DNA of 64,000 nt from Pseudomonas fluorescens (GTDB taxonomy: Bacteria; Pseudomonadota; Gammaproteobacteria; Pseudomonadales; Pseudomonadaceae), in contig NZ_CABVIY010000001.1 in the NCBI RefSeq assembly GCF_902498195.1, forward strand, positions 744,001 to 808,000, written 5' to 3'. The notes under the pieces were generated by a model. That model did no database searches, was not told the origin of the DNA, and saw only the letters and a list, made by a program, of their open reading frames with translations. The position numbers and the translations under genes were made by a program. Shown one piece after another: positions 1 to 64,000 of the stretch. The stretch's first letter is position 1. Every line of letters begins with the position of its first letter.

Positions 1-86
1 CATTCGACGAAATTGCCGATGCCGGCCGCCACAATCACTTTTCTCAGGGTTTTGGGGCTGACTTGCTCTGTGGATGCACTCGTCAT
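1..86 (-). CDS. N-terminus of an MFS metabolite:H+ symporter (partial)
   Basis: The minus strand from an ATG at 86 reads MTSASTEQVS followed by a stretch ending AAGIGNFVEW, and then leaves the window. G-N-F-V-E-W just before the first membrane helix is the usual opening of the metabolite:H+ symporter branch of the major facilitator superfamily (ShiA, KgtP and ProP relatives). Only 28 residues are visible, so the substrate cannot be named. No neighbour on its upstream side looks functionally linked; the next gene is nearly 400 bases away. Confidence 0.6.
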   Translation of the reverse strand, partial: MTSASTEQVSPKTLRKVIVAAGIGNFVE

Positions 87-473
87 GCTTGACCTCGACA
101 TTTCATCAATGAGCTTTCGATTATCGGGGCAGTCACTCGGGCGGCTTATTTCAAAGGAGTCATCCGCGTAGTCAGTACCGACTTCTCATGGATGAATTGA
201 GCATGATGGGAGGCAGAACGATTGATGTGGCATGAGTAAGGGCCGGCTCGCCCTTCATGAGCCTTGTGAGTGCCGAATGATGCAGCCGCCGGGAAAGGCA
301 GGTGATGCTTGATCTCCAGAGCTTGATGCAGCCTTGGGTGTCGTAACCGGAATCTCGGCGGCGACGATCATCCTTCGTGGTGTGACCGGCGCGAAATACG
401 GTCAGGCGGGGCCTGACCATACCCTGTAGTCGCGAGTTCCCGATGGATCAAGGAGCCAGTCTTGTGATCACCT
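87..473. other. Intergenic stretch without a convincing gene
   Basis: This 387-base gap contains one 82-codon open frame on the minus strand (172-420), but its arginine- and serine-rich product has no recognisable domain and no ribosome binding site, so I do not call it. A perfect hairpin at 400-418 is listed separately. I see nothing else in the gap. Confidence 0.5.
400..418 (-). terminator. Possible terminator of the yghU transcript
   Basis: Perfect 8-bp stem GGTCAGGC / GCCTGACC with a three-base loop, 55 bases beyond the yghU stop codon. On the minus strand it is followed by GTATTTCG, so the U-tract is weak. It could act as a terminator or only as a 3' stabilising hairpin. Confidence 0.35.
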
Positions 474-1313
474 TCAATCCAGATCACCAGCCTGATGCCG
501 CTCGGGCACCTGGCTCGCCTCATCGCCCCATGTGCGGTTCACGCGCTGGCCACGGATGACCGCGGGCCGCTTGGCAATGTCTTCCGCCCAGCGCTGCACG
601 TGGGTGTATTGGTGGGCCGATAGAAACTCGGCGGCCGAGTACACGTTGTCGCGCACCAGCTGGCCGTACCACGGCCAGACCGCGATATCGGCGATCGTGT
701 AGTCATCACCGGCCAGGTAGCGGCTTTCGCCGAGGCGACGGTCGAGGACGTCCAGTTGACGCTTGGCTTCCATGGTGAAGCGGTTGATCGGATATTCGAA
801 CTTTTCCGGCGCGTAGGCGTAGAAGTGGCCGAAGCCGCCGCCCAGGTAAGGCGCCGAACCCATCTGCCAGAACAGCCAGTTCAGCGTCTCGGTGCGTCCG
901 GCGGGGTCGGTGGGCAGGAAGGCGCCGAATTTTTCCGCCAGGTAGAGCAGGATCGAGCCGGACTCGAAGACGCGGATCGGTGGCTGCACACTGCGGTCCA
1001 GCAATGCCGGGATCTTCGAGTTCGGGTTGATCCCGACAAAGCCGCTGGAGAACTGATCGCCTTCGCCGATCCGGATCAGCCAGGCGTCGTACTCGGCGTC
1101 GGTATGCCCCAGCGCCAGCAGCTCTTCAAGCAGGATGGTCACCTTCACGCCGTTGGGCGTGGCCAGCGAATACAGCTGCAACGGGTGCTGGCCGATCGGC
1201 AACGTCTTGTCGTGGGTCGGCCCGGCAACCGGGCGATTGATGCTGGCGAACTGTCCGCCGGACGGGGCATCGTGTTTCCAGACCTTGGGGGGAACGTAGG
1301 ACGCTTTGCTCAC
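474..1313 (-). CDS. yghU: YghU-type glutathione S-transferase / disulfide-bond oxidoreductase
   Basis: 279 residues, close to the usual YghU length (about 285). The N-terminal tail leads into a thioredoxin-fold GST domain (LYSLATPNGVKVTILLEE) with the NPNSKIPAL loop and the FESGSILLYLAEKF segment that binds the glutathione gamma-glutamyl group, then an all-helical domain (about 140-265) with YLAGDDYTIADIAVWPW. YghU enzymes reduce disulfides with two bound glutathiones. The start is GTG, chosen because GAGG lies 8 bases upstream. It ends a same-strand row with a DUF1330 protein, a DJ-1 family protein and an MFS exporter, divergent from a LysR regulator, which suggests a stress or electrophile response group (inference). 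Confidence 0.9.
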   Translation of the reverse strand: MSKASYVPPKVWKHDAPSGGQFASINRPVAGPTHDKTLPIGQHPLQLYSLATPNGVKVTILLEELLALGHTDAEYDAWLIRIGEGDQFSSGFVGINPNSKIPALLDRSVQPPIRVFESGSILLYLAEKFGAFLPTDPAGRTETLNWLFWQMGSAPYLGGGFGHFYAYAPEKFEYPINRFTMEAKRQLDVLDRRLGESRYLAGDDYTIADIAVWPWYGQLVRDNVYSAAEFLSAHQYTHVQRWAEDIAKRPAVIRGQRVNRTWGDEASQVPERHQAGDLD

Positions 1314-1383
1314 GAAATGGACCTCATGGTTGGTGTGCTGTGATCACGTGGGTCGCGGACTCGAAGGCACCCATTCCCGGGCC

Positions 1384-1686
1384 TTAAGCCGGTGTGACGT
1401 CGCTGCCCTCGACCAGCAGCATCCGGTACTGCGCGCCATTGAATCGATGTTGACGCGCTTGCTGATAAGCAGGGCTGTTGTACCACGCGCGCGCGGCATT
1501 CATGTCGGGAAAGCGCAGGATCGCTACACCCTCCGCAGACGGCCCCTCCAGCACTTCGAACGGGCCATAGAAGGCGAGCCGGGTAATGTCGTGGCCGGTG
1601 CGGGCGGCGGGTGCCTTTTGCGCATACAGCTGCATTTGCGCGTCGTCCGTTGTCGCTTCGCGGATGAAAATAACATAAGCGGACAC
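1384..1686 (-). CDS. DUF1330 family protein
   Basis: 100 residues with the DUF1330 pattern: MSAYVIFIREATTDDAQMQL at the start, a central FYGPFEVLEG, then ILRFPDMNAARAWYNSPAYQ. This is a small ferredoxin-like (dimeric alpha-beta barrel) fold related to EthD and YciI; the biochemical role of the family is not established. The start is GTG with AGGAG seven bases upstream. It sits 70 bases before yghU and 110 bases after the DJ-1 family gene on the same strand, so the four genes may be co-transcribed. Confidence 0.8.
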   Translation of the reverse strand: MSAYVIFIREATTDDAQMQLYAQKAPAARTGHDITRLAFYGPFEVLEGPSAEGVAILRFPDMNAARAWYNSPAYQQARQHRFNGAQYRMLLVEGSDVTPA

Positions 1687-1796
1687 AATGAACTCCTCGA
1701 TATATATGAAATGTAGAGCCTGGTTTCGTCACGCAAGAGGGCCCGGCTCGGCCACTGCCAATCCAGTGATCCGGCCGGGCTCGCCGATGACGCTTT

Positions 1797-2465
1797 TCAG
1801 CGCAGGGCTTCAATCACCGCTGTTGCCAGCGGGCCACCCGACGCCGGGTTCTGGCCCGTCAGCAGGCGGCCATCGACCACGACCTGCTCCTGCCAGACCG
1901 GCGCCGCCGAATACTCGGCACCTTCGGCACGCAGTGCATCCTCCAGGTTGAACGGCACGTCAGCCTGCGCGTAGCCGGATTCTTCTTCGTTGGAGAACGA
2001 AGTCAGCCGGCGACCGCGAACCAGCGGGGCGCCGTCTTCCAGCCTGACGCCCAGGAAGGCGGCCGGGCCATGGCACACGGCAGCGACAATCTTGCCGCCG
2101 TTCCAGGCGCGTTCCACGGCACGCTTCACGTCGGGGTCCGTGGCGATGTCCACCATCGGGCCCAGCCCGCCCGGGAAAAAGACCGCGTCGTAGTCGAGGA
2201 CATCCACCTCCGACAGTTTGCGACTGCGGGCCATGCGCCGGAACGCAGCGCTGTTGAGAAAGGCCCGTTGCGAAGGATCGCTTTCGTCGTAACCGTCTTG
2301 CGGTGGGGTGCCGCCCAGCGGCGAGGCGTATTCGACCGCGACGCCCGCTTGCGCGAAGACTTCGTAGGGGTGGGCGACTTCAGGGAAGAAGTACCCGGTG
2401 CGACGGTGGTTCGGACCGATTTCGGCGGCGTTGGTCAAAATGAACAGGACGTGTTTGAGGCTCAT
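1797..2465 (-). CDS. DJ-1/PfpI family protein (type 1 glutamine amidotransferase-like)
   Basis: 222 residues from the ATG at 2465, chosen over an upstream in-frame ATG because AAGGAG sits seven bases before it. The flavodoxin-like fold carries the nucleophile elbow AAVCHGPAAFLG (Cys131, His132), an FFPGGLGPM loop and an acidic residue in FFPEVAHP (Glu30) expected to contact the cysteine. The length and the insertion after FFPEVAHP resemble the HchA/YhbO-like proteins often annotated as glyoxalase III or protein deglycases. Lies 39 bases downstream of the MFS exporter on the same strand. The actual substrate is unknown. Confidence 0.85.
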   Translation of the reverse strand: MSLKHVLFILTNAAEIGPNHRRTGYFFPEVAHPYEVFAQAGVAVEYASPLGGTPPQDGYDESDPSQRAFLNSAAFRRMARSRKLSEVDVLDYDAVFFPGGLGPMVDIATDPDVKRAVERAWNGGKIVAAVCHGPAAFLGVRLEDGAPLVRGRRLTSFSNEEESGYAQADVPFNLEDALRAEGAEYSAAPVWQEQVVVDGRLLTGQNPASGGPLATAVIEALR

Positions 2466-2504
2466 GGCTAACTCCTTCAAGGGAAAAAACGTTCAGTGTC
2501 GGGT

Positions 2505-3782
2505 TCAGGCGGACGGCGCCACACCGGCCACGAGGGCAGGGCGACGCTGGTTGATCAGGGTCAGGCCGAAAAACGCCAGGCCGGTCAGCGTCAGGGCAAA
2601 GCCGGCCCAGCCCACGGAGAGCAGGCCGTAGCCAGCGTCGATCGTGACGCCACCGGCCCAGGCGCCGATGGCGTTGCCGAGGTTGCAAGCGGCCAGGGTC
2701 ATGGCGCCCATCAGTGAGGGGGCTGCTGGCGCCAGTGTGGTGAGCCGTACCTGTAGGGTCGGAATGGAGGCCATCAGGCCAGCGCCCAGGGCAAACAAGG
2801 CGGGGAACAGCAGCCACGGCGTTTGGCCGCCCTTGGCGATGATCACGAGCATGGCGAGCGCTGCGCCAAATCCCAGCACGATGCCGCGCATCGGATAGCG
2901 ATCGGCAAGACGGCCACCCAGGGTGTTACCGAGCGTCATGCCGATGCCGAAGATGGCCAGTGCGACCGGGATCATCGAAGGGGCCAGTCTTGCCGCATCG
3001 GTCACAATGGGCCCGACGAAGGTGTAGATCGCAAAGAGGCTGGCGATGCCGGCGGTGGCCACCGCCATGACGCCCCAGACCGGACCTTCGCGCAGGGCGG
3101 ACAACTCCTGGCGGATAGGGACACCGTTCAGGGCCGCGCTGCGCGGCAGCCATTGGCGGATCGCGAGCAATGCCAGCGCAGAGAGCGCGGCGACGGCGAG
3201 GTAGGTTTCACGCCATCCCAGATGCTGGCCGAGGAAGGTGGCCAGCGGCGAGCCGATGATCGTTGCCACGGTCAGGCCGGTCATGACGATGGCGAAAGCC
3301 TTGCCCGACTGTCCCGGCCCCATCAGGTAGGAAGCGACCATGGCGCCCGCGCCGAAATAGGCACCTTGCGGCAAGCCGCTGATGAATCGGGCGGCCATCA
3401 GCAGTGGCAGGTTGCTGGCGACCGCCGAGAGAACATTGCCGGCCACGAAGAGCGCCATCAACGCCAGCAGCAGCGTCCTTCGATTCAGCCGGGCCGCTGC
3501 GAGCGTGACCACCGGCGCGCCGACGACCACGCCCAGTGCGTAAGCGGTGACGGCGTTGGTCGCCTGCGGAACATCGATTCCCAGGCTGGCGGAGAACAGC
3601 TGGATGATGCCCATGCTGGCAAATTCGGACGTCCCGATGCAGAAGCTGCCCAGTGCCAGCGCGAACAGCGCCAGGGCGCGGGAAAGGTTGCTGGATGAAG
3701 CCGGGAGGGAACGGGTTGCAGTTGCCGTGTTGGGGCCAGGCGCGCGCTCAGCGTCACCTGCCAATGGGGCCGGGCTTGTCAT
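2505..3782 (-). CDS. MFS transporter, AraJ/sugar-efflux-like
   Basis: 425 residues from the ATG at 3782, preferred over a more distal start because AAGG is correctly spaced before it. After a polar N-terminal tail there are about 12 hydrophobic helices, with the DHA1/AraJ signatures FCIGTSEFASMGI in helix 1, ARLNRRTLLLALM in the 2-3 loop and RFISGLPQGAYFGAGA in helix 4. Members export sugars, arabinose, purines or drugs; the substrate cannot be fixed here. First gene of the leftward group and divergent from the LysR regulator, its likely controller. Confidence 0.85.
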   Translation of the reverse strand: MTSPAPLAGDAERAPGPNTATATRSLPASSSNLSRALALFALALGSFCIGTSEFASMGIIQLFSASLGIDVPQATNAVTAYALGVVVGAPVVTLAAARLNRRTLLLALMALFVAGNVLSAVASNLPLLMAARFISGLPQGAYFGAGAMVASYLMGPGQSGKAFAIVMTGLTVATIIGSPLATFLGQHLGWRETYLAVAALSALALLAIRQWLPRSAALNGVPIRQELSALREGPVWGVMAVATAGIASLFAIYTFVGPIVTDAARLAPSMIPVALAIFGIGMTLGNTLGGRLADRYPMRGIVLGFGAALAMLVIIAKGGQTPWLLFPALFALGAGLMASIPTLQVRLTTLAPAAPSLMGAMTLAACNLGNAIGAWAGGVTIDAGYGLLSVGWAGFALTLTGLAFFGLTLINQRRPALVAGVAPSA

Positions 3783-3870
3783 GGAAGTTACCTTGATAAA
3801 AGTTGGGCGAGTCAAGGGAACTGCCGGATCTGGCAGTGCCTTTCGGATGGCCCAACTATGATTCAAGGCC

Positions 3871-3909
3871 AGATATTCGAGAAATTTACTTGCTGGATGT
3901 TAGATATTC
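3871..3909. promoter_or_regulatory. Repeated AGATATTC motif in the MFS/LysR divergent promoter
   Basis: AGATATTC occurs at 3871-3878 and again at 3902-3909, 31 bp apart (three helical turns), in the 178-bp gap between the divergent MFS and lysR genes. Phased repeats in such gaps commonly mark LysR-type regulator recognition and activation sites. Binding is inferred only. Confidence 0.35.
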
Positions 3910-3960
3910 ATATGGCATTATGACTGCCGCGACATCAGGTCAATCCAGCGGTGGGAACTC

Positions 3961-4869
3961 ATGCGATACGATCTCAATCTTCTGCCGGTCTTCATTGCGC
4001 TGATCGAGGAGCGCAGCGTGACCCGTGCCGCACTGCGCCTGGGCATCACCCAGCCGGCGTTGTCGAACGCGCTCAATCGCCTGCGCGACACGTTGCAAGA
4101 CCCGCTGTTTATCCGTGAACGCTACGGCATCAGGCCGACGCAGTTCGCGGAGCAAATCGCGCCCGTTATCGTCGACACCCTGGCCAGGCTGGATGAAGCC
4201 CTTATCGGCCGGCAACACTTCGATCCTGCCACCGCCAACCGGCAGTTCAATGTCGCCGCGAACAGCTATGTGGAAATCGTGCTCATGCCAGGCATCATCG
4301 CCAGGCTGCGACAGCTGGCGCCTGGCATAAAAATGTCGCTGACGCCCTACGGCAACGATTTGGCGGAAACCGGCGTGATGTCAGGAACCACCGACATGGT
4401 GCTGGGCCGCCTCATCGATCCGCCGGACAATCTGGTTGCCCAGCATTTGATGGATGACGGCCTGGCGTGCGTGGTGCGTGTCGATCATCCGGATATCGGC
4501 GACAGCCTGTCGCGCGAGCAATACGAGCAGCTGCGGCACGTCAATATCCAGCCGCCGGGTCGCCTCAGGGCGGGGCTGTTCCAGGCGCTGGACCGGCAAG
4601 GCCTGAAGCGCGAGCTGGCGATTTCGGTGACCCACTTCCTGGCGGTGCCGGAGATCATCGCGGTCACCGATTACTGCGCCACATTGCCCCGGCTCATCTG
4701 CAAGCAAATTGCCAGGGACCCACGGCTGAAGGTGGTGCCGGCGCCGGTCGATCTTGGCACCTTCCCGGTGGAGATCGCCTGGCACGTTCGTTATCGCAAC
4801 GATCCGGCGCACAAGTGGTTTCGACAGCTGCTGGTGGAAACCGCAACGGCCTTGTCCGGGGCACATTGA
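3961..4869 (+). CDS. LysR-family transcriptional regulator
   Basis: 302 residues. The N-terminal winged helix-turn-helix (about 4-63) reads RYDLNLLPVFIALIEERSVT with LGITQPALSNALNRLRDTLQ, typical of the NodD-like LysR branch. The remainder (about 90-300) is a periplasmic-binding-like effector domain. GGTGGGAACTC precedes the ATG. It is divergent from the MFS / DJ-1 / DUF1330 / yghU row and most likely regulates it; the inducer is unknown. Confidence 0.88.
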   Translation: MRYDLNLLPVFIALIEERSVTRAALRLGITQPALSNALNRLRDTLQDPLFIRERYGIRPTQFAEQIAPVIVDTLARLDEALIGRQHFDPATANRQFNVAANSYVEIVLMPGIIARLRQLAPGIKMSLTPYGNDLAETGVMSGTTDMVLGRLIDPPDNLVAQHLMDDGLACVVRVDHPDIGDSLSREQYEQLRHVNIQPPGRLRAGLFQALDRQGLKRELAISVTHFLAVPEIIAVTDYCATLPRLICKQIARDPRLKVVPAPVDLGTFPVEIAWHVRYRNDPAHKWFRQLLVETATALSGAH

Positions 4870-4891
4870 GGGTTGGGCAAGGGGCGCCTGG

Positions 4892-5347
4892 CTATTTCAC
4901 GCTGCCTGAGCGCGGAATATCACCGCAGAAGATATCGCCGTTGCCATCGGTCGCGGCGCTCCTGACGATGACGGAGTAATCACCGGCCAGCAGGACCGGC
5001 ATGGCGACCGGTGCGCTTCTTGAAAACGTCCAGCCGCGGATGGCCTGGCGTTCGGTGGTGACCTGATCGTTCATGTCATAGGCGAGCGCGCCGGGTTGCC
5101 GGCAGCTGCCTTTGTAGATAAAAGCGTTGAGCCGCAAGGGCAGGGAGGCACCGTTGGGCACACCGCTGATGATGAAACTGAACCCGGTTTTTTGCTGGCC
5201 CCAATCCGACATTGCCACGCTGCCGATCTGACCGGTGTTCTGCCCGGTGGCCGTCAGAGGAAGGGTCACGCTCGGGTTTGAAGGCGTGGCGCAGCCCAAG
5301 AGGCTGGCGCAGAACATGAACGCCGCGAGTGAGTGTCTGAACATCAT
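4892..5347 (-). CDS. Small lipoprotein of unknown function
   Basis: 151 residues from the ATG at 5347, chosen because AGGAGA precedes it; an ORF start ten codons earlier lacks a site. A lipoprotein signal peptide is clear: MMFRHSLAAFMFCASLLGCA, lipobox LLGC, so the mature N-terminal Cys is lipidated. The mature part is beta-rich with two further cysteines and shows no catalytic motif or family I recognise. Convergent with the LysR gene, 22 bases apart. Confidence 0.7.
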   Translation of the reverse strand: MMFRHSLAAFMFCASLLGCATPSNPSVTLPLTATGQNTGQIGSVAMSDWGQQKTGFSFIISGVPNGASLPLRLNAFIYKGSCRQPGALAYDMNDQVTTERQAIRGWTFSRSAPVAMPVLLAGDYSVIVRSAATDGNGDIFCGDIPRSGSVK

Positions 5348-5460
5348 CGCCAATCTCCTGCGTTGAAGAACTGCCATGGAAGATTAACGGGTATAGCTCA
5401 TTAATCAGAACCTGACGCTGTTCCAGCGGTAACCAACGGCAAGCTACGCAGGCGTTTCCC

Positions 5461-5562
5461 TGTAGGAGCGAGCTCTGCTCGCGATGCACGTCCAGACAAC
5501 GCGATTATCCAGACAGCGCGCGTTATCGTTGACGCCCATCGCGAGCAGAGCTCGCTCCTACA
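5461..5562. repeat. REP pair, GTAGGAGCGAGC type
   Basis: Two inverted 26-bp arms, perfect complements (5461-5486 and 5537-5562), separated by about 50 bases that are also shared with the copy at 27661. This is a paired REP (BIME-like) unit of the kind scattered between genes in fluorescent pseudomonads. Confidence 0.9.
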
Positions 5563-5627
5563 GGGGGACGCGTTTCTCCTCGAAGGTATCTCTCGCCAGG
5601 AATCGCAACGGCGTCTTGAAAAGTGCT

Positions 5628-6026
5628 TCAGTGAACGACATCCCGCCGCAGCAGGGCGGTTTCGATGCAGTCCAGCAGCCTGTCCGCATCGCAGGGCTTG
5701 GGCAGGCAGGCAATCAGCTGCGGCATCTGAGCAGCCACGGAGGGTGCCGCTGCAAAATAGGCCGTGATCAGGATGGTCGGAATGTGGACGCCCGTCGCGG
5801 CAAGCCGTTCAAGCATTTCCACACCGCTCATCCCTGGCATCTGGATATCGGAAATCAGGCAATCTGTTTGCGCCGAGACGTTGGCGTCGAGAAACTCCAG
5901 CGCGCTGGCATAGATTCGGGTTTTGTAACCACCGGACCGCACCAGGCTTTCCAGGGCACTGCGAACGGAATCGTCATCATCGACAATGGCAATGGTTGCA
6001 GTGCGTATCCGGGTGTCTTGCGTCAT
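5628..6026 (-). CDS. Stand-alone response-regulator receiver domain
   Basis: 132 residues, a single CheY-like domain with no output domain: acidic cluster IVDDDDS (15-20), phosphoacceptor Asp60 in LISDIQMPG, Thr of ILITAYF and Lys of CLPKP. The sequence is of the FixJ/NarL receiver type. It is divergent from the giant hybrid kinase gene by 233 bases, so it is a probable phosphorylation partner or phosphate sink for that kinase. Output would have to be by protein contact, since no DNA-binding or enzymatic domain follows. Confidence 0.88.
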   Translation of the reverse strand: MTQDTRIRTATIAIVDDDDSVRSALESLVRSGGYKTRIYASALEFLDANVSAQTDCLISDIQMPGMSGVEMLERLAATGVHIPTILITAYFAAAPSVAAQMPQLIACLPKPCDADRLLDCIETALLRRDVVH

Positions 6027-6259
6027 GTGTTCTCTCGTGACAGCACTGGCGTCAGTACACGATACGCGGTCCTCAAAAGTGGAAAAGTTATATCTATGTA
6101 TGACTGGCTAAGATCTAAGCGTGATGTCGTCATGACCAATCAATGACATGGTGCTGCGTATCCGGTCGTTCGTTGGGTGATGTTTTTCCTGGCCTGTGGC
6201 AATGAGAAGCTAATCTGCAAGGCTACACGACCCGTATTGGATCCCGGGGCAACCGCTAC

Positions 6260-9200
6260 ATGGATAACCGCATGCAAATATTATGGGGTGATGGCGAACG
6301 TATCTTCAGTCGGGAAGTGCGTTCGGGAGCAGAAGGTGATTGCCATGTCCTGGTGGCGCGGCCCGCTGCCGAGCATCCGCTGCCGGCCTGCCTGGGCCGT
6401 CTTGCCCATGAGTTTGCCCTGAAGGACGAGCTGGAGGGCGGCTGGGCGGTTCGACCGCTTGAGCTCGTGCGCGAAAACGGGCGGATGACACTGGTGCTCG
6501 AAGATGCCGGTGGCGAGCCTCTGGAGCCGCTGCTGGTCGCGCCCCTGGACACGACCGCGTTTTTGCACCACGCCATCCGCATCGCGGTGGCCCTGGGCAA
6601 GCTGCACCAGCGCGGCCTGATCCATAAAGACATCAAGCCCAGCCATATCCTGGTGAACTGCGCCGACGGTCAGGCCCGGCTCACTGGCTTCGGCCTGGCC
6701 TCGCGCCTGCCGCGTGAGCGTCAGGCGCCGGAGACGATCGCGGGCACGCTGGCCTACATGGCCCCTGAACAGACCGGCAGGATGAATCGCTCGATCGATT
6801 CGCGCAGCGACCTTTATTCCTTCGGCGTCACCCTTTACCAGATGTTGACGGGCACGCTGCCGTTCGCGGCTTCAGACCCGATGGAATGGGTGCATTGCCA
6901 CATCGCGAAGAAGCCGCCGGCACCGATCCAGCGGGTTGAAAGCGTCCCCCAGGCGCTTTCCGACATGGTCATGAAGCTGCTCGCCAAAACCGCCGAGGAG
7001 CGCTACCAGACCGCCGCGGGTGTTGAACAGGACCTGCGTCGCTGCCTGGCGGACTGGCAGCAATCTCGCCATATCAACGGGTTTGTCCTGAGTGAGCACG
7101 GCACGTCCGATCGGCTGCTGATCCCCGAGAAACTCTATGGGCGCGAGCCTGAAGTCGAGACCCTGGTGGCCACGTTCGATCGCATCATTGGCAGTGGCGC
7201 GCCGGAGCTGGTGCTGGTCACCGGCTATTCGGGGATTGGCAAATCCTCGGTGGTCAATGAGCTGCACAAGGTATTGGTGCCGCCGCGAGGGCTATTCGCT
7301 TGCGGAAAATTCGATCAGTACCGGCGCGACATTCCCTACTCGACGCTGGTACAGGCCTTTCAAAGCCTGGTCCGCACACTGCTTGGCAAGCCCGACACGG
7401 AACTGGCGCACTGGTGTGAGGCGTTGCAGCAGGCGCTGGCCGCCAATGCGCGGCTGATGACGGATCTGATCCCCGAGCTCAAGCTCATCATCGGCGAGCC
7501 ACCCCCGGTTCCGCCCCTTGAACCGCAGCAGGCGCAACACCGGTTCCTGCAGGTGTTCCGGCGGTTTATCGGCGTCTTTGCCCGGGCCGAACATCCGCTG
7601 GCCCTGTTTCTCGATGACCTGCAGTGGCTCGACGCGGCGACGCTGGACCTGCTTGAAGATCTGCTGACCAGCGCGGAGGTGCGGCACCTGATGCTGGTAG
7701 GCGCCTATCGCAGCAACGAAGTGGACGTCACCCATCCGTTGACCGGAAAACTCCAGGCTATCCGCAACGCGGGGGGCAGGATTGAGGAGATCACGCTGGC
7801 GCCGCTCGCCAAGGGGCACATTGAGCAACTGATCGCCGAGGCACTGCATGACGAGCTGGCGTACATCGAGCCCCTGGCACAGTTGGTGCTGGACAAGACC
7901 GCCGGCAATCCGTTTTTCGTCATCCAGTTTCTGCAAGCGCTCGCCGAGGAGCAGCTGCTGGCGTTCGATCATGACGCGCGCCGCTGGTGCTGGGACCCGG
8001 ATCGCATCCATGCCAAGGGCTACACCGACAACGTGGTGGACCTGATGGTCGACAAGCTGACGCGCTTGCCGGCCGAGACACAGCAGGCGTTGCAGCAGCT
8101 TGCCTGCCTGGGCAACGTCGCCGGTATCGCCGCGCTGTCGACCGTGCTGGGCATGCCCAAGGCGCAGATCCGCGGGGTCTTGTGGGAGGCGATCCGCCAG
8201 GAACTGGTCGAGCGGGTGGAGGAGGCCTATCGATTCGTGCACGACCGCATTCATGAAGCCGCCTACTCGCTGATCCCCAAGGACGCCCGCGCCGGGGCGC
8301 ACCTGCGAATCGGACGGCTGCTCGCCGCGCAAACTTCTGCGCAGCAGCAGGATGAGGCGATTTTTGACATCGTCGGGCAGCTCAATCGCGGCGCCGTGCT
8401 GATTACGCAGCAGGGCGAGCGCGAGCAACTGGCCGAATTCAACCTGATGGCCGGGCAGCGCGCCAAGGCCTCGACAGCCTACGCTTCGGCGCTCAACTAC
8501 CTGGCCACGGGTGCGCAGTTGTTGCACGACGACTGCTGGGCGCGCCGGCACGGGCTGATCTTCGCGCTGTCGCTGGACATGGCCGAATGCGAACTCCTGA
8601 CCGGCCAGCTCGCCACCGCCGAAAAGCGTTTGGCCGCCTTGTCCGGCCGCGCCAGGACCGTGATCGAACGCGCCAGCGTGGCGTGCCTGCAAATGGACGT
8701 CTACTTGCTGCTGGATCGCAGCGACGGCGCGGTTGCTGTCTGCCTCGACTACCTGCGGCACGTCGGTATCGAGTGGTCGGCCCATCCGGGCGACGATGAA
8801 GTGCGTCGCGAGTACGAGCAGATCGGCTTGATGCTGGGGGACCGGGCGATCGAGGATCTCATTGACCTGCCGTTGATGGAGGATGCGACGTCCCTGGTGA
8901 CCGTCAATGCGCTGGGCAAGCTCTTCGCCCCGGCCTTGCAGACGGACACCAACCTGTCGTGCCTGACGATCTGCAAGGCCGTGAGCCTGAGCCTGGAGTG
9001 GGGCAATTGCGATGCCTCCTGTGTGCTCTACGCGAATGTGTTCCGGGTGGCCGGTCGGCGGTTTGGCGACTACCAGATAGGGTTCCGGTTCGGCCAGCTG
9101 GGCTGCGACCTGGTCGAGCGACGGGGCCTGACCCGATTCGAGGCCAGCACCTACCTGTGCTTCTCGTGTTTCGCCGTGCGCTGGATGAAACCGGTGGGGC

Positions 9201-11743
9201 AATGCCGGGACTTGCTGCGCCGTTCGTTTGCGGCGGCGAACCGGGTCGGCGATCTGCCCTATGGCGCCTATGCGGGTAATAACCTCACCGCCGACCTGCT
9301 GTTCGCCGGCGAGCCGTTGGCCGAGGTGCAAGGCGAAGCCGAACAGGGCCTGGCGTACGCCAGGAAGGTGCGCTTCGGCCTGGTGGTTGATTTTATCGTC
9401 ACGCAATTGCTGCTGATCCGCATGCTGCGAGGCTTGACCCCCACCTTCGGTCGACTGGACGAAGGCGAGCTGAACGAGGCGGGCATCGAAGCCCACCTGT
9501 CCAGCAGCCCGGACCTGGTGCTGGCTGAGTGTCTGTACTGGGTCCGCAAACTGCAGGCCCGCTACATGGCCGACGAGCCGGCGGCGGCCATGTACGCCGC
9601 GTCCAGGGCACGGCAGTTGCTCTGGGTCTGCGAGTCGTTCTTCGAGGAGGCCGAATTTTACTTCTATGACGCCCTGGCCCGGGCGGCCTGGTGCGACGGC
9701 CTGCCGGCAGACGAGCACGGGCGGCACCTTGAGGCCATGGCTGGCGATCACTGGCAGCTCCAGTCCTGGGCGCAACAGTGCCCGGAAAATTTTGCCAGCA
9801 GGGCCGCGCTGGTCGGTGCCGAGATGGCCCGTGTCGAAGGGCGGGTGGTGGATGCCGAGTTGCTTTACGAGCAAGCCATCACCCTGGCGCAAGAGAGCGG
9901 TTTCATCCATGTCGAGGCGCTGGCCAACGAACTGGCCGCTCGTTTCTACGCGACCCGTGGCCTTGGGAAAATCGCCCGTCTCTATTTGCAGGATGCCCGC
10001 TACGCCTACCTGCGTTGGGGCGCGGATGGCAAGGTGCGGCAGCTTGAAGCCAGGCACCCGCTGCTGAGGACCGAGGAGCCTGCACCCGGCCCGACGACCA
10101 CCATGGCCACCGCGGTCGAGCACCTCGACCTGGCCACTGTGCTCAAGGTGTCCCAGGCGGTGTCGGGCGAAATCGTCCTGGAACAGCTGATCGATATGAT
10201 CATGTGCACGGCCATCGAACAGGCGGGCGCCGAGCGTGGCCTGCTGATTCTGTCGGACGCCAGTGAACACCGGATTGCTGCACAAGTGACCACCGGCGAC
10301 CACGCGACGCAGTTGCGCGATGCCCCCATCAGTTCGCAGTTGCTGCCCGAATCCGTGCTCTACCACGTCCTGCGCACCCGGGAGAGTGTGTTCCTGGACG
10401 ATGCCGTGGCCGCTCAGCCGTTCGCCGTCGACCCTTACATCCGCGAGCACCGCGCCCGCTCGATTCTCTGCCTGCCGTTGATGAACCAGGCCAAGCTGGT
10501 GGGCGCGCTCTACCTGGAAAACAACCTGGCCGCGGGTGTCTTCAGCCAGAACCGGATCGCCGTGCTCAAGCTGGTGGCGTCACAGGCGGCCATCTCGCTG
10601 GAGAATGCCCGTTTGTACCGAGAGGTCGCCGAGCGCGAGTCGAAGATCCGGCGCCTGGTGGACGCCAACATCATCGGCATCGTCGTCTGGAATGCTGACG
10701 GTGGCATTGTCGAGGCCAACGATGCGTTCCTGCGCATGCTCGACTACGCCCGCGAGGACGTGGTCTCGGGCCGCTTGCGCTGGCGGGACCTGACGGTGCC
10801 GGAGTTTCGCGAACTCAGCGAGCGCTCCATGCTGGAGGCGGTGCGCACGGGCCATGCCCGGCCATTCGAGAAGGAGTATTTCAAAAAGGATGGCAGTCGC
10901 CTGCCGGTCATCGTCGGCCTGGCCATGTTCGAAGCCAGCAGCAAGGAAGGGGTGGCTTTCGTGCTGGACCTGACCGAGCGCAAGCAGGCGGAGGAAAAAA
11001 ACCGCGAGAGCGAACGACGCTATCGCGAGGTGCAGACGGAGTTGTCCCATGCCAACCGCGTCGCGACCATGGGCCAGCTCGTGGCGTCGATCGCCCACGA
11101 AGTCAACCAGCCCATCGCCGCAGCGATTCTCAATGCCAACGCCGCACAGCGCTGGCTGAACATTCAGCCGCCCGAACTCGACGAAGTCCGTCATGTGCTC
11201 GGTCGCCTCATCATCGACGCCAACCGCGCGGCCGACGTGCTGGGCCGGATCCGTGGGCATATTCGCAAGGCACCGCCACAAAAAGGGCCGGTGGACATCA
11301 ACGCGGCCATCGGCGAAATGATCGAGTTCACCCGTGGCCAGATCATCAAGAGCGGGGCCTCGCTGCAGACGCACCTTACGGACGGCCTGCCACTCATCGA
11401 AGGCGATCGGGTGGAGCTGCAACAGGTACTGCTGAACCTGATCATGAACGCGCTTGAAGCCATGAGCAGTACAGGGGAGGGCGAGCGCCAGTTGCATATC
11501 AGCGTGGTGCGGGAGGAGGCGGATTGCCTGTTGGTCAGCGTCAGCGATTCGGGCCCCGGATTCGCGGCGGCCAACACCGAACAGGTCTTCGCGTCTTTCT
11601 ACACCACCAAACCCACGGGCATGGGGATGGGGTTGTCGATCTGTCGCTCGATCATCGAGGCACACGGGGGGCGTTTGTGGGCCAGCGCCAACCAGCCTCG
11701 CGGCGCCACGGTGCAATTCACGCTGCCCATTGCCCAGGGTTGA
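6260..11743 (+). CDS. Giant Ser/Thr kinase-like / AAA ATPase / GAF-PAS sensor histidine kinase
   Basis: 1827 residues. Domains in order: protein-kinase-like (1-270), with HKDIKPSHI as catalytic loop and TAYMAPEQ-type activation end (GTLAYMAPEQ); STAND/AAA ATPase (about 290-560), Walker A GYSGIGKSS (322-330) and Walker B LALFLDDLQW; a long helical TPR-like region (about 700-1270); GAF (about 1290-1455); PAS (about 1460-1575); histidine kinase with H-box SIAHEVNQPIAAA (His1613), N-box LLNLIMNALEAM and G-boxes DSGPGF and GMGMGLSI. The kinase-like domain has lost key residues: the DFG Asp is Gly (LTGFG), the catalytic-loop Asn is His (Asp124 and Lys126 remain) and no clear beta-3 Lys is seen. Flanked by two response regulators. 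Predicted cytoplasmic, with no membrane segment. The start could also be the ATG at 6272. Confidence 0.92.
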   Translation: MDNRMQILWGDGERIFSREVRSGAEGDCHVLVARPAAEHPLPACLGRLAHEFALKDELEGGWAVRPLELVRENGRMTLVLEDAGGEPLEPLLVAPLDTTAFLHHAIRIAVALGKLHQRGLIHKDIKPSHILVNCADGQARLTGFGLASRLPRERQAPETIAGTLAYMAPEQTGRMNRSIDSRSDLYSFGVTLYQMLTGTLPFAASDPMEWVHCHIAKKPPAPIQRVESVPQALSDMVMKLLAKTAEERYQTAAGVEQDLRRCLADWQQSRHINGFVLSEHGTSDRLLIPEKLYGREPEVETLVATFDRIIGSGAPELVLVTGYSGIGKSSVVNELHKVLVPPRGLFACGKFDQYRRDIPYSTLVQAFQSLVRTLLGKPDTELAHWCEALQQALAANARLMTDLIPELKLIIGEPPPVPPLEPQQAQHRFLQVFRRFIGVFARAEHPLALFLDDLQWLDAATLDLLEDLLTSAEVRHLMLVGAYRSNEVDVTHPLTGKLQAIRNAGGRIEEITLAPLAKGHIEQLIAEALHDELAYIEPLAQLVLDKTAGNPFFVIQFLQALAEEQLLAFDHDARRWCWDPDRIHAKGYTDNVVDLMVDKLTRLPAETQQALQQLACLGNVAGIAALSTVLGMPKAQIRGVLWEAIRQELVERVEEAYRFVHDRIHEAAYSLIPKDARAGAHLRIGRLLAAQTSAQQQDEAIFDIVGQLNRGAVLITQQGEREQLAEFNLMAGQRAKASTAYASALNYLATGAQLLHDDCWARRHGLIFALSLDMAECELLTGQLATAEKRLAALSGRARTVIERASVACLQMDVYLLLDRSDGAVAVCLDYLRHVGIEWSAHPGDDEVRREYEQIGLMLGDRAIEDLIDLPLMEDATSLVTVNALGKLFAPALQTDTNLSCLTICKAVSLSLEWGNCDASCVLYANVFRVAGRRFGDYQIGFRFGQLGCDLVERRGLTRFEASTYLCFSCFAVRWMKPVGQCRDLLRRSFAAANRVGDLPYGAYAGNNLTADLLFAGEPLAEVQGEAEQGLAYARKVRFGLVVDFIVTQLLLIRMLRGLTPTFGRLDEGELNEAGIEAHLSSSPDLVLAECLYWVRKLQARYMADEPAAAMYAASRARQLLWVCESFFEEAEFYFYDALARAAWCDGLPADEHGRHLEAMAGDHWQLQSWAQQCPENFASRAALVGAEMARVEGRVVDAELLYEQAITLAQESGFIHVEALANELAARFYATRGLGKIARLYLQDARYAYLRWGADGKVRQLEARHPLLRTEEPAPGPTTTMATAVEHLDLATVLKVSQAVSGEIVLEQLIDMIMCTAIEQAGAERGLLILSDASEHRIAAQVTTGDHATQLRDAPISSQLLPESVLYHVLRTRESVFLDDAVAAQPFAVDPYIREHRARSILCLPLMNQAKLVGALYLENNLAAGVFSQNRIAVLKLVASQAAISLENARLYREVAERESKIRRLVDANIIGIVVWNADGGIVEANDAFLRMLDYAREDVVSGRLRWRDLTVPEFRELSERSMLEAVRTGHARPFEKEYFKKDGSRLPVIVGLAMFEASSKEGVAFVLDLTERKQAEEKNRESERRYREVQTELSHANRVATMGQLVASIAHEVNQPIAAAILNANAAQRWLNIQPPELDEVRHVLGRLIIDANRAADVLGRIRGHIRKAPPQKGPVDINAAIGEMIEFTRGQIIKSGASLQTHLTDGLPLIEGDRVELQQVLLNLIMNALEAMSSTGEGERQLHISVVREEADCLLVSVSDSGPGFAAANTEQVFASFYTTKPTGMGMGLSICRSIIEAHGGRLWASANQPRGATVQFTLPIAQG

Positions 11744-11784
11744 GTGCGTATAAATCATACTTAGGTTTAACGGGCGCATATTAA

Positions 11785-11800
11785 TGGTTCGAATGAACCA
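11785..11800. promoter_or_regulatory. Palindrome upstream of the LRAT gene
   Basis: TGGTTC-GAAT-GAACCA is a perfect dyad in the 128-bp gap after the hybrid kinase, about 72 bases before the LRAT start. It could be a repressor or activator operator; no U-tract follows, so it is not a terminator. Confidence 0.35.
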
Positions 11801-11871
11801 ATCGCTTGTACAAATGAAGTGCTGCCATCCAGGAGATACAGTCCGCATCAAGGATTGCGGAGGCTTTTATC

Positions 11872-12477
11872 GTGAAAAGCTTAATGGCCCATTTTATTGA
11901 AGGTGCTGTATTACTTCGTCAGGCGGCGCGGGTGGTAGCCGCGTCAATGATGACAGCCGCAGGGTGTTGTTCAGACGTTCGTCTGTTCCACTGTGACTGG
12001 CTTGCCCTCCCGCGCATTGGCAGTGGCCTGGCAGAGTCGTGGAAGAATTCACTGAGTCCGCTGGCGGTCGATCAGGCATTGATGCGCTTGCCTGTGGGTT
12101 CGCACCTGATCAGTCCGCGTCGATTCTACATTCATCACGGGATACACCTGGGGGGCGGGCGCGTCGCCCACTATTGCGGGTACAGCGGTTCATTCAGGCC
12201 GGGGCCCGTCGAGGTCACCGATCTTGAAAGTTTCGCCAATGGCAGGCCCGTATGGATAGTTCAAGAGCCGTGCAATTACTCCAATGATGAAATCGTCAAT
12301 CGTGCGTATTCGAGAGTCGGTGAAAACAGCTACAAAATCCTATCCAACAACTGCGAACATTTTTGTAGTTGGTGCACGCGTGGGAAAAGTTACAGCGTCC
12401 AGGTCGACGCACTTCTGCATTCACCCCGGCATTTCTTTTCCATGATCCGGGCCTTGAAAACCTGCTTTATTGCGTAG
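11872..12477 (+). CDS. LRAT-family (lecithin retinol acyltransferase-like) protein
   Basis: 201 residues. A circularly permuted NlpC/P60-type core starts near 75: YIHHGIHLGGGRVAHY supplies His residues 89 and 100, and SNNCEHFCSWC supplies the nucleophile Cys161. These are the residues LRAT/HRASLS proteins use for acyl transfer or phospholipid hydrolysis. The N-terminal 30 residues (EGAVLLRQAARVVAASMMTAA) are moderately hydrophobic and could be a signal or membrane-associating segment. The start is GTG at 11872, supported by GGAGG nine bases upstream; the ATG four codons later is too far from that site. Same strand as the hybrid kinase and the following response regulator. Substrate unknown. 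Confidence 0.82.
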   Translation: MKSLMAHFIEGAVLLRQAARVVAASMMTAAGCCSDVRLFHCDWLALPRIGSGLAESWKNSLSPLAVDQALMRLPVGSHLISPRRFYIHHGIHLGGGRVAHYCGYSGSFRPGPVEVTDLESFANGRPVWIVQEPCNYSNDEIVNRAYSRVGENSYKILSNNCEHFCSWCTRGKSYSVQVDALLHSPRHFFSMIRALKTCFIA

Positions 12478-12574
12478 CGTTTGCAAGGCCAGCTGTTGCA
12501 CCTGGCGCCACTCGGGACAGCAAACTACGCTGTGCTACACTTTTTTTTCCGTCCATTTCCGAAGAGTGTCGTGC

Positions 12575-13219
12575 ATGAACGCTCCGTTCAATGAGCCGCA
12601 AAGCAATGGTTCTATGGTGTTCGTGGTGGATGACGATGCCTCCATCCGCGAGGCATTGAGCAACCTGTTGCGATCTGCCGGCATTCGAGTCGAGACGTTC
12701 GCCTCCACCGCGGAGTTTCTGCGCAAACCGACGAGCGACGGCGCCAGCTGCCTGGTGCTGGATGTGCGACTTCAAGGGAACAGCGGCCTGGACTTCCAGC
12801 GCCAACTGGTTGAATCAAACACCCGTATTCCGATTATCTTCATCACCGGCCATGGGGACATCGAAATGTCCGTCAAGGCGATGAAGGCGGGCGCCGTGGA
12901 CTTTCTGGCCAAACCCTTTCGTGAACAGGACCTGCTGGACGCGGTGTCCGCCGCACTCCAGACCGATGTCCGGCGCCGGGAGATCGAGCGGCAATCCTCG
13001 GATCTGCAGGCGCACTACCAGTCGCTGACCGCGCGTGAGCGAGAGGTGATGGCACTGGCGGTCAAGGGGCTGATGAATAAGCAGATCGCAGGGCAGATGA
13101 ACCTCAGCGAAATCACCATCAAGATTCACCGGGCCCATGCCATGAAGAAGATGCACGCCAAGTCGTTTGCCGACCTGGTGCGGATGGCGGAGGCATTGGG
13201 GGTTGGGCGCGGTCTTTGA
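12575..13219 (+). CDS. FixJ/NarL-type response regulator
   Basis: 214 residues from the ATG at 12575 (GAAGAG upstream). Receiver domain with VVDDDAS, phosphoacceptor Asp63 in LVLDVRLQG, IIFITGHGD and DFLAKPFRE; then a LuxR-type helix-turn-helix (about 147-205) starting SLTAREREVMALAVKGLMNKQ. It is the same strand as the hybrid kinase, with the LRAT gene between, so it is the best candidate for its transcriptional output. The receiver is of the FixJ group, commonly activated by soluble PAS kinases. Confidence 0.9.
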   Translation: MNAPFNEPQSNGSMVFVVDDDASIREALSNLLRSAGIRVETFASTAEFLRKPTSDGASCLVLDVRLQGNSGLDFQRQLVESNTRIPIIFITGHGDIEMSVKAMKAGAVDFLAKPFREQDLLDAVSAALQTDVRRREIERQSSDLQAHYQSLTAREREVMALAVKGLMNKQIAGQMNLSEITIKIHRAHAMKKMHAKSFADLVRMAEALGVGRGL

Positions 13220-13263
13220 TGGGGGCCTGCATTTTTGAGGCGGATGGAGGTAGTCACAGGTTG

Positions 13264-13448
13264 CGAGGCGGCCTGAAAGCCGACCTGATTTTGCAGTTGC
13301 CCTCAATCCCTGTGGGAGCGGGCTTGCTCGCGAAGGCGGTGTGTCAGTCAATGCATGTGTCAGCTGACACACCGCCTTCGCGAGCAAGCCCGCTCCCACA
13401 TTAGATCGCGGATGCACCTGAAATCAGGTCGGCTTTAAGGCCGCCTCG
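13264..13448. repeat. Composite palindrome: REP pair inside larger inverted arms
   Basis: The core is a REP pair with 37-bp perfect arms (13311-13347 and 13364-13400). It is enclosed by a second inverted pair of 28 bp (13264-13291 and 13421-13448, one mismatch) containing GGCCTTAAAGCCGACCTG. The same outer arms recur around the REP pair at 25942-26104 and on the left side of the element at 38 kb. The rest of the 444-bp gap up to the MBL gene shows no gene. Confidence 0.85.
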
Positions 13449-13663
13449 TTTTTGCTTTTCGCGGTGAGCGTCCCCCCCCCACACAACCCCGCCTATCCAT
13501 CTGTTGGCAACGATCAAGCTTAAGTGCATGCCCGCTATACCCCCGTATGGTTACAAACCCGGTGCGCCGCGATGCACACTCTCTCTCAGGGCGATCCGTC
13601 GCTCTCGCGCCGAGAGAAGGCCTTTTGCCTGAGCATCTTGACCCACAAAACAGGAGAGCGACC

Positions 13664-14632
13664 ATGACAACGCATCTGGACTACCCAACCCAAAGCAACG
13701 CCCAACATGCGCCGGCCATCAGCGCGCACAATGCCCCGCATCAGGGTGTGGCGGGATTCGAGGAGCTGGTGCCTTCGCGCTACGCACTGCGGGTTGGCGA
13801 GATTGATGTGCTGGTGGTCAGCGACGGCGTGTTGCCGCTGCCGACCGCCACCATGTCGACCAATGCCGACCCCGTTGCCCGCGCAGCCTGGTTCAAGGAC
13901 ATGTTCCTGGGGCCGGACGCGTTCGATTGGGCGCTGAACGTTTTGGTGGTGCGCAGCGGCAACCAGACCATTCTGGTCGACGCTGGGCTGGGCGGGCAGT
14001 TCCCGGGCTTTCCGCGGGCCGGGCAGTTTCCCAAACGGCTGGAAGCGGCCGGCATCGATCTGGCGTCGGTGACCGACATTGTGATCACCCACATGCACAT
14101 GGACCATATTGGCGGGCTGCTGGTCGACGAAGTGAAGAACCGGCTGCGTCCGGACGTGCGGATCCATGTTTCGGCGACCGAGGTCGCGTTCTGGGAGTCG
14201 CCGGATTTCTCCATGACCGAGATGCCGTCGCCAGTGCCGGACGTCCTGCGGGCAACCGCGCAGCAGTTCATCAACGACTATCGCAGCCAGGTGCGCACCT
14301 TCGAGCAAGAGCATGAGGTGGCGCCGGGCGTGGTCGTCAAACTCACCGGCGGCCACACCCCAGGGCACAGCGTCGTCTACGTGACGTCCGGCGGCGAGCG
14401 CTTGACCTTCGCCGGCGATGCGCTGTTCCCCGTCGCGTTCGAACACCCCGACTGGCACAACGGTTTCGAGCATGATCCCGAGGAGTCGGTTCGCGTTCGG
14501 GTCCGCCTCATGCAGGAGGCGGCGGCGAGCGGCGAGTGGTTCGTCGCCACGCATCTGCCGTTCCCCTCCGTTGGCCGGGTAGCCATCGACGGTGACGCCT
14601 TTCGCTGGGTAGCGGGTTTCTGGGACTACTGA
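13664..14632 (+). CDS. MBL-fold metallo-hydrolase
   Basis: 322 residues from the ATG at 13664, which has CAGGAG upstream. Metallo-beta-lactamase fold with the metal motif THMHMDH (His143, His145, Asp147, His148), a GGHTPGH second metal ligand and FAGDALFP supplying the bridging Asp. The sequence is of the lactonase/hydrolase branch of the fold (AiiA-like and related enzymes), but the substrate cannot be assigned. A lipobox or signal is absent, so it is cytoplasmic. It stands alone between the composite repeat and the convergent GntR gene. Confidence 0.85.
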   Translation: MTTHLDYPTQSNAQHAPAISAHNAPHQGVAGFEELVPSRYALRVGEIDVLVVSDGVLPLPTATMSTNADPVARAAWFKDMFLGPDAFDWALNVLVVRSGNQTILVDAGLGGQFPGFPRAGQFPKRLEAAGIDLASVTDIVITHMHMDHIGGLLVDEVKNRLRPDVRIHVSATEVAFWESPDFSMTEMPSPVPDVLRATAQQFINDYRSQVRTFEQEHEVAPGVVVKLTGGHTPGHSVVYVTSGGERLTFAGDALFPVAFEHPDWHNGFEHDPEESVRVRVRLMQEAAASGEWFVATHLPFPSVGRVAIDGDAFRWVAGFWDY

Positions 14633-14798
14633 CCGCTTGCAGGGTCAGGTCCTCCGTCCAGGCCGGTGCAGCCAGCGGCCGGGCGGAGGGCCCGGAAATT
14701 CCGGCCATTGTCCTGCTGACCGGTGCCCGGGTGTCTGAGGGCGCAATCGGTGTCTTACTTGTAGAACAAAGAAACAACCTCTTTCCCGCCCCCCAACC

Positions 14799-15533
14799 CT
14801 AGAAAAACTTGATCTCGTAACCGAATCGCGAGGCTGCGCTGACGATATGCTGCCCCATGATCTGGCGCGCCGCCGGGGCATTGCGGTCGATGAACGCCTG
14901 CACCAGTTCTTCATGTTCTCCGCGCGCCGCATGGGGAATATTGCTGTAGGCGGGGCCTCGTCGCGCAAAGTTCATGGTGATCAGTGCCCGCATCGGTTCG
15001 AGCACCGTGCGGATCATGGTCTCGAGATAATCGTTGCCTGATGCGGCCGCCACCGCCCGATGAAAGTCGAGGTCCGCGTTGACGGTGTCCAGCGTTGGTT
15101 CACCTTCGTACTGCATCCGCAGGACGGCTTCCTGAATCGTTTTGAGCTTGCGCGCAGTCATGTGCGCCGCGGTCAGCGCGGCGGCCTGGCTCTCCAGGAC
15201 GGCCCGTACTTCGAACATGTTGCGAATCGTATTGTCACCGTCCAGCACCGGCGCAGCCTCACGCGGCGCTGAGGGCTCCGGCGATTGAGTCGCGGCCGAG
15301 ACGAAGACGCCCACGCCCTGGCGTGACTGGATCAGCCCCTGCGCCCGCAGCGTCGCGATGCCCTCCCGTACGACGTTCCTGCTCACGCCGAAGTTTTGCG
15401 CGAGAAACTGCTCGGTCGGCAAGCGGTCACCCGGACGCAGTCGTCCCGAGGCGATCTCGTCGCTCAACGAGCGGGCGATGTGCTCGGCTAGATGAGGTCG
15501 CCGCGCCACGGGTTGCACATTCATTTCACTCAT
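14799..15533 (-). CDS. FadR-subfamily GntR transcriptional regulator
   Basis: 244 residues. N-terminal winged helix (about 14-80) with LPTEQFLAQNFGVSRNVVRE and the wing GVGVFV, followed by an FCD effector domain (about 100-235) with FEVRAVLESQAAALTA, DLDFHRAVAAASGN and the metal-binding His pattern ending HEELVQAF and GQHI. FCD regulators bind small organic acids. Divergent from the enolase-superfamily gene and its transporter, which it presumably represses until the substrate is present. Confidence 0.9.
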   Translation of the reverse strand: MSEMNVQPVARRPHLAEHIARSLSDEIASGRLRPGDRLPTEQFLAQNFGVSRNVVREGIATLRAQGLIQSRQGVGVFVSAATQSPEPSAPREAAPVLDGDNTIRNMFEVRAVLESQAAALTAAHMTARKLKTIQEAVLRMQYEGEPTLDTVNADLDFHRAVAAASGNDYLETMIRTVLEPMRALITMNFARRGPAYSNIPHAARGEHEELVQAFIDRNAPAARQIMGQHIVSAASRFGYEIKFF

Positions 15534-15720
15534 GTTCGTTCGTCCCTCTCACTTGTCTACTTAATCTACATCAGGCGACTTGTTCCCGTCAGTTAAAACT
15601 GAAATGTAAAATCCATATTTCAGAATAAAACCTTTTAAATCAATTGGATAGGATGAATATAGACGAAAGTCTGCAAGCGGGTTGTAGTTGTTCAGTTGAA
15701 GGACAACAGAACGTCATGTA

Positions 15721-15734
15721 GGTTGTTCTCAACC
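15721..15734. promoter_or_regulatory. Inverted repeat, candidate GntR operator
   Basis: GGTTG-TTCT-CAACC is a perfect dyad in the 260-bp gntR/enolase-family gap, 60 bases before the enzyme start codon. Position and symmetry suit an operator; it is not an obvious match to the classical FadR consensus. Confidence 0.35.
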
Positions 15735-15793
15735 GGACGCGGTCGAGAACCAGTCGCCGCGCCACCTTTGCAACCTGCTTGAGGCGAAGTCCT

Positions 15794-16900
15794 ATGAAAA
15801 TTGCCAGCATTGAAACCATTCCTCTGCGAATTCCCTTCACGACGGGTGGCAAGTCGGCCGGTGGGGTCTGGGGGCCGAAAGACCTTCAGATGGTCGATTC
15901 CCTCGTGGTCAAGATCACCACCGATGACGGCATCGTCGGTTGGGGCGAAACCTTCGGCTTCACCGCGATACCGGCAGTGAAAAGGGTGATCGATACGATC
16001 CTGGCCCCCGAGCTGATTGGCAGTGACGCCACGCGGCGCGAGAAATTGCAGGGCGACCTGCAGAAGAAGTTTCACGTCTTTGGTCGCAGCGGCGCGTTCA
16101 TCTACGGCCTGTCGGCGATTGATATCGCGCTGTGGGATATCGCTGGCAAAGCGGCCGGTCAACCGATCTACCAGCTGCTGGGCGGCAGTGAGGCCACTTC
16201 GCTGGCGGCGTATGCCAGCCTGATCCGCTATGCCGATCCCGAACTCATCCGCATCAATGTGCAGCGCGCGGTCAACAGCGGCTTCCGCCACCTCAAGCTG
16301 CATGAAGTGGATATCGAGGTCATCCGCGCCGCGTGCGAAGCCGCCGGTCCCGACGTGGAAATCACCCTCGACGTCAACGCCCCCTGGTCCGTGCGCGAAG
16401 CGCTGGACATGACCGAGAAACTCCGCCCGTTGAATCTGCGCTGGATCGAAGAACCGGTGTGGCCGCCGGAAAACTACGCGGGCCTGGCGACGGTCCGCCA
16501 GCAGGGCGGCATTCCCGTGGCGGCCGGCGAGAATGCGTCGACGCTGATGGACTTCCAGCACCTGCTGGAAGCCGGCGCGGTCGATTTCGTCCAGCCCAGC
16601 CCGGCGAAAATGGGCGGCATCACCGAACTGCAAAAAGTCTATGCCCTGGCCAACGCCCATGGCGTCACCGTGATGGTCCACGCCTTTTATGACGGTCCCG
16701 GCCTGTTGGCCGCCGTACATGGCAGTGCCGCCCTGGGCGGTGCGAAGTCACTGGTCGAGTGGCGCTACTTCGACCTCGAAGCCCAACTCTATGGCGACGC
16801 CATCATTCCGCGTAACGGCCGCATCGACGTACCGCAAGGCCCGGGGCTTGGCATCGAGCCGGATGAGGACGTCATTCGCGATTACCGCTTCGAACCCTGA
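15794..16900 (+). CDS. Mandelate racemase / muconate lactonizing enzyme family protein
   Basis: 368 residues from the ATG at 15794 (GAGGCGAAG upstream). Enolase superfamily: N-terminal capping domain, then a TIM barrel with Lys168 in LKLHE, metal ligands Asp193 (TLDVNAPW), Glu219 or Glu220 (WIEEPVWP) and Glu246 (AAGENAS), and a candidate base His296 (VMVHAFYDG). The second-strand motif reads K-x-H rather than the K-x-K of mandelate racemase, so the reaction is probably a dehydration or cycloisomerisation of an acid other than mandelate (inference). The AEC carrier follows 104 bases downstream, and the GntR regulator is divergent. Confidence 0.88.
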   Translation: MKIASIETIPLRIPFTTGGKSAGGVWGPKDLQMVDSLVVKITTDDGIVGWGETFGFTAIPAVKRVIDTILAPELIGSDATRREKLQGDLQKKFHVFGRSGAFIYGLSAIDIALWDIAGKAAGQPIYQLLGGSEATSLAAYASLIRYADPELIRINVQRAVNSGFRHLKLHEVDIEVIRAACEAAGPDVEITLDVNAPWSVREALDMTEKLRPLNLRWIEEPVWPPENYAGLATVRQQGGIPVAAGENASTLMDFQHLLEAGAVDFVQPSPAKMGGITELQKVYALANAHGVTVMVHAFYDGPGLLAAVHGSAALGGAKSLVEWRYFDLEAQLYGDAIIPRNGRIDVPQGPGLGIEPDEDVIRDYRFEP

Positions 16901-16929
16901 CCACACCGACCACCGGGTCATTGCCGCAT

Positions 16930-16959
16930 TGATCGGGGCCTTCGCATCGGCCTCGATCA
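16930..16959. promoter_or_regulatory. Imperfect inverted repeat between enzyme and carrier
   Basis: TGATCGGGGCC and GGCCTCGATCA (10 of 11 positions complementary, 8-base loop) lie in the 104-bp gap. There is no U-tract, so it may be a second operator or an mRNA hairpin that sets relative expression of the two genes. Confidence 0.3.
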
Positions 16960-17004
16960 GCCATGGCGACATTCTTGATAAAAATAAATACGAGGATTGA
17001 CGAA

Positions 17005-17946
17005 ATGTTAGACAGGATCGTAGGGCCCATTTTGCCCGTCGCCTTTGTAATCGCGCTCGGCTTCATCGCCGGCAAGCGCGGACGGCTCACCCACTCGGAC
17101 AGCCTGCTGATCAGCCGGCTGGTGCTCGGCTGGATATTCCCGGCGCTGCTGTTTGTCGGGATGGCGAGCACGCCCCGTGAACAGCTGTTCGACCTCAAGT
17201 TCATAGCGGCCACGTTCATCGGCATCATGGGCATGTACACGATCGCGCTGGCGATCGGCTGGTGGCGTTCGCGGGACCTGAAGGTTGCAACGCTCAAGGG
17301 CTTCGTCAACGGTTACCCTGACGCTGCCTTCATGGGTATCCCGATCCTCGGCGCCATGTTCGGAGCGGGCAGCATCTACTCGGTGCTGGTACTGAACCTC
17401 GTCGCCAGCCTGGTGATGATCCCGCTGACCACCATGTTGCTCACCATCGCCGATGGCAAGGGCAGCGGCACCCAGGCGTTCGTGTCGAGCCTGTCGGGGG
17501 CGGTGCGCCGTCCGCTGATGTGGGCGCCGGCCCTGGGCATTCTGCTCTCCCTGCTTCAGGTCAAGTTGCCGCCCCTGGCGGCGGAATCGCTCAACCTTCT
17601 TGGCAAGGCGACGCCTGGCGTATCGCTGCTGTGCCTGGGGCTGATCATGTCGTCGGAGAAACTGAAAATGTCCGGCGAGGTCTGGGGCAACCTCGGGCTC
17701 AAGTTGCTGATTCACCCGGTGTTGATGTTCGCCGCCACCGTATTGCTGGGCACCCATGGTCTGTACGCGCAACAGATGATCTTGCTGTGCGCGCTGCCCT
17801 CGGCGACGATCCCGGCGATGTTTGCCAACCAGACCGGGGCCTATCAGAGCGAAGCCGCGACCACCATCCTGGTCAGCACCGTGCTGTCGATCGTGACGTT
17901 TTCCTTCGCGATCTACCTGATTGATGGCGGACTGGCCGCCGCCTGA
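17005..17946 (+). CDS. AEC-family (auxin efflux carrier-like) transporter
   Basis: 313 residues from the ATG at 17005, preferred to an in-frame ATG 14 codons upstream because AGGA is well placed. Ten hydrophobic helices in two five-helix halves; the first half carries GYPDAAFMGIPILGAMFG and the second ALPSATIPAMFANQTGAY, the two crossed-helix regions typical of the family. Bacterial AEC carriers such as MdcF move malonate, malate or other organic acids. Its place after the enolase-superfamily gene suggests it imports that enzyme's acid substrate. Confidence 0.85.
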   Translation: MLDRIVGPILPVAFVIALGFIAGKRGRLTHSDSLLISRLVLGWIFPALLFVGMASTPREQLFDLKFIAATFIGIMGMYTIALAIGWWRSRDLKVATLKGFVNGYPDAAFMGIPILGAMFGAGSIYSVLVLNLVASLVMIPLTTMLLTIADGKGSGTQAFVSSLSGAVRRPLMWAPALGILLSLLQVKLPPLAAESLNLLGKATPGVSLLCLGLIMSSEKLKMSGEVWGNLGLKLLIHPVLMFAATVLLGTHGLYAQQMILLCALPSATIPAMFANQTGAYQSEAATTILVSTVLSIVTFSFAIYLIDGGLAAA

Positions 17947-18003
17947 CAACGGGGCTTGGCAATGCCCGTGGCCGGTGCTGCTCTGTGTTCCAGGGGCGCA
18001 TCA

Positions 18004-18447
18004 TCACGGGTTATGGCGCAGGATAGAAAAATTCAACGCCGCGGCGACACAGAGCCACAGGAGGTACGGCAACAGGATGAAGGCCGTGATGACGTCGATA
18101 CGCAATGCCATCACCACCATGGCAGCGACAACCAGCCAGAGCAGGGCAAGGATGACCATGCTGGCGACAATGCGGTGCGCGCCAAAAAACACCGGTGTCC
18201 ACAGCGTATTGAGCGCAATTTGCGCCGCCCATAACGCAAGTAGCGCTTGGCTTCCAGGTATCAGGGTCAGGCGGTAGCCAGCCCAGGCGATCAGCAGATA
18301 GATGATCGTCCAGGCCACGGGAAACAGCCAGTTGGGCGGAGTGAAGCCGGGTTTGTTGAGCGCTTCATACCAAGGACCCGGTTTGAAAATGATGCCGGTG
18401 CTCGCCGCAGCCGCACAGGCTAATAGAAAAACAAAAAAGGTCATCAT
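18004..18447 (-). CDS. tspO: TspO/MBR family tryptophan-rich sensory protein
   Basis: 147 residues, starting at tandem ATG codons (18447, 18444) with AAGGAG upstream. Five membrane helices with the TspO signatures KPGPWYEALNKPGFTPPNW, PVAWTIIYLLIAWAGYRL, ALWAAQIALNTLWTPVFFG and LLPYLLWLCVAAALNFSI. TspO proteins bind porphyrins and are linked to stress and photo-oxidative responses. Located in the inner membrane. No haem genes are adjacent; it is convergent with the AEC carrier. Confidence 0.93.
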   Translation of the reverse strand: MMTFFVFLLACAAAASTGIIFKPGPWYEALNKPGFTPPNWLFPVAWTIIYLLIAWAGYRLTLIPGSQALLALWAAQIALNTLWTPVFFGAHRIVASMVILALLWLVVAAMVVMALRIDVITAFILLPYLLWLCVAAALNFSILRHNP

Positions 18448-18562
18448 CGCTCCTTGGCCGGGATCAGCTGTCTGGGGTTGCAACACCACGTCGGCCATCA
18501 AGGTTGGATGCCTGGTGAGGCGGAAAGTCCGGGGGCGGGCAAGTATTTTTTTGCTCATGACC

Positions 18563-19456
18563 TCAGCCCATCCGGACGGTGCCCCTGGAAACCGCATGGT
18601 GGAGGCGTTGCCCGTACAGACCGACGCCCAGTCCCGAGACAATGAGCACCACCGCAACGATTTTGCCGAGCGACAGCGTCTCATCGAAAATCATCACGGA
18701 ACCGAGCATGCCAAACACCGGCACCAGTAACGACAACGGCGCGACGGTGGACACTGGATAGCGTCTGAGCAGTGAATTCCATACCCAGTAGCCGAACAAC
18801 GTATTGGGGTAGACCTGGAACAGAATCGACAGGATGGCGCGGTGGTCGAGCTGGCTGACCAATGCGCTGTAACCCGTCGAGCCGTTGACCGCGTAATCCA
18901 GGGCGAAAAGCGCGATGGGCGAGAAGGCGCTGGACCACACCAGGAACGCGAAGACTTGCGTGGTCCTTGCCTTTTTACTGATTACATTGGCCGCACTCCA
19001 GGCGACCGCCCCCAGCAGCACCAGCATCAGCCCGGCCATGGTTACGGTTCCATCTGTGATGCAAATCACGCTCAACAACCCGCAGAGGGCGATACCCATG
19101 CCCGCCAGTTGATAGCGAGAGATCGCCTCCTTGAAGGCCCACGCGCCGAGCAGGATGGTGAAAAACGCGCTGAATTGCAGCACCAGCGAAGCGATGCCTG
19201 CCGATAAACCTGACTTGATGCCCAGGTTGACGACGCCCCACAAACCGACGCCGAAGACCAGGCCATAACCGATGAGGTAGCGCCACTGCACATCCGGTTT
19301 TGCAATGAAGAAGATCGCGGGCAGCGCGCAAAGCGTGAAGCGAACGCCAGCCAGTATCAGCGGGTCGATGGTGGTCAGGCCCAGTTTGATCACCGAGAAG
19401 TTCACACCCCAAATGGCGGTAATCGAAATCGCGAGTAACAGGTGCGCGGGTTTCAT
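18563..19456 (-). CDS. EamA-family exporter
   Basis: 297 residues, ten hydrophobic helices in two EamA repeats (about 5-135 and 145-285), with ISITAIWGVNFSVIKLGL at the start and RRYPVSTVAPLSLLVPVFGM in the second repeat. It resembles E. coli EamA (YdeD), an O-acetylserine/cysteine exporter, but substrate assignment is uncertain. Its ATG overlaps the MFS stop by four bases (ATGA), so the two are translationally coupled. Probably controlled by the divergent HxlR regulator. Confidence 0.85.
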   Translation of the reverse strand: MKPAHLLLAISITAIWGVNFSVIKLGLTTIDPLILAGVRFTLCALPAIFFIAKPDVQWRYLIGYGLVFGVGLWGVVNLGIKSGLSAGIASLVLQFSAFFTILLGAWAFKEAISRYQLAGMGIALCGLLSVICITDGTVTMAGLMLVLLGAVAWSAANVISKKARTTQVFAFLVWSSAFSPIALFALDYAVNGSTGYSALVSQLDHRAILSILFQVYPNTLFGYWVWNSLLRRYPVSTVAPLSLLVPVFGMLGSVMIFDETLSLGKIVAVVLIVSGLGVGLYGQRLHHAVSRGTVRMG

Positions 19457-20724
19457 GCGGGTCGTCCTTGAAGGTGGGTTGAGACATGACGGGTGAAAAG
19501 CCACAGCGCCCAGGCTGCAACGCTGATCGTGGCGCCCAGCACACTGACCGCCATCCAGCCCCAGAGCGCATACACCTGGGTCGCCGCGACCGCCCCCAGC
19601 GCGCTCCCGAGCGAGTAGAAGCACATGTAGGCGCCGACCATGCGACTGTGCGCGTCGGGTCGTGCGGCAAAAATGAAACTCTGGTTGGTGACGTGGACGG
19701 CTTGCACCGCGAAGTCGAGCAGGATCACCCCGCAGGCCAGTGCGATCAGCGACGATTCGGCAAACGCGATGGGCCACCAGGACAGCGTCAGCAGACCCAG
19801 CGAAATGCCCGTCACCCGTTGCCCCAGGCCTTGATCGGCCCAGCGACCGGCTCGCCTGGCCGCCAGGGCACCGGCGACACCAGCGACGCCGAACAGGCCG
19901 ATCGCCGTGTGTGACAGCGACAGTGGCGGGGCGCTCAACGGCAGCACCATGGACGTCCATAACACGGAAAAGGCAGCAAAGATCAGCAAGGCCAGCAGGC
20001 CCCTGACCCGCAGGACCGGTTCGGTCAGGAACAGCATGAAGAGCGACCGGATGAGTCCCGGGTAGGTCTGTTGATCGCGTGGCGACACGGCGCCAGGCAC
20101 CACTTTCCAGAACACCGCCGCCAGGGTCAGCATCAATCCCGAGGACATGAAATACACGGCGCGCCAACCCGCCAGGTCGGCGATCAGCCCGGAGGTGAAC
20201 CGTGCCAGGAGAATGCCCAGGACAATCCCACTGGTGACGGTTCCCACGGTCTGACCACGCTGCGAGGGCGTCGCCAGCATGGCGGCATAGGCCACGAGCA
20301 CCTGAGCGACCACCGCCAGCAAGCCCATCGCGATCATGCCGCCCAGCAGGGCCAGCCATTGCTGTGATGCGCCGACGGCCGCCAGCGCAAGGGCGGACAG
20401 TATCACTTGGGTCAAAATCAGCCGTTTACGGTCAACCCTGTCGCCCAGCGGTACGATGAACAGCAATCCCAGCGCGTATCCAGCCTGAGTGGCCGTCACC
20501 ACGACCCCGATCACGCCCGGGGCGACGTCCAGGCTTTCAGCCATGGAGGCGAGCAAGGGTTGGGCAAAATAAACATTGGCGACTGCCAGTGCGCTGGCAA
20601 TGGAAAACAACAGCGTAAGCGACGCCGAGAGGCCCACCGACGGGCTTTCTCCGCTATCCGGAGGCGGCAACCCCGAAGTCTGTGCGGAGAAACCCTGGGT
20701 GGCTGAATCGGCCTCTGCTGTCAT
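19453..20724 (-). CDS. MFS transporter, drug-efflux type
   Basis: 423 residues from the ATG at 20724, chosen because GGAGG lies five bases upstream. Twelve predicted helices; FAQPLLASMAESLDVAPG in the first loop, GDRVDRKRLILTQ in the 2-3 loop and a long, polar N-terminal tail (about 32 residues). Similar to YnfM/bicyclomycin-type exporters. Overlaps the EamA gene and is divergent from hxlR, an arrangement typical of an inducible efflux unit. Confidence 0.86.
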   Translation of the reverse strand: MTAEADSATQGFSAQTSGLPPPDSGESPSVGLSASLTLLFSIASALAVANVYFAQPLLASMAESLDVAPGVIGVVVTATQAGYALGLLFIVPLGDRVDRKRLILTQVILSALALAAVGASQQWLALLGGMIAMGLLAVVAQVLVAYAAMLATPSQRGQTVGTVTSGIVLGILLARFTSGLIADLAGWRAVYFMSSGLMLTLAAVFWKVVPGAVSPRDQQTYPGLIRSLFMLFLTEPVLRVRGLLALLIFAAFSVLWTSMVLPLSAPPLSLSHTAIGLFGVAGVAGALAARRAGRWADQGLGQRVTGISLGLLTLSWWPIAFAESSLIALACGVILLDFAVQAVHVTNQSFIFAARPDAHSRMVGAYMCFYSLGSALGAVAATQVYALWGWMAVSVLGATISVAAWALWLFTRHVSTHLQGRPA

Positions 20725-20745
20725 ACACGCCTCCATGGCGTTAAA

Positions 20746-20805
20746 CTGGTTTCAATTTAAAACTTGTATCAAGTATTGCCGGATCAAGTTTCAAATTGCA
20801 ACCAG
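20746..20805. promoter_or_regulatory. Nested dyads in the MFS/HxlR divergent promoter
   Basis: The outer dyad pairs CTGGTTTCAATTT (20746-20758) with AAATTGCAACCAG (20793-20805), one mismatch in 13. An inner perfect dyad ACTTG-TAT-CAAGT lies at 20762-20774. Together they fill most of the 129-bp gap and are the obvious place for the dimeric HxlR protein to bind. Confidence 0.5.
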
Positions 20806-20853
20806 ATTGCTCCGGTCGACAGGTCCGGCAATTCTTTTCCAGAGGTCAATACG

Positions 20854-21312
20854 ATGGTCGAAGACACCTCACCGCCAGGCAGCGAATGCCCGGTCGCCAG
20901 GACGCTGGAGGTCATTGGGGATCGCTGGTCGCTGATGATCATCCGCGACGCCTTTGACGACATTCGCCGGTTCAGCGAATTTCAAAAGAGCCTGGGCGTG
21001 GCCAGGAACATATTGGCATCGCGCCTGAAAACCCTGGTGGACATCGGGGTCTTCGAGGTCCGGCCAGCGTCGGATGGAAGCGCCTACAAGGAATACGCCC
21101 TGACCGACAAAGGGCGCGAGATCTTTCCCGTTATCGTTTGCATGCGGCAGTGGGGCGAGCGTTTCCTGTTCCAGCCGGGAGAAACCCGTTCGGTGCTGCT
21201 GGACAACGAATCCCGGCAGCCCCTGATGCCAATGGAGGTTCGCGCCATGAACGGCCAGAAACTCGGACCGTCGGACTGCCACAGGCTGCGGCTCGTCGAT
21301 GGCGAGTCGTGA
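20854..21312 (+). CDS. HxlR-family transcriptional regulator
   Basis: 152 residues from the ATG at 20854. HxlR winged helix with the conserved N-terminal Cys (SECPVARTLEVIGDRWSLM), RRFSEFQKSLGVARNILASR as recognition region and YALTDKGREIFPV as wing. The N-terminal Cys in this family can sense electrophiles or oxidants by modification. A C-terminal extension of about 45 residues is present. Divergent from the MFS-EamA efflux pair, which it probably regulates. Confidence 0.88.
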   Translation: MVEDTSPPGSECPVARTLEVIGDRWSLMIIRDAFDDIRRFSEFQKSLGVARNILASRLKTLVDIGVFEVRPASDGSAYKEYALTDKGREIFPVIVCMRQWGERFLFQPGETRSVLLDNESRQPLMPMEVRAMNGQKLGPSDCHRLRLVDGES

Positions 21313-21352
21313 AATCGGCAATCAGAACCATCGCTCGTAGAGGAGACACAAC

Positions 21353-21745
21353 ATGGACCGATTCACCGGCGGTTGCCTGTGCGGCGACGTCAGGATTGTG
21401 GCCTCGGGACGCCCCTACCGGGTCGGCCTTTGTCACTGTCTCGATTGTCGCAAGCACCATGGGGCGCTGTTTCACGCGTCCGCGATATTCCCCCAGGAGG
21501 CAGTGACCATCGAGGGTGAAACCCGCGACTACGCCGGGCGGTTTTTCTGTCCCCGGTGCGGCTCATCGGTGTTTTCGCGCACCGACGATGAAATCGAAGT
21601 GAACCTGGGGTCGCTGGATGCCCCTGACCAGCTGATGCCGACCTATGAAAGCTGGGTCGTCCGTCGTGAGTCGTGGTTGCCGGTTTTTCCACTCGCCAGA
21701 CGTTACAAGCAGGATCGGGAAACGGCGGGGCGCTTCGAGGGGTAG
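21353..21745 (+). CDS. GFA-family (CENP-V/GFA) zinc protein
   Basis: 130 residues with the zinc-ligand pattern of the family: GGCLCGDVR, then CHCLDCRKHHGA, then FFCPRCGSSVFS. The family is named after glutathione-dependent formaldehyde-activating enzyme, although most members have no proven activity. It starts 40 bases after hxlR on the same strand and may be co-transcribed. Confidence 0.87.
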   Translation: MDRFTGGCLCGDVRIVASGRPYRVGLCHCLDCRKHHGALFHASAIFPQEAVTIEGETRDYAGRFFCPRCGSSVFSRTDDEIEVNLGSLDAPDQLMPTYESWVVRRESWLPVFPLARRYKQDRETAGRFEG

Positions 21746-21806
21746 GTGCCCATTGTGGCGAGGGGATCAATCCCCGCGCCATAAACGGATGAATGCACTG
21801 TCTGCT

Positions 21807-22991
21807 TCAGAGCTGAATCGTCGCCAGCGCCTGAGCCAGGTCCGCGCGCAGATCCTCGACATCTTCGACCCCCACGGACAAGCGCACCAGCGCATCGCCG
21901 ATCCCCAGTTGCGCACGGGTGTCGGCGGGGATGGTGGCGTGGGTCATGATGGCCGGGTGTTCGATCAGGCTTTCCACGCCGCCCAGGCTTTCGGCCAGGG
22001 CGAAGATCTGCACGCTTTCCAGGAAGCGCCTGGCGCCGGCGAGGTCGGTGTTCAGGTCCAGGGCGATCATCCCGCCGAAGCCGCGCATCTGTTGGCGCGC
22101 CAGTTCGTGCTGCGGGTGCGACGCCAGGCCCGGGTAGTAGACGCGCGCCACTTGCGGCTGGCGTTCCAGCCATTGCGCCAGTTCCAGGGCATTGCTGCAG
22201 TGGCGTTCCATGCGCAGGGCCAGGGTCTTCACGCCACGCAGGGTGAGGAAGGCGTCGAACGGCCCGGCGATGGCACCCACCGCGTTTTGCAGGAAGCCCA
22301 GGCGCTCGGCCAGCTCGGCGTTCTGGCCGACCACGGCGATGCCGCCGATCACATCGGAGTGGCCATTGAGGTACTTGGTCGTCGAGTGCAGCACGATGTC
22401 GAAACCCAGTTCCAGCGGACGCTGGATCCACGGGCTGGCGAAGGTGTTGTCCGCCACGCTGATGATGCCGCGCGCGCGGCAGATCCGGGCGATGGCGGCC
22501 AGGTCCGAGAGGCGCAGCAGGGGATTGCTCGGCGTCTCGATCATCACCATGCGCGTGTCGTCTTGCAGCGCCGCTTCGAACGCGGCCAGGTCAGTCAGGT
22601 CGACAAAGCTGAAACGGTGCCCGGCGCTGCGCTGGCGCACCTTGTCGAACAGGCGGAACGTCCCGCCGTACAGGTCGTTGCCGGAGACGACGTGCGAGCC
22701 GGCATCGAGCAGTTCGAGCACTGTGGAGATCGTCGCCAGGCCGGAGGCGAAGGCAAACGCCCGGGTGCCGCCTTCGAGGTCCGCCACGCAGCGTTCCAGC
22801 GCGAAGCGGGTCGGGTTGTGCGAGCGCCCGTAGTCGAATCCCTTGTGCACGCCGGGACTGTCTTGCAGGTAGGTGGAGTTGGCATAGATCGGCGGCATCA
22901 GCGCCCCGGTGGTCGGGTCCGGCGTCTGTCCGGCGTGGATCACCCGCGTGGCGAAGCCGCGGGGCGCGGCGTTTTTATCGTGCTGACTCAT
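21807..22991 (-). CDS. Cystathionine gamma-lyase / gamma-synthase-type PLP enzyme
   Basis: 394 residues. Cys/Met-metabolism PLP fold: [13 protein letters not shown] binds the cofactor phosphate from the partner subunit, [10 protein letters not shown] follows, [10 protein letters not shown] and [10 protein letters not shown] carry the ring-binding Asp, and the Schiff-base Lys206 is in [12 protein letters not shown]. Its ATG overlaps the stop of the cystathionine beta-synthase gene by four bases, which argues for gamma-lyase acting in reverse transsulfuration: homocysteine to cystathionine to cysteine plus 2-oxobutyrate. Gamma-synthase activity is not excluded by sequence. Confidence 0.88.
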
Positions 22992-24364
22992 GCAAGGGTT
23001 CTCCGTAAGTGATTGAGCAGGTCGACCCGGGTGATCAGGCCGTGGAAGCCCGAGGCGTCGGCAATGATCGCCACCAGCCCGCGGTCGATTACGTCTTGCA
23101 GTTGCGCGCGGCTGGCCTCGGGCGGCAGGGTTTGCAGCTTGTCGGTCATCGCGCAGGTCACGGTCATGCGAAAGTGCGCCTCGCCGTTCTGCACGTTCAG
23201 CAGAATATCGGACTCGTCGATCACCCCGACCAATTGCTTGCCGTTCACCAGCACCGGCAATTGCGACACATCCGCCAGGCGCATGCGCTGGAACGCGGTG
23301 AGCAGGGTGTCGTCGGGGCCGACGCTGATCACCCGGCCATCCTCGAAGCGCCGCGCAATCAGGTCGCGCAGGTCGCCGTAGTGTTTGCTCGCCAGCAGGC
23401 CCTGATCGGACATCCACTGGTCGTTGTAGACCTTCGACAGGTAACGGGTACCGGTGTCGCAGACGAAGCTGACCACGCGTTTGGGTTCGGTCTGTTCGCG
23501 ACAATAACGCAGCGCCGCCGCCAGCAGGGTGCCGGTCGACGAGCCGCCGAGAATGCCTTCGGCGCGCAACAGTTGGCGGGCGTGGTCGAAGCTTTCCTCG
23601 TCGCTGATCGAGTAGGCATGGCGCACGCTGGACAAGTCGCAGATCGACGGGATGAAGTCTTCGCCAATGCCTTCCACTGCCCAGGAGCCGGGCGTGCCGA
23701 GGGTGCCGCTGCGGCTGTACTCGGCCATCACCGAGCCGATCGGGTCGGCCAGGACCATTTCCAGGTTCGGCTGGACGCGGCTGAAGAACCGGGTCAGGCC
23801 CGTCAGCGTGCCGGCCGAACCGACGCCGACGACGATGGCGTCGACATCATGCTGGGTCTGCGCCCAGATCTCCGGCGCGGTGCTGCATTCGTGGGCCAGG
23901 GGGTTGGCCGGGTTGTTGAACTGATCGGCGAAGAAGGCATCGGGTATTTCCGCGGCCAGTCGCGCGGCAACGTCCTGATAGTAATCCGGGTGGCCCTTGC
24001 CGACGTCGGAGCGGGTGATGTGCACCTCGGCGCCCATGGCCTTGAGGTGCAGGACTTTCTCGGTGGACATCTTGTCCGGCACCACCAGCACCACCCGGTA
24101 ACCCTTGGCCCGGCCGACCAGGGCCAGGCCCAGGCCGGTGTTGCCGGCGGTGGCTTCGACGATGGTGCCGCCGGGCTTGAGGCGGCCATCGCGCTCGGCG
24201 GCGTCAATCATCGCCAGGCCGATGCGGTCCTTGATCGAACCGCCGGGGTTCTGTGATTCGAGCTTGAGAAACAGGGTACAGGGACCGGTATCGAAACGGC
24301 TGACACGCACCAGCGGCGTGTTGCCGATCAATTCGAGCACGGCAGGGCGGGAGTCGTTTGGCAT
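22988..24364 (-). CDS. Cystathionine beta-synthase
   Basis: 458 residues. PLP fold-type II catalytic domain (1-320): IGNTPLVR, Schiff-base Lys45 in NPGGSIKDR, phosphate loop EATAGNTGLGLA and a GSAGTLTGLTRFF loop. Two CBS domains occupy about 340-455, as in eukaryotic and pseudomonad cystathionine beta-synthases and unlike plain cysteine synthases. It condenses serine with homocysteine. GAGGTGA precedes the ATG. First gene of a two-gene operon with the gamma-lyase. Confidence 0.9.
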   Translation of the reverse strand: MPNDSRPAVLELIGNTPLVRVSRFDTGPCTLFLKLESQNPGGSIKDRIGLAMIDAAERDGRLKPGGTIVEATAGNTGLGLALVGRAKGYRVVLVVPDKMSTEKVLHLKAMGAEVHITRSDVGKGHPDYYQDVAARLAAEIPDAFFADQFNNPANPLAHECSTAPEIWAQTQHDVDAIVVGVGSAGTLTGLTRFFSRVQPNLEMVLADPIGSVMAEYSRSGTLGTPGSWAVEGIGEDFIPSICDLSSVRHAYSISDEESFDHARQLLRAEGILGGSSTGTLLAAALRYCREQTEPKRVVSFVCDTGTRYLSKVYNDQWMSDQGLLASKHYGDLRDLIARRFEDGRVISVGPDDTLLTAFQRMRLADVSQLPVLVNGKQLVGVIDESDILLNVQNGEAHFRMTVTCAMTDKLQTLPPEASRAQLQDVIDRGLVAIIADASGFHGLITRVDLLNHLRRTLA

Positions 24365-24564
24365 GTCGTCACCTCGCTGCGGGGATCCTGGGTGGATTGC
24401 CATCGGTGGGTGGTGAACCCTCACGCCGTCATGGCAATGCTTCGTCTCGACCATAGGCCCGGATCGCCACACGCGCAACCGGCCCGGCGAAAGTACCCCC
24501 GACATTGGGGAATTTCCCTGTGGCGGGCGGGCGTGGTGGGGGAGGGTTGAGGGTGGAAAAGTGG

Positions 24565-24849
24565 CTAGAGCGTGGCCGTGATCATGACCAGATTGATCTG
24601 TTGCATGAGCTCGGTAATGGTCGACAGGCTCCCGGCCTGCATGGCCGCCATGATCAGTGCCTGGTTCGGCGTGAGGGCCAGGGCCGCCAGGGGCTGAATC
24701 TGCGGCAGGACCCGTTCGGCCAGGCCGATGGCCGTGCAGGTCGCCGACGTGACCAGCGCGGCTGCGGCGGCTGCGGATACCGCGACCACGATGATCACGA
24801 TGGCCAGCAGCACCGCCATCACCACTGCCTGCGTTGCTTGCCCCGCCAT
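24565..24849 (-). CDS. Small very hydrophobic protein behind a sigma-54 promoter
   Basis: 94 residues from the ATG at 24849, with a strong GGAGG five bases upstream; earlier in-frame ATGs lack one. A long membrane segment (AVVMAVLLAIVIIVVAVSAA) is followed by a hydrophobic, Gln- and Leu-rich tail (about 45-94) containing NQALIMAAMQAGS and ELMQQINLVMI. There is no signal cleavage site, and only one Cys (in SATCTA). I do not recognise the family. Size and composition would suit a holin-like, pore-forming or membrane-stress peptide, but this is speculation. The best clue is the separate sigma-54 element 65 bases upstream, implying control by an unidentified enhancer-binding protein. Confidence 0.65.
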   Translation of the reverse strand: MAGQATQAVVMAVLLAIVIIVVAVSAAAAAALVTSATCTAIGLAERVLPQIQPLAALALTPNQALIMAAMQAGSLSTITELMQQINLVMITATL

Positions 24850-24913
24850 GCACACCTCCGCAGTCGATTGCGCCACAGGGAGGTGACCCACATTCCCCGG
24901 CGAAACCAGCCGA

Positions 24914-24929
24914 AGCAAGGCACGGGCCA
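24914..24929 (-). promoter_or_regulatory. Sigma-54 (-24/-12) promoter of the small hydrophobic gene
   Basis: Read on the minus strand: TGGCCC-GTGCC-TTGCT. Against TGGCACG-N4-TTGCW only one position (A to C) differs, the following G is conserved, and the preceding base is a pyrimidine. Transcription would start near 24902, leaving a leader of about 52 bases with the strong ribosome binding site. Enhancer sites would have to lie in the 36-bp gap or inside the 3' end of the upstream GST gene. Confidence 0.65.
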
Positions 24930-24965
24930 ATCGTCATGAAATCGTCGATAAAACGTGTACAGCGG

Positions 24966-25628
24966 CTAGCGAAACCGTACAGGAATCGCCTCGGCAAACG
25001 GATAGTAAGCAAACCACGGCCTGGCTTCGTCGATGACTCGCTGGAACGACGGGCGCTCGGTCAAGCGCTCGAAGTAAGCGCTCAAGTACCGGCATTCGTC
25101 GGGGAACGGCACGACGGTGCCGGCATAGAACAGGGCCGGGGCCGCGGCGCAATCGGCCAGGCTGAAGTCCGGGCTGGCGGCCCAGGTACTTGAGGACAGC
25201 TGGCGTTCGAGCATGGCGTAGGCGGTCAGCAGGGTGCTGCGTTGTTGGGTCAGGTCGCCATCGGCGGCGGACAAACGGTCGGCGACGATCTGTTGCATCG
25301 GCGCCTGGAGGTACTGGTCGAAAAACCGGTCCCACAGCCGCACCTGCAAAGCCGTGTCCCAATCGTCGGGTATCAGTTGATGCAGGCCGGCATACAACTG
25401 GTCGAGGTACTCGATGATGACACTCGATTCCGGCACGTTGCGCTGGCGCGCGTGATCGCGGATGACCGGGAACTTGCACAGCGGCCAGAGCGCTTCGAGC
25501 TCCGCCCGGTCGGTTGCGCTGGAAAGGTCGATGAGGCGCTTTTCGAATTCGATGCCGTGTTCGTAGAGCGCGATCAGCACTTTGTGGCAGAAGGATGAGA
25601 GGGGGTGGTAGTAGAGCGTGAGGGTCAT
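24966..25628 (-). CDS. Glutathione S-transferase family protein
   Basis: 220 residues. Thioredoxin-like GST domain beginning MTLTLYYHPLSSFCHKVLIAL (candidate catalytic Ser/Cys at 11-14), LWPLCKFPVIRD in place of the usual cis-Pro loop, SSVIIEYLDQLY for glutathione binding, then an alpha-helical domain with SPDFSLADCAAAPALFYAG. AGGAG lies before the ATG. Substrate unknown. The following small hydrophobic gene has its own promoter, so the two need not be co-expressed. Confidence 0.88.
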   Translation of the reverse strand: MTLTLYYHPLSSFCHKVLIALYEHGIEFEKRLIDLSSATDRAELEALWPLCKFPVIRDHARQRNVPESSVIIEYLDQLYAGLHQLIPDDWDTALQVRLWDRFFDQYLQAPMQQIVADRLSAADGDLTQQRSTLLTAYAMLERQLSSSTWAASPDFSLADCAAAPALFYAGTVVPFPDECRYLSAYFERLTERPSFQRVIDEARPWFAYYPFAEAIPVRFR

Positions 25629-25715
25629 GCTTCATCTCCTCGGTATGGGGGGCGGAAAGGGCAGTATTGACCATCATCGGGCTGGTTGCGATTTCGATGT
25701 TGTGGAGGGAAATCG

Positions 25716-25949
25716 ATGAAAACCTGTGGGGCGGATTTTCAGTTACGACCTCGGGTCGTGCCTCTGTGCGACAACCCATATCCCTGCACGAAAACTAGTT
25801 TCATCTGGTTTGATAATCGCTGGCTGAAATGTTTTAAGAGTTTCACGGATTTCGATGTGAGCCTTTTAGGGGATGGAATTGCCCTTACGACGAGTCACCT
25901 GGTGAAACGGAACGCCATGGCTCGGCATGCCCTCGCGAGGGGGCCTTAA
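25716..25949 (+). CDS. Possible small protein ending in a repeat arm
   Basis: 77 codons starting at an ATG with GGAGGG six bases upstream, in a locally AT-richer stretch. The product is Cys- and Trp-containing (KTCGADFQLRPR, SFIWFDNRWLKCF) with no family I recognise. The last 28 codons lie in sequence homologous to the arms of the large palindrome at 38 kb (GIALTTSHLVKR versus GFVLTASYLEKR), so the 3' end has probably been supplied by the repeat. It may be a true small gene, a remnant, or chance. Confidence 0.35.
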   Translation: MKTCGADFQLRPRVVPLCDNPYPCTKTSFIWFDNRWLKCFKSFTDFDVSLLGDGIALTTSHLVKRNAMARHALARGP

Positions 25950-26104
25950 AGCCGACCTGACCGCGATCCCCTGTGGGAGCGGGCTTGCTCGCGAAAGCGG
26001 TGTATCAGTTGATACATGAATTGGCTGACACGACCCCTTCGCGAGCAAGCCCGCTCCCACATTTGGACCGCGGCCCCGCCTGCAAACAGGTCGGCTTCAA
26101 GGCC
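25942..26104. repeat. Composite palindrome: REP pair inside GGCCTTAAAGCC arms
   Basis: REP pair at 25972-26061 (GTGGGAGCGGGCTTGCTCGCGAA type), enclosed by 18-bp inverted arms at 25942-25959 and 26087-26104 (one mismatch), the same outer arms as at 13264-13448. The remaining gap to the porin gene (26105-26321) contains a dyad ATGGAT/ATCCAT at 26182-26202 but no gene. Confidence 0.85.
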
Positions 26105-26321
26105 GACTCGCGCTGGCTTGCCCCGTTAATCCACGCTGGCCGAATGCAGGCGAGGCACCGATAGCCGCCGTTGCTGCAGGAATGGATATTCAACCAATCC
26201 ATAAACGAACCAGTCGCTAAAAAAACGAAACCTCGACACCCATCGGGCACGTCGCCGTGCGCGCCCGATTGGCTAACGCACGACCCCAATAACCATAAGA
26301 AACACCCCAGGAGCCCCCCGT

Positions 26322-27647
26322 ATGTTCAAACGAGCAATCCCCACCGCGATCATCCTGGCCACCGGTTCAATCTGCGCCCAGGCGGCAGAAACCGGCGCCC
26401 ACGGTTTTCTGGAGGACAGCAAGGCCACGTTGTCGATGCGTACCCTGTATTTCAACAGCGACAACCGCGACGGCACCGCGGCCCCGTCGAAAACCGAAGA
26501 GACCGCCCAGGGTTTCGTGTTGCGCTACGAATCCGGTTTCACCCAGGGCACCGTCGGTTTCGGCCTGGATGCCCAGGCGTTGCTGGGCGTGACGCTCGAC
26601 AGCGGTAATGGGCGCCACGTCGGCAGCGGCATGATCCCGTCGGATGGAGACGGTGCCGCCGACACCTGGAGCAGCTTCGGCCCGACCGCGAAAATGCGCC
26701 TCGGCAAAACCGAGTTGCGCTACGGCACGCTGCTGCCGAAATTGCCGATCCTGATTTCCAACGACGCCCGTGTACTGCCGCAGTCGTTCACCGGCACCCA
26801 GGTCACTTCCAAAGACTTCGACGGCCTGACCCTGACCGGCGGATTGCTGGAACAAGCCGTGGGGCGTGCCTCGACGGACCGCACCGGGCTGTCGGTCGCT
26901 GGCGCCACCCGCGACAGCAACAAGTTCTATTTCGCCGGCGGCGACTATGAGGTCACCAAGACCCTCAAGGCCCAGTATTACTTCGCGCAACTGGAGGATT
27001 TCTACAACCAGAACTTCTTCGGCCTGACCCACCTTTTGCCACTCGATGGCGGCAGTTCGATCACCACCGACCTGCGCTACTTCCGCACTACATCGAGCGG
27101 TGCCAACAGTTCCGCCGCGGGCCGGGCGCAGGGTTATCGGGTGTCGGGCTACACCCAGGACAACGACGGTGAAATCGACAACAGCACCTGGGCCGCGATG
27201 ATCACCTATGCCAATGGCGGCCACGCCGTGGCGCTGGGGTATCAGCGGGTAGGGGATGGCAGTAACTTCGTCCAGCCCAACCAGGGCAGCCTGCCGGACA
27301 AAGGCGCCGGTGGCGGCAGCGTCTACCTGCCCACCGACCGCATGATCCAGAGCTTCACCCGGGCGGGCGAGCAGACCACCTTCGGTCAGTACACCTACGA
27401 CTTCGTCGCGCTGGGCGTGCCGGGCCTGAAGGCCTCGATCGTGTACCTGAAGGGTACCGGCATCAAGGCGCAAAACACCGGGGACCAATCGGAGTGGGAA
27501 CGCGACATGACCCTGGACTACGTGATTCAGTCAGGCACGTTCAAGAACGTCGGCTTCTCGCTGCGCAACGGCCAGTCGAACACCGAGGCGGGCCGCGATG
27601 TCGATCAGAGCCGGTTCATCATCAACTACGCGATCCCGTTGTTGTAA
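26322..27647 (+). CDS. OprD-family outer-membrane porin
   Basis: 441 residues. Signal peptide (MFKRAIPTAIILATGSICAQA, cleavage near AQA-AE), then the OprD opening GFLEDSKATLSMRTLYFNSDNRD, alternating beta strands throughout, and a C-terminal strand DQSRFIINYAIPLL with an aliphatic end. The length fits 18-stranded OprD/Occ channels, which pass carboxylates and small aromatics. CAGGAG precedes the ATG. It is convergent with the dmpR-type regulator and next to the phenol hydroxylase operon, so it may admit phenolic or aromatic-acid substrates (inference). A sigma-54 element upstream was looked for and not found. Confidence 0.88.
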   Translation: MFKRAIPTAIILATGSICAQAAETGAHGFLEDSKATLSMRTLYFNSDNRDGTAAPSKTEETAQGFVLRYESGFTQGTVGFGLDAQALLGVTLDSGNGRHVGSGMIPSDGDGAADTWSSFGPTAKMRLGKTELRYGTLLPKLPILISNDARVLPQSFTGTQVTSKDFDGLTLTGGLLEQAVGRASTDRTGLSVAGATRDSNKFYFAGGDYEVTKTLKAQYYFAQLEDFYNQNFFGLTHLLPLDGGSSITTDLRYFRTTSSGANSSAAGRAQGYRVSGYTQDNDGEIDNSTWAAMITYANGGHAVALGYQRVGDGSNFVQPNQGSLPDKGAGGGSVYLPTDRMIQSFTRAGEQTTFGQYTYDFVALGVPGLKASIVYLKGTGIKAQNTGDQSEWERDMTLDYVIQSGTFKNVGFSLRNGQSNTEAGRDVDQSRFIINYAIPLL

Positions 27648-27660
27648 TCAACGCATCCCC

Positions 27661-27761
27661 TGTAGAAGCGAGCCCTGCTCGCGATGAACGTCCAGACAAC
27701 GCGCTCATTCAGACAGCACGCGTTATCGTTGACGTCCATCGCGAGCAGGCTCGCTCCTACA
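27661..27761. repeat. REP pair between porin and dmpR
   Basis: Inverted TGTAGAAGCGAGCCCTGC / GCAGGCTCGCTCCTACA arms with an interior nearly identical to the copy at 5461-5562. It lies between convergent genes and contains the stop codon of the dmpR-type gene, so the last residues of that protein are encoded in repeat sequence. Confidence 0.85.
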
Positions 27762-29451
27762 GTGGGTTCTGCGTACCGGTTTTTTTCAAGCGATAAGCCA
27801 GCGCCGGACGCGTGATGCCCAGCAGGCGCGCCGCTTCCGAGACGTTTTGCTGGGCGCGCTCCATGGCCGCGTGAATCAGTGCATCCTCCACCGAATCCAG
27901 CGCGATACCGCTGTCGATGATCTTGTCGACCCACGTCTGATCGGATGCCTGGGTCGACTTCACCAGTCGCCCGTCACTGGCCAGGCCGATGCTATCGGCC
28001 AGTGGCGGCGAGTGCGGGAAGAGGGCGTCGACCGTGATGCTCTGGTTTTCATCGGTGATGATCACGCCCCGTTCCATCAGGTTTTCCAGCTCGCGGATGT
28101 TGCCGGGCCAGTCGTAGTGCAGGCACACCTGCAAGGCGCGGTCAGACAGGCCGAGGGTCTTTTTCCGGTAGCTGGCATGGAGCTTTTCCAGGAAGTGCTC
28201 GATCAGCAGCGGGATGTCTTCGCGCCGGTCGCGCAAGGCCGGGATCCGCACCGGGAACACGTTCAGGCGATAGAACAGGTCGGCGCGAAAACGCCCTTGC
28301 CTGACCGCATTTTCGAGGTCCTCGTGGGTCGCGGTAATGACGCGCACATCGACCTTGCGCGTCTGTGAGTCGCCCACCCGTTCCAGTTCCTGTTCCTGCA
28401 ACACGCGCAGCAGCGAGGCTTGCGCGCGCGGGGTCAATTCGACGATTTCATCGAGGAACAGCGAGCCGCCATTGGCCCGTTCGAAACGGCCCATGCGCGA
28501 CTGCTGGGCGCCGGTGTAGGCGCCTTTCTCCACGCCGAACAACTCGGCCTCGATCAGGTCCGGCGGGATGGCCGCGCAGTTCAGCGCGATGAATGGCCCG
28601 CCGGCGCGCTCGCTGCGCAAGTGCAGGCTGCGGGCGATGACTTCCTTGCCCACGCCGGTCTCGCCCAGCAGCAACACCGATGCCTTGCCCGGGGCCACCT
28701 TGTCGATCAGCGAACAGGTGCGGCGGTAGATCGCCGACTGGCCGATGCCATAGAACTTGCCGGCCTCGATCTGCAAGCGCTGGCGCATGTTTGCCACTTG
28801 CACTTGCAGCGCCTGCAGCTCATCGATGATCGGGTCGCTCTGGAAGTAGCGCATGATGTCTTCGGCATCGTCCCATTGCTCGGCCGGCTTGCCGACAATG
28901 CGGCAATGGGAGTCGCCGCAACCACGGCAACTGACCTCTTTGTAGATGATCTGCCGGCCGAGGAAAAACGAGCTGTAGCTGATGGCATACCCGAGCAGCA
29001 TCCAGCACACCGGCTGGTCGGAGTGCAGGTTTTCGGTCTGGCAGTTTTCCACTTCGAAGGAGTCCTGCCATTCGATCTCGGCGTAGAACTGACCGTGAGC
29101 CAGATCGATGTCGATGGTCTGCGGGATGACATTGACCATGCCCTTGAGCGAGTGCAGTTGCGGGCCGGTGAAAAACATTTCCAGATCACTGCCCTGCGGG
29201 CGTAACTTGCGCGCCAGTTCGGCGTCCTTGAGCCCGGACTGATAGCCCAGGCGCAGGAAAAATCCCTTGGCGCGCTCGACGCCGAGCATCTCTATCAACT
29301 CGCGCCTGCACGACGCCATCATCGAAACCTGGATCAACAACATGCGTTGCTCGTCCAGCCAGATCTTCCCTTCGCTCCCGTGAAAGCGAACCTGGTCGCT
29401 CAGGTCCTTGAGCGACGGCGGGTGCTGGGAAGCCTTGTACGTGGTGATCAT
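27757..29451 (-). CDS. dmpR: DmpR/MopR-type sigma-54 phenol-sensing activator
   Basis: 564 residues. XylR-N/V4R sensor (about 15-200), central AAA+ domain with Walker A LLLGETGVGK (262-271), sigma-54 contact loop GAYTGA (311-316) and Walker B GGSLFLDE (329-336), then a Fis-type helix-turn-helix (NVSEAARLLGITRPALAYRL). Zinc ligands expected from MopR (Cys155, Glu178, Cys181, Cys189) all appear six positions lower: Cys149, Glu172, Cys175, Cys183. The MopR phenol-contacting His106 and Trp134 correspond to His100 and Trp128. This is direct support for phenol sensing. The ATG at 29451 gives the expected N-terminus; an upstream ORF extension is unsupported. Divergent from dmpK. Confidence 0.95.
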   Translation of the reverse strand: MITTYKASQHPPSLKDLSDQVRFHGSEGKIWLDEQRMLLIQVSMMASCRRELIEMLGVERAKGFFLRLGYQSGLKDAELARKLRPQGSDLEMFFTGPQLHSLKGMVNVIPQTIDIDLAHGQFYAEIEWQDSFEVENCQTENLHSDQPVCWMLLGYAISYSSFFLGRQIIYKEVSCRGCGDSHCRIVGKPAEQWDDAEDIMRYFQSDPIIDELQALQVQVANMRQRLQIEAGKFYGIGQSAIYRRTCSLIDKVAPGKASVLLLGETGVGKEVIARSLHLRSERAGGPFIALNCAAIPPDLIEAELFGVEKGAYTGAQQSRMGRFERANGGSLFLDEIVELTPRAQASLLRVLQEQELERVGDSQTRKVDVRVITATHEDLENAVRQGRFRADLFYRLNVFPVRIPALRDRREDIPLLIEHFLEKLHASYRKKTLGLSDRALQVCLHYDWPGNIRELENLMERGVIITDENQSITVDALFPHSPPLADSIGLASDGRLVKSTQASDQTWVDKIIDSGIALDSVEDALIHAAMERAQQNVSEAARLLGITRPALAYRLKKTGTQNPL

Positions 29452-29644
29452 TTGTTGCGCCCCTGATTTGTAGTTATTGGGGTGGTGACGCGTTCCGCTC
29501 AGGCGATGGCGGTGTGTGTACGCATCGTAGCGACCCGTGTTTTTCAGGCAAGGCAAGGTCGGTTTTTCTTTTTCTAAGCGGCCTGAAAGCGAGCGAAAAG
29601 TCAATGATTGCGTGATTCATCCATTTGCTCGAAGGCGTCGGCAA

Positions 29645-29666
29645 GGATTGATCAAATGATCAATCC
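29645..29666. promoter_or_regulatory. Upstream activating site for the DmpR-type regulator
   Basis: Perfect dyad with arms GGATTGATC and GATCAATCC around AAAT. TTGATC/GATCAA half-sites are the known recognition elements of XylR/DmpR/MopR proteins. The centre lies about 157 bases upstream of the predicted dmpK transcription start, inside the range normal for these enhancers. An AT-rich tract at about 29732-29773, between it and the promoter, could supply the bend. Confidence 0.7.
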
Positions 29667-29784
29667 GTCGCTCCCGGATCCTCGTCCATCACGCGAATTG
29701 CAGGCGAGGGCAGGGGCATTCCATCAGGTTTAACTAATTGTTTTTAAACGAATAAAAAATCAATTCAAAACCGATTTGCTGCAC

Positions 29785-29800
29785 TGGCACCCTTGTTGCT
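29785..29800 (+). promoter_or_regulatory. Sigma-54 (-24/-12) promoter of the phenol hydroxylase operon
   Basis: TGGCAC-CCTTG-TTGCT matches the -24/-12 consensus at every conserved base except the G after TGGCAC. Predicted start near 29812, 23 bases before the dmpK ATG. Together with the adjacent DmpR-type gene and the upstream dyad, this is a complete sigma-54 aromatic-responsive promoter. Confidence 0.88.
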
Positions 29801-29834
29801 CCGTACCCCTGACATAACAAGGGAGTACCCGAGC

Positions 29835-30089
29835 ATGAGCCAACCTGGCAGCACTTTCGATCAGATGCCGCGCTACATCCGCGTGCGCAGCGGGCCAGAC
29901 GACAACTTCGTCGAATTCGATTTCGCCATCGGTTTTCCCGACCTGTTTGTCGAGCTGGTGCTGCCGCGCCAGGCGTTCCTCCAGTTCTGCGAAAACAACC
30001 GCGTGCAGCACATGGATGCGCAGATGTCCGAGGCCCTCGACGCCGATGCGCGCAAGTGGCGCTACGGCGAAACCCGCGACGCGGACTGA
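29835..30089 (+). CDS. dmpK: Phenol hydroxylase subunit DmpK
   Basis: 84 residues, the normal size of the DmpK/PhhK/PoxA protein: FDQMPRYIRVRSGPDDNFVEFDFAIG and DLFVELVLPRQAFLQFCENN are the family pattern. In the dmp system this small protein is not needed for catalysis in vitro but helps assemble active oxygenase, probably by aiding iron incorporation. First gene of the operon, just behind the sigma-54 promoter; AGGGAG precedes the ATG at 29835. Confidence 0.93.
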   Translation: MSQPGSTFDQMPRYIRVRSGPDDNFVEFDFAIGFPDLFVELVLPRQAFLQFCENNRVQHMDAQMSEALDADARKWRYGETRDAD

Positions 30090-30144
30090 GCGGCGGCATG
30101 CACAACGCCATCCCCACAGAACAATAACCACAGGAGTCCACTCC

Positions 30145-31137
30145 ATGAGCGTCGAGATCAAGACGACCACCGTCGAGACGATCCGCAACACCTTCAGCCA
30201 CACCCGTCGCCGGTTTGGCGACAAGGCCGCCAGCCGTTACCAGGAAGCCAGTTTCGACCTGGAATCGGCGACCAATTTCCACTACCGGCCGCTATGGCAG
30301 CCGGACAAGCTGCTCAACGATGCCACCCGCACCGCGGTGGTCATGGCCGACTGGTACGCGGTCAGTGACCCGCGCCAGTACTACTACGGCGCGTACGTCG
30401 GGGCCCGGGCCAAGATGCAGGAAAACGCCGAGCACGATTACGCCTTCTGCGAAAAGCGCGACATGCTCGCCGGCCTGTCCAGCGCCAATGTCCAGCTGAT
30501 CAGCCAGCTGCTGTTGCCCCTGCGCCACGCCGAGATGGGCGCCAACATGAACAACAGCAACATCGCCGCCGACGGCTTTGGCACCAGCGTCACGCAGATG
30601 CACATGTTCCAGGCCATGGACCGTTTGGGCATTGCCCAGTACCTGTCGCGCATCGGCCTGATGCTCGATGACGGCGACGTCCTGCTGCTGGCCCAGGCCA
30701 AGCAGCAGTGGCTCAACGATCCGGCGTGGCAGGGCATGCGCCGCTACGTCGAGGACACCCTGGTGGTGCGCGACTGGTTCGAATTGACCGTGGCGCAAAA
30801 CCTGGTCAGCGACGGCCTGGTGTACCCGCTGCTGTTCCACAAACTCGACGAGCAACTGACGGCCAACGGCGCCGGCCAGGTCGGCATGCTCACCGAATTC
30901 ATGCGCCTGTGGTTCGCCGAGAGCCAGCGCTGGGTCGATGCGCTGCTCAAGACCGTGATCAACGAAAGCGCGGCCAACAAGGCGCTGGTACAGGGCTGGA
31001 TCGATCACTGGAGCCAGCGTTCTGTCGATGCACTGCGTCCTCTGACCGGCCTCGGCCTCAATGACTCGGCGCTGGATGCCGTGTGCACCGAGTTCGCCGC
31101 CCGCCTCAAGAAAATCGGACTTGGAGCCCGCCCATGA
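30145..31137 (+). CDS. dmpL: Phenol hydroxylase oxygenase beta subunit DmpL
   Basis: 330 residues. Carboxylate-bridged oxygenase beta-subunit fold lacking the iron ligands; characteristic segments are ATNFHYRPLWQPDK, RQYYYGAYVGARAKMQ and LRHAEMGANMNNSNIAADGFG. It packs with DmpN and DmpO as the (alpha beta gamma)2 hydroxylase. CAGGAG lies upstream of the ATG, and the stop overlaps the dmpM start by four bases. Confidence 0.95.
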   Translation: MSVEIKTTTVETIRNTFSHTRRRFGDKAASRYQEASFDLESATNFHYRPLWQPDKLLNDATRTAVVMADWYAVSDPRQYYYGAYVGARAKMQENAEHDYAFCEKRDMLAGLSSANVQLISQLLLPLRHAEMGANMNNSNIAADGFGTSVTQMHMFQAMDRLGIAQYLSRIGLMLDDGDVLLLAQAKQQWLNDPAWQGMRRYVEDTLVVRDWFELTVAQNLVSDGLVYPLLFHKLDEQLTANGAGQVGMLTEFMRLWFAESQRWVDALLKTVINESAANKALVQGWIDHWSQRSVDALRPLTGLGLNDSALDAVCTEFAARLKKIGLGARP

Positions 31138-31406
31138 CTTCCCTCGTCTACATGAACCTGCAAGACACCGACTACGCCCGTTCGATCGTCGACGCCATCG
31201 TGCAGGACAACCCCCACGCCGAGATCCAGCACCAGCCCTCGATGATCCGCATCGAGGCCCAGGGCCGTCTCGACATTCGCCGGGAAACGGTCGAGGCGCT
31301 CACCGGTAGCGTCTGGGACATCCAGGAAATGCTGATGTACGTGATCACCCTCGGCGGCAACGTCGTGGAAGAGGACGACAGCTTCTCGCTGTACTGGAAC
31401 AGCTGA
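31134..31406 (+). CDS. dmpM: Phenol hydroxylase effector protein DmpM
   Basis: 90 residues, the size of the cofactorless MmoB/DmpM effector: YMNLQDTDYARSIVDAIVQDNP opens it and SVWDIQEMLMYVITLGGNVVEEDD closes it. The effector docks on the hydroxylase and couples electron transfer to hydroxylation. ATGA overlap with dmpL indicates coupled translation. Confidence 0.95.
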   Translation: MTSLVYMNLQDTDYARSIVDAIVQDNPHAEIQHQPSMIRIEAQGRLDIRRETVEALTGSVWDIQEMLMYVITLGGNVVEEDDSFSLYWNS

Positions 31407-31453
31407 TCGAACCCGCTGCGATTGATCCATAACAAGAATTCGGGAGCGCCATC

Positions 31454-32965
31454 ATGGCCGTGAAAAAACGCCTCAATGCCAAAGAAAAATACCGCTGCTT
31501 GACCCGTGACCTGGACTGGGAGCCGAGCTACCAGACCCACGAGGATATCTACCCGCACGAACGCTTCGAGGGGATCAAGATCACCGACTGGGACAAGTGG
31601 GAAGACCCGTTCCGCCTGACCATGGACACCTACTGGAAATACCAGGCCGAGAAAGAGAAAAAGCTCTACGCGATCTTCGACGCCTTCTCGCAGAACAACG
31701 GCCATACCACGCTGTCGGACGCCCGTTATGTCAACGCGTTGAAGCTGTTCCTGTCCGGCGTCACGCCGCTGGAATACCAGGCCTATCAAGGTTTCGCCCG
31801 GGTCGGCCGGCAATTCAGCGGCGCCGGGGCGCGGATCGCCTGCCAGATGCAGGCCATCGATGAACTGCGCCACGTGCAGACCCAGATCCACGCCATGAGT
31901 CACTACAACAAGCACTTCAATGGCCTGCACGATTTCGCCCACATGCACGACCGCGTGTGGTTCCTCTCGGTGCCCAAGTCGTTCTTCGAAGACGCGCGCA
32001 CGGCGGGTCCGTTCGAGTTCCTGACGGCGATCTCGTTCTCCTTCGAGTATGTGCTGACCAACCTGCTGTTCGTGCCCTTCATGTCCGGCGCGGCGTTCAA
32101 CGGCGACATGGCCACGGTGACCTTCGGCTTCTCCGCACAGTCCGACGAAGCCCGGCACATGACCCTGGGCCTGGAAGTCATCAAGTTTTTGCTGGAGCAG
32201 CACGAAGACAACGTGCCGATCATCCAGCGCTGGATCGACAAGTGGTTCTGGCGCGGCTACCGCCTGCTTACGCTGGTGGGGATGATGATGGACTACATGC
32301 TGCCCAACAAAGTCATGTCCTGGTCGGAAGCCTGGGGCGTGTATTTCGAAGAGGCGGGCGGGGCGCTGTTCAAGGACCTGGAGCGCTACGGCATCCGTCC
32401 GCCCAAGCATGTCGAAGAAGCCAACATCGGCAAGGATCACGTCAGCCACCAGGCCTGGTCGATCTTCTACCAGTACAGCCAGGCGACCAACTTCCACACC
32501 TGGATGCCCACCGACGAGGAGCTGGACTGGCTGTCGTCCAAATACCCGGACACCTTCGACAAGATCTACCGCCCACGCTTCGAACACTGGCGCGCCCTGC
32601 AAGAGAAGGGCGAGCGTTTCTACAACCCGACCCTGCCGATGCTCTGCCAGATCTGCCAGATCCCGCTGTCCTTCGGCGAGCCGGACGACCCGACCACCCT
32701 CAGCCATCGCAGCGCCGGGCATGAAGGCGAGCGCTATCACTTCTGCTCCCAGGGTTGCTGCGACATCTTCGAATACGAGCCGACCAAGTACATCCAGGCC
32801 TGGTTGCCGGTGCACCAGATCCTGCAGGGCAACTGCGGTGGCGGCGACGTCGAGTCGGTGGTGCGCGACTACTACAACATCAACCCCGGCCAGGACAACT
32901 TCGAATACCTGGGCTCCACCGAGCATCGACGCTGGCAGGACTGGCACCCGGCCAAGGCCGGCTGA
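31454..32965 (+). CDS. dmpN: Phenol hydroxylase oxygenase alpha subunit DmpN (di-iron)
   Basis: 503 residues. The di-iron ligands are all visible: Glu107 (TPLEYQAY), Glu137 and His140 (IDELRHVQ), Glu198 (FSFEYVLTN), Glu232 and His235 (SDEARHMT). Spacing agrees with toluene/o-xylene and phenol monooxygenase alpha subunits. Cys-rich segments near 395 (LCQICQIP) and 435 (FCSQGCCDIF) match the YHS-like metal-binding region of this family. It activates O2 and converts phenol to catechol. The start is the ATG at 31454, after CGGGAG. A REP pair separates it from dmpO. Confidence 0.96.
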   Translation: MAVKKRLNAKEKYRCLTRDLDWEPSYQTHEDIYPHERFEGIKITDWDKWEDPFRLTMDTYWKYQAEKEKKLYAIFDAFSQNNGHTTLSDARYVNALKLFLSGVTPLEYQAYQGFARVGRQFSGAGARIACQMQAIDELRHVQTQIHAMSHYNKHFNGLHDFAHMHDRVWFLSVPKSFFEDARTAGPFEFLTAISFSFEYVLTNLLFVPFMSGAAFNGDMATVTFGFSAQSDEARHMTLGLEVIKFLLEQHEDNVPIIQRWIDKWFWRGYRLLTLVGMMMDYMLPNKVMSWSEAWGVYFEEAGGALFKDLERYGIRPPKHVEEANIGKDHVSHQAWSIFYQYSQATNFHTWMPTDEELDWLSSKYPDTFDKIYRPRFEHWRALQEKGERFYNPTLPMLCQICQIPLSFGEPDDPTTLSHRSAGHEGERYHFCSQGCCDIFEYEPTKYIQAWLPVHQILQGNCGGGDVESVVRDYYNINPGQDNFEYLGSTEHRRWQDWHPAKAG

Positions 32966-32981
32966 CCCAACCAAGATCCTA

Positions 32982-33081
32982 TGTAGGAGCGAGCACGCTC
33001 GCGAAAAACGTCAGGGCAACGCATGCATTCAGTTGCCCCGCGTCATCGTTGTCGACCATCGCGAGCGTGCTCGCTCCTACA
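32982..33081. repeat. REP pair inside the dmp operon (dmpN-dmpO)
   Basis: Inverted arms TGTAGGAGCGAGCACGCTCG / CGAGCGTGCTCGCTCCTACA, about 60 bases apart, filling nearly all of the 146-bp gap between dmpN and dmpO. The flanking genes are otherwise normal operon members. Confidence 0.9.
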
Positions 33082-33111
33082 GGTCAACCGACAAAAACAA
33101 GGAAAACCATC

Positions 33112-33471
33112 ATGCCCGTGACCGCCATCGGCGCCTACAACGCCCAACCCCTGGACCGCCAGGACAATTTCCACGGCCTGCAACTGGTGTACCTGTGCTG
33201 GGAAAAACACCTGATGTTCTGCGCGCCGTTCACCTTTCCACTGCCACCGGCCATGCCGTTCAGCGACTTCATCGAACAGGTGGTCAAGCCTTCTATCGCC
33301 CAGCACCCGGATGCAGCACGGGTCGATTTCAGCCAGGCGCAATGGCGCCTTAACGACCAGCCATTCATCCCGGACAACGCAGGCAGCCTGATTGCCAACG
33401 GCATCGATCACAAGAGCCTGCTGCACCTCGACACCCCAGGCTTGAACGGCATTGCCGGCAGCTTCAACTGA
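33112..33471 (+). CDS. dmpO: Phenol hydroxylase oxygenase gamma subunit DmpO
   Basis: 119 residues, the usual gamma-subunit size. Recognised by VTAIGAYNAQPLDRQDNFHG, the LVYLCWEKHLMFCAPFTFPL block and the ending LLHLDTPGLNGIAGSF. It is the third component of the oxygenase dimer. AAGGAAAA precedes the ATG; dmpP begins ten bases after its stop. Confidence 0.94.
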   Translation: MPVTAIGAYNAQPLDRQDNFHGLQLVYLCWEKHLMFCAPFTFPLPPAMPFSDFIEQVVKPSIAQHPDAARVDFSQAQWRLNDQPFIPDNAGSLIANGIDHKSLLHLDTPGLNGIAGSFN

Positions 33472-33481
33472 GGACACGGCC

Positions 33482-34543
33482 ATGAGTTACCAAGTCACCA
33501 TCGAACCCACTGGCGAGCAGATCGAAGTGGAAGAGGGGCAGACCATTCTCCAGGCCGCCCTGCGCCAGGGCGTGTGGTTGCCGTTTGCCTGCGGGCATGG
33601 CACCTGCGCCACCTGCAAGGTCCAGGTGCTGGAAGGCGAGGCGGACCTGGGCGCGGCGTCGTCCTTTGCGCTGATGGACATGGAGCGCGATGAAGGCAAG
33701 GTCCTGGCGTGCTGCGCGATCCCGCAGAGCGACATGGTGATCGAGGCCGACATCGATGCCGATCCGGATTTCCTTGGCCATCCGGTCGAGGACTACCGCG
33801 CGGTGGTCAGCGCCCTGGTCGACCTGTCGCCGACCATCAAGGGCGTGCACCTCAAGCTCGACCGGCCCATGGCGTTCCAGGCCGGGCAATACATCAACCT
33901 GCAATTGCCCGGGGTCGAAGGCACGCGCGCGTTCTCGCTGGCCAATCCACCAAGTCGTGCCGACGAGGTCGAACTGCACGTGCGACGGGTCGACGGCGGC
34001 GTCGCCACTGGCATGATTCACGATCAATTGAAGGTCGGCGACACGGTGGACCTGTCCGGGCCGTACGGGCAGTTTTTCGTCCGGGGCTCGCAAAGCGGCG
34101 ACCTGATTTTCATCGCCGGCGGCTCGGGCCTGTCGAGCCCGCAGTCGATGATCCTCGACCTGCTGGAGGCCGGCGATACGCGGCAGATCGTGCTGTTCCA
34201 GGGCGCGCGCAACCGTGCCGAACTGTACAACCGCGAGCTGTTCGAGGCCCTGGCCCGGGACCACGCCAACTTCACCTACGTGCCGGCGCTCAGCCAGGCG
34301 GTCGAGGACCCCGAGTGGACGGGGTTCAAGGGCTATGTACATGACGCGGCGAAGCAGCATTTCGACGGCCGCTTCAGCCAGCGCAAGGCCTACTTGTGCG
34401 GGCCGCCGGTGATGATCGATTCGGCCATTACCTGCCTGATGCAGGGACGGCTGTTCGAGCGCGACATCTTCATGGAGCGCTTCTACAGCGCCGCCGACGG
34501 AGGCGAATCGACCCAGCGTTCGGCGCTGTTCAAGCGCATCTGA
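33482..34543 (+). CDS. dmpP: Phenol hydroxylase reductase DmpP (2Fe-2S/FAD)
   Basis: 353 residues. An N-terminal plant-type ferredoxin domain (1-90) has Cys37, Cys42, Cys45 and Cys77 or Cys78; an FAD domain has RAFSLANPP; an NAD(P)H domain has FIAGGSGLSSPQSM and the end motif YLCGPPVMIDSA. It passes electrons from NADH through FAD and the cluster to the DmpN di-iron site. It is the last catalytic gene of the hydroxylase; no plant-type ferredoxin gene (dmpQ) or catechol 2,3-dioxygenase follows. Confidence 0.96.
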   Translation: MSYQVTIEPTGEQIEVEEGQTILQAALRQGVWLPFACGHGTCATCKVQVLEGEADLGAASSFALMDMERDEGKVLACCAIPQSDMVIEADIDADPDFLGHPVEDYRAVVSALVDLSPTIKGVHLKLDRPMAFQAGQYINLQLPGVEGTRAFSLANPPSRADEVELHVRRVDGGVATGMIHDQLKVGDTVDLSGPYGQFFVRGSQSGDLIFIAGGSGLSSPQSMILDLLEAGDTRQIVLFQGARNRAELYNRELFEALARDHANFTYVPALSQAVEDPEWTGFKGYVHDAAKQHFDGRFSQRKAYLCGPPVMIDSAITCLMQGRLFERDIFMERFYSAADGGESTQRSALFKRI

Positions 34544-34560
34544 AGTCACCCGAAAACCCC

Positions 34561-34649
34561 TGTGGGAGCGGGCTTGCTCGCGAAAGCGGGGTGTCAGGCA
34601 TTGAGATGTTGAATGTGCCGCCGCCTTCGCGAGCAAGCCCGCTCCCACA
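34561..34649. repeat. REP pair after dmpP
   Basis: GTGGGAGCGGGCTTGCTCGC-type arms at 34561 onward, inverted copy ending at 34649. It fills most of the gap between dmpP and the outer-membrane MetA-pathway gene. Confidence 0.9.
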
Positions 34650-34689
34650 GGGTGTGCCCGACCAATAACAACAATAAAGGTTGAAATGC

Positions 34690-35586
34690 ATGACTCGTAG
34701 AACAACAAAGCAGCTCCTGATCTCCACTGCCCTGGTCGCATCCTGGCCTCTGGCGGCCAACGCCACCGAAGGCGGCGGCACCTCTTATCCATTAGGCGCC
34801 GAGAACTACATGTCCGGCGCGATGCCGCCACCGGGCTTCTACGGCCAACTGTTCGTTACCCACTATGAAGCCGACAACCTGCGTGGCAACGACGGCAAGA
34901 AACTCCCGCTGGATTTTCGCGTGCGTGCCAACGCGATCACCCCGCGGCTGATCTGGGTCAGCGACTACACCCTGTTCGGCGCCAGCGTGGCGCTGCACGC
35001 GATCGTGCCGCTGGTGGATCTCAAGGTCGAACTCAATGGCCAGTCGCAGAACAAGCAAGGCTTGGGGGATGTGATTTACGGGGCCGCGCTGGGCTTTCAC
35101 CACAGTGAAAAATTCCACAGCATTCTTTCCCTGGACATGATCGCCCCGACCGGCCGCTACGACCGTGGCGACCTGGCCAACACCGGGCGCAATTACTGGG
35201 TGATCGAGCCGGTCTACGCCCTGTCTTACATCGACCCCAACGGGCTCAACCTCGATGCCAAGATCATGTACGACTTCAACCGTGAAAACCCGGCGACCGA
35301 CTACCGTTCGGGCCAGGAATTTCATGTCGACTATGCCGTCGGGTGGGGGCTGGGCAATGGCTGGGTGCTGGGTGTCGGCGGTTATTACTACCGACAGACC
35401 ACCGACGACCGCCAGAACGGCGAGACCATCGAAAACAACAAGGGACGCTCGCTGGCCATCGGGCCATCGATCAAATACACCAGCAATTCGGGATGGTTCG
35501 TCACGGGGAAATGGGAGCAGGAAACCGAAGTGCGCAACCGGGCGCAGGGTAATGCGTACTGGATGAAACTGACCGTGCCGTTCTGA
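34690..35586 (+). CDS. MetA-pathway phenol-degradation outer-membrane protein (SphA-like)
   Basis: 298 residues from the ATG at 34690 (AAAGG nine bases upstream); an in-frame TTG three codons earlier is less likely. Signal peptide to about ANA-TEGG, then beta-strand-rich sequence of the Phenol_MetA_deg family: EGGGTSYPLGAENYMSG near the start, LDMIAPTGRYDRGDLANTGRNYW in the middle and a C-terminal Phe (LTVPF) as in outer-membrane beta barrels. It probably takes part in uptake of phenolic compounds and follows the hydroxylase genes on the same strand. Confidence 0.85.
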   Translation: MTRRTTKQLLISTALVASWPLAANATEGGGTSYPLGAENYMSGAMPPPGFYGQLFVTHYEADNLRGNDGKKLPLDFRVRANAITPRLIWVSDYTLFGASVALHAIVPLVDLKVELNGQSQNKQGLGDVIYGAALGFHHSEKFHSILSLDMIAPTGRYDRGDLANTGRNYWVIEPVYALSYIDPNGLNLDAKIMYDFNRENPATDYRSGQEFHVDYAVGWGLGNGWVLGVGGYYYRQTTDDRQNGETIENNKGRSLAIGPSIKYTSNSGWFVTGKWEQETEVRNRAQGNAYWMKLTVPF

Positions 35587-35621
35587 CACGGCACATGCAA
35601 ACCCCCATCACTGCAAAAAAC

Positions 35622-35711
35622 TGTGGGAGCGGGCTTGCTCGCGAAGAGGCCGGAACATTCACCCTGAAGAGTGACTGACACGGCCCCTTCGCGAGCAAGC
35701 CCGCTCCCACA
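35622..35711. repeat. REP pair between convergent genes
   Basis: TGTGGGAGCGGGCTTGCTCG arm at 35622 and its inverted copy ending at 35711, between the MetA-pathway gene and the convergent amidase, five bases from the amidase stop. It may double as a bidirectional 3' structure. Confidence 0.9.
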
Positions 35712-35715
35712 TCAG

Positions 35716-37428
35716 TTATCCATTGGCAGGTAATGGCGGGGTGCGCGGCGGAATCAGGCGCTTGTTGCCGGTCGACTCGAACGCCGCGGCAAAGCGCAGC
35801 AAGGCCGAATCGTCATAGGCGCGGCCGGCAAAGGTCAGGCCGACCGGCATGCCGATGTCGGGCATGACGCCCATCGGCACGGTGACCGTGGGCACTCCCA
35901 GATGGCGGATGGCGAGGTTGCCGTTGGCCACCCACACACCGTTGCTCCAGGCGATGTCCGCAGACGCCGGGTTGACATCGGCATCCGCCGGGCCCACATC
36001 GGCCACCGTCGGGAACAGCACTGCATCCAGGCCCAGCCGATCCATCCAGTCCTCGAGATCGATTTTCCGGGTCTGCTCAAGCCCCCGCAGGCCGTCGGGC
36101 ACGGTGTCGATCTTGTCCCACGGCGTGATGCCGCGCTCGGCCATCTTCACGTACTCGTCCATGCCGGCGGCCAGGTCGCCTTCGCGGTTGGGCAGGGTGC
36201 CCGGGTCGTGGGGGAAAATCAGCGGGCCGTCGACGTCAACCAGGCGGTTCAGTTTCGGGTCGCCGTTGGCTTGCAGGAAATCATCGAACGCCCAGGCCGT
36301 CAGATCCCACAGTTCATGGTGCAGGAACTCCTTGGAGACGATCCCGCGATTGAACACGGTGGGCGCGCCAGGTCGATCGCCCTCGCAATTGGACACCAGC
36401 GGGAAATCGACTTCGAGCACTTCGGCGCCGGCGGCTTCGAGGGCCTTGCGCGCCTGTTCCCAAAGACCGATCACCGAAGGGCGGGTGTGGATGCGCTGCC
36501 CGGTCGGGCCACCGATGCCCGGCGCTTCGCTGGTGCCCGCTTCGGGGTCGGCGTTGATGTACATCTTCGGAATGCCGAAGCGCTTGCCGGCGAGTGAATC
36601 GGACTTCGCGGCAAGTTCCAGATAGGATGCGGGACGCACCGAAGCGACGCTCGGAATCGGCACCCAGGGTTGCAGGCGCCACAGGTCGCCACGGGTGTCG
36701 GTGTCCTCGGCCACCACCACATCGAGCACTTCGAGCAGGTCGGCCATGGTCCGGGCAAACGGCACGACCACGTCCATGGTCGGGGTCAGCGGCCAGTTGC
36801 CACGCACCGAGATCACTCCGCGCGAAGGCGTGTAGGCACACAAGCCGTTGTTCGACGCCGGGCCGCGACCGCTCGACCAGGTCTCTTCCGCCAGGCCGAA
36901 GGCCGCGAAACTGGCGGCGGTGGCCGTGCCGGCACCGTTGGACGAACCCGAGGCGAACGGCGCGGTGAGGTAGTTGGCGTTGTACGGGCTCTCGGCGCGG
37001 CCATAGACCCCGCGCTGCATGCCGCCGTTAGCCATGGGTGGCATATTGGTCTTGCCCAGGCAGATCGCCCCGGCGCCACGCAGCCGTTCGATGGTGAACG
37101 CATCGCGATAGGCAACCAGGTCCTTGAAGGCAGGGCTGCCGGACGCGGCGGTCAGGCCTTTGACCAGGTAGCTGTCCTTGGCGGTGTAAGGAATGCCATC
37201 GAGCGGGCCAAGGGTTTCGCCTTTGGCGCGACGGGCATCGCTGGCCTGCGCCTCTTTCAAGGCCTGCGGGTTGCGCACCACTACCGCATTGAGCGCGGTC
37301 GGGGTGTGGGGGCCGTCGTAGGCATCGATCCGGGCGAGGTAAGCCTGGACGAGTTCGACCGACGTAGTCTCGCCGGATTCGAGCGCGGCGCGCAGTTGGG
37401 CAATGGAAACTTCAGTGACTTGGATCAT
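35716..37428 (-). CDS. Amidase (amidase-signature family)
   Basis: 570 residues from the ATG at 37428. The Ser-cisSer-Lys triad is recognisable: Lys in IPYTAKDSYLVKG, the SGSSNGAGTATAAS loop with cis-Ser, and the nucleophile region ETWSSGRGPASNNG. The C-terminal MGVMPDIGMPVGLTFAGRAYDDS is typical of the family. It hydrolyses an amide to acid and ammonia; the substrate is unknown. A GTG 21 codons upstream (37491), with a purine-rich AGAGAAG before it, is an alternative start. Convergent with the phenol operon, and no functional link is evident. Confidence 0.85.
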   Translation of the reverse strand: MIQVTEVSIAQLRAALESGETTSVELVQAYLARIDAYDGPHTPTALNAVVVRNPQALKEAQASDARRAKGETLGPLDGIPYTAKDSYLVKGLTAASGSPAFKDLVAYRDAFTIERLRGAGAICLGKTNMPPMANGGMQRGVYGRAESPYNANYLTAPFASGSSNGAGTATAASFAAFGLAEETWSSGRGPASNNGLCAYTPSRGVISVRGNWPLTPTMDVVVPFARTMADLLEVLDVVVAEDTDTRGDLWRLQPWVPIPSVASVRPASYLELAAKSDSLAGKRFGIPKMYINADPEAGTSEAPGIGGPTGQRIHTRPSVIGLWEQARKALEAAGAEVLEVDFPLVSNCEGDRPGAPTVFNRGIVSKEFLHHELWDLTAWAFDDFLQANGDPKLNRLVDVDGPLIFPHDPGTLPNREGDLAAGMDEYVKMAERGITPWDKIDTVPDGLRGLEQTRKIDLEDWMDRLGLDAVLFPTVADVGPADADVNPASADIAWSNGVWVANGNLAIRHLGVPTVTVPMGVMPDIGMPVGLTFAGRAYDDSALLRFAAAFESTGNKRLIPPRTPPLPANG

Positions 37429-37758
37429 GCGGTCAGTACCGGCAGTAGAGGGGACATACGGTGAGTGTTTGCCTGGCGGGATATTGAGCACAGGAACTTC
37501 ACTTCTCTTTAAAGGTTTTTCATAACGTTACTGGTTGCACAGCCTTACGCGACAGAAGGGGGATTTCAACCTTGGCGTTAATTTTTTTTACCGGTCGGGA
37601 ACCTCTTTACTAACAAGTCGCTGTTTTAAAAGAAAAATTGTGCGTGGGGGGCTTCCCAGGCGAAACAAAAGTTGGTAAATTTCCGCGCATTCCAGCACAG
37701 CGCCTTAAACAGGGTGTGAATCTGGGATCGAGTGTCAGACACTCGTCGCAACATTTGC
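37429..37758. other. Intergenic region between amidase and tRNA-Gln
   Basis: 330 bases holding the amidase upstream region on one side and the tRNA promoter on the other. It is less GC-rich than its surroundings (several A/T runs at 37500-37640). I see no gene or clear operator. Confidence 0.5.
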
Positions 37759-37833
37759 AGGGGCGTCGCCAAGCGGTAAGGCAGCAGGTTTTGATCCTGC
37801 CATGCGTTGGTTCGAATCCAGCCGCCCCTGCCA
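37759..37833 (+). tRNA. tRNA-Gln (anticodon TTG)
   Basis: 75 bases including encoded CCA. The acceptor arm pairs AGGGGCG with CGCCCCT, the anticodon stem GCAGG/CCTGC encloses loop TTTTGAT with anticodon TTG, and the T arm reads GTTGG-TTCGAAT-CCAGC. A terminator follows ten bases later. Confidence 0.97.
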
Positions 37834-37842
37834 TCTTCAAGA

Positions 37843-37878
37843 AACGCCAGTTCCGAACGGGACTGGCGTTTTTTTTTG
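37843..37878 (+). terminator. Rho-independent terminator of tRNA-Gln
   Basis: The stem AACGCCAGT(T)CC / GG(G)ACTGGCGTT closes over GAAC and is followed by a run of nine T. A strong classical terminator. Confidence 0.92.
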
Positions 37879-37920
37879 CCTGTAGATTGTCCCCGTGCCA
37901 TTTGGATTGGGGGTAGACCC

Positions 37921-38373
37921 GTTTCTTGCGTAACGGTGGCTGGCGGTTTCGTCCTCACGGCGAGTTACCTGGAAAAGCGGTACGCCGCCCGGCGCCCAGT
38001 AACCAAGCGCCTTTGCCCCTGTCGCTCGGTGCCTCGCCTTGTCTCGGCATGCTTTAAAGGGGTGCCCGGATCAAAAACAAGGCGAGGCGGCCTTAAAGCC
38101 GACCTCGCTCTTGCTGATGTACCCAGTTCCAATGTGGGAGCGGGCTTGCTCGCGAAAGGGCCGTGTCAGTCAATACATGTGTCAACTGGTACACCGCCTT
38201 CGCGAGCAAGCCCGCTCCCACATTGGATCGCGGACGCACCTGCAATCCAAGCCATGGCGAGGCACTGAGCGGTGGGGCAAAGGCGCTTGGTTACTGGGCG
38301 CCGGGCGGCGTACCGTTTTTCCAGATAACTCGCCGTAAGGGCGAAACCGTAAGCCGCCGTTACCGAAGAAACG
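37921..38373. repeat. Large palindromic element with ~120-bp arms and a nested REP pair
   Basis: The left arm (about 37921-38042) and right arm (about 38252-38373) are inverted copies at roughly 85% identity, with a core run (GTACGCCGCCCGGCGCCCAG and following) that is exact. Between them lie a GGCCTTAAAGCCGACCT segment and a REP pair (38133-38222). A degenerate relative of the left arm is seen at about 25880-25945. The translated arm (LTASYLEKRYAARRP) is a phrase recurrent in spurious ORFs of fluorescent pseudomonads, consistent with a dispersed repeat family. No transposase is present. Confidence 0.8.
38133..38222. repeat. REP pair nested in the large palindrome
   Basis: TGTGGGAGCGGGCTTGCTCG arm at 38133 and its inverted copy ending at 38222, of the same type as the pairs at 13311, 25972, 34561, 35622 and 54109. 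Confidence 0.9.
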
Positions 38374-38427
38374 GATATGTACACCCTCCGGCCCCTCCAG
38401 ATCCATCCGGACACCGATATTGGCCAT
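38182..38427 (-). CDS. Possible small protein reading into the palindrome
   Basis: 81 codons from an ATG at 38427 that has AAAGGAG six bases upstream. The first 30 residues (MANIGVRMDLEGPEGVHIRF and following) look protein-like; from about residue 31 on, the frame runs through the right arm of the large repeat and then the REP pair. I do not recognise the N-terminal part. It may be a short gene whose 3' end was replaced by the repeat. The much longer ORF reading upstream of this start is antisense to the binding-protein gene and not credible. Confidence 0.35.
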   Translation of the reverse strand: MANIGVRMDLEGPEGVHIRFFGNGGLRFRPYGELSGKTVRRPAPSNQAPLPHRSVPRHGLDCRCVRDPMWERACSRRRCTS

Positions 38428-38619
38428 ATCCATCTCCTTTTGGCCTGCCTCACGCTGTGAACCCGCCAGGCGCTCAGCAAGAATCAAGGCGGGCCGCTGA
38501 CTCAGCCGCACCGACCAAATCCATAACCAGCAACGTGATCTTCCTTGCCCTTGGCTGTTTTGCAGGCCGCTGCCGTCTACAACATAAAAACCAACGAGCT
38601 GACATTGGGGAACTGATCC

Positions 38620-39720
38620 ATGGAAACCATCAAACGCATCCTGGGCGCCACGGCATGTGGGCTGACGCTGCTGGCCGGCGCCGTGCACGCCGCACAGCCC
38701 GAGTTGAGGGTCTACAACTGGGCGGATTACATCCTGCCGTCCGTGCCCAAGGACTTCGCCGAGAAAAACGGTATCAAAGTCACTTGGGACACCTTCGACA
38801 CCAACGAGTCCCTGGAAGCCAAGCTGCTGACCGGCAACTCCGGATACGACCTGGTGGTGCCGTCGAACCAGTTCATCGAAACCCAGATCAAGGCCGGTGT
38901 GTTCCAGAAGCTCGACAAGTCCAAGCTTCCGAACTGGCAGCATCAGGACCCGGCGCTGCTCAAGTTGCTCGACGCCAACGATCCCGGCAACCAGTACGGC
39001 GTGCCCTACATGTACGGCACCGTGCTGATCGGCTTCAACCCGGCCAAGGTCAAGGCGGCGCTGGGTGAAAATGCGCCAGTGGACAGTTGGGACCTGGTGT
39101 TCAAGCCCGAAAACATGGAGAAGCTCAAGTCCTGCGGCGTGGCCATGCTCGACTCGCCTTCGGAAATCCTGCCGCTGGCCCTGCATTACCTGGGGCTGGA
39201 CCCGAACAGCCAGAAGCCGGAGGACTACGAAAAAGCCAAGGCGCTGATGCTCAAGGTCCGCCCCTACGTCACCTACTTCAACTCGGCCAAGTACATGACC
39301 GACATCGCCAATGGCGACATCTGCGTGGCCATCGGTTACTCCGGCAGCTTCTACCAGTTCGGCAATCGCGCCAGGGAGGCGGGTAACGGCGTGGTGGTCG
39401 ATTGGCGCTTGCCGAAGGAGGGCGCGCCGATCTGGTTCGACACCTTCGCCATTCCAAAAAGCGCGAAGAACGTTGAGCAAGCCCACGCGTTTCTCAACAA
39501 CCTGCTCGATCCGACAGTGATCGCGCCCATCAGTGACTTCCTTGGCTACCCCAATGCCAACAAGGACTCGCTGGCGCTGATTAACAAGGACATCACGGGC
39601 AACCCGAACCTGACGCCGACCCATGAAGCGCTGGCAACGCTCTATGTCGTGCAGCCGTTGCCGCAGAAGCTGGAACGGGTGCGCACGCGGGTGTGGACGG
39701 CGATCAAGTCGGACAAATAG
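38620..39720 (+). CDS. Polyamine-type ABC transporter substrate-binding protein (PotF/SpuD-like)
   Basis: 366 residues. Signal peptide (TIKRILGATACGLTLLAGAVHA, cleavage near AHA/VHA-AQ), then the PotF/PotD opening LRVYNWADYILPSVPKDFAEKNGIKV, DTNESLEAKLLTGNSGYDLVVPS, the hinge GVPYMYGTVLIGFNP and IAIGYSG-type segment DICVAIGYSGSFYQF. The family binds putrescine, spermidine or related amines in the periplasm. No permease or ATPase genes are adjacent, so it must share a transporter encoded elsewhere or act as an orphan sensor. The 246-bp region upstream contains the right arm of the repeat and the small minus-strand ORF. Confidence 0.9.
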   Translation: METIKRILGATACGLTLLAGAVHAAQPELRVYNWADYILPSVPKDFAEKNGIKVTWDTFDTNESLEAKLLTGNSGYDLVVPSNQFIETQIKAGVFQKLDKSKLPNWQHQDPALLKLLDANDPGNQYGVPYMYGTVLIGFNPAKVKAALGENAPVDSWDLVFKPENMEKLKSCGVAMLDSPSEILPLALHYLGLDPNSQKPEDYEKAKALMLKVRPYVTYFNSAKYMTDIANGDICVAIGYSGSFYQFGNRAREAGNGVVVDWRLPKEGAPIWFDTFAIPKSAKNVEQAHAFLNNLLDPTVIAPISDFLGYPNANKDSLALINKDITGNPNLTPTHEALATLYVVQPLPQKLERVRTRVWTAIKSDK

Positions 39721-39730
39721 CGGTCCAGCG

Positions 39731-39753
39731 GCCCACACCCTGCGAGTGTGGGC
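39731..39753 (+). terminator. Hairpin after the binding-protein gene
   Basis: GCCCACAC / GTGTGGGC perfect 8-bp stem, seven-base loop, ten bases after the stop codon. There is no U-tract, so it may stabilise the 3' end rather than terminate. Confidence 0.4.
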
Positions 39754-39793
39754 TGGCGCCGGGCGGCGTTCCGGTGAGGAACGCCGACACGGC

Positions 39794-40411
39794 CTACTTG
39801 CCGGCCACCCGCCACAAATACCACGCCGCCACCGTCCGGTACGGGCTCCACGCCTGCCCGATCTCAATCATCTGCTTGCGCGTCGGCTGCACCTCCAGGC
39901 CCTTGAGCCGTCGATAGCCTTCACGCACACCAAAATCATCGGCCGGCAAAATATCCGGCCGTTCCAGGCTGTAGATCAACAGCATTTCCACGGTCCAGCG
40001 GCCCACCCCGCGCAGGGTGACCAGGCGCTCGATCAAGGCTTCATCGTCCATCGCCAGCGCGCTCGCATAGTCGGGCACCACGCCGTCCAGTGTCGCCTGG
40101 GCAATGCCCTGGATCGTCGCGATCTTGCTGGCGGAAAACCCGCAGCTGCGCAGTTGATCGAAATCGCTGGCGACGATCTGTTCCGGCCTCGGGAACGAGG
40201 CCGACGGGAACAGCGCCAGCAGTCGCCCGACGATCGCATCGCCCGCCCTGGCATGTAGTTGCTGATAGGCAATCGCCCGCACCAGCGATTCATAAGGATC
40301 GCGAGCGGGGTGGGGTTGATGCAGGCAGGGGCCGACGGCGTCGATGTGGCGTCGCCAGTCCTCGTCGAGCGACGACAGGAAGCGGCTGGCCGGCTGGTAG
40401 CGGTCAGGCAT
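39794..40411 (-). CDS. alkA: DNA-3-methyladenine glycosylase II
   Basis: 205 residues. HhH-GPD superfamily: YESLVRAIAYQQLHARAGDAI, the hairpin LVTLRGVGRWTVEMLLIYSL and the catalytic Asp in ILPADDFGVREGY. It is shorter than E. coli AlkA (282) because the N-terminal TBP-like domain is missing, as in MagIII/Mag-type or short AlkA proteins. It removes alkylated bases from DNA. Lies 34 bases after ada on the same strand, forming an alkylation-repair operon. Confidence 0.9.
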   Translation of the reverse strand: MPDRYQPASRFLSSLDEDWRRHIDAVGPCLHQPHPARDPYESLVRAIAYQQLHARAGDAIVGRLLALFPSASFPRPEQIVASDFDQLRSCGFSASKIATIQGIAQATLDGVVPDYASALAMDDEALIERLVTLRGVGRWTVEMLLIYSLERPDILPADDFGVREGYRRLKGLEVQPTRKQMIEIGQAWSPYRTVAAWYLWRVAGK

Positions 40412-40445
40412 GGTTCAGGCTTTCCTTCATGAAAATTACGCGGGT

Positions 40446-41528
40446 TCAGAATGGCAGTTGATCGGTGAGCGGCACCGCCGCGTGTTCCAGCCGCAGCAGG
40501 AACGCCTTGCGCGGCTGGCCGCCCGCGTAGCCGGTCAGCGAGCCGTCGGCACCGATCACGCGGTGGCAGGGCACGACGATGGAAAGGCGGTTGTGACCGT
40601 TGGCCAGGCCCACGGCGCGGCTGGCACCGGGTTTGCCCAGCAGGGCGGCGATGGCGCCATAGGTGGTGGTCTGGCCGTAAGGGATTTTCGCCAGTTCGGC
40701 CCAGACCTGGCGGGAGAACTCACTGCCGGGCAGGTGCAGGGCCACGCTGAATTCAGTGCGGGTGCCGGCAAAATACTCGGCCAGTTGCGCTTCAATCTGC
40801 TGCAAGTGCAGGTTGTGCCCTGGCGCCACGGCGTAACCGAAACGATTTTGCAGGGTCTCGACTTCCCGGGTGAGCGACGCCTGATCGAGGAACTCCAGCA
40901 ACACCAGCCCACGGCGTTCGGCCATGGCGATCATCGGCCCCAGCGGCGTGGTCAGGCGGCTGAACAGCAGCGGCTCACTGTTGGCGGCACGGCCGGGCGT
41001 GATGTGGAAGGACTTTTGAAAGGCATCGCGAAAACCGCTCAGGGACTCGTAGCCCGAGTCGAATGCCGCGCTGTCGATGGAGTCGCCCTGTTTGATGCCA
41101 TCCAATGCCATGCCCAGGCGCCGGGTGCGCAGCCAGGCATGAAAGGTCATGCCCAAATGCTGCTTGAACCAGCGGCGCAACTTCAGCGGCTCGATGCCAG
41201 CGGCCAGCAATTGCGCGTCGGTCCAGCGTTGCTCGGGATCGGCGTCTACCGATTGGAGCAGTCTCTGCACCCATTCCGGCGCGCTGTCGGCAGCGTCCAG
41301 CGGCTTGCAGCGCAGGCAGGCGCGGTAGCCGGCAGACAGGCATTGCTCGGCCTGGGCAAAGAACTCGACGTTCTCCGGCTTGGGCTTGCGCGCGGTGCAG
41401 CTGGGGCGGCAGAAGATCCCGGTGGTTTTCACCGCGGTAAAAAACACCCCCTCGTAGGCGGTGTCTCGCTCAAGCATGGCGCGGACCATCTCGGCATGGG
41501 GCGGAAGCAGCGTGTGTTGTAGGTTCAT
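40446..41528 (-). CDS. ada: Ada: methyl-sensing regulator and O6-methylguanine-DNA methyltransferase
   Basis: 360 residues from the ATG at 41528. The N-terminal zinc domain has Cys40, Cys44, Cys71 and Cys74 (GIFCRPSC, ACLRC), where methylation of the first Cys by phosphotriesters activates the protein. An AraC-type DNA-binding domain follows (about 90-170; DSAAFDSGYESLSGFRDAFQ). The C-terminal methyltransferase (about 195-355) has the acceptor IVVPCHRVIG and the Asn hinge. Full length and intact. Predicted to autoregulate and to control alkA downstream. Confidence 0.95.
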   Translation of the reverse strand: MNLQHTLLPPHAEMVRAMLERDTAYEGVFFTAVKTTGIFCRPSCTARKPKPENVEFFAQAEQCLSAGYRACLRCKPLDAADSAPEWVQRLLQSVDADPEQRWTDAQLLAAGIEPLKLRRWFKQHLGMTFHAWLRTRRLGMALDGIKQGDSIDSAAFDSGYESLSGFRDAFQKSFHITPGRAANSEPLLFSRLTTPLGPMIAMAERRGLVLLEFLDQASLTREVETLQNRFGYAVAPGHNLHLQQIEAQLAEYFAGTRTEFSVALHLPGSEFSRQVWAELAKIPYGQTTTYGAIAALLGKPGASRAVGLANGHNRLSIVVPCHRVIGADGSLTGYAGGQPRKAFLLRLEHAAVPLTDQLPF

Positions 41529-41606
41529 GCACGCAGCATAGAACGGGGCAGGGGTCGCCTCCACCGGAAAATCGACAGGGAATTTCCTTCTGTGCCCCCC
41601 GATCAC

Positions 41607-41683
41607 GTAGGAGCTGCCGAAGGCTGCGATCTTTTGATTTTTATGCGCCAGATCAAAAGATCGCAGCCTTCGGCAGCTCCTAC
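41607..41683. repeat. Perfect 32-bp inverted repeat, GTAGGAGCTGCCGAAGGCTG type
   Basis: Arms 41607-41638 and 41652-41683 are exact complements around a 13-base loop. This is a different family from the REP pairs and resembles a dispersed intergenic palindrome common in Pseudomonas. It lies upstream of ada and directly behind the stop of the LysE-type gene (41691), where it could end that transcript. Confidence 0.9.
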
Positions 41684-41690
41684 ATCAATT

Positions 41691-42311
41691 TCAGGCCCGC
41701 CGCGCCATCAGCAGCACCGAAGCCGCCGCCGACAGCAGTCCCGCACAGCAGCGATTGAAGATCCGCTTGCCCGATGGCCGGGCGAACCAGCGGCGCATGT
41801 GAAGGCCCATGTAGGCGTAGGCCGCGATGGCGATCCACTCCAGCACCAGGAACAACGCGCCCAACACGGCGAATTGCGGTGTGATGGCGCGGGTCGAGTC
41901 GACGAATTGCGGCAGGAAAGCGGTGAAGATCAGGATCGCCTTCGGGTTGCCCGCCGCCACCAGGAATTCCTGCCGGGCCAGTGCCAGCATCCCCACCGGC
42001 GCGCCGGTCACGGTGTTTTCCACGCCAGGGTCGGCGCGCCACAGTTGCCAGGCCAGATAGAACAGGTACGCCGCTCCCAGAATCTTGATCCCGTAGAACA
42101 ACAATTCCGAGGTTTGCAGCACCACCGCCAGGCCCGCCGAGGCGAGGGCGATCATGGCGGCGAACGCCAGCAAGCGGCCGACCCCGGCGATGCACGCGGT
42201 GCGGTAGCCGTAGCGGGTCGAATTGCTGACCGACAGCAGGTTGTTCGGGCCGGGCGCCATGTTCAGGGCGAAGCAGGCCGGAAGGAATAAGGTGAGGGTG
42301 GCGAGGTCCAT
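41691..42311 (-). CDS. LysE/RhtB-family amino-acid exporter
   Basis: 206 residues, six hydrophobic helices, with the family opening LFLPACFALNMAPGPNNLLSV and FLVAAGNPKAILIFTAFLPQF in the middle. RhtB relatives export homoserine, threonine or other amino acids. AGGAG precedes the ATG. No co-transcribed gene is obvious; the next gene upstream starts in its own right. Confidence 0.87.
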   Translation of the reverse strand: MDLATLTLFLPACFALNMAPGPNNLLSVSNSTRYGYRTACIAGVGRLLAFAAMIALASAGLAVVLQTSELLFYGIKILGAAYLFYLAWQLWRADPGVENTVTGAPVGMLALARQEFLVAAGNPKAILIFTAFLPQFVDSTRAITPQFAVLGALFLVLEWIAIAAYAYMGLHMRRWFARPSGKRIFNRCCAGLLSAAASVLLMARRA

Positions 42312-42401
42312 GGGCAGGCTCCTGTTACGAGAGCCGCATTTTTACACGGGGCCCGGGCGAATGGCCCCGTACAGTCATGATGACAAGCGCCATGACAGTG
42401 G

Positions 42402-43298
42402 CTAGCGTGCGAATTTTTTCGCCCCGGCCACGCAGGCAATCACCGCCACGGTCACCCCGAGCATGCCGATACTCACGTGTTCATGGAGCAAGGTCGCCGC
42501 CAGCGCCAGGCCGAAAAACGGTTGCAGCAGTTGCAGTTGCCCGACCGCGGCGATGCCGCCCTGGGCCAGCCCGCGATACCAGAACACAAAACCGATCAGC
42601 ATGCTGAACAGCGACACGTAAGCCAGGCTGAACCAGGCCGGCGTGCTGATGCCGCTGAACGACGCCGGCATCCGCCACCCGGTCAGGGCTGCCATGACCG
42701 GCAACGCCAGCACCAATGCCCAGCAGATCACCTGCCAGCCGCCGAGCGTGCGCGACAACTTCGCCCCTTCGGCATAGCCCAGGCCACAGGCCAGGATCGC
42801 CAGCAGCATCAGGATGTCGCCCTGGGGGGAGGCGGTCAGGCCCTGGGCCACGGCGAAACCGACCACCAGCAGACTGCCCAGTATCGAAAAAATCCAGAAC
42901 ACCGGACGCGGCCGTTCCCCGCCACGCAAGACCCCGAACACCGCGGTCGCCAGCGGCAACAAGCCGACGAACACAATAGAGTGCGCGGATGTCACGTACT
43001 GCAACGCCAGCGCAGTCAGCAACGGAAACCCGACCACCACGCCCAGGGCCACGATGGCCAGTGGCACCAGTTGCTGGCGTGCCGGACGTTTTTCCTTGAA
43101 CAACAGCAGCAGAGCCAGCGCGAGCATTGCCGCGATCGTCGCGCGGGCCACCGTCAGGAACACTGGATCGAATTCCAGCACCGCCACCCGGGTGGCGGGC
43201 AGCGAGCCGCTGAAAATCACCACGCCGATCAGGCCATTGATCCACCCGCTTGCGCTGTTTTCCAGTACCTGGTTTTGCATATTCGACGTCCGTTCCAT
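42402..43298 (-). CDS. EamA/DMT-family exporter
   Basis: About 298 residues from the ATG at 43298; an alternative ATG lies at 43280 and longer starts would run into the divergent promoter. Ten helices in two EamA repeats, opening GWINGLIGVVIFSGSLPATRVAV with EFDPVFLTVARATIAA. It is divergent from a MocR-type regulator, the usual arrangement for a regulated metabolite exporter. Substrate unknown. Confidence 0.84.
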   Translation of the reverse strand: MERTSNMQNQVLENSASGWINGLIGVVIFSGSLPATRVAVLEFDPVFLTVARATIAAMLALALLLLFKEKRPARQQLVPLAIVALGVVVGFPLLTALALQYVTSAHSIVFVGLLPLATAVFGVLRGGERPRPVFWIFSILGSLLVVGFAVAQGLTASPQGDILMLLAILACGLGYAEGAKLSRTLGGWQVICWALVLALPVMAALTGWRMPASFSGISTPAWFSLAYVSLFSMLIGFVFWYRGLAQGGIAAVGQLQLLQPFFGLALAATLLHEHVSIGMLGVTVAVIACVAGAKKFAR

Positions 43299-43386
43299 GT
43301 CACTCACGCTCATTGTCAGGTTGCATGAAGTCATCCTATGGCTGAGTATCGATACAATCAAAAAATTGTCATGGATACATCTCGAC

Positions 43387-44718
43387 ATGCCGCGCTCCCG
43401 CTACAAATCACTGGTGGATGCCTTTGCCGCCGACATTCGCTCAGGGCATTTGCCGCCCGGCACACGCCTGCCGACGCACCGACAACTGGCCACCGAGCAC
43501 GGCCTGGCGCTGGTCACCGCGAGCCGGGTGTATGCCGAGCTTGAGGCCATGGGCCTGATCAGCGGCGAAACCGGGCGCGGGACCTTTGTGCGGGAAACAG
43601 CGTTGCCGCCGGGGCAGGGCATTTCCCAGTCCGTGGTGGCGGCAGGGATGATTGACCTCAACTTCAACTACCCGTCGTTGCCCGGCCAGGCGGATCTATT
43701 GCGCACGGCCTTGCGCCAGTTGGCGTTGTCTGGCGACCTCGAAGCCTTGCTGCGCTATCAGCCCCACGCGGGGCGCATGCATGAGCGGGCCTCGGTGGCG
43801 CGTCACCTGATGGAGCGCGGGCTGAACGTGCCGCCCGAACAGGTATTGATCGTCAGCGGCGCCCAGCATGGCCTGGCGGTGGTGATGATGACGCTGCTCA
43901 AGCCCGGTGATGTCATCGCGGCCGATGCCCTGACCTATCCGGGGTTCAAGACCCTGGCCGAAACCCTGCACCTGGAAGTCCTGGCCATTCCGGTCACCGA
44001 CACGGGGCCCGACCTGTCGGCCCTGGAAAAACTCTGCCGGCATCGACCGGTTCGGGCGGTCTACTCGATGCCGACTATGCATAACCCGCTGGGCTGGGTG
44101 ATGGACGCCGACCAGCGCGAGCGCCTGGTGGCGATCGCACGCCAGCATGACCTGATGATCATCGAGGACGCCGCCTACGCGTTTCTCGCCGGGGACGTCC
44201 CTTCACCCCTGGCTCATAGGGCGCCGGAAAGAACGGTCTACGTGTCCGGCTTATCGAAGAATGTCGCCACGGGATTGCGCGTCGGTTTTGTCGCCGCGCC
44301 CGTGCAGTGGATCGCGGGCTTCGAGCGCACCATCATGGCCACCACCTGGAACACCCCCGGGGTAATGACCGCCATCGCCACGGCCTGGATCGACGACGGC
44401 ACCGTCACCCGGCTGGAGGCGCAAAAGCGTGCCGACGCACAGGCCCGGCAAGCCTTGGCGCGCGAGGTGCTGGCGGGGCTCAGGACCATCAGCCACCCGT
44501 CCTCGTATTTCATCTGGCTGCCACTGGCCGACGACGCCCGGGCCGACCAGATCGCCATGGCGTTGATGCGCGAACAGGTGTCGGTGTCGCCCGCCGAGCC
44601 CTTCGCCGTTACGCCCCATGTGCCGCATGCCATTCGCCTGGCGCTGGGTTCGGTGGACATGGACTCGTTGCGCCAGGCGTTGGTGAAAGTGAAGCGGGTG
44701 GTGGGCTTTTACTCATAG
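43387..44718 (+). CDS. MocR-family regulator (GntR helix-turn-helix with aminotransferase-like domain)
   Basis: 443 residues. An N-terminal GntR winged helix (1-70: LPPGTRLPTHRQLATEHGLALVTA) is fused to a fold-type I PLP domain (about 85-440) with VLIVSGAQHGL, SMPTMHNPLGWVM and the PLP Lys in VSGLSKNVATGLRVGF. MocR proteins bind PLP and an amino compound and act as regulators rather than enzymes. It is divergent from the EamA exporter (gap under 90 bp), its likely target. MPRSRY is the only in-frame ATG before the domain; the ribosome site is weak. Confidence 0.88.
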   Translation: MPRSRYKSLVDAFAADIRSGHLPPGTRLPTHRQLATEHGLALVTASRVYAELEAMGLISGETGRGTFVRETALPPGQGISQSVVAAGMIDLNFNYPSLPGQADLLRTALRQLALSGDLEALLRYQPHAGRMHERASVARHLMERGLNVPPEQVLIVSGAQHGLAVVMMTLLKPGDVIAADALTYPGFKTLAETLHLEVLAIPVTDTGPDLSALEKLCRHRPVRAVYSMPTMHNPLGWVMDADQRERLVAIARQHDLMIIEDAAYAFLAGDVPSPLAHRAPERTVYVSGLSKNVATGLRVGFVAAPVQWIAGFERTIMATTWNTPGVMTAIATAWIDDGTVTRLEAQKRADAQARQALAREVLAGLRTISHPSSYFIWLPLADDARADQIAMALMREQVSVSPAEPFAVTPHVPHAIRLALGSVDMDSLRQALVKVKRVVGFYS

Positions 44719-44806
44719 CGATCACGCAGGGCAGTTTTGTTCAATACGGACACCCGTCGGCGCTCTACCTTGAGGCCTGGTTCAACTGACAGGAAGAAGG
44801 TGTGCG

Positions 44807-45394
44807 ATGAGTCTGATGATGTCCATGGCGGCGTTTGCGCTGGCTGCTTCGATAACGCCGGGGCCGGTGAACATTGTGGCGTTGAGTGCCGGGGCGCGTT
44901 TCGGTTTTCGCGCCAGCCAGCGGCATGTGGCCGGGGCGACCCTGGGGTTCGTGTTGCTGCTGGTGCTGATGGGGCTGGGGCTGCATGAGCTGTTGCAAAT
45001 GTGGCCGGCCATGACCCGGGTGGTGCAGTGGGCCGGTGTGGCGTTCCTGCTGTACATGGCGTTCAGGCTGGCCGCCGACAACGGGCAGCTCGAGGCGAAG
45101 GACGCGGGCCGCGCGCCGTCGATGCTGTACGGCGCGGTCATGCAGTGGCTCAACCCGAAGGCCTGGCTGGCCTGCGTGGCCGGGATGGGGGCGTTTGTCG
45201 CCGATGGCGAGGCGCGGCTGGTGTGGCAGTTCGCGGCGGTGTACCTGGTGATCTGCTACGTATCGGTCGGTTGCTGGGCCTACGCCGGGACGTTTTTACG
45301 CGGTTACTTGAACAACCCGGCGGGGATGCGCTGGTTCAACCGGGTGATGGCGTTGATGCTGGCGGTGAGTGCGGTGTACCTGATCCTGCCGTGA
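44807..45394 (+). CDS. LysE-family translocator
   Basis: 195 residues, about six helices, opening FALAASITPGPVNIVALSAGARFGF, with MQWLNPKAWLACVAGMGAF in the middle, the LysE/RhtB pattern. A probable amino-acid or small metabolite exporter. Convergent with the AraC gene, eight bases apart at the stops; the AraC protein is a possible regulator, as this pairing is common. Confidence 0.86.
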   Translation: MSLMMSMAAFALAASITPGPVNIVALSAGARFGFRASQRHVAGATLGFVLLLVLMGLGLHELLQMWPAMTRVVQWAGVAFLLYMAFRLAADNGQLEAKDAGRAPSMLYGAVMQWLNPKAWLACVAGMGAFVADGEARLVWQFAAVYLVICYVSVGCWAYAGTFLRGYLNNPAGMRWFNRVMALMLAVSAVYLILP

Positions 45395-45402
45395 TCACCT
45401 GG

Positions 45403-46236
45403 TCAGCCGCGATACTGCCCCGGCGTCGCCGCCAGGTGCAGCTTGAACGCCCGCTGGAAATGCGCCTGGTCGGCAAATCCGGCTTCCAGCGCGACGTCGG
45501 CGATCAGTTTGCCGTGGCGCAGCTGGTCCCGGGCGAACTGGATGCGCTGGTTGACCAGGAAGGCGTGGGGCGTCATGCCGTAATGCTGCTTGAAGGCGCG
45601 GATCAGGTAGGACGGCGACAACTGCGCGGCTTCGCAAATGTCTTCGAGCTTGAGCATTCGGGTGCAGTGGTCGCGGATGAAGTCGGCGGCGCGCTCCAGC
45701 TTGAAGTTGGGCTCGCGCAGCGGTTGATCGACCGGGTTCAGCCGCAGCTGCACCTCGGTGAAAAACTCCACCGTCGCGCTGTGCTTGCCCAGGACATCCT
45801 GATGCGGATCGACCAGGATTTCATACAACCTTTTCAAGCCCTCGAACAGCCCGGAGTCCGGTGTGTGGGTGACGGCGAAGCGGCGAAACGCCAGGTCGTC
45901 GCTGAACCCGAGCTGATGCTGCAAGTCGCTGAGCCACGCGGTATCGACATACAGCATCAGGTATGACCAGGGTTGATCGTCAATCGGATTGCAGGCGTGG
46001 ACATCGCCGGGGTTCATCAGCACCACGGTGCCGGTGCTGACTTCCCACTGCGACTGCTCGTGGACGTAGGTACTGCGCCCGGCGGTGATCGCACCGATGG
46101 AGAAGTGCGCGTGGGCATGCCGGGTGTAACAGACCTCGCGCCCGTCGGCGATGGCGCGTGCCTCGATGAAGGGCAGGGCGTCATCGCGCCAGAAGCGCGG
46201 GGCCTTGTCGGTGTCCTTCGGCTTGGAAGGCTTCAT
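45403..46236 (-). CDS. AraC-family transcriptional regulator
   Basis: 277 residues. An N-terminal cupin-like sensor (about 20-150; RHAHAHFSIGAITAG, VLMNPGDVHACNP) is followed by two C-terminal AraC helix-turn-helix motifs (about 175-275; ICEAAQLSPSYLIRAFKQHYGMTP and DVALEAGFADQAHFQRAFK). The type is that found with LysE exporters. Effector unknown. Confidence 0.88.
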   Translation of the reverse strand: MKPSKPKDTDKAPRFWRDDALPFIEARAIADGREVCYTRHAHAHFSIGAITAGRSTYVHEQSQWEVSTGTVVLMNPGDVHACNPIDDQPWSYLMLYVDTAWLSDLQHQLGFSDDLAFRRFAVTHTPDSGLFEGLKRLYEILVDPHQDVLGKHSATVEFFTEVQLRLNPVDQPLREPNFKLERAADFIRDHCTRMLKLEDICEAAQLSPSYLIRAFKQHYGMTPHAFLVNQRIQFARDQLRHGKLIADVALEAGFADQAHFQRAFKLHLAATPGQYRG

Positions 46237-46269
46237 GGTCAGTCCTCGGCAGGTCAGCCTCGGAGTGTA

Positions 46270-46773
46270 TTAGCTCTCGCCGTCAAAGGCTCGTTGCAGT
46301 TCGGCGATATTGAGTTTTTTCATCTGCATCATCGCCGCCATAGCGCGCTGGGATTTGTGCGTGTCGGGGTCCTTGAGCATCTCCATCATCGCCACCGGCA
46401 CGATCTGCCACGACACGCCGAACTTGTCCTTGAGCCAGCCACACTGCTGCGCTTCCAACGGCCCGCCGGCGGACAGCCGCCCCCAGAAGTGGTCGACTTC
46501 TTCCTGGGTCTGGCAATTGACCTGAAACGAAATCGCTTCATTGAAGGTGAAGTTCGGGCCGCCGTTCAGGCCGGTGAAACTCTGCCCGTCGAGTTCGAAG
46601 CTGACCGTCAGCACCGAGCCTTCCGCGTGGCCGTGGATCTCCTGGCCAGCCTTGCCATAGTGGGTGATGGCGGTGATTTTGGCGTGATCGAAGATCGCGC
46701 AGTAGAACTTCGCGGCCTCTTCGGCCTGACCGTCGAACCACAGGCAGGGTGTGAGTTTTTGAACGTGTAGCAT
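46270..46773 (-). CDS. PhnB-like VOC-superfamily protein
   Basis: 167 residues. A glyoxalase/bleomycin-resistance fold of the PhnB type: LTPCLWFDGQAEEAAKFYCAIF, FNEAISFQVNCQTQEEVDHFW and DKFGVSWQIVPVAMMEML. Function of the family is undefined; often annotated as 3-demethylubiquinone-9 3-methyltransferase-like, which is not an experimental assignment. Follows the AraC gene's start with a 33-bp gap; both are leftward. Confidence 0.87.
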   Translation of the reverse strand: MLHVQKLTPCLWFDGQAEEAAKFYCAIFDHAKITAITHYGKAGQEIHGHAEGSVLTVSFELDGQSFTGLNGGPNFTFNEAISFQVNCQTQEEVDHFWGRLSAGGPLEAQQCGWLKDKFGVSWQIVPVAMMEMLKDPDTHKSQRAMAAMMQMKKLNIAELQRAFDGES

Positions 46774-46876
46774 GGCGGGTCTCCCTGGCAGGTTTTTGCA
46801 ATGCTGGACTATCAGCGTAGACAGCCTGCGCTCGCCCGGTTGTGCCGTAGATCGCCAAAGCGCTCTTTGCTCTTTT

Positions 46877-46975
46877 TGTGGGCGCGAGACTGCTCGCGAA
46901 AAACCTGAGGCCAGCGAGGTGATTCAGGTGCCCCGCGTCATCGTTGGCCGCCATCGCGAGCAGCCTCGCTCCTAC
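46877..46975. repeat. REP pair upstream of the ppyR promoter
   Basis: TGTGGGCGCGAGACTGCTCG arm at 46877 and inverted GAGCAGCCTCGCTCCTACA ending at 46975, more diverged than the other pairs. It ends 13 bases before the first NorR-like site. Confidence 0.8.
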
Positions 46976-46988
46976 AGGGTCTCGATTA

Positions 46989-47045
46989 GTCAGTATGACT
47001 GCTTAATAGGTCGTAATGACTATTTCGTTGAGGAGTCGTTTTGAC
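46989..47045. promoter_or_regulatory. Three NorR-like enhancer sites (GTCR-N3-TGAC)
   Basis: GTCA-GTA-TGAC at 46989-46999, GTCG-TAA-TGAC at 47010-47020 and GTCG-TTT-TGAC at 47035-47045. The NorR recognition core is GT-N7-AC, commonly GTCA-N3-TGAC, and norVW in E. coli is known to need three such sites. Spacings here are 21 and 25 bp, about two helical turns each. No norR or fhpR gene is in the window, so the activator would be encoded elsewhere. Confidence 0.7.
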
Positions 47046-47056
47046 ATCTGCCATCT

Positions 47057-47069
47057 CAAGTGCTTGATT
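47057..47069 (-). promoter_or_regulatory. IHF-binding site between enhancer and promoter
   Basis: On the minus strand, AATCAA-GCAC-TTG fits the IHF consensus WATCAA-N4-TTR at every fixed position. It lies between the three NorR-like sites and the -24/-12 element, where IHF bending usually brings enhancer-bound activator to the polymerase. Confidence 0.6.
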
Positions 47070-47086
47070 CATAGCGTGCAAATATC

Positions 47087-47102
47087 TGGCACGAGACCTG
47101 CT
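47087..47102 (+). promoter_or_regulatory. Sigma-54 (-24/-12) promoter of ppyR-nnrS
   Basis: TGGCAC-GAGAC-CTGCT matches the -24/-12 consensus apart from T to C at the first base of TTGCT and G to A-side variation after TGGCACG. Predicted start near 47114, 29 bases before the ppyR ATG. Confidence 0.75.
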
Positions 47103-47142
47103 ACATCCCTCGTACAACTGAACTGCTACAGGAGTACGGAAA

Positions 47143-47391
47143 ATGTTCCATTTCTTCAGCAATCCTCAGAATGTTCTGCAACTGTCCAGCCGTGTACTCG
47201 GCGTCGGCCTGGCGATGCTGCTGGCCGGTATCTACGGTGCTTACCTCTACGACGGTCATCTGTCGATCGTCGCCCTGGTGGCGCTGCACGCCATGACCAT
47301 TGTCGGGCCGACCCTGCTGAAAATCGGCTACGTCATGCGCCTGCTGTCCCAGCACCGGTTGAGCAAACCCTTGGCCGGGGCGCTGGCCTGA
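47143..47391 (+). CDS. ppyR: PpyR-like small membrane protein
   Basis: 82 residues with two membrane helices (LGVGLAMLLAGIYGAYLY and VALVALHAMTIVGPTLLKIG), a short loop and a basic C-terminus. Size, opening MFHFFSNPQNVLQLSSR and position directly before nnrS match P. aeruginosa PpyR (PA2663), named as a membrane regulator of the psl and pyoverdine loci. Its stop overlaps the nnrS start (TGATG), so the two are coupled. Expression is predicted to be nitric-oxide-responsive from the upstream sites. Confidence 0.75.
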   Translation: MFHFFSNPQNVLQLSSRVLGVGLAMLLAGIYGAYLYDGHLSIVALVALHAMTIVGPTLLKIGYVMRLLSQHRLSKPLAGALA

Positions 47392-48548
47392 TGCGCAAAC
47401 TGGCCGCTGCCCCCGTCTTCAGCCTGGGCTTTCGCCCGTTCTTTCTGGCGGGCGCCGCATTCGCCCTGCTGGCGGTGGCGATCTGGGCCTTGTGGCTGTA
47501 CGGCCGCTTGCCCGGCGCGCAACCGGTGGGCGGCATGCTCGCCTGGCATCGACACGAAATGCCGTTCGGCTTCGCGGTGGCGATCATCGCCGGGTTCCTG
47601 CTGACGGCGGTGCCAAACTGGACCGGTCGACCGGGGCTCAAGGGTTGGCCGCTGATCGGGCTGGTGCTGGTCTGGCTGCTGGCGCGACTGGCCTGGTTGA
47701 TGCCGGCGTCCCCGGGTTTTTTGCTGGTGCTGCAGATGCCTTTTCTGCCGCTGCTGGCCGGGGTGCTGGGTCGCGACCTGATCGCGGCCGGCAAGCGCGA
47801 TAATTACCCGATCCTGTTGATGGTCGCGCTGTTGGCCGGTTGTCAGGCCATGACGCTGTGGGGCCTGTGGACCGACGATGTCGGCCTGCAACGGCGTGGC
47901 GTACTGGCAGCGCTGTGGCTGGTGGGCGCCATGATGAGTGTGATCGGCGGGCGGGTGATTCCGTTCTTCATCCAGCGTGGTTTGAACCGTCCGGCGCAGC
48001 CTGCGGCCAGCCCATGGCCGACGCGGATTCTGATGGTGAGTGGTTTGCTGGCCGCGCTGACCTTCGCCCTGGGCCTGGATGATGTTCCCAGGCTGTGGCT
48101 GGCGGCGCTGTTTGTGCTGATGGGCACTTTGCAGCTGGTGCGGTTGTGGCGCTGGCATGACCGGGGCCTGTGGCGCGTGCCGTTGTTGTGGTCGCTGTAC
48201 CTGTCCTACGTCTGGCTGGTGGTGGCGGTTTTTGCCATGGCCATGTGGCATGCGGGCTGGATGCCGCAACAAAGCCTGGCCACCCATTCGCTGGCGGTGG
48301 GCGGTGTGGGTGGGTTGATCCTGGCGATGATTGCGCGGGTCAGCCTGGGGCATACCGGACGGGCGTTGCAGCCTTCGAAAGCGATTGTCGCCGGTTTTGC
48401 CCTGGTGCTGCTGGCAGGGCTGTCGCGGGTGTTGCTGGTGCCGTTTTCCGGGCTTGGGCTGGCGCTGTCGGCGCTGCTCTGGTGTTGTGCGTTCGGGCTG
48501 TTTCTCCTGCGCTACAGCGATATTTTGTTGAAACCGAGGGCCTTGTAG
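47391..48548 (+). CDS. nnrS: NnrS family haem-copper membrane protein
   Basis: 385 residues, about twelve membrane helices. NnrS signatures: FSLGFRPFFLAGAAFALLAV at the start, AWHRHEMPFGFAVAIIAGFLLTAVPNWTG, GGRVIPFFIQRGL and THSLAVGGVGGLILAMIARVSLGHTGR; the conserved His residues in these blocks bind haem and copper. NnrS relieves nitrosative stress by limiting iron-nitrosyl formation. The ATG at 47391 overlaps the ppyR stop. Confidence 0.93.
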   Translation: MRKLAAAPVFSLGFRPFFLAGAAFALLAVAIWALWLYGRLPGAQPVGGMLAWHRHEMPFGFAVAIIAGFLLTAVPNWTGRPGLKGWPLIGLVLVWLLARLAWLMPASPGFLLVLQMPFLPLLAGVLGRDLIAAGKRDNYPILLMVALLAGCQAMTLWGLWTDDVGLQRRGVLAALWLVGAMMSVIGGRVIPFFIQRGLNRPAQPAASPWPTRILMVSGLLAALTFALGLDDVPRLWLAALFVLMGTLQLVRLWRWHDRGLWRVPLLWSLYLSYVWLVVAVFAMAMWHAGWMPQQSLATHSLAVGGVGGLILAMIARVSLGHTGRALQPSKAIVAGFALVLLAGLSRVLLVPFSGLGLALSALLWCCAFGLFLLRYSDILLKPRAL

Positions 48549-48708
48549 ACGCGAGCGAGTTCGCGCCTGGCGGTGACCGGTGGTCGATACGCCTCGGCCT
48601 GCGGGGCAAATTGGACTTAGCTGTAGGGATAACCCGAGGCGCGCGTAGGTGTGTTGTGGCCACAGCGACGCCCCCCTTCAGAACACCGTGAGTCTGAGGA
48701 CCGCCGCA

Positions 48709-49164
48709 ATGCTGACCCTCAATATCAATGGCAAGGACCAGGAACTGGATGTCCCCGCGGACATGCCGCTGCTCTGGGTCCTGCGCGATGTCGCGCACCT
48801 GACCGGCACCAAATTCGGCTGCGGCATGGCCCAATGCGGCGCTTGCACCGTTCACATCGACGGCACGCCGCTACGCGCTTGCATCACGCCCGTCACCGCC
48901 GTGGCCCATGGCCAGAAAATCCTCACCATCGAAGGCCTGTCGCTGGACGGTTCACACCCGGTCCAGCAAGCCTGGGCCGAACTCGATGTGGTCCAGTGCG
49001 GTTACTGCCAGTCCGGGCAGATCATGTCGGCGGCGGCCTTGCTGGCGAAGATCCCGCAGCCGACCGACAGCGATATCGATCAGGCGTTGTCCGGCAATAT
49101 CTGCCGTTGCGGCACCTACCCAAGAATCCGTGCGGCGGTCAAACGCGCCGCGCAATTGGGTTGA
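48709..49164 (+). CDS. iorA: Isoquinoline 1-oxidoreductase-like small subunit (two 2Fe-2S)
   Basis: 151 residues from the ATG at 48709 (GAGGA upstream). A plant-ferredoxin domain with [16 protein letters not shown] and RACITP, then a helical [2Fe-2S] domain with [11 protein letters not shown] and [10 protein letters not shown]. This is the electron-transfer subunit of the xanthine-oxidase-type IorAB group, whose members oxidise N-heterocycles or aldehydes. It has no signal peptide and is probably exported with IorB. Stop/start overlap TGATG with iorB. Confidence 0.92.
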
Positions 49165-51338
49165 TGGCCATGAATAGCCTCAATCCGCTTTCTCGACGGG
49201 GGTTTCTCAAGGCCGGTGCCGTGCTCGGCGGCGGGCTGGTGGTGGCGTTCGTCATCCCCGGAGCCCATCGTTTTGCCGTGGGCGCCGAGAACCAGGGCAA
49301 CGTGTTCGCCCCCAATGCCTTCCTGCGTATTGGCAATGACAACAGTGTGACCGTGTTGCTCGGCCATTCGGAAATGGGCCAGGGCATCTGGACCGGCCTG
49401 ACCATGCTGATTGCCGAAGAACTGGACGCCGACTGGTCGACAATCCGCGTCGAACATTCCCCGGCCTCGGCCAAGGATTACGGTCTGGCGGGGTTTGGCG
49501 GCATGCAGATTACCGGCGGTTCGACCTCGACCTGGATGGAGTTCGACCGCTATCGCCAGGCCGGTGCGGCGGCGCGGTTGATGTTGATCGAGGCGGCCGC
49601 CAAGCGTTTCAACGTCGCGCCTTCGACGATTCGCACCGAATCGGGTGTGGTGATGGCCGGCGACCAGCGGGCCACTTACGGCGAACTGGCCGACGACGCC
49701 GGCAAGCTGCCGGTGCCGGACCCGGCGTCGATCAAACTCAAGGATGCCAAGGACTGGACAATCATCGGCCGGCCTACCAAGCGCCTGGATACGCCGGAGA
49801 AAATCACCGGTCGCGCGAAGTTCGGCATGGACGTGCAGTTCGATGGCCTGATGACCGCGATGGTCGCCCGCTCGCCGGTGTTCGGCGGCAGCGTCAAATC
49901 CTTCGAAGGCGCCGGGGCCCTGGCAATCCCGGGCGTGCACAAAGTGGTGCAGGTGCCGACCGGCGTGGCGGTGATCGCCGATCACTATTGGGCGGCGAAA
50001 CTGGGGCGCGATGCGCTGCACGTGGAATGGGACCCGGGGCCGAACGCCGGGCTCGACAGTCACAAACTGCTGGAAAGCTTTCGCAAACTCGCCGCCACCC
50101 CCGGCCTCCCGGCCAGCCAGGCCGGCGATACCAAGGCGGCGCTGGGCAAAGCGGCCAAGACCCTCGACGTCGAGTACAGCGTGCCGTACCTGGCCCACGC
50201 GCCGATGGAGCCGCTCAATTGCACGGTGAAGATCACCCAGGATAAATGCGAGATCTGGACCGGTACGCAGTTCCAGACCCTGGACCAGATGATCGCCGGC
50301 AAAATCACCGGGCTCAAACCTGAGCAGGTCGAGATCCACACCGAGTTCCTCGGCGGCGGCTTTGGCCGGCGGGCCAACCCGACCTCGGACTTTGTCGCCG
50401 AAGCGGTGCAGGTCGCCAAAGCCGCGGGCGGGCCGGTGAAAACCGTGTGGGCGCGGGAAGATGACATCCGTGGCGGTTATTACCGCTCGGCGTTCCTGCA
50501 TCAGGCGCGGGTGGGGCTGGGGGCCGATGGCCTGCCGATGGCGTGGAAGCATGTGCTGGTCGGGCAGTCGATCATGGCCGACACCTCGCTCGAAGCCTCC
50601 ATGGTCAAGAACGGCATCGACAAGACCTCCGTGGAAGGCGTGGCGGACAGTCCCTACCTTGAAGGGCTGGCCAACCACCAGGTTGAACTGCATTCGCCGA
50701 AGACCGGTATCAGCGTGCTGTGGTTGCGTTCGGTGGGGCATACCCACACCGCCTTCGTCATGGAATCGCTGATCGATGAACTCGCCACGGCGGCCGGCAA
50801 GGACCCGGTGGAATACCGGCGGACCCTGCTCAAGGACCATCCGCGGCATCTGGGCGTGTTGAACCTGGCCGTGGAGAAGGCCAACTGGAAAGCGCCGCTG
50901 CCGGACGGCCATGCCTTGGGTGTGGCGGTGCACGAGTCTTTCGGCAGTTACGTGGCGCAGGTGGCCGAGGTGTCCCAGGACAACCTGGCGATTCGCGTGC
51001 ATCGGGTGGTGTGTGCGGTGGACTGCGGGATTGCGGTGAACCCCAAGAGTATTGAGGCGCAAATGGAGTCGTGCATCGCCTTCGGCCTGGGTTTCACCTT
51101 GCACAGCAAACTGACGATCAAGGACGGACAGGTGGTGCAGTCCAACTACCACGATTACCAGGTGCTGCGGCTCAACGAGATGCCGGTGGTCGAAGTGCAT
51201 ATCCTGCCCAGCAGCGAAAAGCCCGGCGGCATCGGCGAGGCCGGCGTGCCGCCCACGGCGCCGGCCGTGGCCAACGCGGTGTTCGCCTTGACCGGGCAAC
51301 GCCTGCGCGAGCTGCCGTTGCAGCTCTCGGGGGTGTGA
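49164..51338 (+). CDS. iorB: Isoquinoline 1-oxidoreductase-like molybdopterin subunit
   Basis: 724 residues. Twin-arginine signal SRRGFLKAGAVLGGGLVVAF, then two molybdopterin-binding halves with GHSEMGQGIWTGLTMLIAEELD, GGMQITGGSTSTW, APMEPLNCTV, EFLGGGFGRRANPTSDFV and near the end GGIGEAGVPPTAPAVANAVF (the catalytic Glu region). It hydroxylates a heterocycle or aldehyde in the periplasm; the substrate cannot be read. The gene overlaps iorA and is followed one base later by its cytochrome. Confidence 0.92.
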   Translation: MAMNSLNPLSRRGFLKAGAVLGGGLVVAFVIPGAHRFAVGAENQGNVFAPNAFLRIGNDNSVTVLLGHSEMGQGIWTGLTMLIAEELDADWSTIRVEHSPASAKDYGLAGFGGMQITGGSTSTWMEFDRYRQAGAAARLMLIEAAAKRFNVAPSTIRTESGVVMAGDQRATYGELADDAGKLPVPDPASIKLKDAKDWTIIGRPTKRLDTPEKITGRAKFGMDVQFDGLMTAMVARSPVFGGSVKSFEGAGALAIPGVHKVVQVPTGVAVIADHYWAAKLGRDALHVEWDPGPNAGLDSHKLLESFRKLAATPGLPASQAGDTKAALGKAAKTLDVEYSVPYLAHAPMEPLNCTVKITQDKCEIWTGTQFQTLDQMIAGKITGLKPEQVEIHTEFLGGGFGRRANPTSDFVAEAVQVAKAAGGPVKTVWAREDDIRGGYYRSAFLHQARVGLGADGLPMAWKHVLVGQSIMADTSLEASMVKNGIDKTSVEGVADSPYLEGLANHQVELHSPKTGISVLWLRSVGHTHTAFVMESLIDELATAAGKDPVEYRRTLLKDHPRHLGVLNLAVEKANWKAPLPDGHALGVAVHESFGSYVAQVAEVSQDNLAIRVHRVVCAVDCGIAVNPKSIEAQMESCIAFGLGFTLHSKLTIKDGQVVQSNYHDYQVLRLNEMPVVEVHILPSSEKPGGIGEAGVPPTAPAVANAVFALTGQRLRELPLQLSGV

Positions 51339-51339
51339 G

Positions 51340-51921
51340 ATGAGACGCCACCACTGGTTGCTGGGCGGGGTGCTGCTGGTTTGCCTGTTCATCTATGCGA
51401 CGGAGCTGTTTGCCGGTGACAAAGAAGCACTGAAGGCATTCGACACGGTACGCCAGGTCTTCCAGAACCCCCGTTGCCAGAACTGTCACATTCCCGGCGA
51501 CTCGCCGTTGCAATTCGACGCCGGAACGCCCCATGCCATGAACGTAGTGAGGGGCATGGACGGCAAAGGCGCGGCGGGCTTGCCCTGTGCCAGTTGCCAC
51601 GCCGAAGCCAACCCGCCGGCCAGCTACGGGCCAAAGGCCCCACCGGGCGCGCCCCATTGGAGCCTGCCTCCGGCGGCGCACAAAATGGCCTGGATCGGCC
51701 TGCCGCCGGACAGGCTGTGCAGCATGATCAAGGACCGCGCCAGCAATGGCGACCGGGATTTCGCGGCGCTGATCAAGCACGTCAGCGAAGACAAACTGGT
51801 GCTCTGGGGCTGGAACCCCGGCGGCAATCGCGCACCGGTGCCGGTGCCGCACGACATTTTTGTCAGCCAGTTCAAGCGCTGGGCCGAGGCAGGAGGGCCT
51901 TGCCCGGTGCTGGGTACTTGA
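51340..51921 (+). CDS. Di-haem cytochrome c partner of IorAB
   Basis: 193 residues. An N-terminal membrane anchor or signal (LLGGVLLVCLFIYATELFA) and two haem motifs, Cys46-x2-Cys49-His50 (CQNCH) and Cys83-x2-Cys86-His87 (CASCH). It starts one base after iorB, so it is the probable electron acceptor passing electrons from the periplasmic molybdoenzyme to the respiratory chain. Confidence 0.88.
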   Translation: MRRHHWLLGGVLLVCLFIYATELFAGDKEALKAFDTVRQVFQNPRCQNCHIPGDSPLQFDAGTPHAMNVVRGMDGKGAAGLPCASCHAEANPPASYGPKAPPGAPHWSLPPAAHKMAWIGLPPDRLCSMIKDRASNGDRDFAALIKHVSEDKLVLWGWNPGGNRAPVPVPHDIFVSQFKRWAEAGGPCPVLGT

Positions 51922-51994
51922 CCATCGGTCAATGGACAGGGAGTCAAACCGGTATCGAGGACTCTAAAGAACATACCCTCCACGGGAGTATGTG

Positions 51995-52567
51995 ATGCTG
52001 ATCCCAGGCAAACCGCACAAAACAGGTGTATGTGCAGGGACGCCACAACAGGAGCGCGAACTGCTGCGCGATCTTGCCCGCAAGGCCGAGCAAGCGCTGA
52101 TCGGCGTGCAGATGGCGAGCATGGATGAGTTGACATTGCTGCCCAACCGGCACGGTTTCATGGCGCTGGCGCAATTGGGACTGGAGGCCTGCATGCAACT
52201 GCAAAGGCCGGCGACCCTGCTGTTTTTCAATCTGGATGACTTCAAGCGCGTCAACTATCTGTTTGGACGCCGCGAGGGCGACAACGCGCTGAAAACCTTT
52301 GCCGACGTGTTGCGCATCGGGTTTCGGGAAAGCGATGTGATTGGCCGGCTGGAGGGCGCTACCTTCGTGGCCTTGCTGACGGGGTCGTGTGGCGTGGACA
52401 TCTCGGCGATCAGGGCGCGCCTCGTAGAGATGCTCGATGAACGCAATGTCACGGCGCGCAAGGGCTATGACATTCGCTTCAGTATTGGGCAGATCGAGCA
52501 TGACCCAGCGGCGCATGGCTCGGTCGAAGCGCTGTTAGTGGAGGCCGAAACCGCCTTGGGCCGTTGA
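51995..52567 (+). CDS. Degenerate GGDEF-domain protein
   Basis: 190 residues from the ATG at 51995 (GGGAG upstream). The fold of a diguanylate cyclase is clear: DELTLLPNRHGFM, LLFFNLDDFKRVNYLFGRREGDNAL, DVIGRLEG and FSIGQIE. The active-site GGDEF is replaced by EGATF (RLEGATFVALL), so catalysis is very unlikely. There is no sensor domain beyond about 45 N-terminal residues. It may bind GTP or act as a protein-interaction partner. Confidence 0.85.
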   Translation: MLIPGKPHKTGVCAGTPQQERELLRDLARKAEQALIGVQMASMDELTLLPNRHGFMALAQLGLEACMQLQRPATLLFFNLDDFKRVNYLFGRREGDNALKTFADVLRIGFRESDVIGRLEGATFVALLTGSCGVDISAIRARLVEMLDERNVTARKGYDIRFSIGQIEHDPAAHGSVEALLVEAETALGR

Positions 52568-52591
52568 TTTTGGGGTGTGACGACTGGCCTC

Positions 52592-52682
52592 TTCGCGGGC
52601 AAGCCCGCTCCCACAGGGTTGTTGGGTGTACGCGAAGTTTTTGATCATCCCAAGCCAGTGTGGGAGCGGGCTTGCCCGCGAA
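52592..52682. repeat. REP pair, outward-inverted orientation
   Basis: TTCGCGGGCAAGCCCGCTCC (52592 on) then GGAGCGGGCTTGCCCGCGAA (ending 52682): the same units as elsewhere, but arranged in the opposite order (arms read outward). Confidence 0.88.
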
Positions 52683-52707
52683 GGGGCCCTGACAGACGGT
52701 GCGTCTC

Positions 52708-53133
52708 TCACTTGGCAAACAACTGTCCAATATCCTTGAACGCCTTGAACTCCAGCGCATTGCCACAGGGATCGAACAGAAACATCGTCGCCTGTTCCCC
52801 CACCAGTCCCTGAAAACGAATCCCAGGCTCGATCACGAAGCGCGTCTGCCGCGACTTCAAGCGCTCGGCCAGGGCTTCCCATTCCGCCATCCCCAGCACC
52901 ACGCCAAAATGCGGCACCGGCACGTCGTGGCCGTCGACGGCGTTGGTGTGGGCGGCTTCCTGCGAGGCATTTTTCGGCGCCAGGTGAATCACCAGTTGAT
53001 GACCGAAGAAGTTGAAGTCGACCCAATGATCGCTGGAGCGGCCTTCCTCCAGCCCGAACACGCTGGCGTAGAAGTCTCGCGCGGCGGCCAGGTCGTACAC
53101 CGGAATGGCCAGGTGAAAAGGGGAAAGTTGCAT
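52708..53133 (-). CDS. Glyoxalase-fold (VOC) family protein
   Basis: 141 residues from the ATG at 53133, preferred because GAGG precedes it; an upstream ATG lacks a site. VOC fold: [65 protein letters not shown] and [16 protein letters not shown], with His and Glu metal ligands in place. Enzymatic role unknown. Divergent from a LysR regulator. Confidence 0.87.
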
Positions 53134-53245
53134 CGGGCGTGCCTCGGTCATGGAAGATGAAGCTCAGTTTAGCCCTGTGATTTTCGATTAAAAGACGATA
53201 GTTTTTGCGTCGAGCACAAATTATTTCGATCAAACGAGGGCCGCC

Positions 53246-54106
53246 ATGCTGCGCGAACTGAAAACCTTCATCGCGGTGGCGCGCTACGGCACCTTCGCCG
53301 CGGCGGGCATGCACATCGGCCTGACGCAGTCGGCAGTCAGCGCGCAAATACGCAATCTGGAACAGGCGCTCGGCATTCGCCTGTTCGACCGCACCGGGCG
53401 CCAGGCGCTGCTCAATGCGGCGGGGCAGCGGGCGTTGCCGATGGCCCGGGAAATGCTGGAGATCTTCAGCCGCATGGCGGTCAGTGATGACGTCAGCGAG
53501 TACCGTGGCGAGCTGAAGATCGGCGCGGTGGCCACGGTGCAGACCGGCCTGCTGCCCCAGGCATTGTTGAAGTTGCGCCAGCAAGCGCCGTTGCTGGAGG
53601 CGAAACTGGTGCCGGGCGTGTCCCTGAACCTGTTGAGCCAGGTCGATACGGGCGAGGTGGACCTGGCGATCCTGATCAAGCCGCCGTTCGAACTGCCCAA
53701 GGAGCTGTCGGCGCAAGTGATCCGCCGCGAGCCCTTCGTGCTGATCGTGCCCACGGACCTCGACGGCGACGATCCGCTGCAATTGCTCGCCGAGCATCCC
53801 CACGTGCGCTACGACCGCAACTCGTTCGGCGGGCGGCTGGTGACGAAGTTCCTGCGCGAGCGACAGATCGACGTGCATGTCGCCCTGGAGCTGGATGAGC
53901 TGGAAGCCATCGTGAAAATGGTCGAGTGCGGGTTGGGGATTTCGCTGCTGCCCGAGGCGGGGCTGTGGCTGGAGCATGGGGCGAAGGTCAGGGTTGTTCG
54001 CCTGGGCGAATTGACCTTCTACCGTGAAATCGTGCTGTTGCAGCGCTACAGCCAGCGGCAGCAGCCGATCCAGCAATTGTTTGCCAAATGCCTGAGCACC
54101 GAATAA
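53246..54106 (+). CDS. LysR-family transcriptional regulator
   Basis: 286 residues. N-terminal helix-turn-helix MLRELKTFIAVARYGTFAAAGMHIGLTQSAVSAQIRNLEQALG and a substrate-binding-like effector domain (about 88-280). Divergent from the VOC-family gene (gap about 110 bp), its probable target. Confidence 0.88.
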   Translation: MLRELKTFIAVARYGTFAAAGMHIGLTQSAVSAQIRNLEQALGIRLFDRTGRQALLNAAGQRALPMAREMLEIFSRMAVSDDVSEYRGELKIGAVATVQTGLLPQALLKLRQQAPLLEAKLVPGVSLNLLSQVDTGEVDLAILIKPPFELPKELSAQVIRREPFVLIVPTDLDGDDPLQLLAEHPHVRYDRNSFGGRLVTKFLRERQIDVHVALELDELEAIVKMVECGLGISLLPEAGLWLEHGAKVRVVRLGELTFYREIVLLQRYSQRQQPIQQLFAKCLSTE

Positions 54107-54108
54107 CC

Positions 54109-54199
54109 CTGTGGGAGCGGGCTTGCTCGCGAAGGCGTCGTGTCAGTCGACATCAATGTTGAAAGATCAACCGCATTCGAGAGCAAGCCCGCTCCCACA
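54109..54199. repeat. REP pair after the LysR gene
   Basis: TGTGGGAGCGGGCTTGCTCG arm from 54109 and its inverted copy ending at 54199 (one mismatch, GAGAGC for GCGAGC). It lies between convergent lysR and fabI, just outside the terminator. Confidence 0.88.
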
Positions 54200-54230
54200 T
54201 TGGATTTCATCCAGGCTTGAAATTGCAGGC

Positions 54231-54263
54231 AAAAAAAAACCCGCCGGAAGCGGCGGGTTTTTT
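54231..54263. terminator. Bidirectional terminator between lysR and fabI
   Basis: CCCGCCG-GAAG-CGGCGGG stem flanked by nine A on the left and six T on the right, so it can end transcripts from both strands. It is 17 bases past the fabI stop. Confidence 0.9.
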
Positions 54264-54279
54264 GATGGCTAACCGAAAA

Positions 54280-55074
54280 TCACTCTTCGATGTTGCCCAT
54301 GGCCGTGGTGTTGAAACCACCGTCCACGTACATGATTTCGCCGCTGATGCCGGACGCCAGGTCCGAGCACAGGAACGCGCCGGCGTTGCCGACTTCGTCG
54401 ATGGTGACGTTGCGACGCAGCGGGGTTTGCGCTTCGTTGGCGGCCAGCATCTTGCGGAAGTTCTTGATGCCGGAAGCGGCCAGGGTACGGATCGGACCTG
54501 CCGATACGCAGTTGACGCGAGTGCCGTCCGGGCCCAGGGAGCCGGCCAGGTAACGCACGCCCGCTTCCAGGGAAGCCTTGGCCATGCCCATTACGTTGTA
54601 GTTCGGCATGGTGCGCTCGGCGCCCAGGTACGACAGGGTCAGCAGGCTGCCGTTGCGGCCTTTCATCATTTCGCGACCGGCCTTGGCCAGGGCCACGAAG
54701 CTGTAGGCGCTGATGTCGTGGGCAATGCGGAAACCGTCACGGGTGGTGGCTTCGGTGAAGTCGCCGTCCAGTTGGTCGCCCGGGGCGAAGCCGACGGAGT
54801 GCACGATGCAGTCCAGGCCGTCCCACTTCTTGCTCAGCTCTTCGAAGACCTTGGCGATTTCGGCATCGCTGGCCACGTCGCACGGGAAGCACAGCTCAGG
54901 GCTCGAACCCCAGCCTTGTGCGAACTCTTCGACACGACCCTTGAGTTTGTCGTTCTGATAAGTGAAGGCAAGCTCAGCGCCCTCGCGATGCATGGCGGCA
55001 GCGATGCCGGATGCGATGGACAGCTTGCTGGCGACACCGACGATCAGTACGCGCTTACCGGCGAGAAAACCCAT
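54280..55074 (-). CDS. fabI: Enoyl-ACP reductase FabI
   Basis: 264 residues, full length. SDR fold with [13 protein letters not shown] for NADH binding; catalytic Tyr159 and Lys166 (Tyr149 also conserved), equivalent to E. coli Tyr156, Lys163 and Tyr146. It reduces enoyl-ACP in fatty-acid elongation and is the triclosan target. It starts 21 bases after the npp ATPase stop on the same strand, so it may be co-transcribed. Confidence 0.97.
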
Positions 55075-55095
55075 GTGTTGCTCCTCTCTTTCAGG

Positions 55096-56706
55096 TTATT
55101 GCGCAGTGTCTGGAACCAGGAAAGCGGCTTCCAGCAACTGCTGTGTATACGGATGTTGGGGGGCGGCAAAAATGCTTTGCGCGTCTCCCTGTTCGACCAC
55201 TTGGCCCTGCTTGACCACCATCAGCTGGTGGCTCAGCGCCTTGACGACAGCCAGGTCATGGCTGATAAACAGATACGTCAGGTTGTACTTGCTTTGCAGT
55301 GAACGCAGCAGCTCCACCACTTGGCGCTGCACTGTCCGGTCGAGGGCCGAAGTCGGCTCGTCCAGCAGGATCAACGTCGGTTTTAGCACTAATGCCCGGG
55401 CAATGGCGATTCTCTGCCGTTGCCCGCCGGAAAATTCGTGGGGGTAGCGGTTCCGGGTTTCCGGGTCCAGGCCTACCTCCTTGAGTGCCGCAATAATCGC
55501 TTGTTCCTGTTCGGCCTCGGTGCCGATCTTGTGGATCCGCAGGCCCTCGCCAACGATCTGGCTCACGCACATCCGTGGGCTGAGGCTGCCGAACGGGTCC
55601 TGGAACACCACCTGCATCTCCCGCCGCAGCGGCCTGACTTGTTGCTGCGTCAGGCAGTCTAGCTGCTTGCCTTCAAAACGGATGGCGCCCTGGCTGCCGA
55701 TCAAGCGCAAAATCGCCAGGCCCAGCGTCGACTTGCCGGAACCGCTTTCGCCCACGATCCCCAGGGTCTGGCCCTGGGGCAGGCTGAAATTGATGCCGTC
55801 CACCGCCTTGACGTAATCCACCGTGCGCTTGAGCAAGCCTTTCTTGATCGGGAACCAGACTTTCAGGTCCTCGACCGTCAGCAAGGGCGGGCCGACCACG
55901 TTGGTCGCGGGCGTCCCGCTGGGCTCCGCGGCCAGCAGGAGCCGAGTGTACGGATGCTGCGGCGCGCGGAACAACTCTTCGCACGATGCCTGTTCGACGA
56001 TGCAACCGCGCTGCATGACACATACGCGATGCGCAATTCTTTTCACCAGGTTCAAATCGTGACTGATCAGTAGCAGCGCCATGCCCAGCCGGGCCTGCAA
56101 TTGCTTGAGCAATTCGAGGATTTTCAGCTGGACGGTCACGTCCAGCGCGGTGGTCGGTTCATCGGCAATCAGCAGTTCCGGCTCGTTGGCCAGGGCCATG
56201 GCGATCATCACCCGCTGACGCTGGCCGCCGGACAATTCGTGGGGCAGGGCCTTGAGGCGTTTCTCGGGCTCCGGGATGCCGACCATTTCCAGCAGTTCCA
56301 GGGTGCGCCTGGTCGCGACTTTGCCGGTCAGGCCCTTGTGGATGCCCAGCACCTCGTTGATCTGCTTCTCGATCGAATGCAGCGGATTGAGCGAGGTCAT
56401 CGGCTCCTGGAAGATCATCGCGATGCGGTTGCCGCGGATGTGGCGGATGGTTTTTTCTTTCAGGTCCAGCAGGTTTTGCCCGGAATATTCGATGGTGCCC
56501 GACGGGTGCCGGGCGAGCGGGTAGGGCAGCAGGCGCAGGATCGAGTGGGCGGTCACCGATTTGCCGGAGCCGCTTTCGCCCACCAGCGCCAGGGTTTCTC
56601 CACGCTTGATATCGAAGCTGACGTTCTCGACCACGCGCTGGCAGTGATCACCGACGACAAATTCGACGGCGAGGTCGCGCACTTCGATCAGATTGTCCTG
56701 ATTCAT
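55096..56706 (-). CDS. nppD: Npp/Yej peptide ABC transporter, ATP-binding protein
   Basis: 536 residues from the ATG at 56706 (AGGAAG upstream). Two complete ABC halves: first Walker [12 protein letters not shown] with signature [14 protein letters not shown] and Walker B ELLIADEP; second [13 protein letters not shown] with [14 protein letters not shown] and LILLDEP. It corresponds to YejF in E. coli and NppD (PA1807) in P. aeruginosa. The complex imports oligopeptides and peptidyl-nucleoside antibiotics or microcin C-type peptides. Confidence 0.94.
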
Positions 56707-56707
56707 T

Positions 56708-57727
56708 TCACTTCCTCGGGTCGAAGGCATCGCGAGCGGACTCGCCGATGAACACCAGCAAACTCAACATCAGTGCCAGCACGGCAAACGCGCTCATGCC
56801 CAGCCACGGCGCCTGCAGGTTGGATTTGCCCTGGGCCACCAGCTCACCCAGCGACGGGCTGCCCGCCGGCAAGCCGAAGCCGAGGAAATCCAGGGCGGTC
56901 AGCGTACCGATGGCGCCGGTCAGGATGAACGGCATGAAGGTCATGGTCGAAACCATGGCGTTGGGCAGGATGTGGCGGAACATGATCGCGCCATTCTGCA
57001 TGCCCAGCGCCCGGGCCGCACGCACGTATTCCAGGTTACGCCCGCGCAGGAACTCGGCGCGAACCACGTCCACCAGGCTCATCCAGGAAAACAGCAGCAT
57101 GATCCCCAGCAGCCACCAGAAATTCGGCTGCACGAAACTGGCGAGGATGATCAGCAGGTACAGCACCGGCAGCCCGGACCAGATCTCCAGGAAACGCTGG
57201 CCGGCCAGGTCGACCCAACCGCCGTAGAAGCCCTGCAACGCACCGGCGATCACGCCGACGATCGAACTGAGGATGGTCAGGGTCAGGGCGAACAGCACCG
57301 ACACCCGGAAGCCATAGATCACCCGGGCCAGCACGTCGCGGCCCTGGTCATCGGTGCCCAGCAGATTGTCCGCCGACGGCGGCGCGGGGGCCGGGACCCG
57401 CAGGTCGTAGTTGATGCTCTGGTAGCTGAACGGAATCGGTGCCCACAGCACCCAGGCATCCTTGGCCTTGAGCAGTTCGCGGATGTACGGGCTCTTGTAG
57501 TTGGCTTCCAGCGGAAATTCGCCGCCGAAGGTGGTTTCCGGGTAGCGCTTGAGCGCCGGGAAGTACCAGCCGTCGTCGTAGTGCACCACCAGCGGTTTGT
57601 CGTTGGCGATCAGTTCGGCGCCGAGGCTGGCGCCGAACAGGATCAGGAACAGCCACAGCGACCACCAGCCGCGCTTGTTCGCCTTGAACAGTTCGAAGCG
57701 CCGGCGATTGAGAGGGGACAGGTTCAT
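56708..57727 (-). CDS. nppC: Npp/Yej peptide ABC transporter, permease 2
   Basis: 339 residues from the ATG at 57727. One N-terminal helix (WWSLWLFLILFGASLGAELI), a long periplasmic loop with NYKSPYIRELL, then five helices with the EAA-type loop EFLRGRNLEYVRAARALGMQNGAIMFRHILPN. YejE/NppC type. Nearly abuts yejB on one side and the ATPase on the other (one-base gaps). Confidence 0.93.
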   Translation of the reverse strand: MNLSPLNRRRFELFKANKRGWWSLWLFLILFGASLGAELIANDKPLVVHYDDGWYFPALKRYPETTFGGEFPLEANYKSPYIRELLKAKDAWVLWAPIPFSYQSINYDLRVPAPAPPSADNLLGTDDQGRDVLARVIYGFRVSVLFALTLTILSSIVGVIAGALQGFYGGWVDLAGQRFLEIWSGLPVLYLLIILASFVQPNFWWLLGIMLLFSWMSLVDVVRAEFLRGRNLEYVRAARALGMQNGAIMFRHILPNAMVSTMTFMPFILTGAIGTLTALDFLGFGLPAGSPSLGELVAQGKSNLQAPWLGMSAFAVLALMLSLLVFIGESARDAFDPRK

Positions 57728-57728
57728 C

Positions 57729-58802
57729 TCAATGCTCCCGGCTTTCGAAGTCGATGCGCGGATCGACAAAGGTGTAGGTGAGGTCACCGATCAATTTCAC
57801 CACCAGCCCCAGCAGGGTGAAGATGAACAGCGTGCCGAAGACCACCGGGTAATCGCGGTTGATCGCCGCTTCGAAACTCATGAGGCCCAAGCCGTCGAGG
57901 GAAAAGATCACCTCCACCAGCAACGAGCCGGTGAAGAAGATGCCGATGAAGGCCGACGGGAAGCCGGCGATCACCAGCAGCATGGCGTTGCGGAACACGT
58001 GGCCGTACAGCACGCGGTGATTGGTCAGGCCCTTGGCCTTCGCGGTCACTACATACTGCTTGTTGATTTCATCGAGGAAGCTGTTTTTGGTCAGCAGGGT
58101 CATGGTCGCGAAGTTGCCGATCACCAGCGCGGTCACCGGCAGCGCCAGGTGCCAGAAGTAATCGAGGACCTTGCCGCCCATGCTCAGCTCGTCGAAGTTG
58201 TTCGACGTCAGCCCGCGCAAGGGGAACCAGTCCAGGTAGCTGCCACCGGCGAACACCACGATCAGCAGGATGGCGAACAGGAACGCCGGGATCGCGTAGC
58301 CGACAATGATCAGGGAACTGGTCCAGACGTCGAAATGGCTACCGTGCCGCGTGGCCTTGGCGATCCCCAGCGGGATCGACACCAGGTACATGATCAGGGT
58401 GCTCCACAACCCGAGGGAAATCGACACCGGCATCTTTTCCTTGATCAGGTCGATGACCTTGGCGTCGCGGAAGAAGCTGTCGCCGAAGTCCAGCGCGGCG
58501 TAGTTCTTGACCATGATCCACAAGCGTTCCGGCGCCGACTTGTCGAAGCCGTACATGTGCTCGATTTCCTTGATCAGCGCGGGGTCCAGGCCCTGGGCGC
58601 CGCGATAGGCGGAACCGGCCACCGACACTTCCGCGCCACCGCCGGCGATGCGGCTGGTGGCGCCTTCGAAGCCTTCGAGCTTGGCGATCATCTGTTCCAC
58701 CGGCCCGCCGGGAGCGGCCTGGATGATCACAAAGTTGATCAGCAAAATGCCAAACAAGGTCGGAATGATCAGCAGCAGTCGCCGAAAAATATACGCCAGC
58801 AT
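57729..58802 (-). CDS. nppB: Npp/Yej peptide ABC transporter, permease 1
   Basis: 357 residues, six helices, starting [20 protein letters not shown] with [23 protein letters not shown] loop [30 protein letters not shown] and closing FVDPRIDFE. YejB/NppB type, partner of the following permease. Four bases separate it from the upstream binding-protein stop. Confidence 0.94.
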
Positions 58803-58806
58803 CTGA

Positions 58807-60648
58807 TTACTCCGTGCCCGCAGGGTCGGCTTGCAGTTTGGTTTCGATCTCTATGGCCGGCTTGGCACCGGGCTTGATCCACCAGGTCGCGGTGCCAATG
58901 TCATATTTGGGGGAGACCTTCGGATGGCCGATGTGGTTCCAGTAAGCCACGCGCCAGGTCTTGATGTGCCAGTTGGGAATCACGTAATAACCCCATTGCA
59001 GCACGCGGTCCAGTGCGCGGGCGTGGGCCACCAGGCTTTTGCGCGAATCGGCGTTGATCAGTTGCTCGACCAGCTGGTCCACCACCGGGTCCTTGAGGCC
59101 CATGGAATTACGGCTGCCGGGCTTGTCGGCGGCCGCCGTCATCCAGAATTCGCGCTGCTCGTTGCCCGGCGAGTTGGACTGCGGGAAGCTGCCGACGATC
59201 ATGTCGAAGTCCCGCGAGCGCACGCGGTTGACGTATTGCGAAACGTCGACCCGGCGGATGACCAGGTCGATACCGAGGTCGCTCAGGTTGCGCTTGAAGG
59301 GCAACAGCACCCGTTCGAATTCGGTCTGGGCCAGCAGGAATTCGATGCTCACCGGTTTGCCGGTGGCGTCGACCATCTTGTCATCGACGATGCGCCAGCC
59401 GGCCTCTTGCAGCAATTGATAGGCCTGGCGTTGCTGGGTGCGGATCATGCCGCTGCCGTCGGTGGTCGGGTTCTCGAAGGCTTCGCTGAACACCTGTGGC
59501 GGCAGTTTGCTGCGAAACGGGTCGAGGATCGCCAGCTGATCGGCGTCCGGCAGGCCGGTGGCGGCCATCTCCGAGTTCTCGAAATAGCTGCGGGTCCGTG
59601 CGTAGGCGCTGTTGAACAGCTGCTTGTTGGTCCATTCGAAATCGAGCAACAGGGTCAGGGCCTGGCGCACGCGCACGTCCTGGAACACCGGGCGGCGCAG
59701 GTTGAACACGAAGCCTTGCATGCCGGTGGGGTTGCCGTTGGGAATCTGCTCCTTGATCAGCCGGCCTTCGGTCACGGCCGGGATGTTGTAGGCGTTGGCC
59801 CAGTTCTTCGCGGTCATCTCCAGCCAGTAATCGAATTGCCCGGCCTTGAGGCCTTCCAGCGCCACGGTATTGTCGCGGTAGTAGTCGGTGGTCATGACAT
59901 CGAAGTTGTAGAACCCGCGGTTGATCGGCAGGTCCTTGCCCCAGTAGTCCTTCACCCGTTCATAACGCACCGAGCGCCCGGCCTTCACTTCGGTGACCTT
60001 GTACGGGCCGCTGCCCAACGGCACTTCCAGGTTGCCCTTGCTGAAATCGCGGGTCGCCCACCAGTGTTTGGGCAGTACCGGCAACTGGCCGAGGATCAAC
60101 GGCAGTTCGCGGTTGTTGCTGTGCTTGAACTTGAACAGCACCGTCAGCGGATCTTCGGCAACCACGTCTTCGACGTCGTTGTAGTAGCCGCGGTACATCG
60201 GCGCGCCATCCTTGATCAGGGTCTGGAAGCTGAACACCACGTCCTCGGCGCGCACCGGGTGGCCATCATTGAAACGGGCTTCGGGCCGCAGGTAGAAACG
60301 CACCCAGTCGTTGTTCGGGGCCTTTTCGATCTTGCCGGCGATCAGGCCATATTCGGTGAAGGGCTCATCCAGGCTCTGCCGGGCCAGAGTGTCGTAGATC
60401 AGGTCGATGTCGTTGGCCGACACCCCTTTGCTGATGAACGGGTTGAGGCTGTCGAAGCCGCCGAAACCGGCCTGGCGAAAGATCCCGCCCTTGGGCGCGT
60501 CCGGGTTGACGTAGTCGAAGTGCTTGAAATCGGCCGGGTATTTAGGCGGCTCGTTGTACAGGGTCAGGGCATGTTGCGGGGCGGCACAGGCCCACCCGGC
60601 GAACAACAGGGCGCTGGCCTGCAACAGCAGGGCGCTGATGGGTTTCAT
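58807..60648 (-). CDS. nppA2: Npp/Yej substrate-binding protein, second copy
   Basis: 613 residues. Signal peptide ([22 protein letters not shown], cleavage before APQ), then an SBP family 5 fold: [64 protein letters not shown] and [16 protein letters not shown]. About half identical by eye to the preceding gene, so the two arose by duplication. It delivers peptides to the YejBEF-type transporter. Its start overlaps the stop of the first copy. Confidence 0.94.
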
Positions 60649-62477
60649 CGATCTTTCTCCGAAGATTTCAGCCACCACGCGCTCAGGCCCAGGGTATAGG
60701 GCGGCGTGGTGACGAAGGCGAACCGGTTGCGGTAAGCCAGGCGGTGATAATTGAGGTACCAGTTGGGAATGATGTAGTGCTGCCACAGCAGCACCCGGTC
60801 GAGCGCCTTGCCGGCGGCCACTTGCTCGTCGCGGGTCTTGGCCGCGAGCAATTGATCGAGCAAATGGTCGACCACCGGGTTGGCGATGCCGGCGTAGTTC
60901 TTGCTGCCCTTGACCCCGACCTGGCTGGAATGAAAGTACTGCCACTGTTCCAGGCCAGGGCTGAGGGTCTGGTTGAGGGTCATCAGGATCATGTCGAAAT
61001 CGAACTGGTCGAGGCGCTGTTTGTACTGCGCCCGATCGACCGTGCGCAGCCTGGCGTCGATGCCGATGCTGGCGAGGTTCTCGACGTAGGGCTGGAGGAT
61101 GCGTTCCAGGTTCGGATTGACCAGCAGGATTTCCAGGCGCAACGGTTGTCCGGCGGCGTTCTGCAGGCGCTGGCCGTTGAGTTTCCAGCCGGCCTCGGCG
61201 AGCAGGGCCAGGGCCTTGCGCATTGTGTCCCGGGGAATGCCGGTGCCCTGGGTCTGCGGCAGTCTGAAAGGTTCGGTGAAGAGTTTGGCCGGCAACTGCT
61301 CGCGATACGGTTTGAGCAGCAGCCATTCATGACCGACCGGTAGACCGGTGGCGGAAAATTCACTGTTGGGGTAGTAGCTCATGGCGCGTTTGTAGGCACC
61401 GCTGAACAGGGTGCGGTTGGTCCACTCGAAGTCGAACATCAACCCGAGTGCTTCACGGACTTTGCTGTCGGAAAATGTCGGACGCCGGCCGTTCATGAAC
61501 AGGCCCTGGGTCTGGGTCGGGATCTGATGCTGGATCTGCGCCTTGATCACGTCGCCACGGCGTATCGCCGGGAAGTTGTAGCCGGTGTCCCAGTTCTTCG
61601 CCTGATGCTCGATATAGATGTCGAACTCGCCGGCCTTGAACGCCTCGAATGCCACGTCGCTGTCGCGGTAGAACTCGACCTCCATGCGATCGACGTTGTA
61701 TTTGCCGCGATTGACCGGCAGGTCCTTGCCCCAGTAATCCTTGACCCGTTCGAACACGAGCTGGCGCCCTGGCGTAACCGAGGTGATGCGGTACGGCCCG
61801 CTACCCAGCGGCGGTTCGAAGGTGGTGGCCTTGAAGTCGCGACCTTTCCAGTAATGCTGTGGCAGCACCGGCAACTCACCCAGGCGCAGGATCTGCAAGG
61901 GATTGCCGGCACGCTTGAACACGAAACGGATGCGCTGCGGGTTGAGGATGTCGACGCGCAAGACTTCCTGCAGGCTGGTGCGGTACTGCGGATGACCTTC
62001 CTTGAGCAGCAAGCGGTAGGAAAACGCCACGTCGTAGGCGGTGATCGGCGTGCCATCGTGAAAGCGCGCCTCGGGGCGCAGGTTGAACACCACCCAGCTG
62101 CGATCCTCGCTGTACTCCACCGATTGGGCGATCAAGCCATAGCTGGACGTGGGTTCGTCCCCGGAAGGCGCGTACTGGCCTGTGCCCACCATCAACGGTT
62201 CGTTGAGTTCGTTGATGCCGTATTGCAAGAAATTCGGCGTGGCCACCGGGCTGGTGCCCTTGAAGGTGTAGGGGTTGAGCGTATCGAAGGTGCCAAACGC
62301 CATGACCCGCAACGTGCCGCCCTTGGGCGCTTGCGGGTTGACCCAGTCGAAGTGGGTAAATCTGGCCGGGTACTTGAGCATGCCGAACTGCGCGTAACCA
62401 TGGCTTTCGCTGATCGTCGCGCTTGCGGTGGAGCTCAAGGCCAGGCTGATCAGGAGCGAGAGGAGGGGACGCTTCAA
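60645..62477 (-). CDS. nppA1: Npp/Yej substrate-binding protein, first copy
   Basis: 610 residues. Signal peptide (MKRPLLSLLISLALSSTASA), then the same family 5 fold: [68 protein letters not shown]. First gene of the operon; a 4-bp ATGA overlap leads to the second copy. Gene order matches P. aeruginosa PA1811-PA1807 (nppA1A2BCD) with fabI after. Confidence 0.94.
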   Translation of the reverse strand: MKRPLLSLLISLALSSTASATISESHGYAQFGMLKYPARFTHFDWVNPQAPKGGTLRVMAFGTFDTLNPYTFKGTSPVATPNFLQYGINELNEPLMVGTGQYAPSGDEPTSSYGLIAQSVEYSEDRSWVVFNLRPEARFHDGTPITAYDVAFSYRLLLKEGHPQYRTSLQEVLRVDILNPQRIRFVFKRAGNPLQILRLGELPVLPQHYWKGRDFKATTFEPPLGSGPYRITSVTPGRQLVFERVKDYWGKDLPVNRGKYNVDRMEVEFYRDSDVAFEAFKAGEFDIYIEHQAKNWDTGYNFPAIRRGDVIKAQIQHQIPTQTQGLFMNGRRPTFSDSKVREALGLMFDFEWTNRTLFSGAYKRAMSYYPNSEFSATGLPVGHEWLLLKPYREQLPAKLFTEPFRLPQTQGTGIPRDTMRKALALLAEAGWKLNGQRLQNAAGQPLRLEILLVNPNLERILQPYVENLASIGIDARLRTVDRAQYKQRLDQFDFDMILMTLNQTLSPGLEQWQYFHSSQVGVKGSKNYAGIANPVVDHLLDQLLAAKTRDEQVAAGKALDRVLLWQHYIIPNWYLNYHRLAYRNRFAFVTTPPYTLGLSAWWLKSSEKDR

Positions 62478-62585
62478 GTAAGGAATCCGATCCAGGCGGC
62501 TTGGGCTAGTGGCCCGTACAGTAACAGCTTGTATGGACAGGAAAAAGACGGCGGTTTAATGCGCGCTTAATTGCACCCGCAGATG

Positions 62586-62620
62586 CCTCGTAGCCGCAGG
62601 CCTTGCCAGCGGCTACGAGG
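62586..62620. repeat. Inverted repeat between nppA1 and mltD
   Basis: CCTCGTAGCCGC and GCGGCTACGAGG, perfect 12-bp arms with an 11-base loop, 20 bases beyond the mltD terminator. It resembles the GTAGCCGC-type dispersed palindromes of pseudomonads; the function is unknown. Confidence 0.6.
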
Positions 62621-62641
62621 ATCGGGGGCAGGTGCGGAGCC

Positions 62642-62670
62642 AAAAAAAGCCCCTCGTTTGAGGGGCTCGT
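62642..62670 (-). terminator. Rho-independent terminator of mltD
   Basis: On the minus strand AGCCCCTC-AAAC-GAGGGGCT is followed by seven T, immediately after the mltD stop codon. A classical strong terminator. Confidence 0.93.
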
Positions 62671-62671
62671 T

Positions 62672-64000
62672 TTAGTGCGGGTTGGAAACCGTCAGCATCT
62701 GACCCGGTTTCAGTGCCTGGCCAACGCGCGGATTCCAGCGCTTGAGGTGCTGCATTTCAACGTTGAAACGCTTGGCCACGATGTACAGTGAGTCGCCTTG
62801 CTGAACCTTGTACTGGGACTGAGGCTTCTTGCTCTCGCCCTTGCTCTTGGCCGCGACCACGGTATTGATGCGCCCCGAGCCGCGTTTGCTGGTGTCCTGC
62901 ATGACCAGGGTCTGGCCGGGCTTGAGGTTCTTGCCGCTCAACTTGTTCCAGCGTTGCAGGTCCTTGACCTCAACATCGTTGGCCTTGGCGATGGAGCCCA
63001 GGCTGTCGCCGCGCTTGACCCGGTAGCTGCGCTTGAGGCTCGCCACTGCGGTGTTGTCCGCGCCATCGAACACCGGCTTGAACGATTTCTTGCTGATCAG
63101 CTCTTCAGGCCGCATGGTCTGCAGGCTGGTGGTCAGCAGCTGTGCCTTGGACGTCGGCACCAGCAGATGCTGGGGTCCGTCGATGGTGGTGCGCTGTTTG
63201 AAGGCCGGGTTGAGCTGGAACAGTTCGTCTTCGTCGATGTTGGCCACCGCGGCAACCTTGGACAGGTCCATGCGCTGGTTGATTTCGACGACCTGGAAAT
63301 ACGGTTCGTTGGCGATCGGGTTGAGGTTCACACCGTAGGCTTCGGGCGACATCACCACTTGCGAGAGTGCCAGCAGCTTGGGCACGTAGGCCTGTGTCTC
63401 GGAAGGCAGCGGCAGGTTCCAGTAGTCGGTGGGCAGGCCGAGCTTTTCATTACGCTCGATGGCCCGGCTGACCGTGCCTTCGCCGGCATTGTAGGCGGCC
63501 AGGGCCAACAGCCAGTCACCGTTGAACATGTCGTGCAGGCGCGACAGGTAGTCCATTGCGGCCGTGGTCGAAGCGGTGATGTCGCGACGGCCATCATAGA
63601 AACGGGTTTGACGCAGGTTGTAATAACGCCCGGTGGACGGGATGAATTGCCACAAGCCCGACGCATCGGCCCGGGAGTAGGCCATGGGGTTGTAGGAACT
63701 TTCAATCATCGGCAACAGCGCCAGTTCCAGCGGCATGTTGCGTTCTTCAAGGCGTTCGACGATGTAGTGGATGTAGAGGCTGCCGCGTTCGCCGCCGTTT
63801 TCGAGATAGGACGGATTGCTGGCAAACCACAGGCGCTGCTGTTCGATGCGCGGGTTGACGCCGACGCCGTCCTGCAACTGGAAGCCCTGGCGCATGCGTT
63901 CCCAGACGTCCTGGGGCACCTGCGGGCTCGGCTTTTCGCTGATCCAGACGGGCTTCTGCTTGGCACGTGCGGCAATATTCGGAGTGTGCGCCGCATCGGT
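62672..64000 (-). CDS. mltD: Membrane-bound lytic murein transglycosylase D (partial, 5' end outside)
   Basis: 443 residues visible, entering from the right edge in frame; the signal and lipobox region lies outside. Goose-lysozyme/SLT catalytic domain with the Glu of LLPMIESSYNPMAYSRADASGLWQFIPSTG and ALAAYNAGEGTVSRAI, then two LysM repeats (about YRVKRGDSLGSIAKANDV and YKVQQGDSLYIVAKRFNV) and a short Gly/Lys linker. It cleaves peptidoglycan glycan strands in the periplasm. It precedes the npp operon in the PA1812-PA1806 order; gloB would be expected next outside the window. Confidence 0.95.
   Translation of the reverse strand, partial: TDAAHTPNIAARAKQKPVWISEKPSPQVPQDVWERMRQGFQLQDGVGVNPRIEQQRLWFASNPSYLENGGERGSLYIHYIVERLEERNMPLELALLPMIESSYNPMAYSRADASGLWQFIPSTGRYYNLRQTRFYDGRRDITASTTAAMDYLSRLHDMFNGDWLLALAAYNAGEGTVSRAIERNEKLGLPTDYWNLPLPSETQAYVPKLLALSQVVMSPEAYGVNLNPIANEPYFQVVEINQRMDLSKVAAVANIDEDELFQLNPAFKQRTTIDGPQHLLVPTSKAQLLTTSLQTMRPEELISKKSFKPVFDGADNTAVASLKRSYRVKRGDSLGSIAKANDVEVKDLQRWNKLSGKNLKPGQTLVMQDTSKRGSGRINTVVAAKSKGESKKPQSQYKVQQGDSLYIVAKRFNVEMQHLKRWNPRVGQALKPGQMLTVSNPH

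Follow-up and report, generated by a model that had tools for sequence, protein, structure and literature searches.

The window analysed here, a 64,000-nucleotide stretch of Pseudomonas fluorescens DNA, contains immediately ahead of ppyR what is in all likelihood (with a rough probability of 0.92) a NorR-dependent sigma-54 promoter, which would serve ppyR and, in this genome, nnrS as well. The elements involved are collected in Table 1. As the preliminary description had it, three GTC(A/G)-N3-TGAC sites, a perfect IHF site and a -24/-12 element follow one another in that order; the IHF consensus WATCAANNNNTTR is matched with zero mismatches, and TGGCACGAGACCTGCT departs from TGGCACGN4TTGCW at a single position. 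Forty bases separate the -24/-12 element from the ppyR ATG, and the position of the -12 half would place the start of transcription near 47113 (47114 had been suggested previously). The gene preceding the promoter (46270-46773) lies on the minus strand, and so runs in the opposite direction, while positions 46870-46980 hold a repeat, ending about 10 bases before NorR site 1, which judged by eye we take to be like the short REP elements of Pseudomonas.

Table 1 Predicted features of the ppyR control region and related loci. Numbers without a prefix are positions in the window.
Feature	Position	Strand	Remarks
NorR site 1 (predicted), GTCAGTATGAC	46989..46999	+	1.45 bits/column, 61 aligned relatives
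NorR site 2 (predicted), GTCGTAATGAC	47010..47020	+	step 21 from site 1; 1.42 bits/column
NorR site 3 (predicted), GTCGTTTTGAC	47035..47045	+	step 25 from site 2; 1.57 bits/column
IHF consensus site (predicted), CAAGTGCTTGATT as + strand letters	47057..47069	-	sequence, and conservation at a fixed offset
sigma-54 -24/-12 element (predicted), TGGCACGAGACCTGCT (TGGCACG-N4-CTGCT)	47087..47102	+	TGG 52 bases past start of site 3
Leader with AGGAG, GTACAACTGAA...CAGGAGTACG	47112..47142	+	predicted transcription start about 47113
ppyR, 82 residues	47143..47391	+	a membrane protein as judged by eye; Pfam family: none
nnrS	47391..48548	+	PF05940, 350.7 bits (cut-off 28)
NorR-type promoter and ppyR without nnrS, 23 loci	L022, L028, L032, L033, L035, L037, L043, L045, L049, L051, L055, L057-L059, L061-L067, L078, L079
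Glycine-zipper gene, with NorR-type promoter (predicted) in 13 of 22 loci read	L001:3039-3539 (G000:C1:105538-106038); loci L109-L130, L211

The way in which such a promoter would work can be sketched by analogy with E. coli, where, according to the sections covered of PMC2941729 (published work is cited throughout from such sections), NorR needs three enhancer sites, assembles as a hexamer on DNA and senses nitric oxide at the iron of its GAF domain. On this model NorR would occupy the three dyads upstream of ppyR, and IHF would bend the spacer so that the enhancer could reach RNA polymerase-sigma-54 at the -24/-12 element; binding of nitric oxide to the GAF-domain iron would then allow the hexamer on the three sites to hydrolyse ATP and open the promoter, and PpyR and NnrS would be made together with the flavohaemoglobin Fhp, whose promoter shares the layout. 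Given these properties of E. coli NorR, the ppyR promoter should be off without nitric oxide and on in its presence. The E. coli norR-norVW system likewise has a sigma-54 promoter preceded by three enhancer sites (PMC2941729), but there the target is norVW, whereas here it is ppyR-nnrS, with norR located on another contig.

It is necessary to consider how readily such an arrangement could arise as a chance cluster of a common short palindrome. Single sites are indeed common: GTCRNNNTGAC, expected 4.94 times in the window, occurs 11 times there (a number reached by 2 of 100 shuffles), and genome-wide there are 366 + 385 matches on the two strands, palindromic ones being counted double, so that one site alone is weak evidence. 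Pairs of sites separated by gaps of 5-35 bases are another matter, being confined to four places in a genome of 6.6 Mb (6 matches forward, 1 reverse, and 0 for a reversed-pattern control). These are the ppyR promoter, the norR-fhp region, the promoter of a glycine-zipper gene and one further place (G000:C2:277601) that was set aside as a probable chance occurrence, as the beginning of an open reading frame overlaps it and no TGGC occurs within 120 bases of its second site on the same strand. When a pair at step 25 is required together with TGGCA at an exact distance, a gap of 41 gives one perfect match (the ppyR promoter) and a gap of 42 gives one more (the glycine-zipper gene). If the combination of pair and TGGCA is loosened, the whole genome shows no excess over the reversed control (forward plus reverse matches 15 + 8 against 8 + 13, and 9 + 6 against 10 + 15). 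A search for -24/-12 elements with at most two mismatches returned 19 matches against 22.87 expected, the spacer in the search pattern being one base short, so that the element at 47087-47102 falls outside this test.

Further evidence comes from comparison with relatives. A search for PpyR covered 298 genomes of the genus and gave a match in 88, and the loci read comprised 87 of the 88 first copies (L107 having no ppyR match on re-searching) and 3 of 14 second copies. The full pattern, defined as three GT-N7-AC sites with steps of 17-23 and then 23-28 between them and TGGC 45-61 bases from site 3, is present directly upstream of ppyR in 63 of the 87 first-copy loci. Nearly all of the remaining 24 (21 of them) are accounted for by a different gene order, norR-fhp-ppyR, in which ppyR lies behind fhp with norR divergent; a three-site promoter with TGGC stands ahead of fhp in 18 of these 21, and in the other three the 260 bases scanned began near the -24 element, so that any NorR sites would fall outside the scan. 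Two more loci (L072 and L080) are each one letter short of the full pattern, and L083, which has neither the three-site pattern nor the norR-fhp order, resembles the second-copy type. In none of the three second-copy loci, one of them from the genome of the window, was the three-site plus TGGC pattern found. This second PpyR-like protein of the window genome (L048:5194-5451, in the region of G000:C1:398717-398950) is 49% identical and lies behind a pyridine-nucleotide oxidoreductase gene, a pairing seemingly repeated (by eye) in L083 and L106.

A second collection, consisting of the best 80 of 191 ppyR loci from public species genomes, gave a similar picture, although, as the two collections share genomes, their counts are not to be added. 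Three sites followed by TGGC occur upstream in 78 of these 80 loci, the exceptions being L150 (which keeps three sites but reads TGAC instead of TGGC) and L209 (a second copy, with no sites). Shuffled upstream regions gave the same pattern 0 times in 8000, and among 240 segments taken from elsewhere in these 80 loci it turned up once; in the light of these figures a chance cluster can be dismissed as wildly improbable. Absence of the sites from orthologous promoters, which the preliminary description would have counted against itself, was looked for and is not what was found: with few exceptions the full pattern precedes ppyR or, in the alternative gene order, a norR-fhp arrangement does. Control of the ppyR promoter by NorR and sigma-54 is thus very likely, as judged from these comparisons.

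The exact spacing of 21/25/52 is kept in 61 of the 78 species-genome promoters and in 48 of the 63 from the genus set. Across the 61 loci so spaced, conservation follows the elements: to the values given for the three sites in Table 1 may be added 1.46 bits per column for the -24/-12 element, 1.08 for the IHF stretch and 0.84 for the beginning of the leader, against 0.52 for the remainder of the spacer, 0.29 and 0.39 for the gaps between sites and 0.24 for the upstream flank. Of 78 promoters, 51 carry the IHF consensus at its offset with no more than one mismatch, where shuffled spacers would lead one to expect 0.3. As a separate observation, many close relatives keep the leader nearly invariant all the way between the predicted start site and the Shine-Dalgarno sequence. 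A possible hairpin (CGTAC/GTACG) around the latter was considered and rejected, since 44 of 53 leaders preserve the four-pair stem, where shuffling gives a mean of 44.5, and there is no covariation; as the stem is no commoner than in shuffled leaders, no RNA element is claimed.

A conserved TTGATT in the spacer bears on a different proposal, namely that it is half of an ANR/DNR box and that DNR, either alone or beside NorR, switches on ppyR-nnrS using a sigma-70 promoter. There is some precedent, in that Rodionov et al. 2005 (PMC1274295) predict that DNR controls nnrS and hmp in P. stutzeri, and a box within one mismatch does occur in the 300 bases before ppyR in 4 of the 60 loci listed (L048-L108), these being L056, L078 (where it is perfect), L092 and L104. 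In the upstream region of the window, however, the best match to TTGAT-N4-ATCAA has 3 mismatches, and only 2 of 78 species-genome spacers come within one mismatch of the box; moreover, the second half of the box is not conserved while both halves of the IHF consensus are, and the three dyads and the -24 element would be left unexplained. Control by DNR is accordingly regarded as very improbable, and NorR control remains the preferred reading.

One respect in which the promoter of the window is unrepresentative is its -12 element. The preliminary description had noted its closeness to the textbook form (one mismatch in TTGCT), which is correct for this genome but does not extend to its relatives: in the 78 species-genome promoters the -12 quartet is TTGA in 50, CTGA in 9, ATGA in 7, GTGA in 6, TTGG in 5 and CTGC in 1, so that 72 have NTGA, and among the 63 genus-set promoters CTGC appears once, in the window itself. 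The group of ppyR promoters therefore has a non-textbook -12 to which the ppyR promoter of the window is an exception, and the match to consensus is for this reason uninformative as to promoter strength. In 18 fhp promoters the corresponding quartets are NTGA in 9, NTGT in 8 and CTGC in 1.

As regards the activator, it had been suggested that a NorR-like protein would be encoded elsewhere, and this is borne out: the genome of the window encodes one protein above the NorR cut-off (772.7 bits against 476), on another contig at G000:C2:328674-330209, with GAF, Sigma54_activat and HTH_8 (Fis-type HTH) domains and the motif GAFTGA. Across the genus, NorR scores above the cut-off in 292 of 298 genomes. 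In the window genome norR adjoins fhp, and between them lies a three-site promoter with geometry 19/26/52, TGGCACGGAAACTGAT, and CTGA at -12. More generally, the Pseudomonas FhpR(NorR)-fhp promoter has the same dyads in the same order, TGG 52-53 bases past site 3 and mostly no GC at -12; it differs from the ppyR promoter in its steps (19-20 and 25-26 against 21 and 25) and in being divergent from norR. It was also seen that the norR-proximal site (L046:3218-3228; G000:C2:330217-330227) overlaps the norR start codon, and for that reason NorR might, when bound at this site, act as a repressor of norR.

It could be argued that the sites before ppyR bind some other sigma-54 activator and that the promoter is not controlled by nitric oxide at all, given that 24 further proteins in this genome match the NorR profile at scores below 476 bits. 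Against this, the same dyads in the same geometry lie between norR and fhp, both here and in relatives, while norR directly adjoins ppyR in L092 and a broken norR-like piece is present in L082; an activator other than NorR is for these reasons considered very unlikely. Given that relatives retain the three-site pad, ppyR and nnrS are instead very probably part of the nitric oxide defence.

The two genes are not, however, equal partners as targets of the promoter. In the window the start codon of nnrS overlaps the ppyR stop (TGATG), and nnrS adjoins ppyR behind 40 of the 63 NorR-type promoters, but behind the other 23 it is absent, with at least 1724 bases in view; in 17 of the 23 genomes concerned no NnrS match is found at E 0.001, and in the remaining 6 a match lies elsewhere. 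Of the 21 loci in which ppyR follows fhp, nnrS is present in 18 and absent from 3. For the best 80 of 191 species-genome loci the corresponding figures are 47 with nnrS next to ppyR and 33 without, the latter including L190 (where the sequence ends 287 bases past the ppyR start) and L209 (a second copy). In the genus as a whole, 159 of 298 genomes have an NnrS match, 156 of them above the cut-off. The idea that PpyR is an obligate partner of NnrS was consequently dropped. Likewise, the earlier designation of ppyR-nnrS as the promoter's target holds for ppyR, which is conserved in that role, and not for nnrS as a constant companion: the two genes do not form one unit of control, and it is ppyR for which the promoter appears to be kept. 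As many relatives retain a NorR promoter on ppyR alone, PpyR most likely contributes independently to nitric oxide tolerance. A part in tolerance is suggested by its promoter and, in other species, by the position of its gene after fhp; a separate task is suggested by the loci where ppyR lacks nnrS. The gene is named ppyR by similarity to PA2663. Among 16 aligned PpyR sequences the invariant residues include H49, G55, P56, K60 and G62-V64.

A candidate third target emerged from the pair search. The stretch C1:105538-105593 carries sites starting 150, 130 and 105 bases, and TGGCACG 52 bases (geometry 20/25/53), ahead of a gene for a protein of 116 residues, probably exported (judged by eye), with a weak match to the glycine-zipper family PF13441 (E 4.4e-05; 23.5 bits, under the 28.9 cut-off). 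Of 119 genus genomes, 17 yielded relatives. Among 22 loci read, 13 have three sites followed by TGGC (L115 with degenerate sites only), two (L111 and L126) have three GTC-type sites with altered spacing or -24, and 7 have none. In L111 sites 2 and 3 are, as counted by eye, 16 rather than 25 bases apart, which resembles the loss of nearly a full turn of the helix. G118 has the gene between norR and fhp, in the same direction as fhp; in G030 and G087 it is on stretches that also carry norR and, by eye, nos- and nor-like genes. On these grounds the glycine-zipper gene is a probable third target of NorR.

Parts of this picture have been anticipated: NorR control of nnrS and a link between PpyR and nitric oxide are already in print, and the type of switch is known. 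Rodionov et al. 2005 (PMC1274295) predicted that NorR controls nnrS in V. cholerae and P. aeruginosa and that tandem sites precede hmp and dnrN in P. stutzeri, the sections covered making no mention of ppyR or of a separate ppyR-nnrS promoter. In PMC9112911 ppyR is described as sharing an operon with PA2662, which encodes NnrS, downstream of fhp, and RNA from both ppyR and fhp is lower on surfaces; PA2662, PA2663 and PA2664 are listed together as changed in PMC13086522. Tomato exudate raises nnrS, nor genes and hmp in P. donghuensis, where nnrS is clustered with norR (PMC10256816), and nitric oxide induces hmp in P. fluorescens (PMC9414441). Two reports count against the proposal: a P. aeruginosa microarray with acidified nitrite places fhp and PA2662/PA2663 in different overlap groups (PMC6546240), and a term search of the P. 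fluorescens study just cited, in the text covered, finds neither ppyR nor nnrS. A description of a separate NorR-type ppyR promoter was not seen in the literature searched, most subscription papers lying outside that search.

What PpyR does once made is a further matter. It had been suggested that it is a signalling protein, passing information about nitric oxide to exopolysaccharide and pyoverdine genes. Such a tie would rest on a phenotype cited from P. aeruginosa, where a ppyR mutant reportedly forms less biofilm, and PMC9112911 quotes the idea of a membrane sensor acting through nitric oxide. The many relatives that hold ppyR under NorR without nnrS, implying as they do that PpyR has its own task, put slightly more weight on independent roles, signalling included, and leave the odds on NorR control unchanged. 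However, no Pfam domain was found in PpyR and the mutant phenotype may be indirect, so that signalling is rated as rather unlikely.

A wider reading, given about even odds, is that the NorR of fluorescens-type pseudomonads runs at least three separate promoters of the same geometry (fhp, ppyR with or without nnrS, and the glycine-zipper gene). PpyR would then be a conserved second target, independent of NnrS in many species, and a membrane protein of nitric oxide tolerance that is not mainly a regulator of polysaccharide or pyoverdine; together with the glycine-zipper protein it would make nitric oxide defence partly a matter of the cell envelope. The comparative evidence, which is strong, serves to place the little-understood PpyR in the nitric oxide defence of one branch of Pseudomonas, very probably at least, and NorR-type promoters persist on ppyR where NnrS is missing. 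Finally, the geometry 21/25/52 combined with NTGA at -12 provides a search key for more NorR targets, and the present analysis has yielded one candidate, the glycine-zipper protein.
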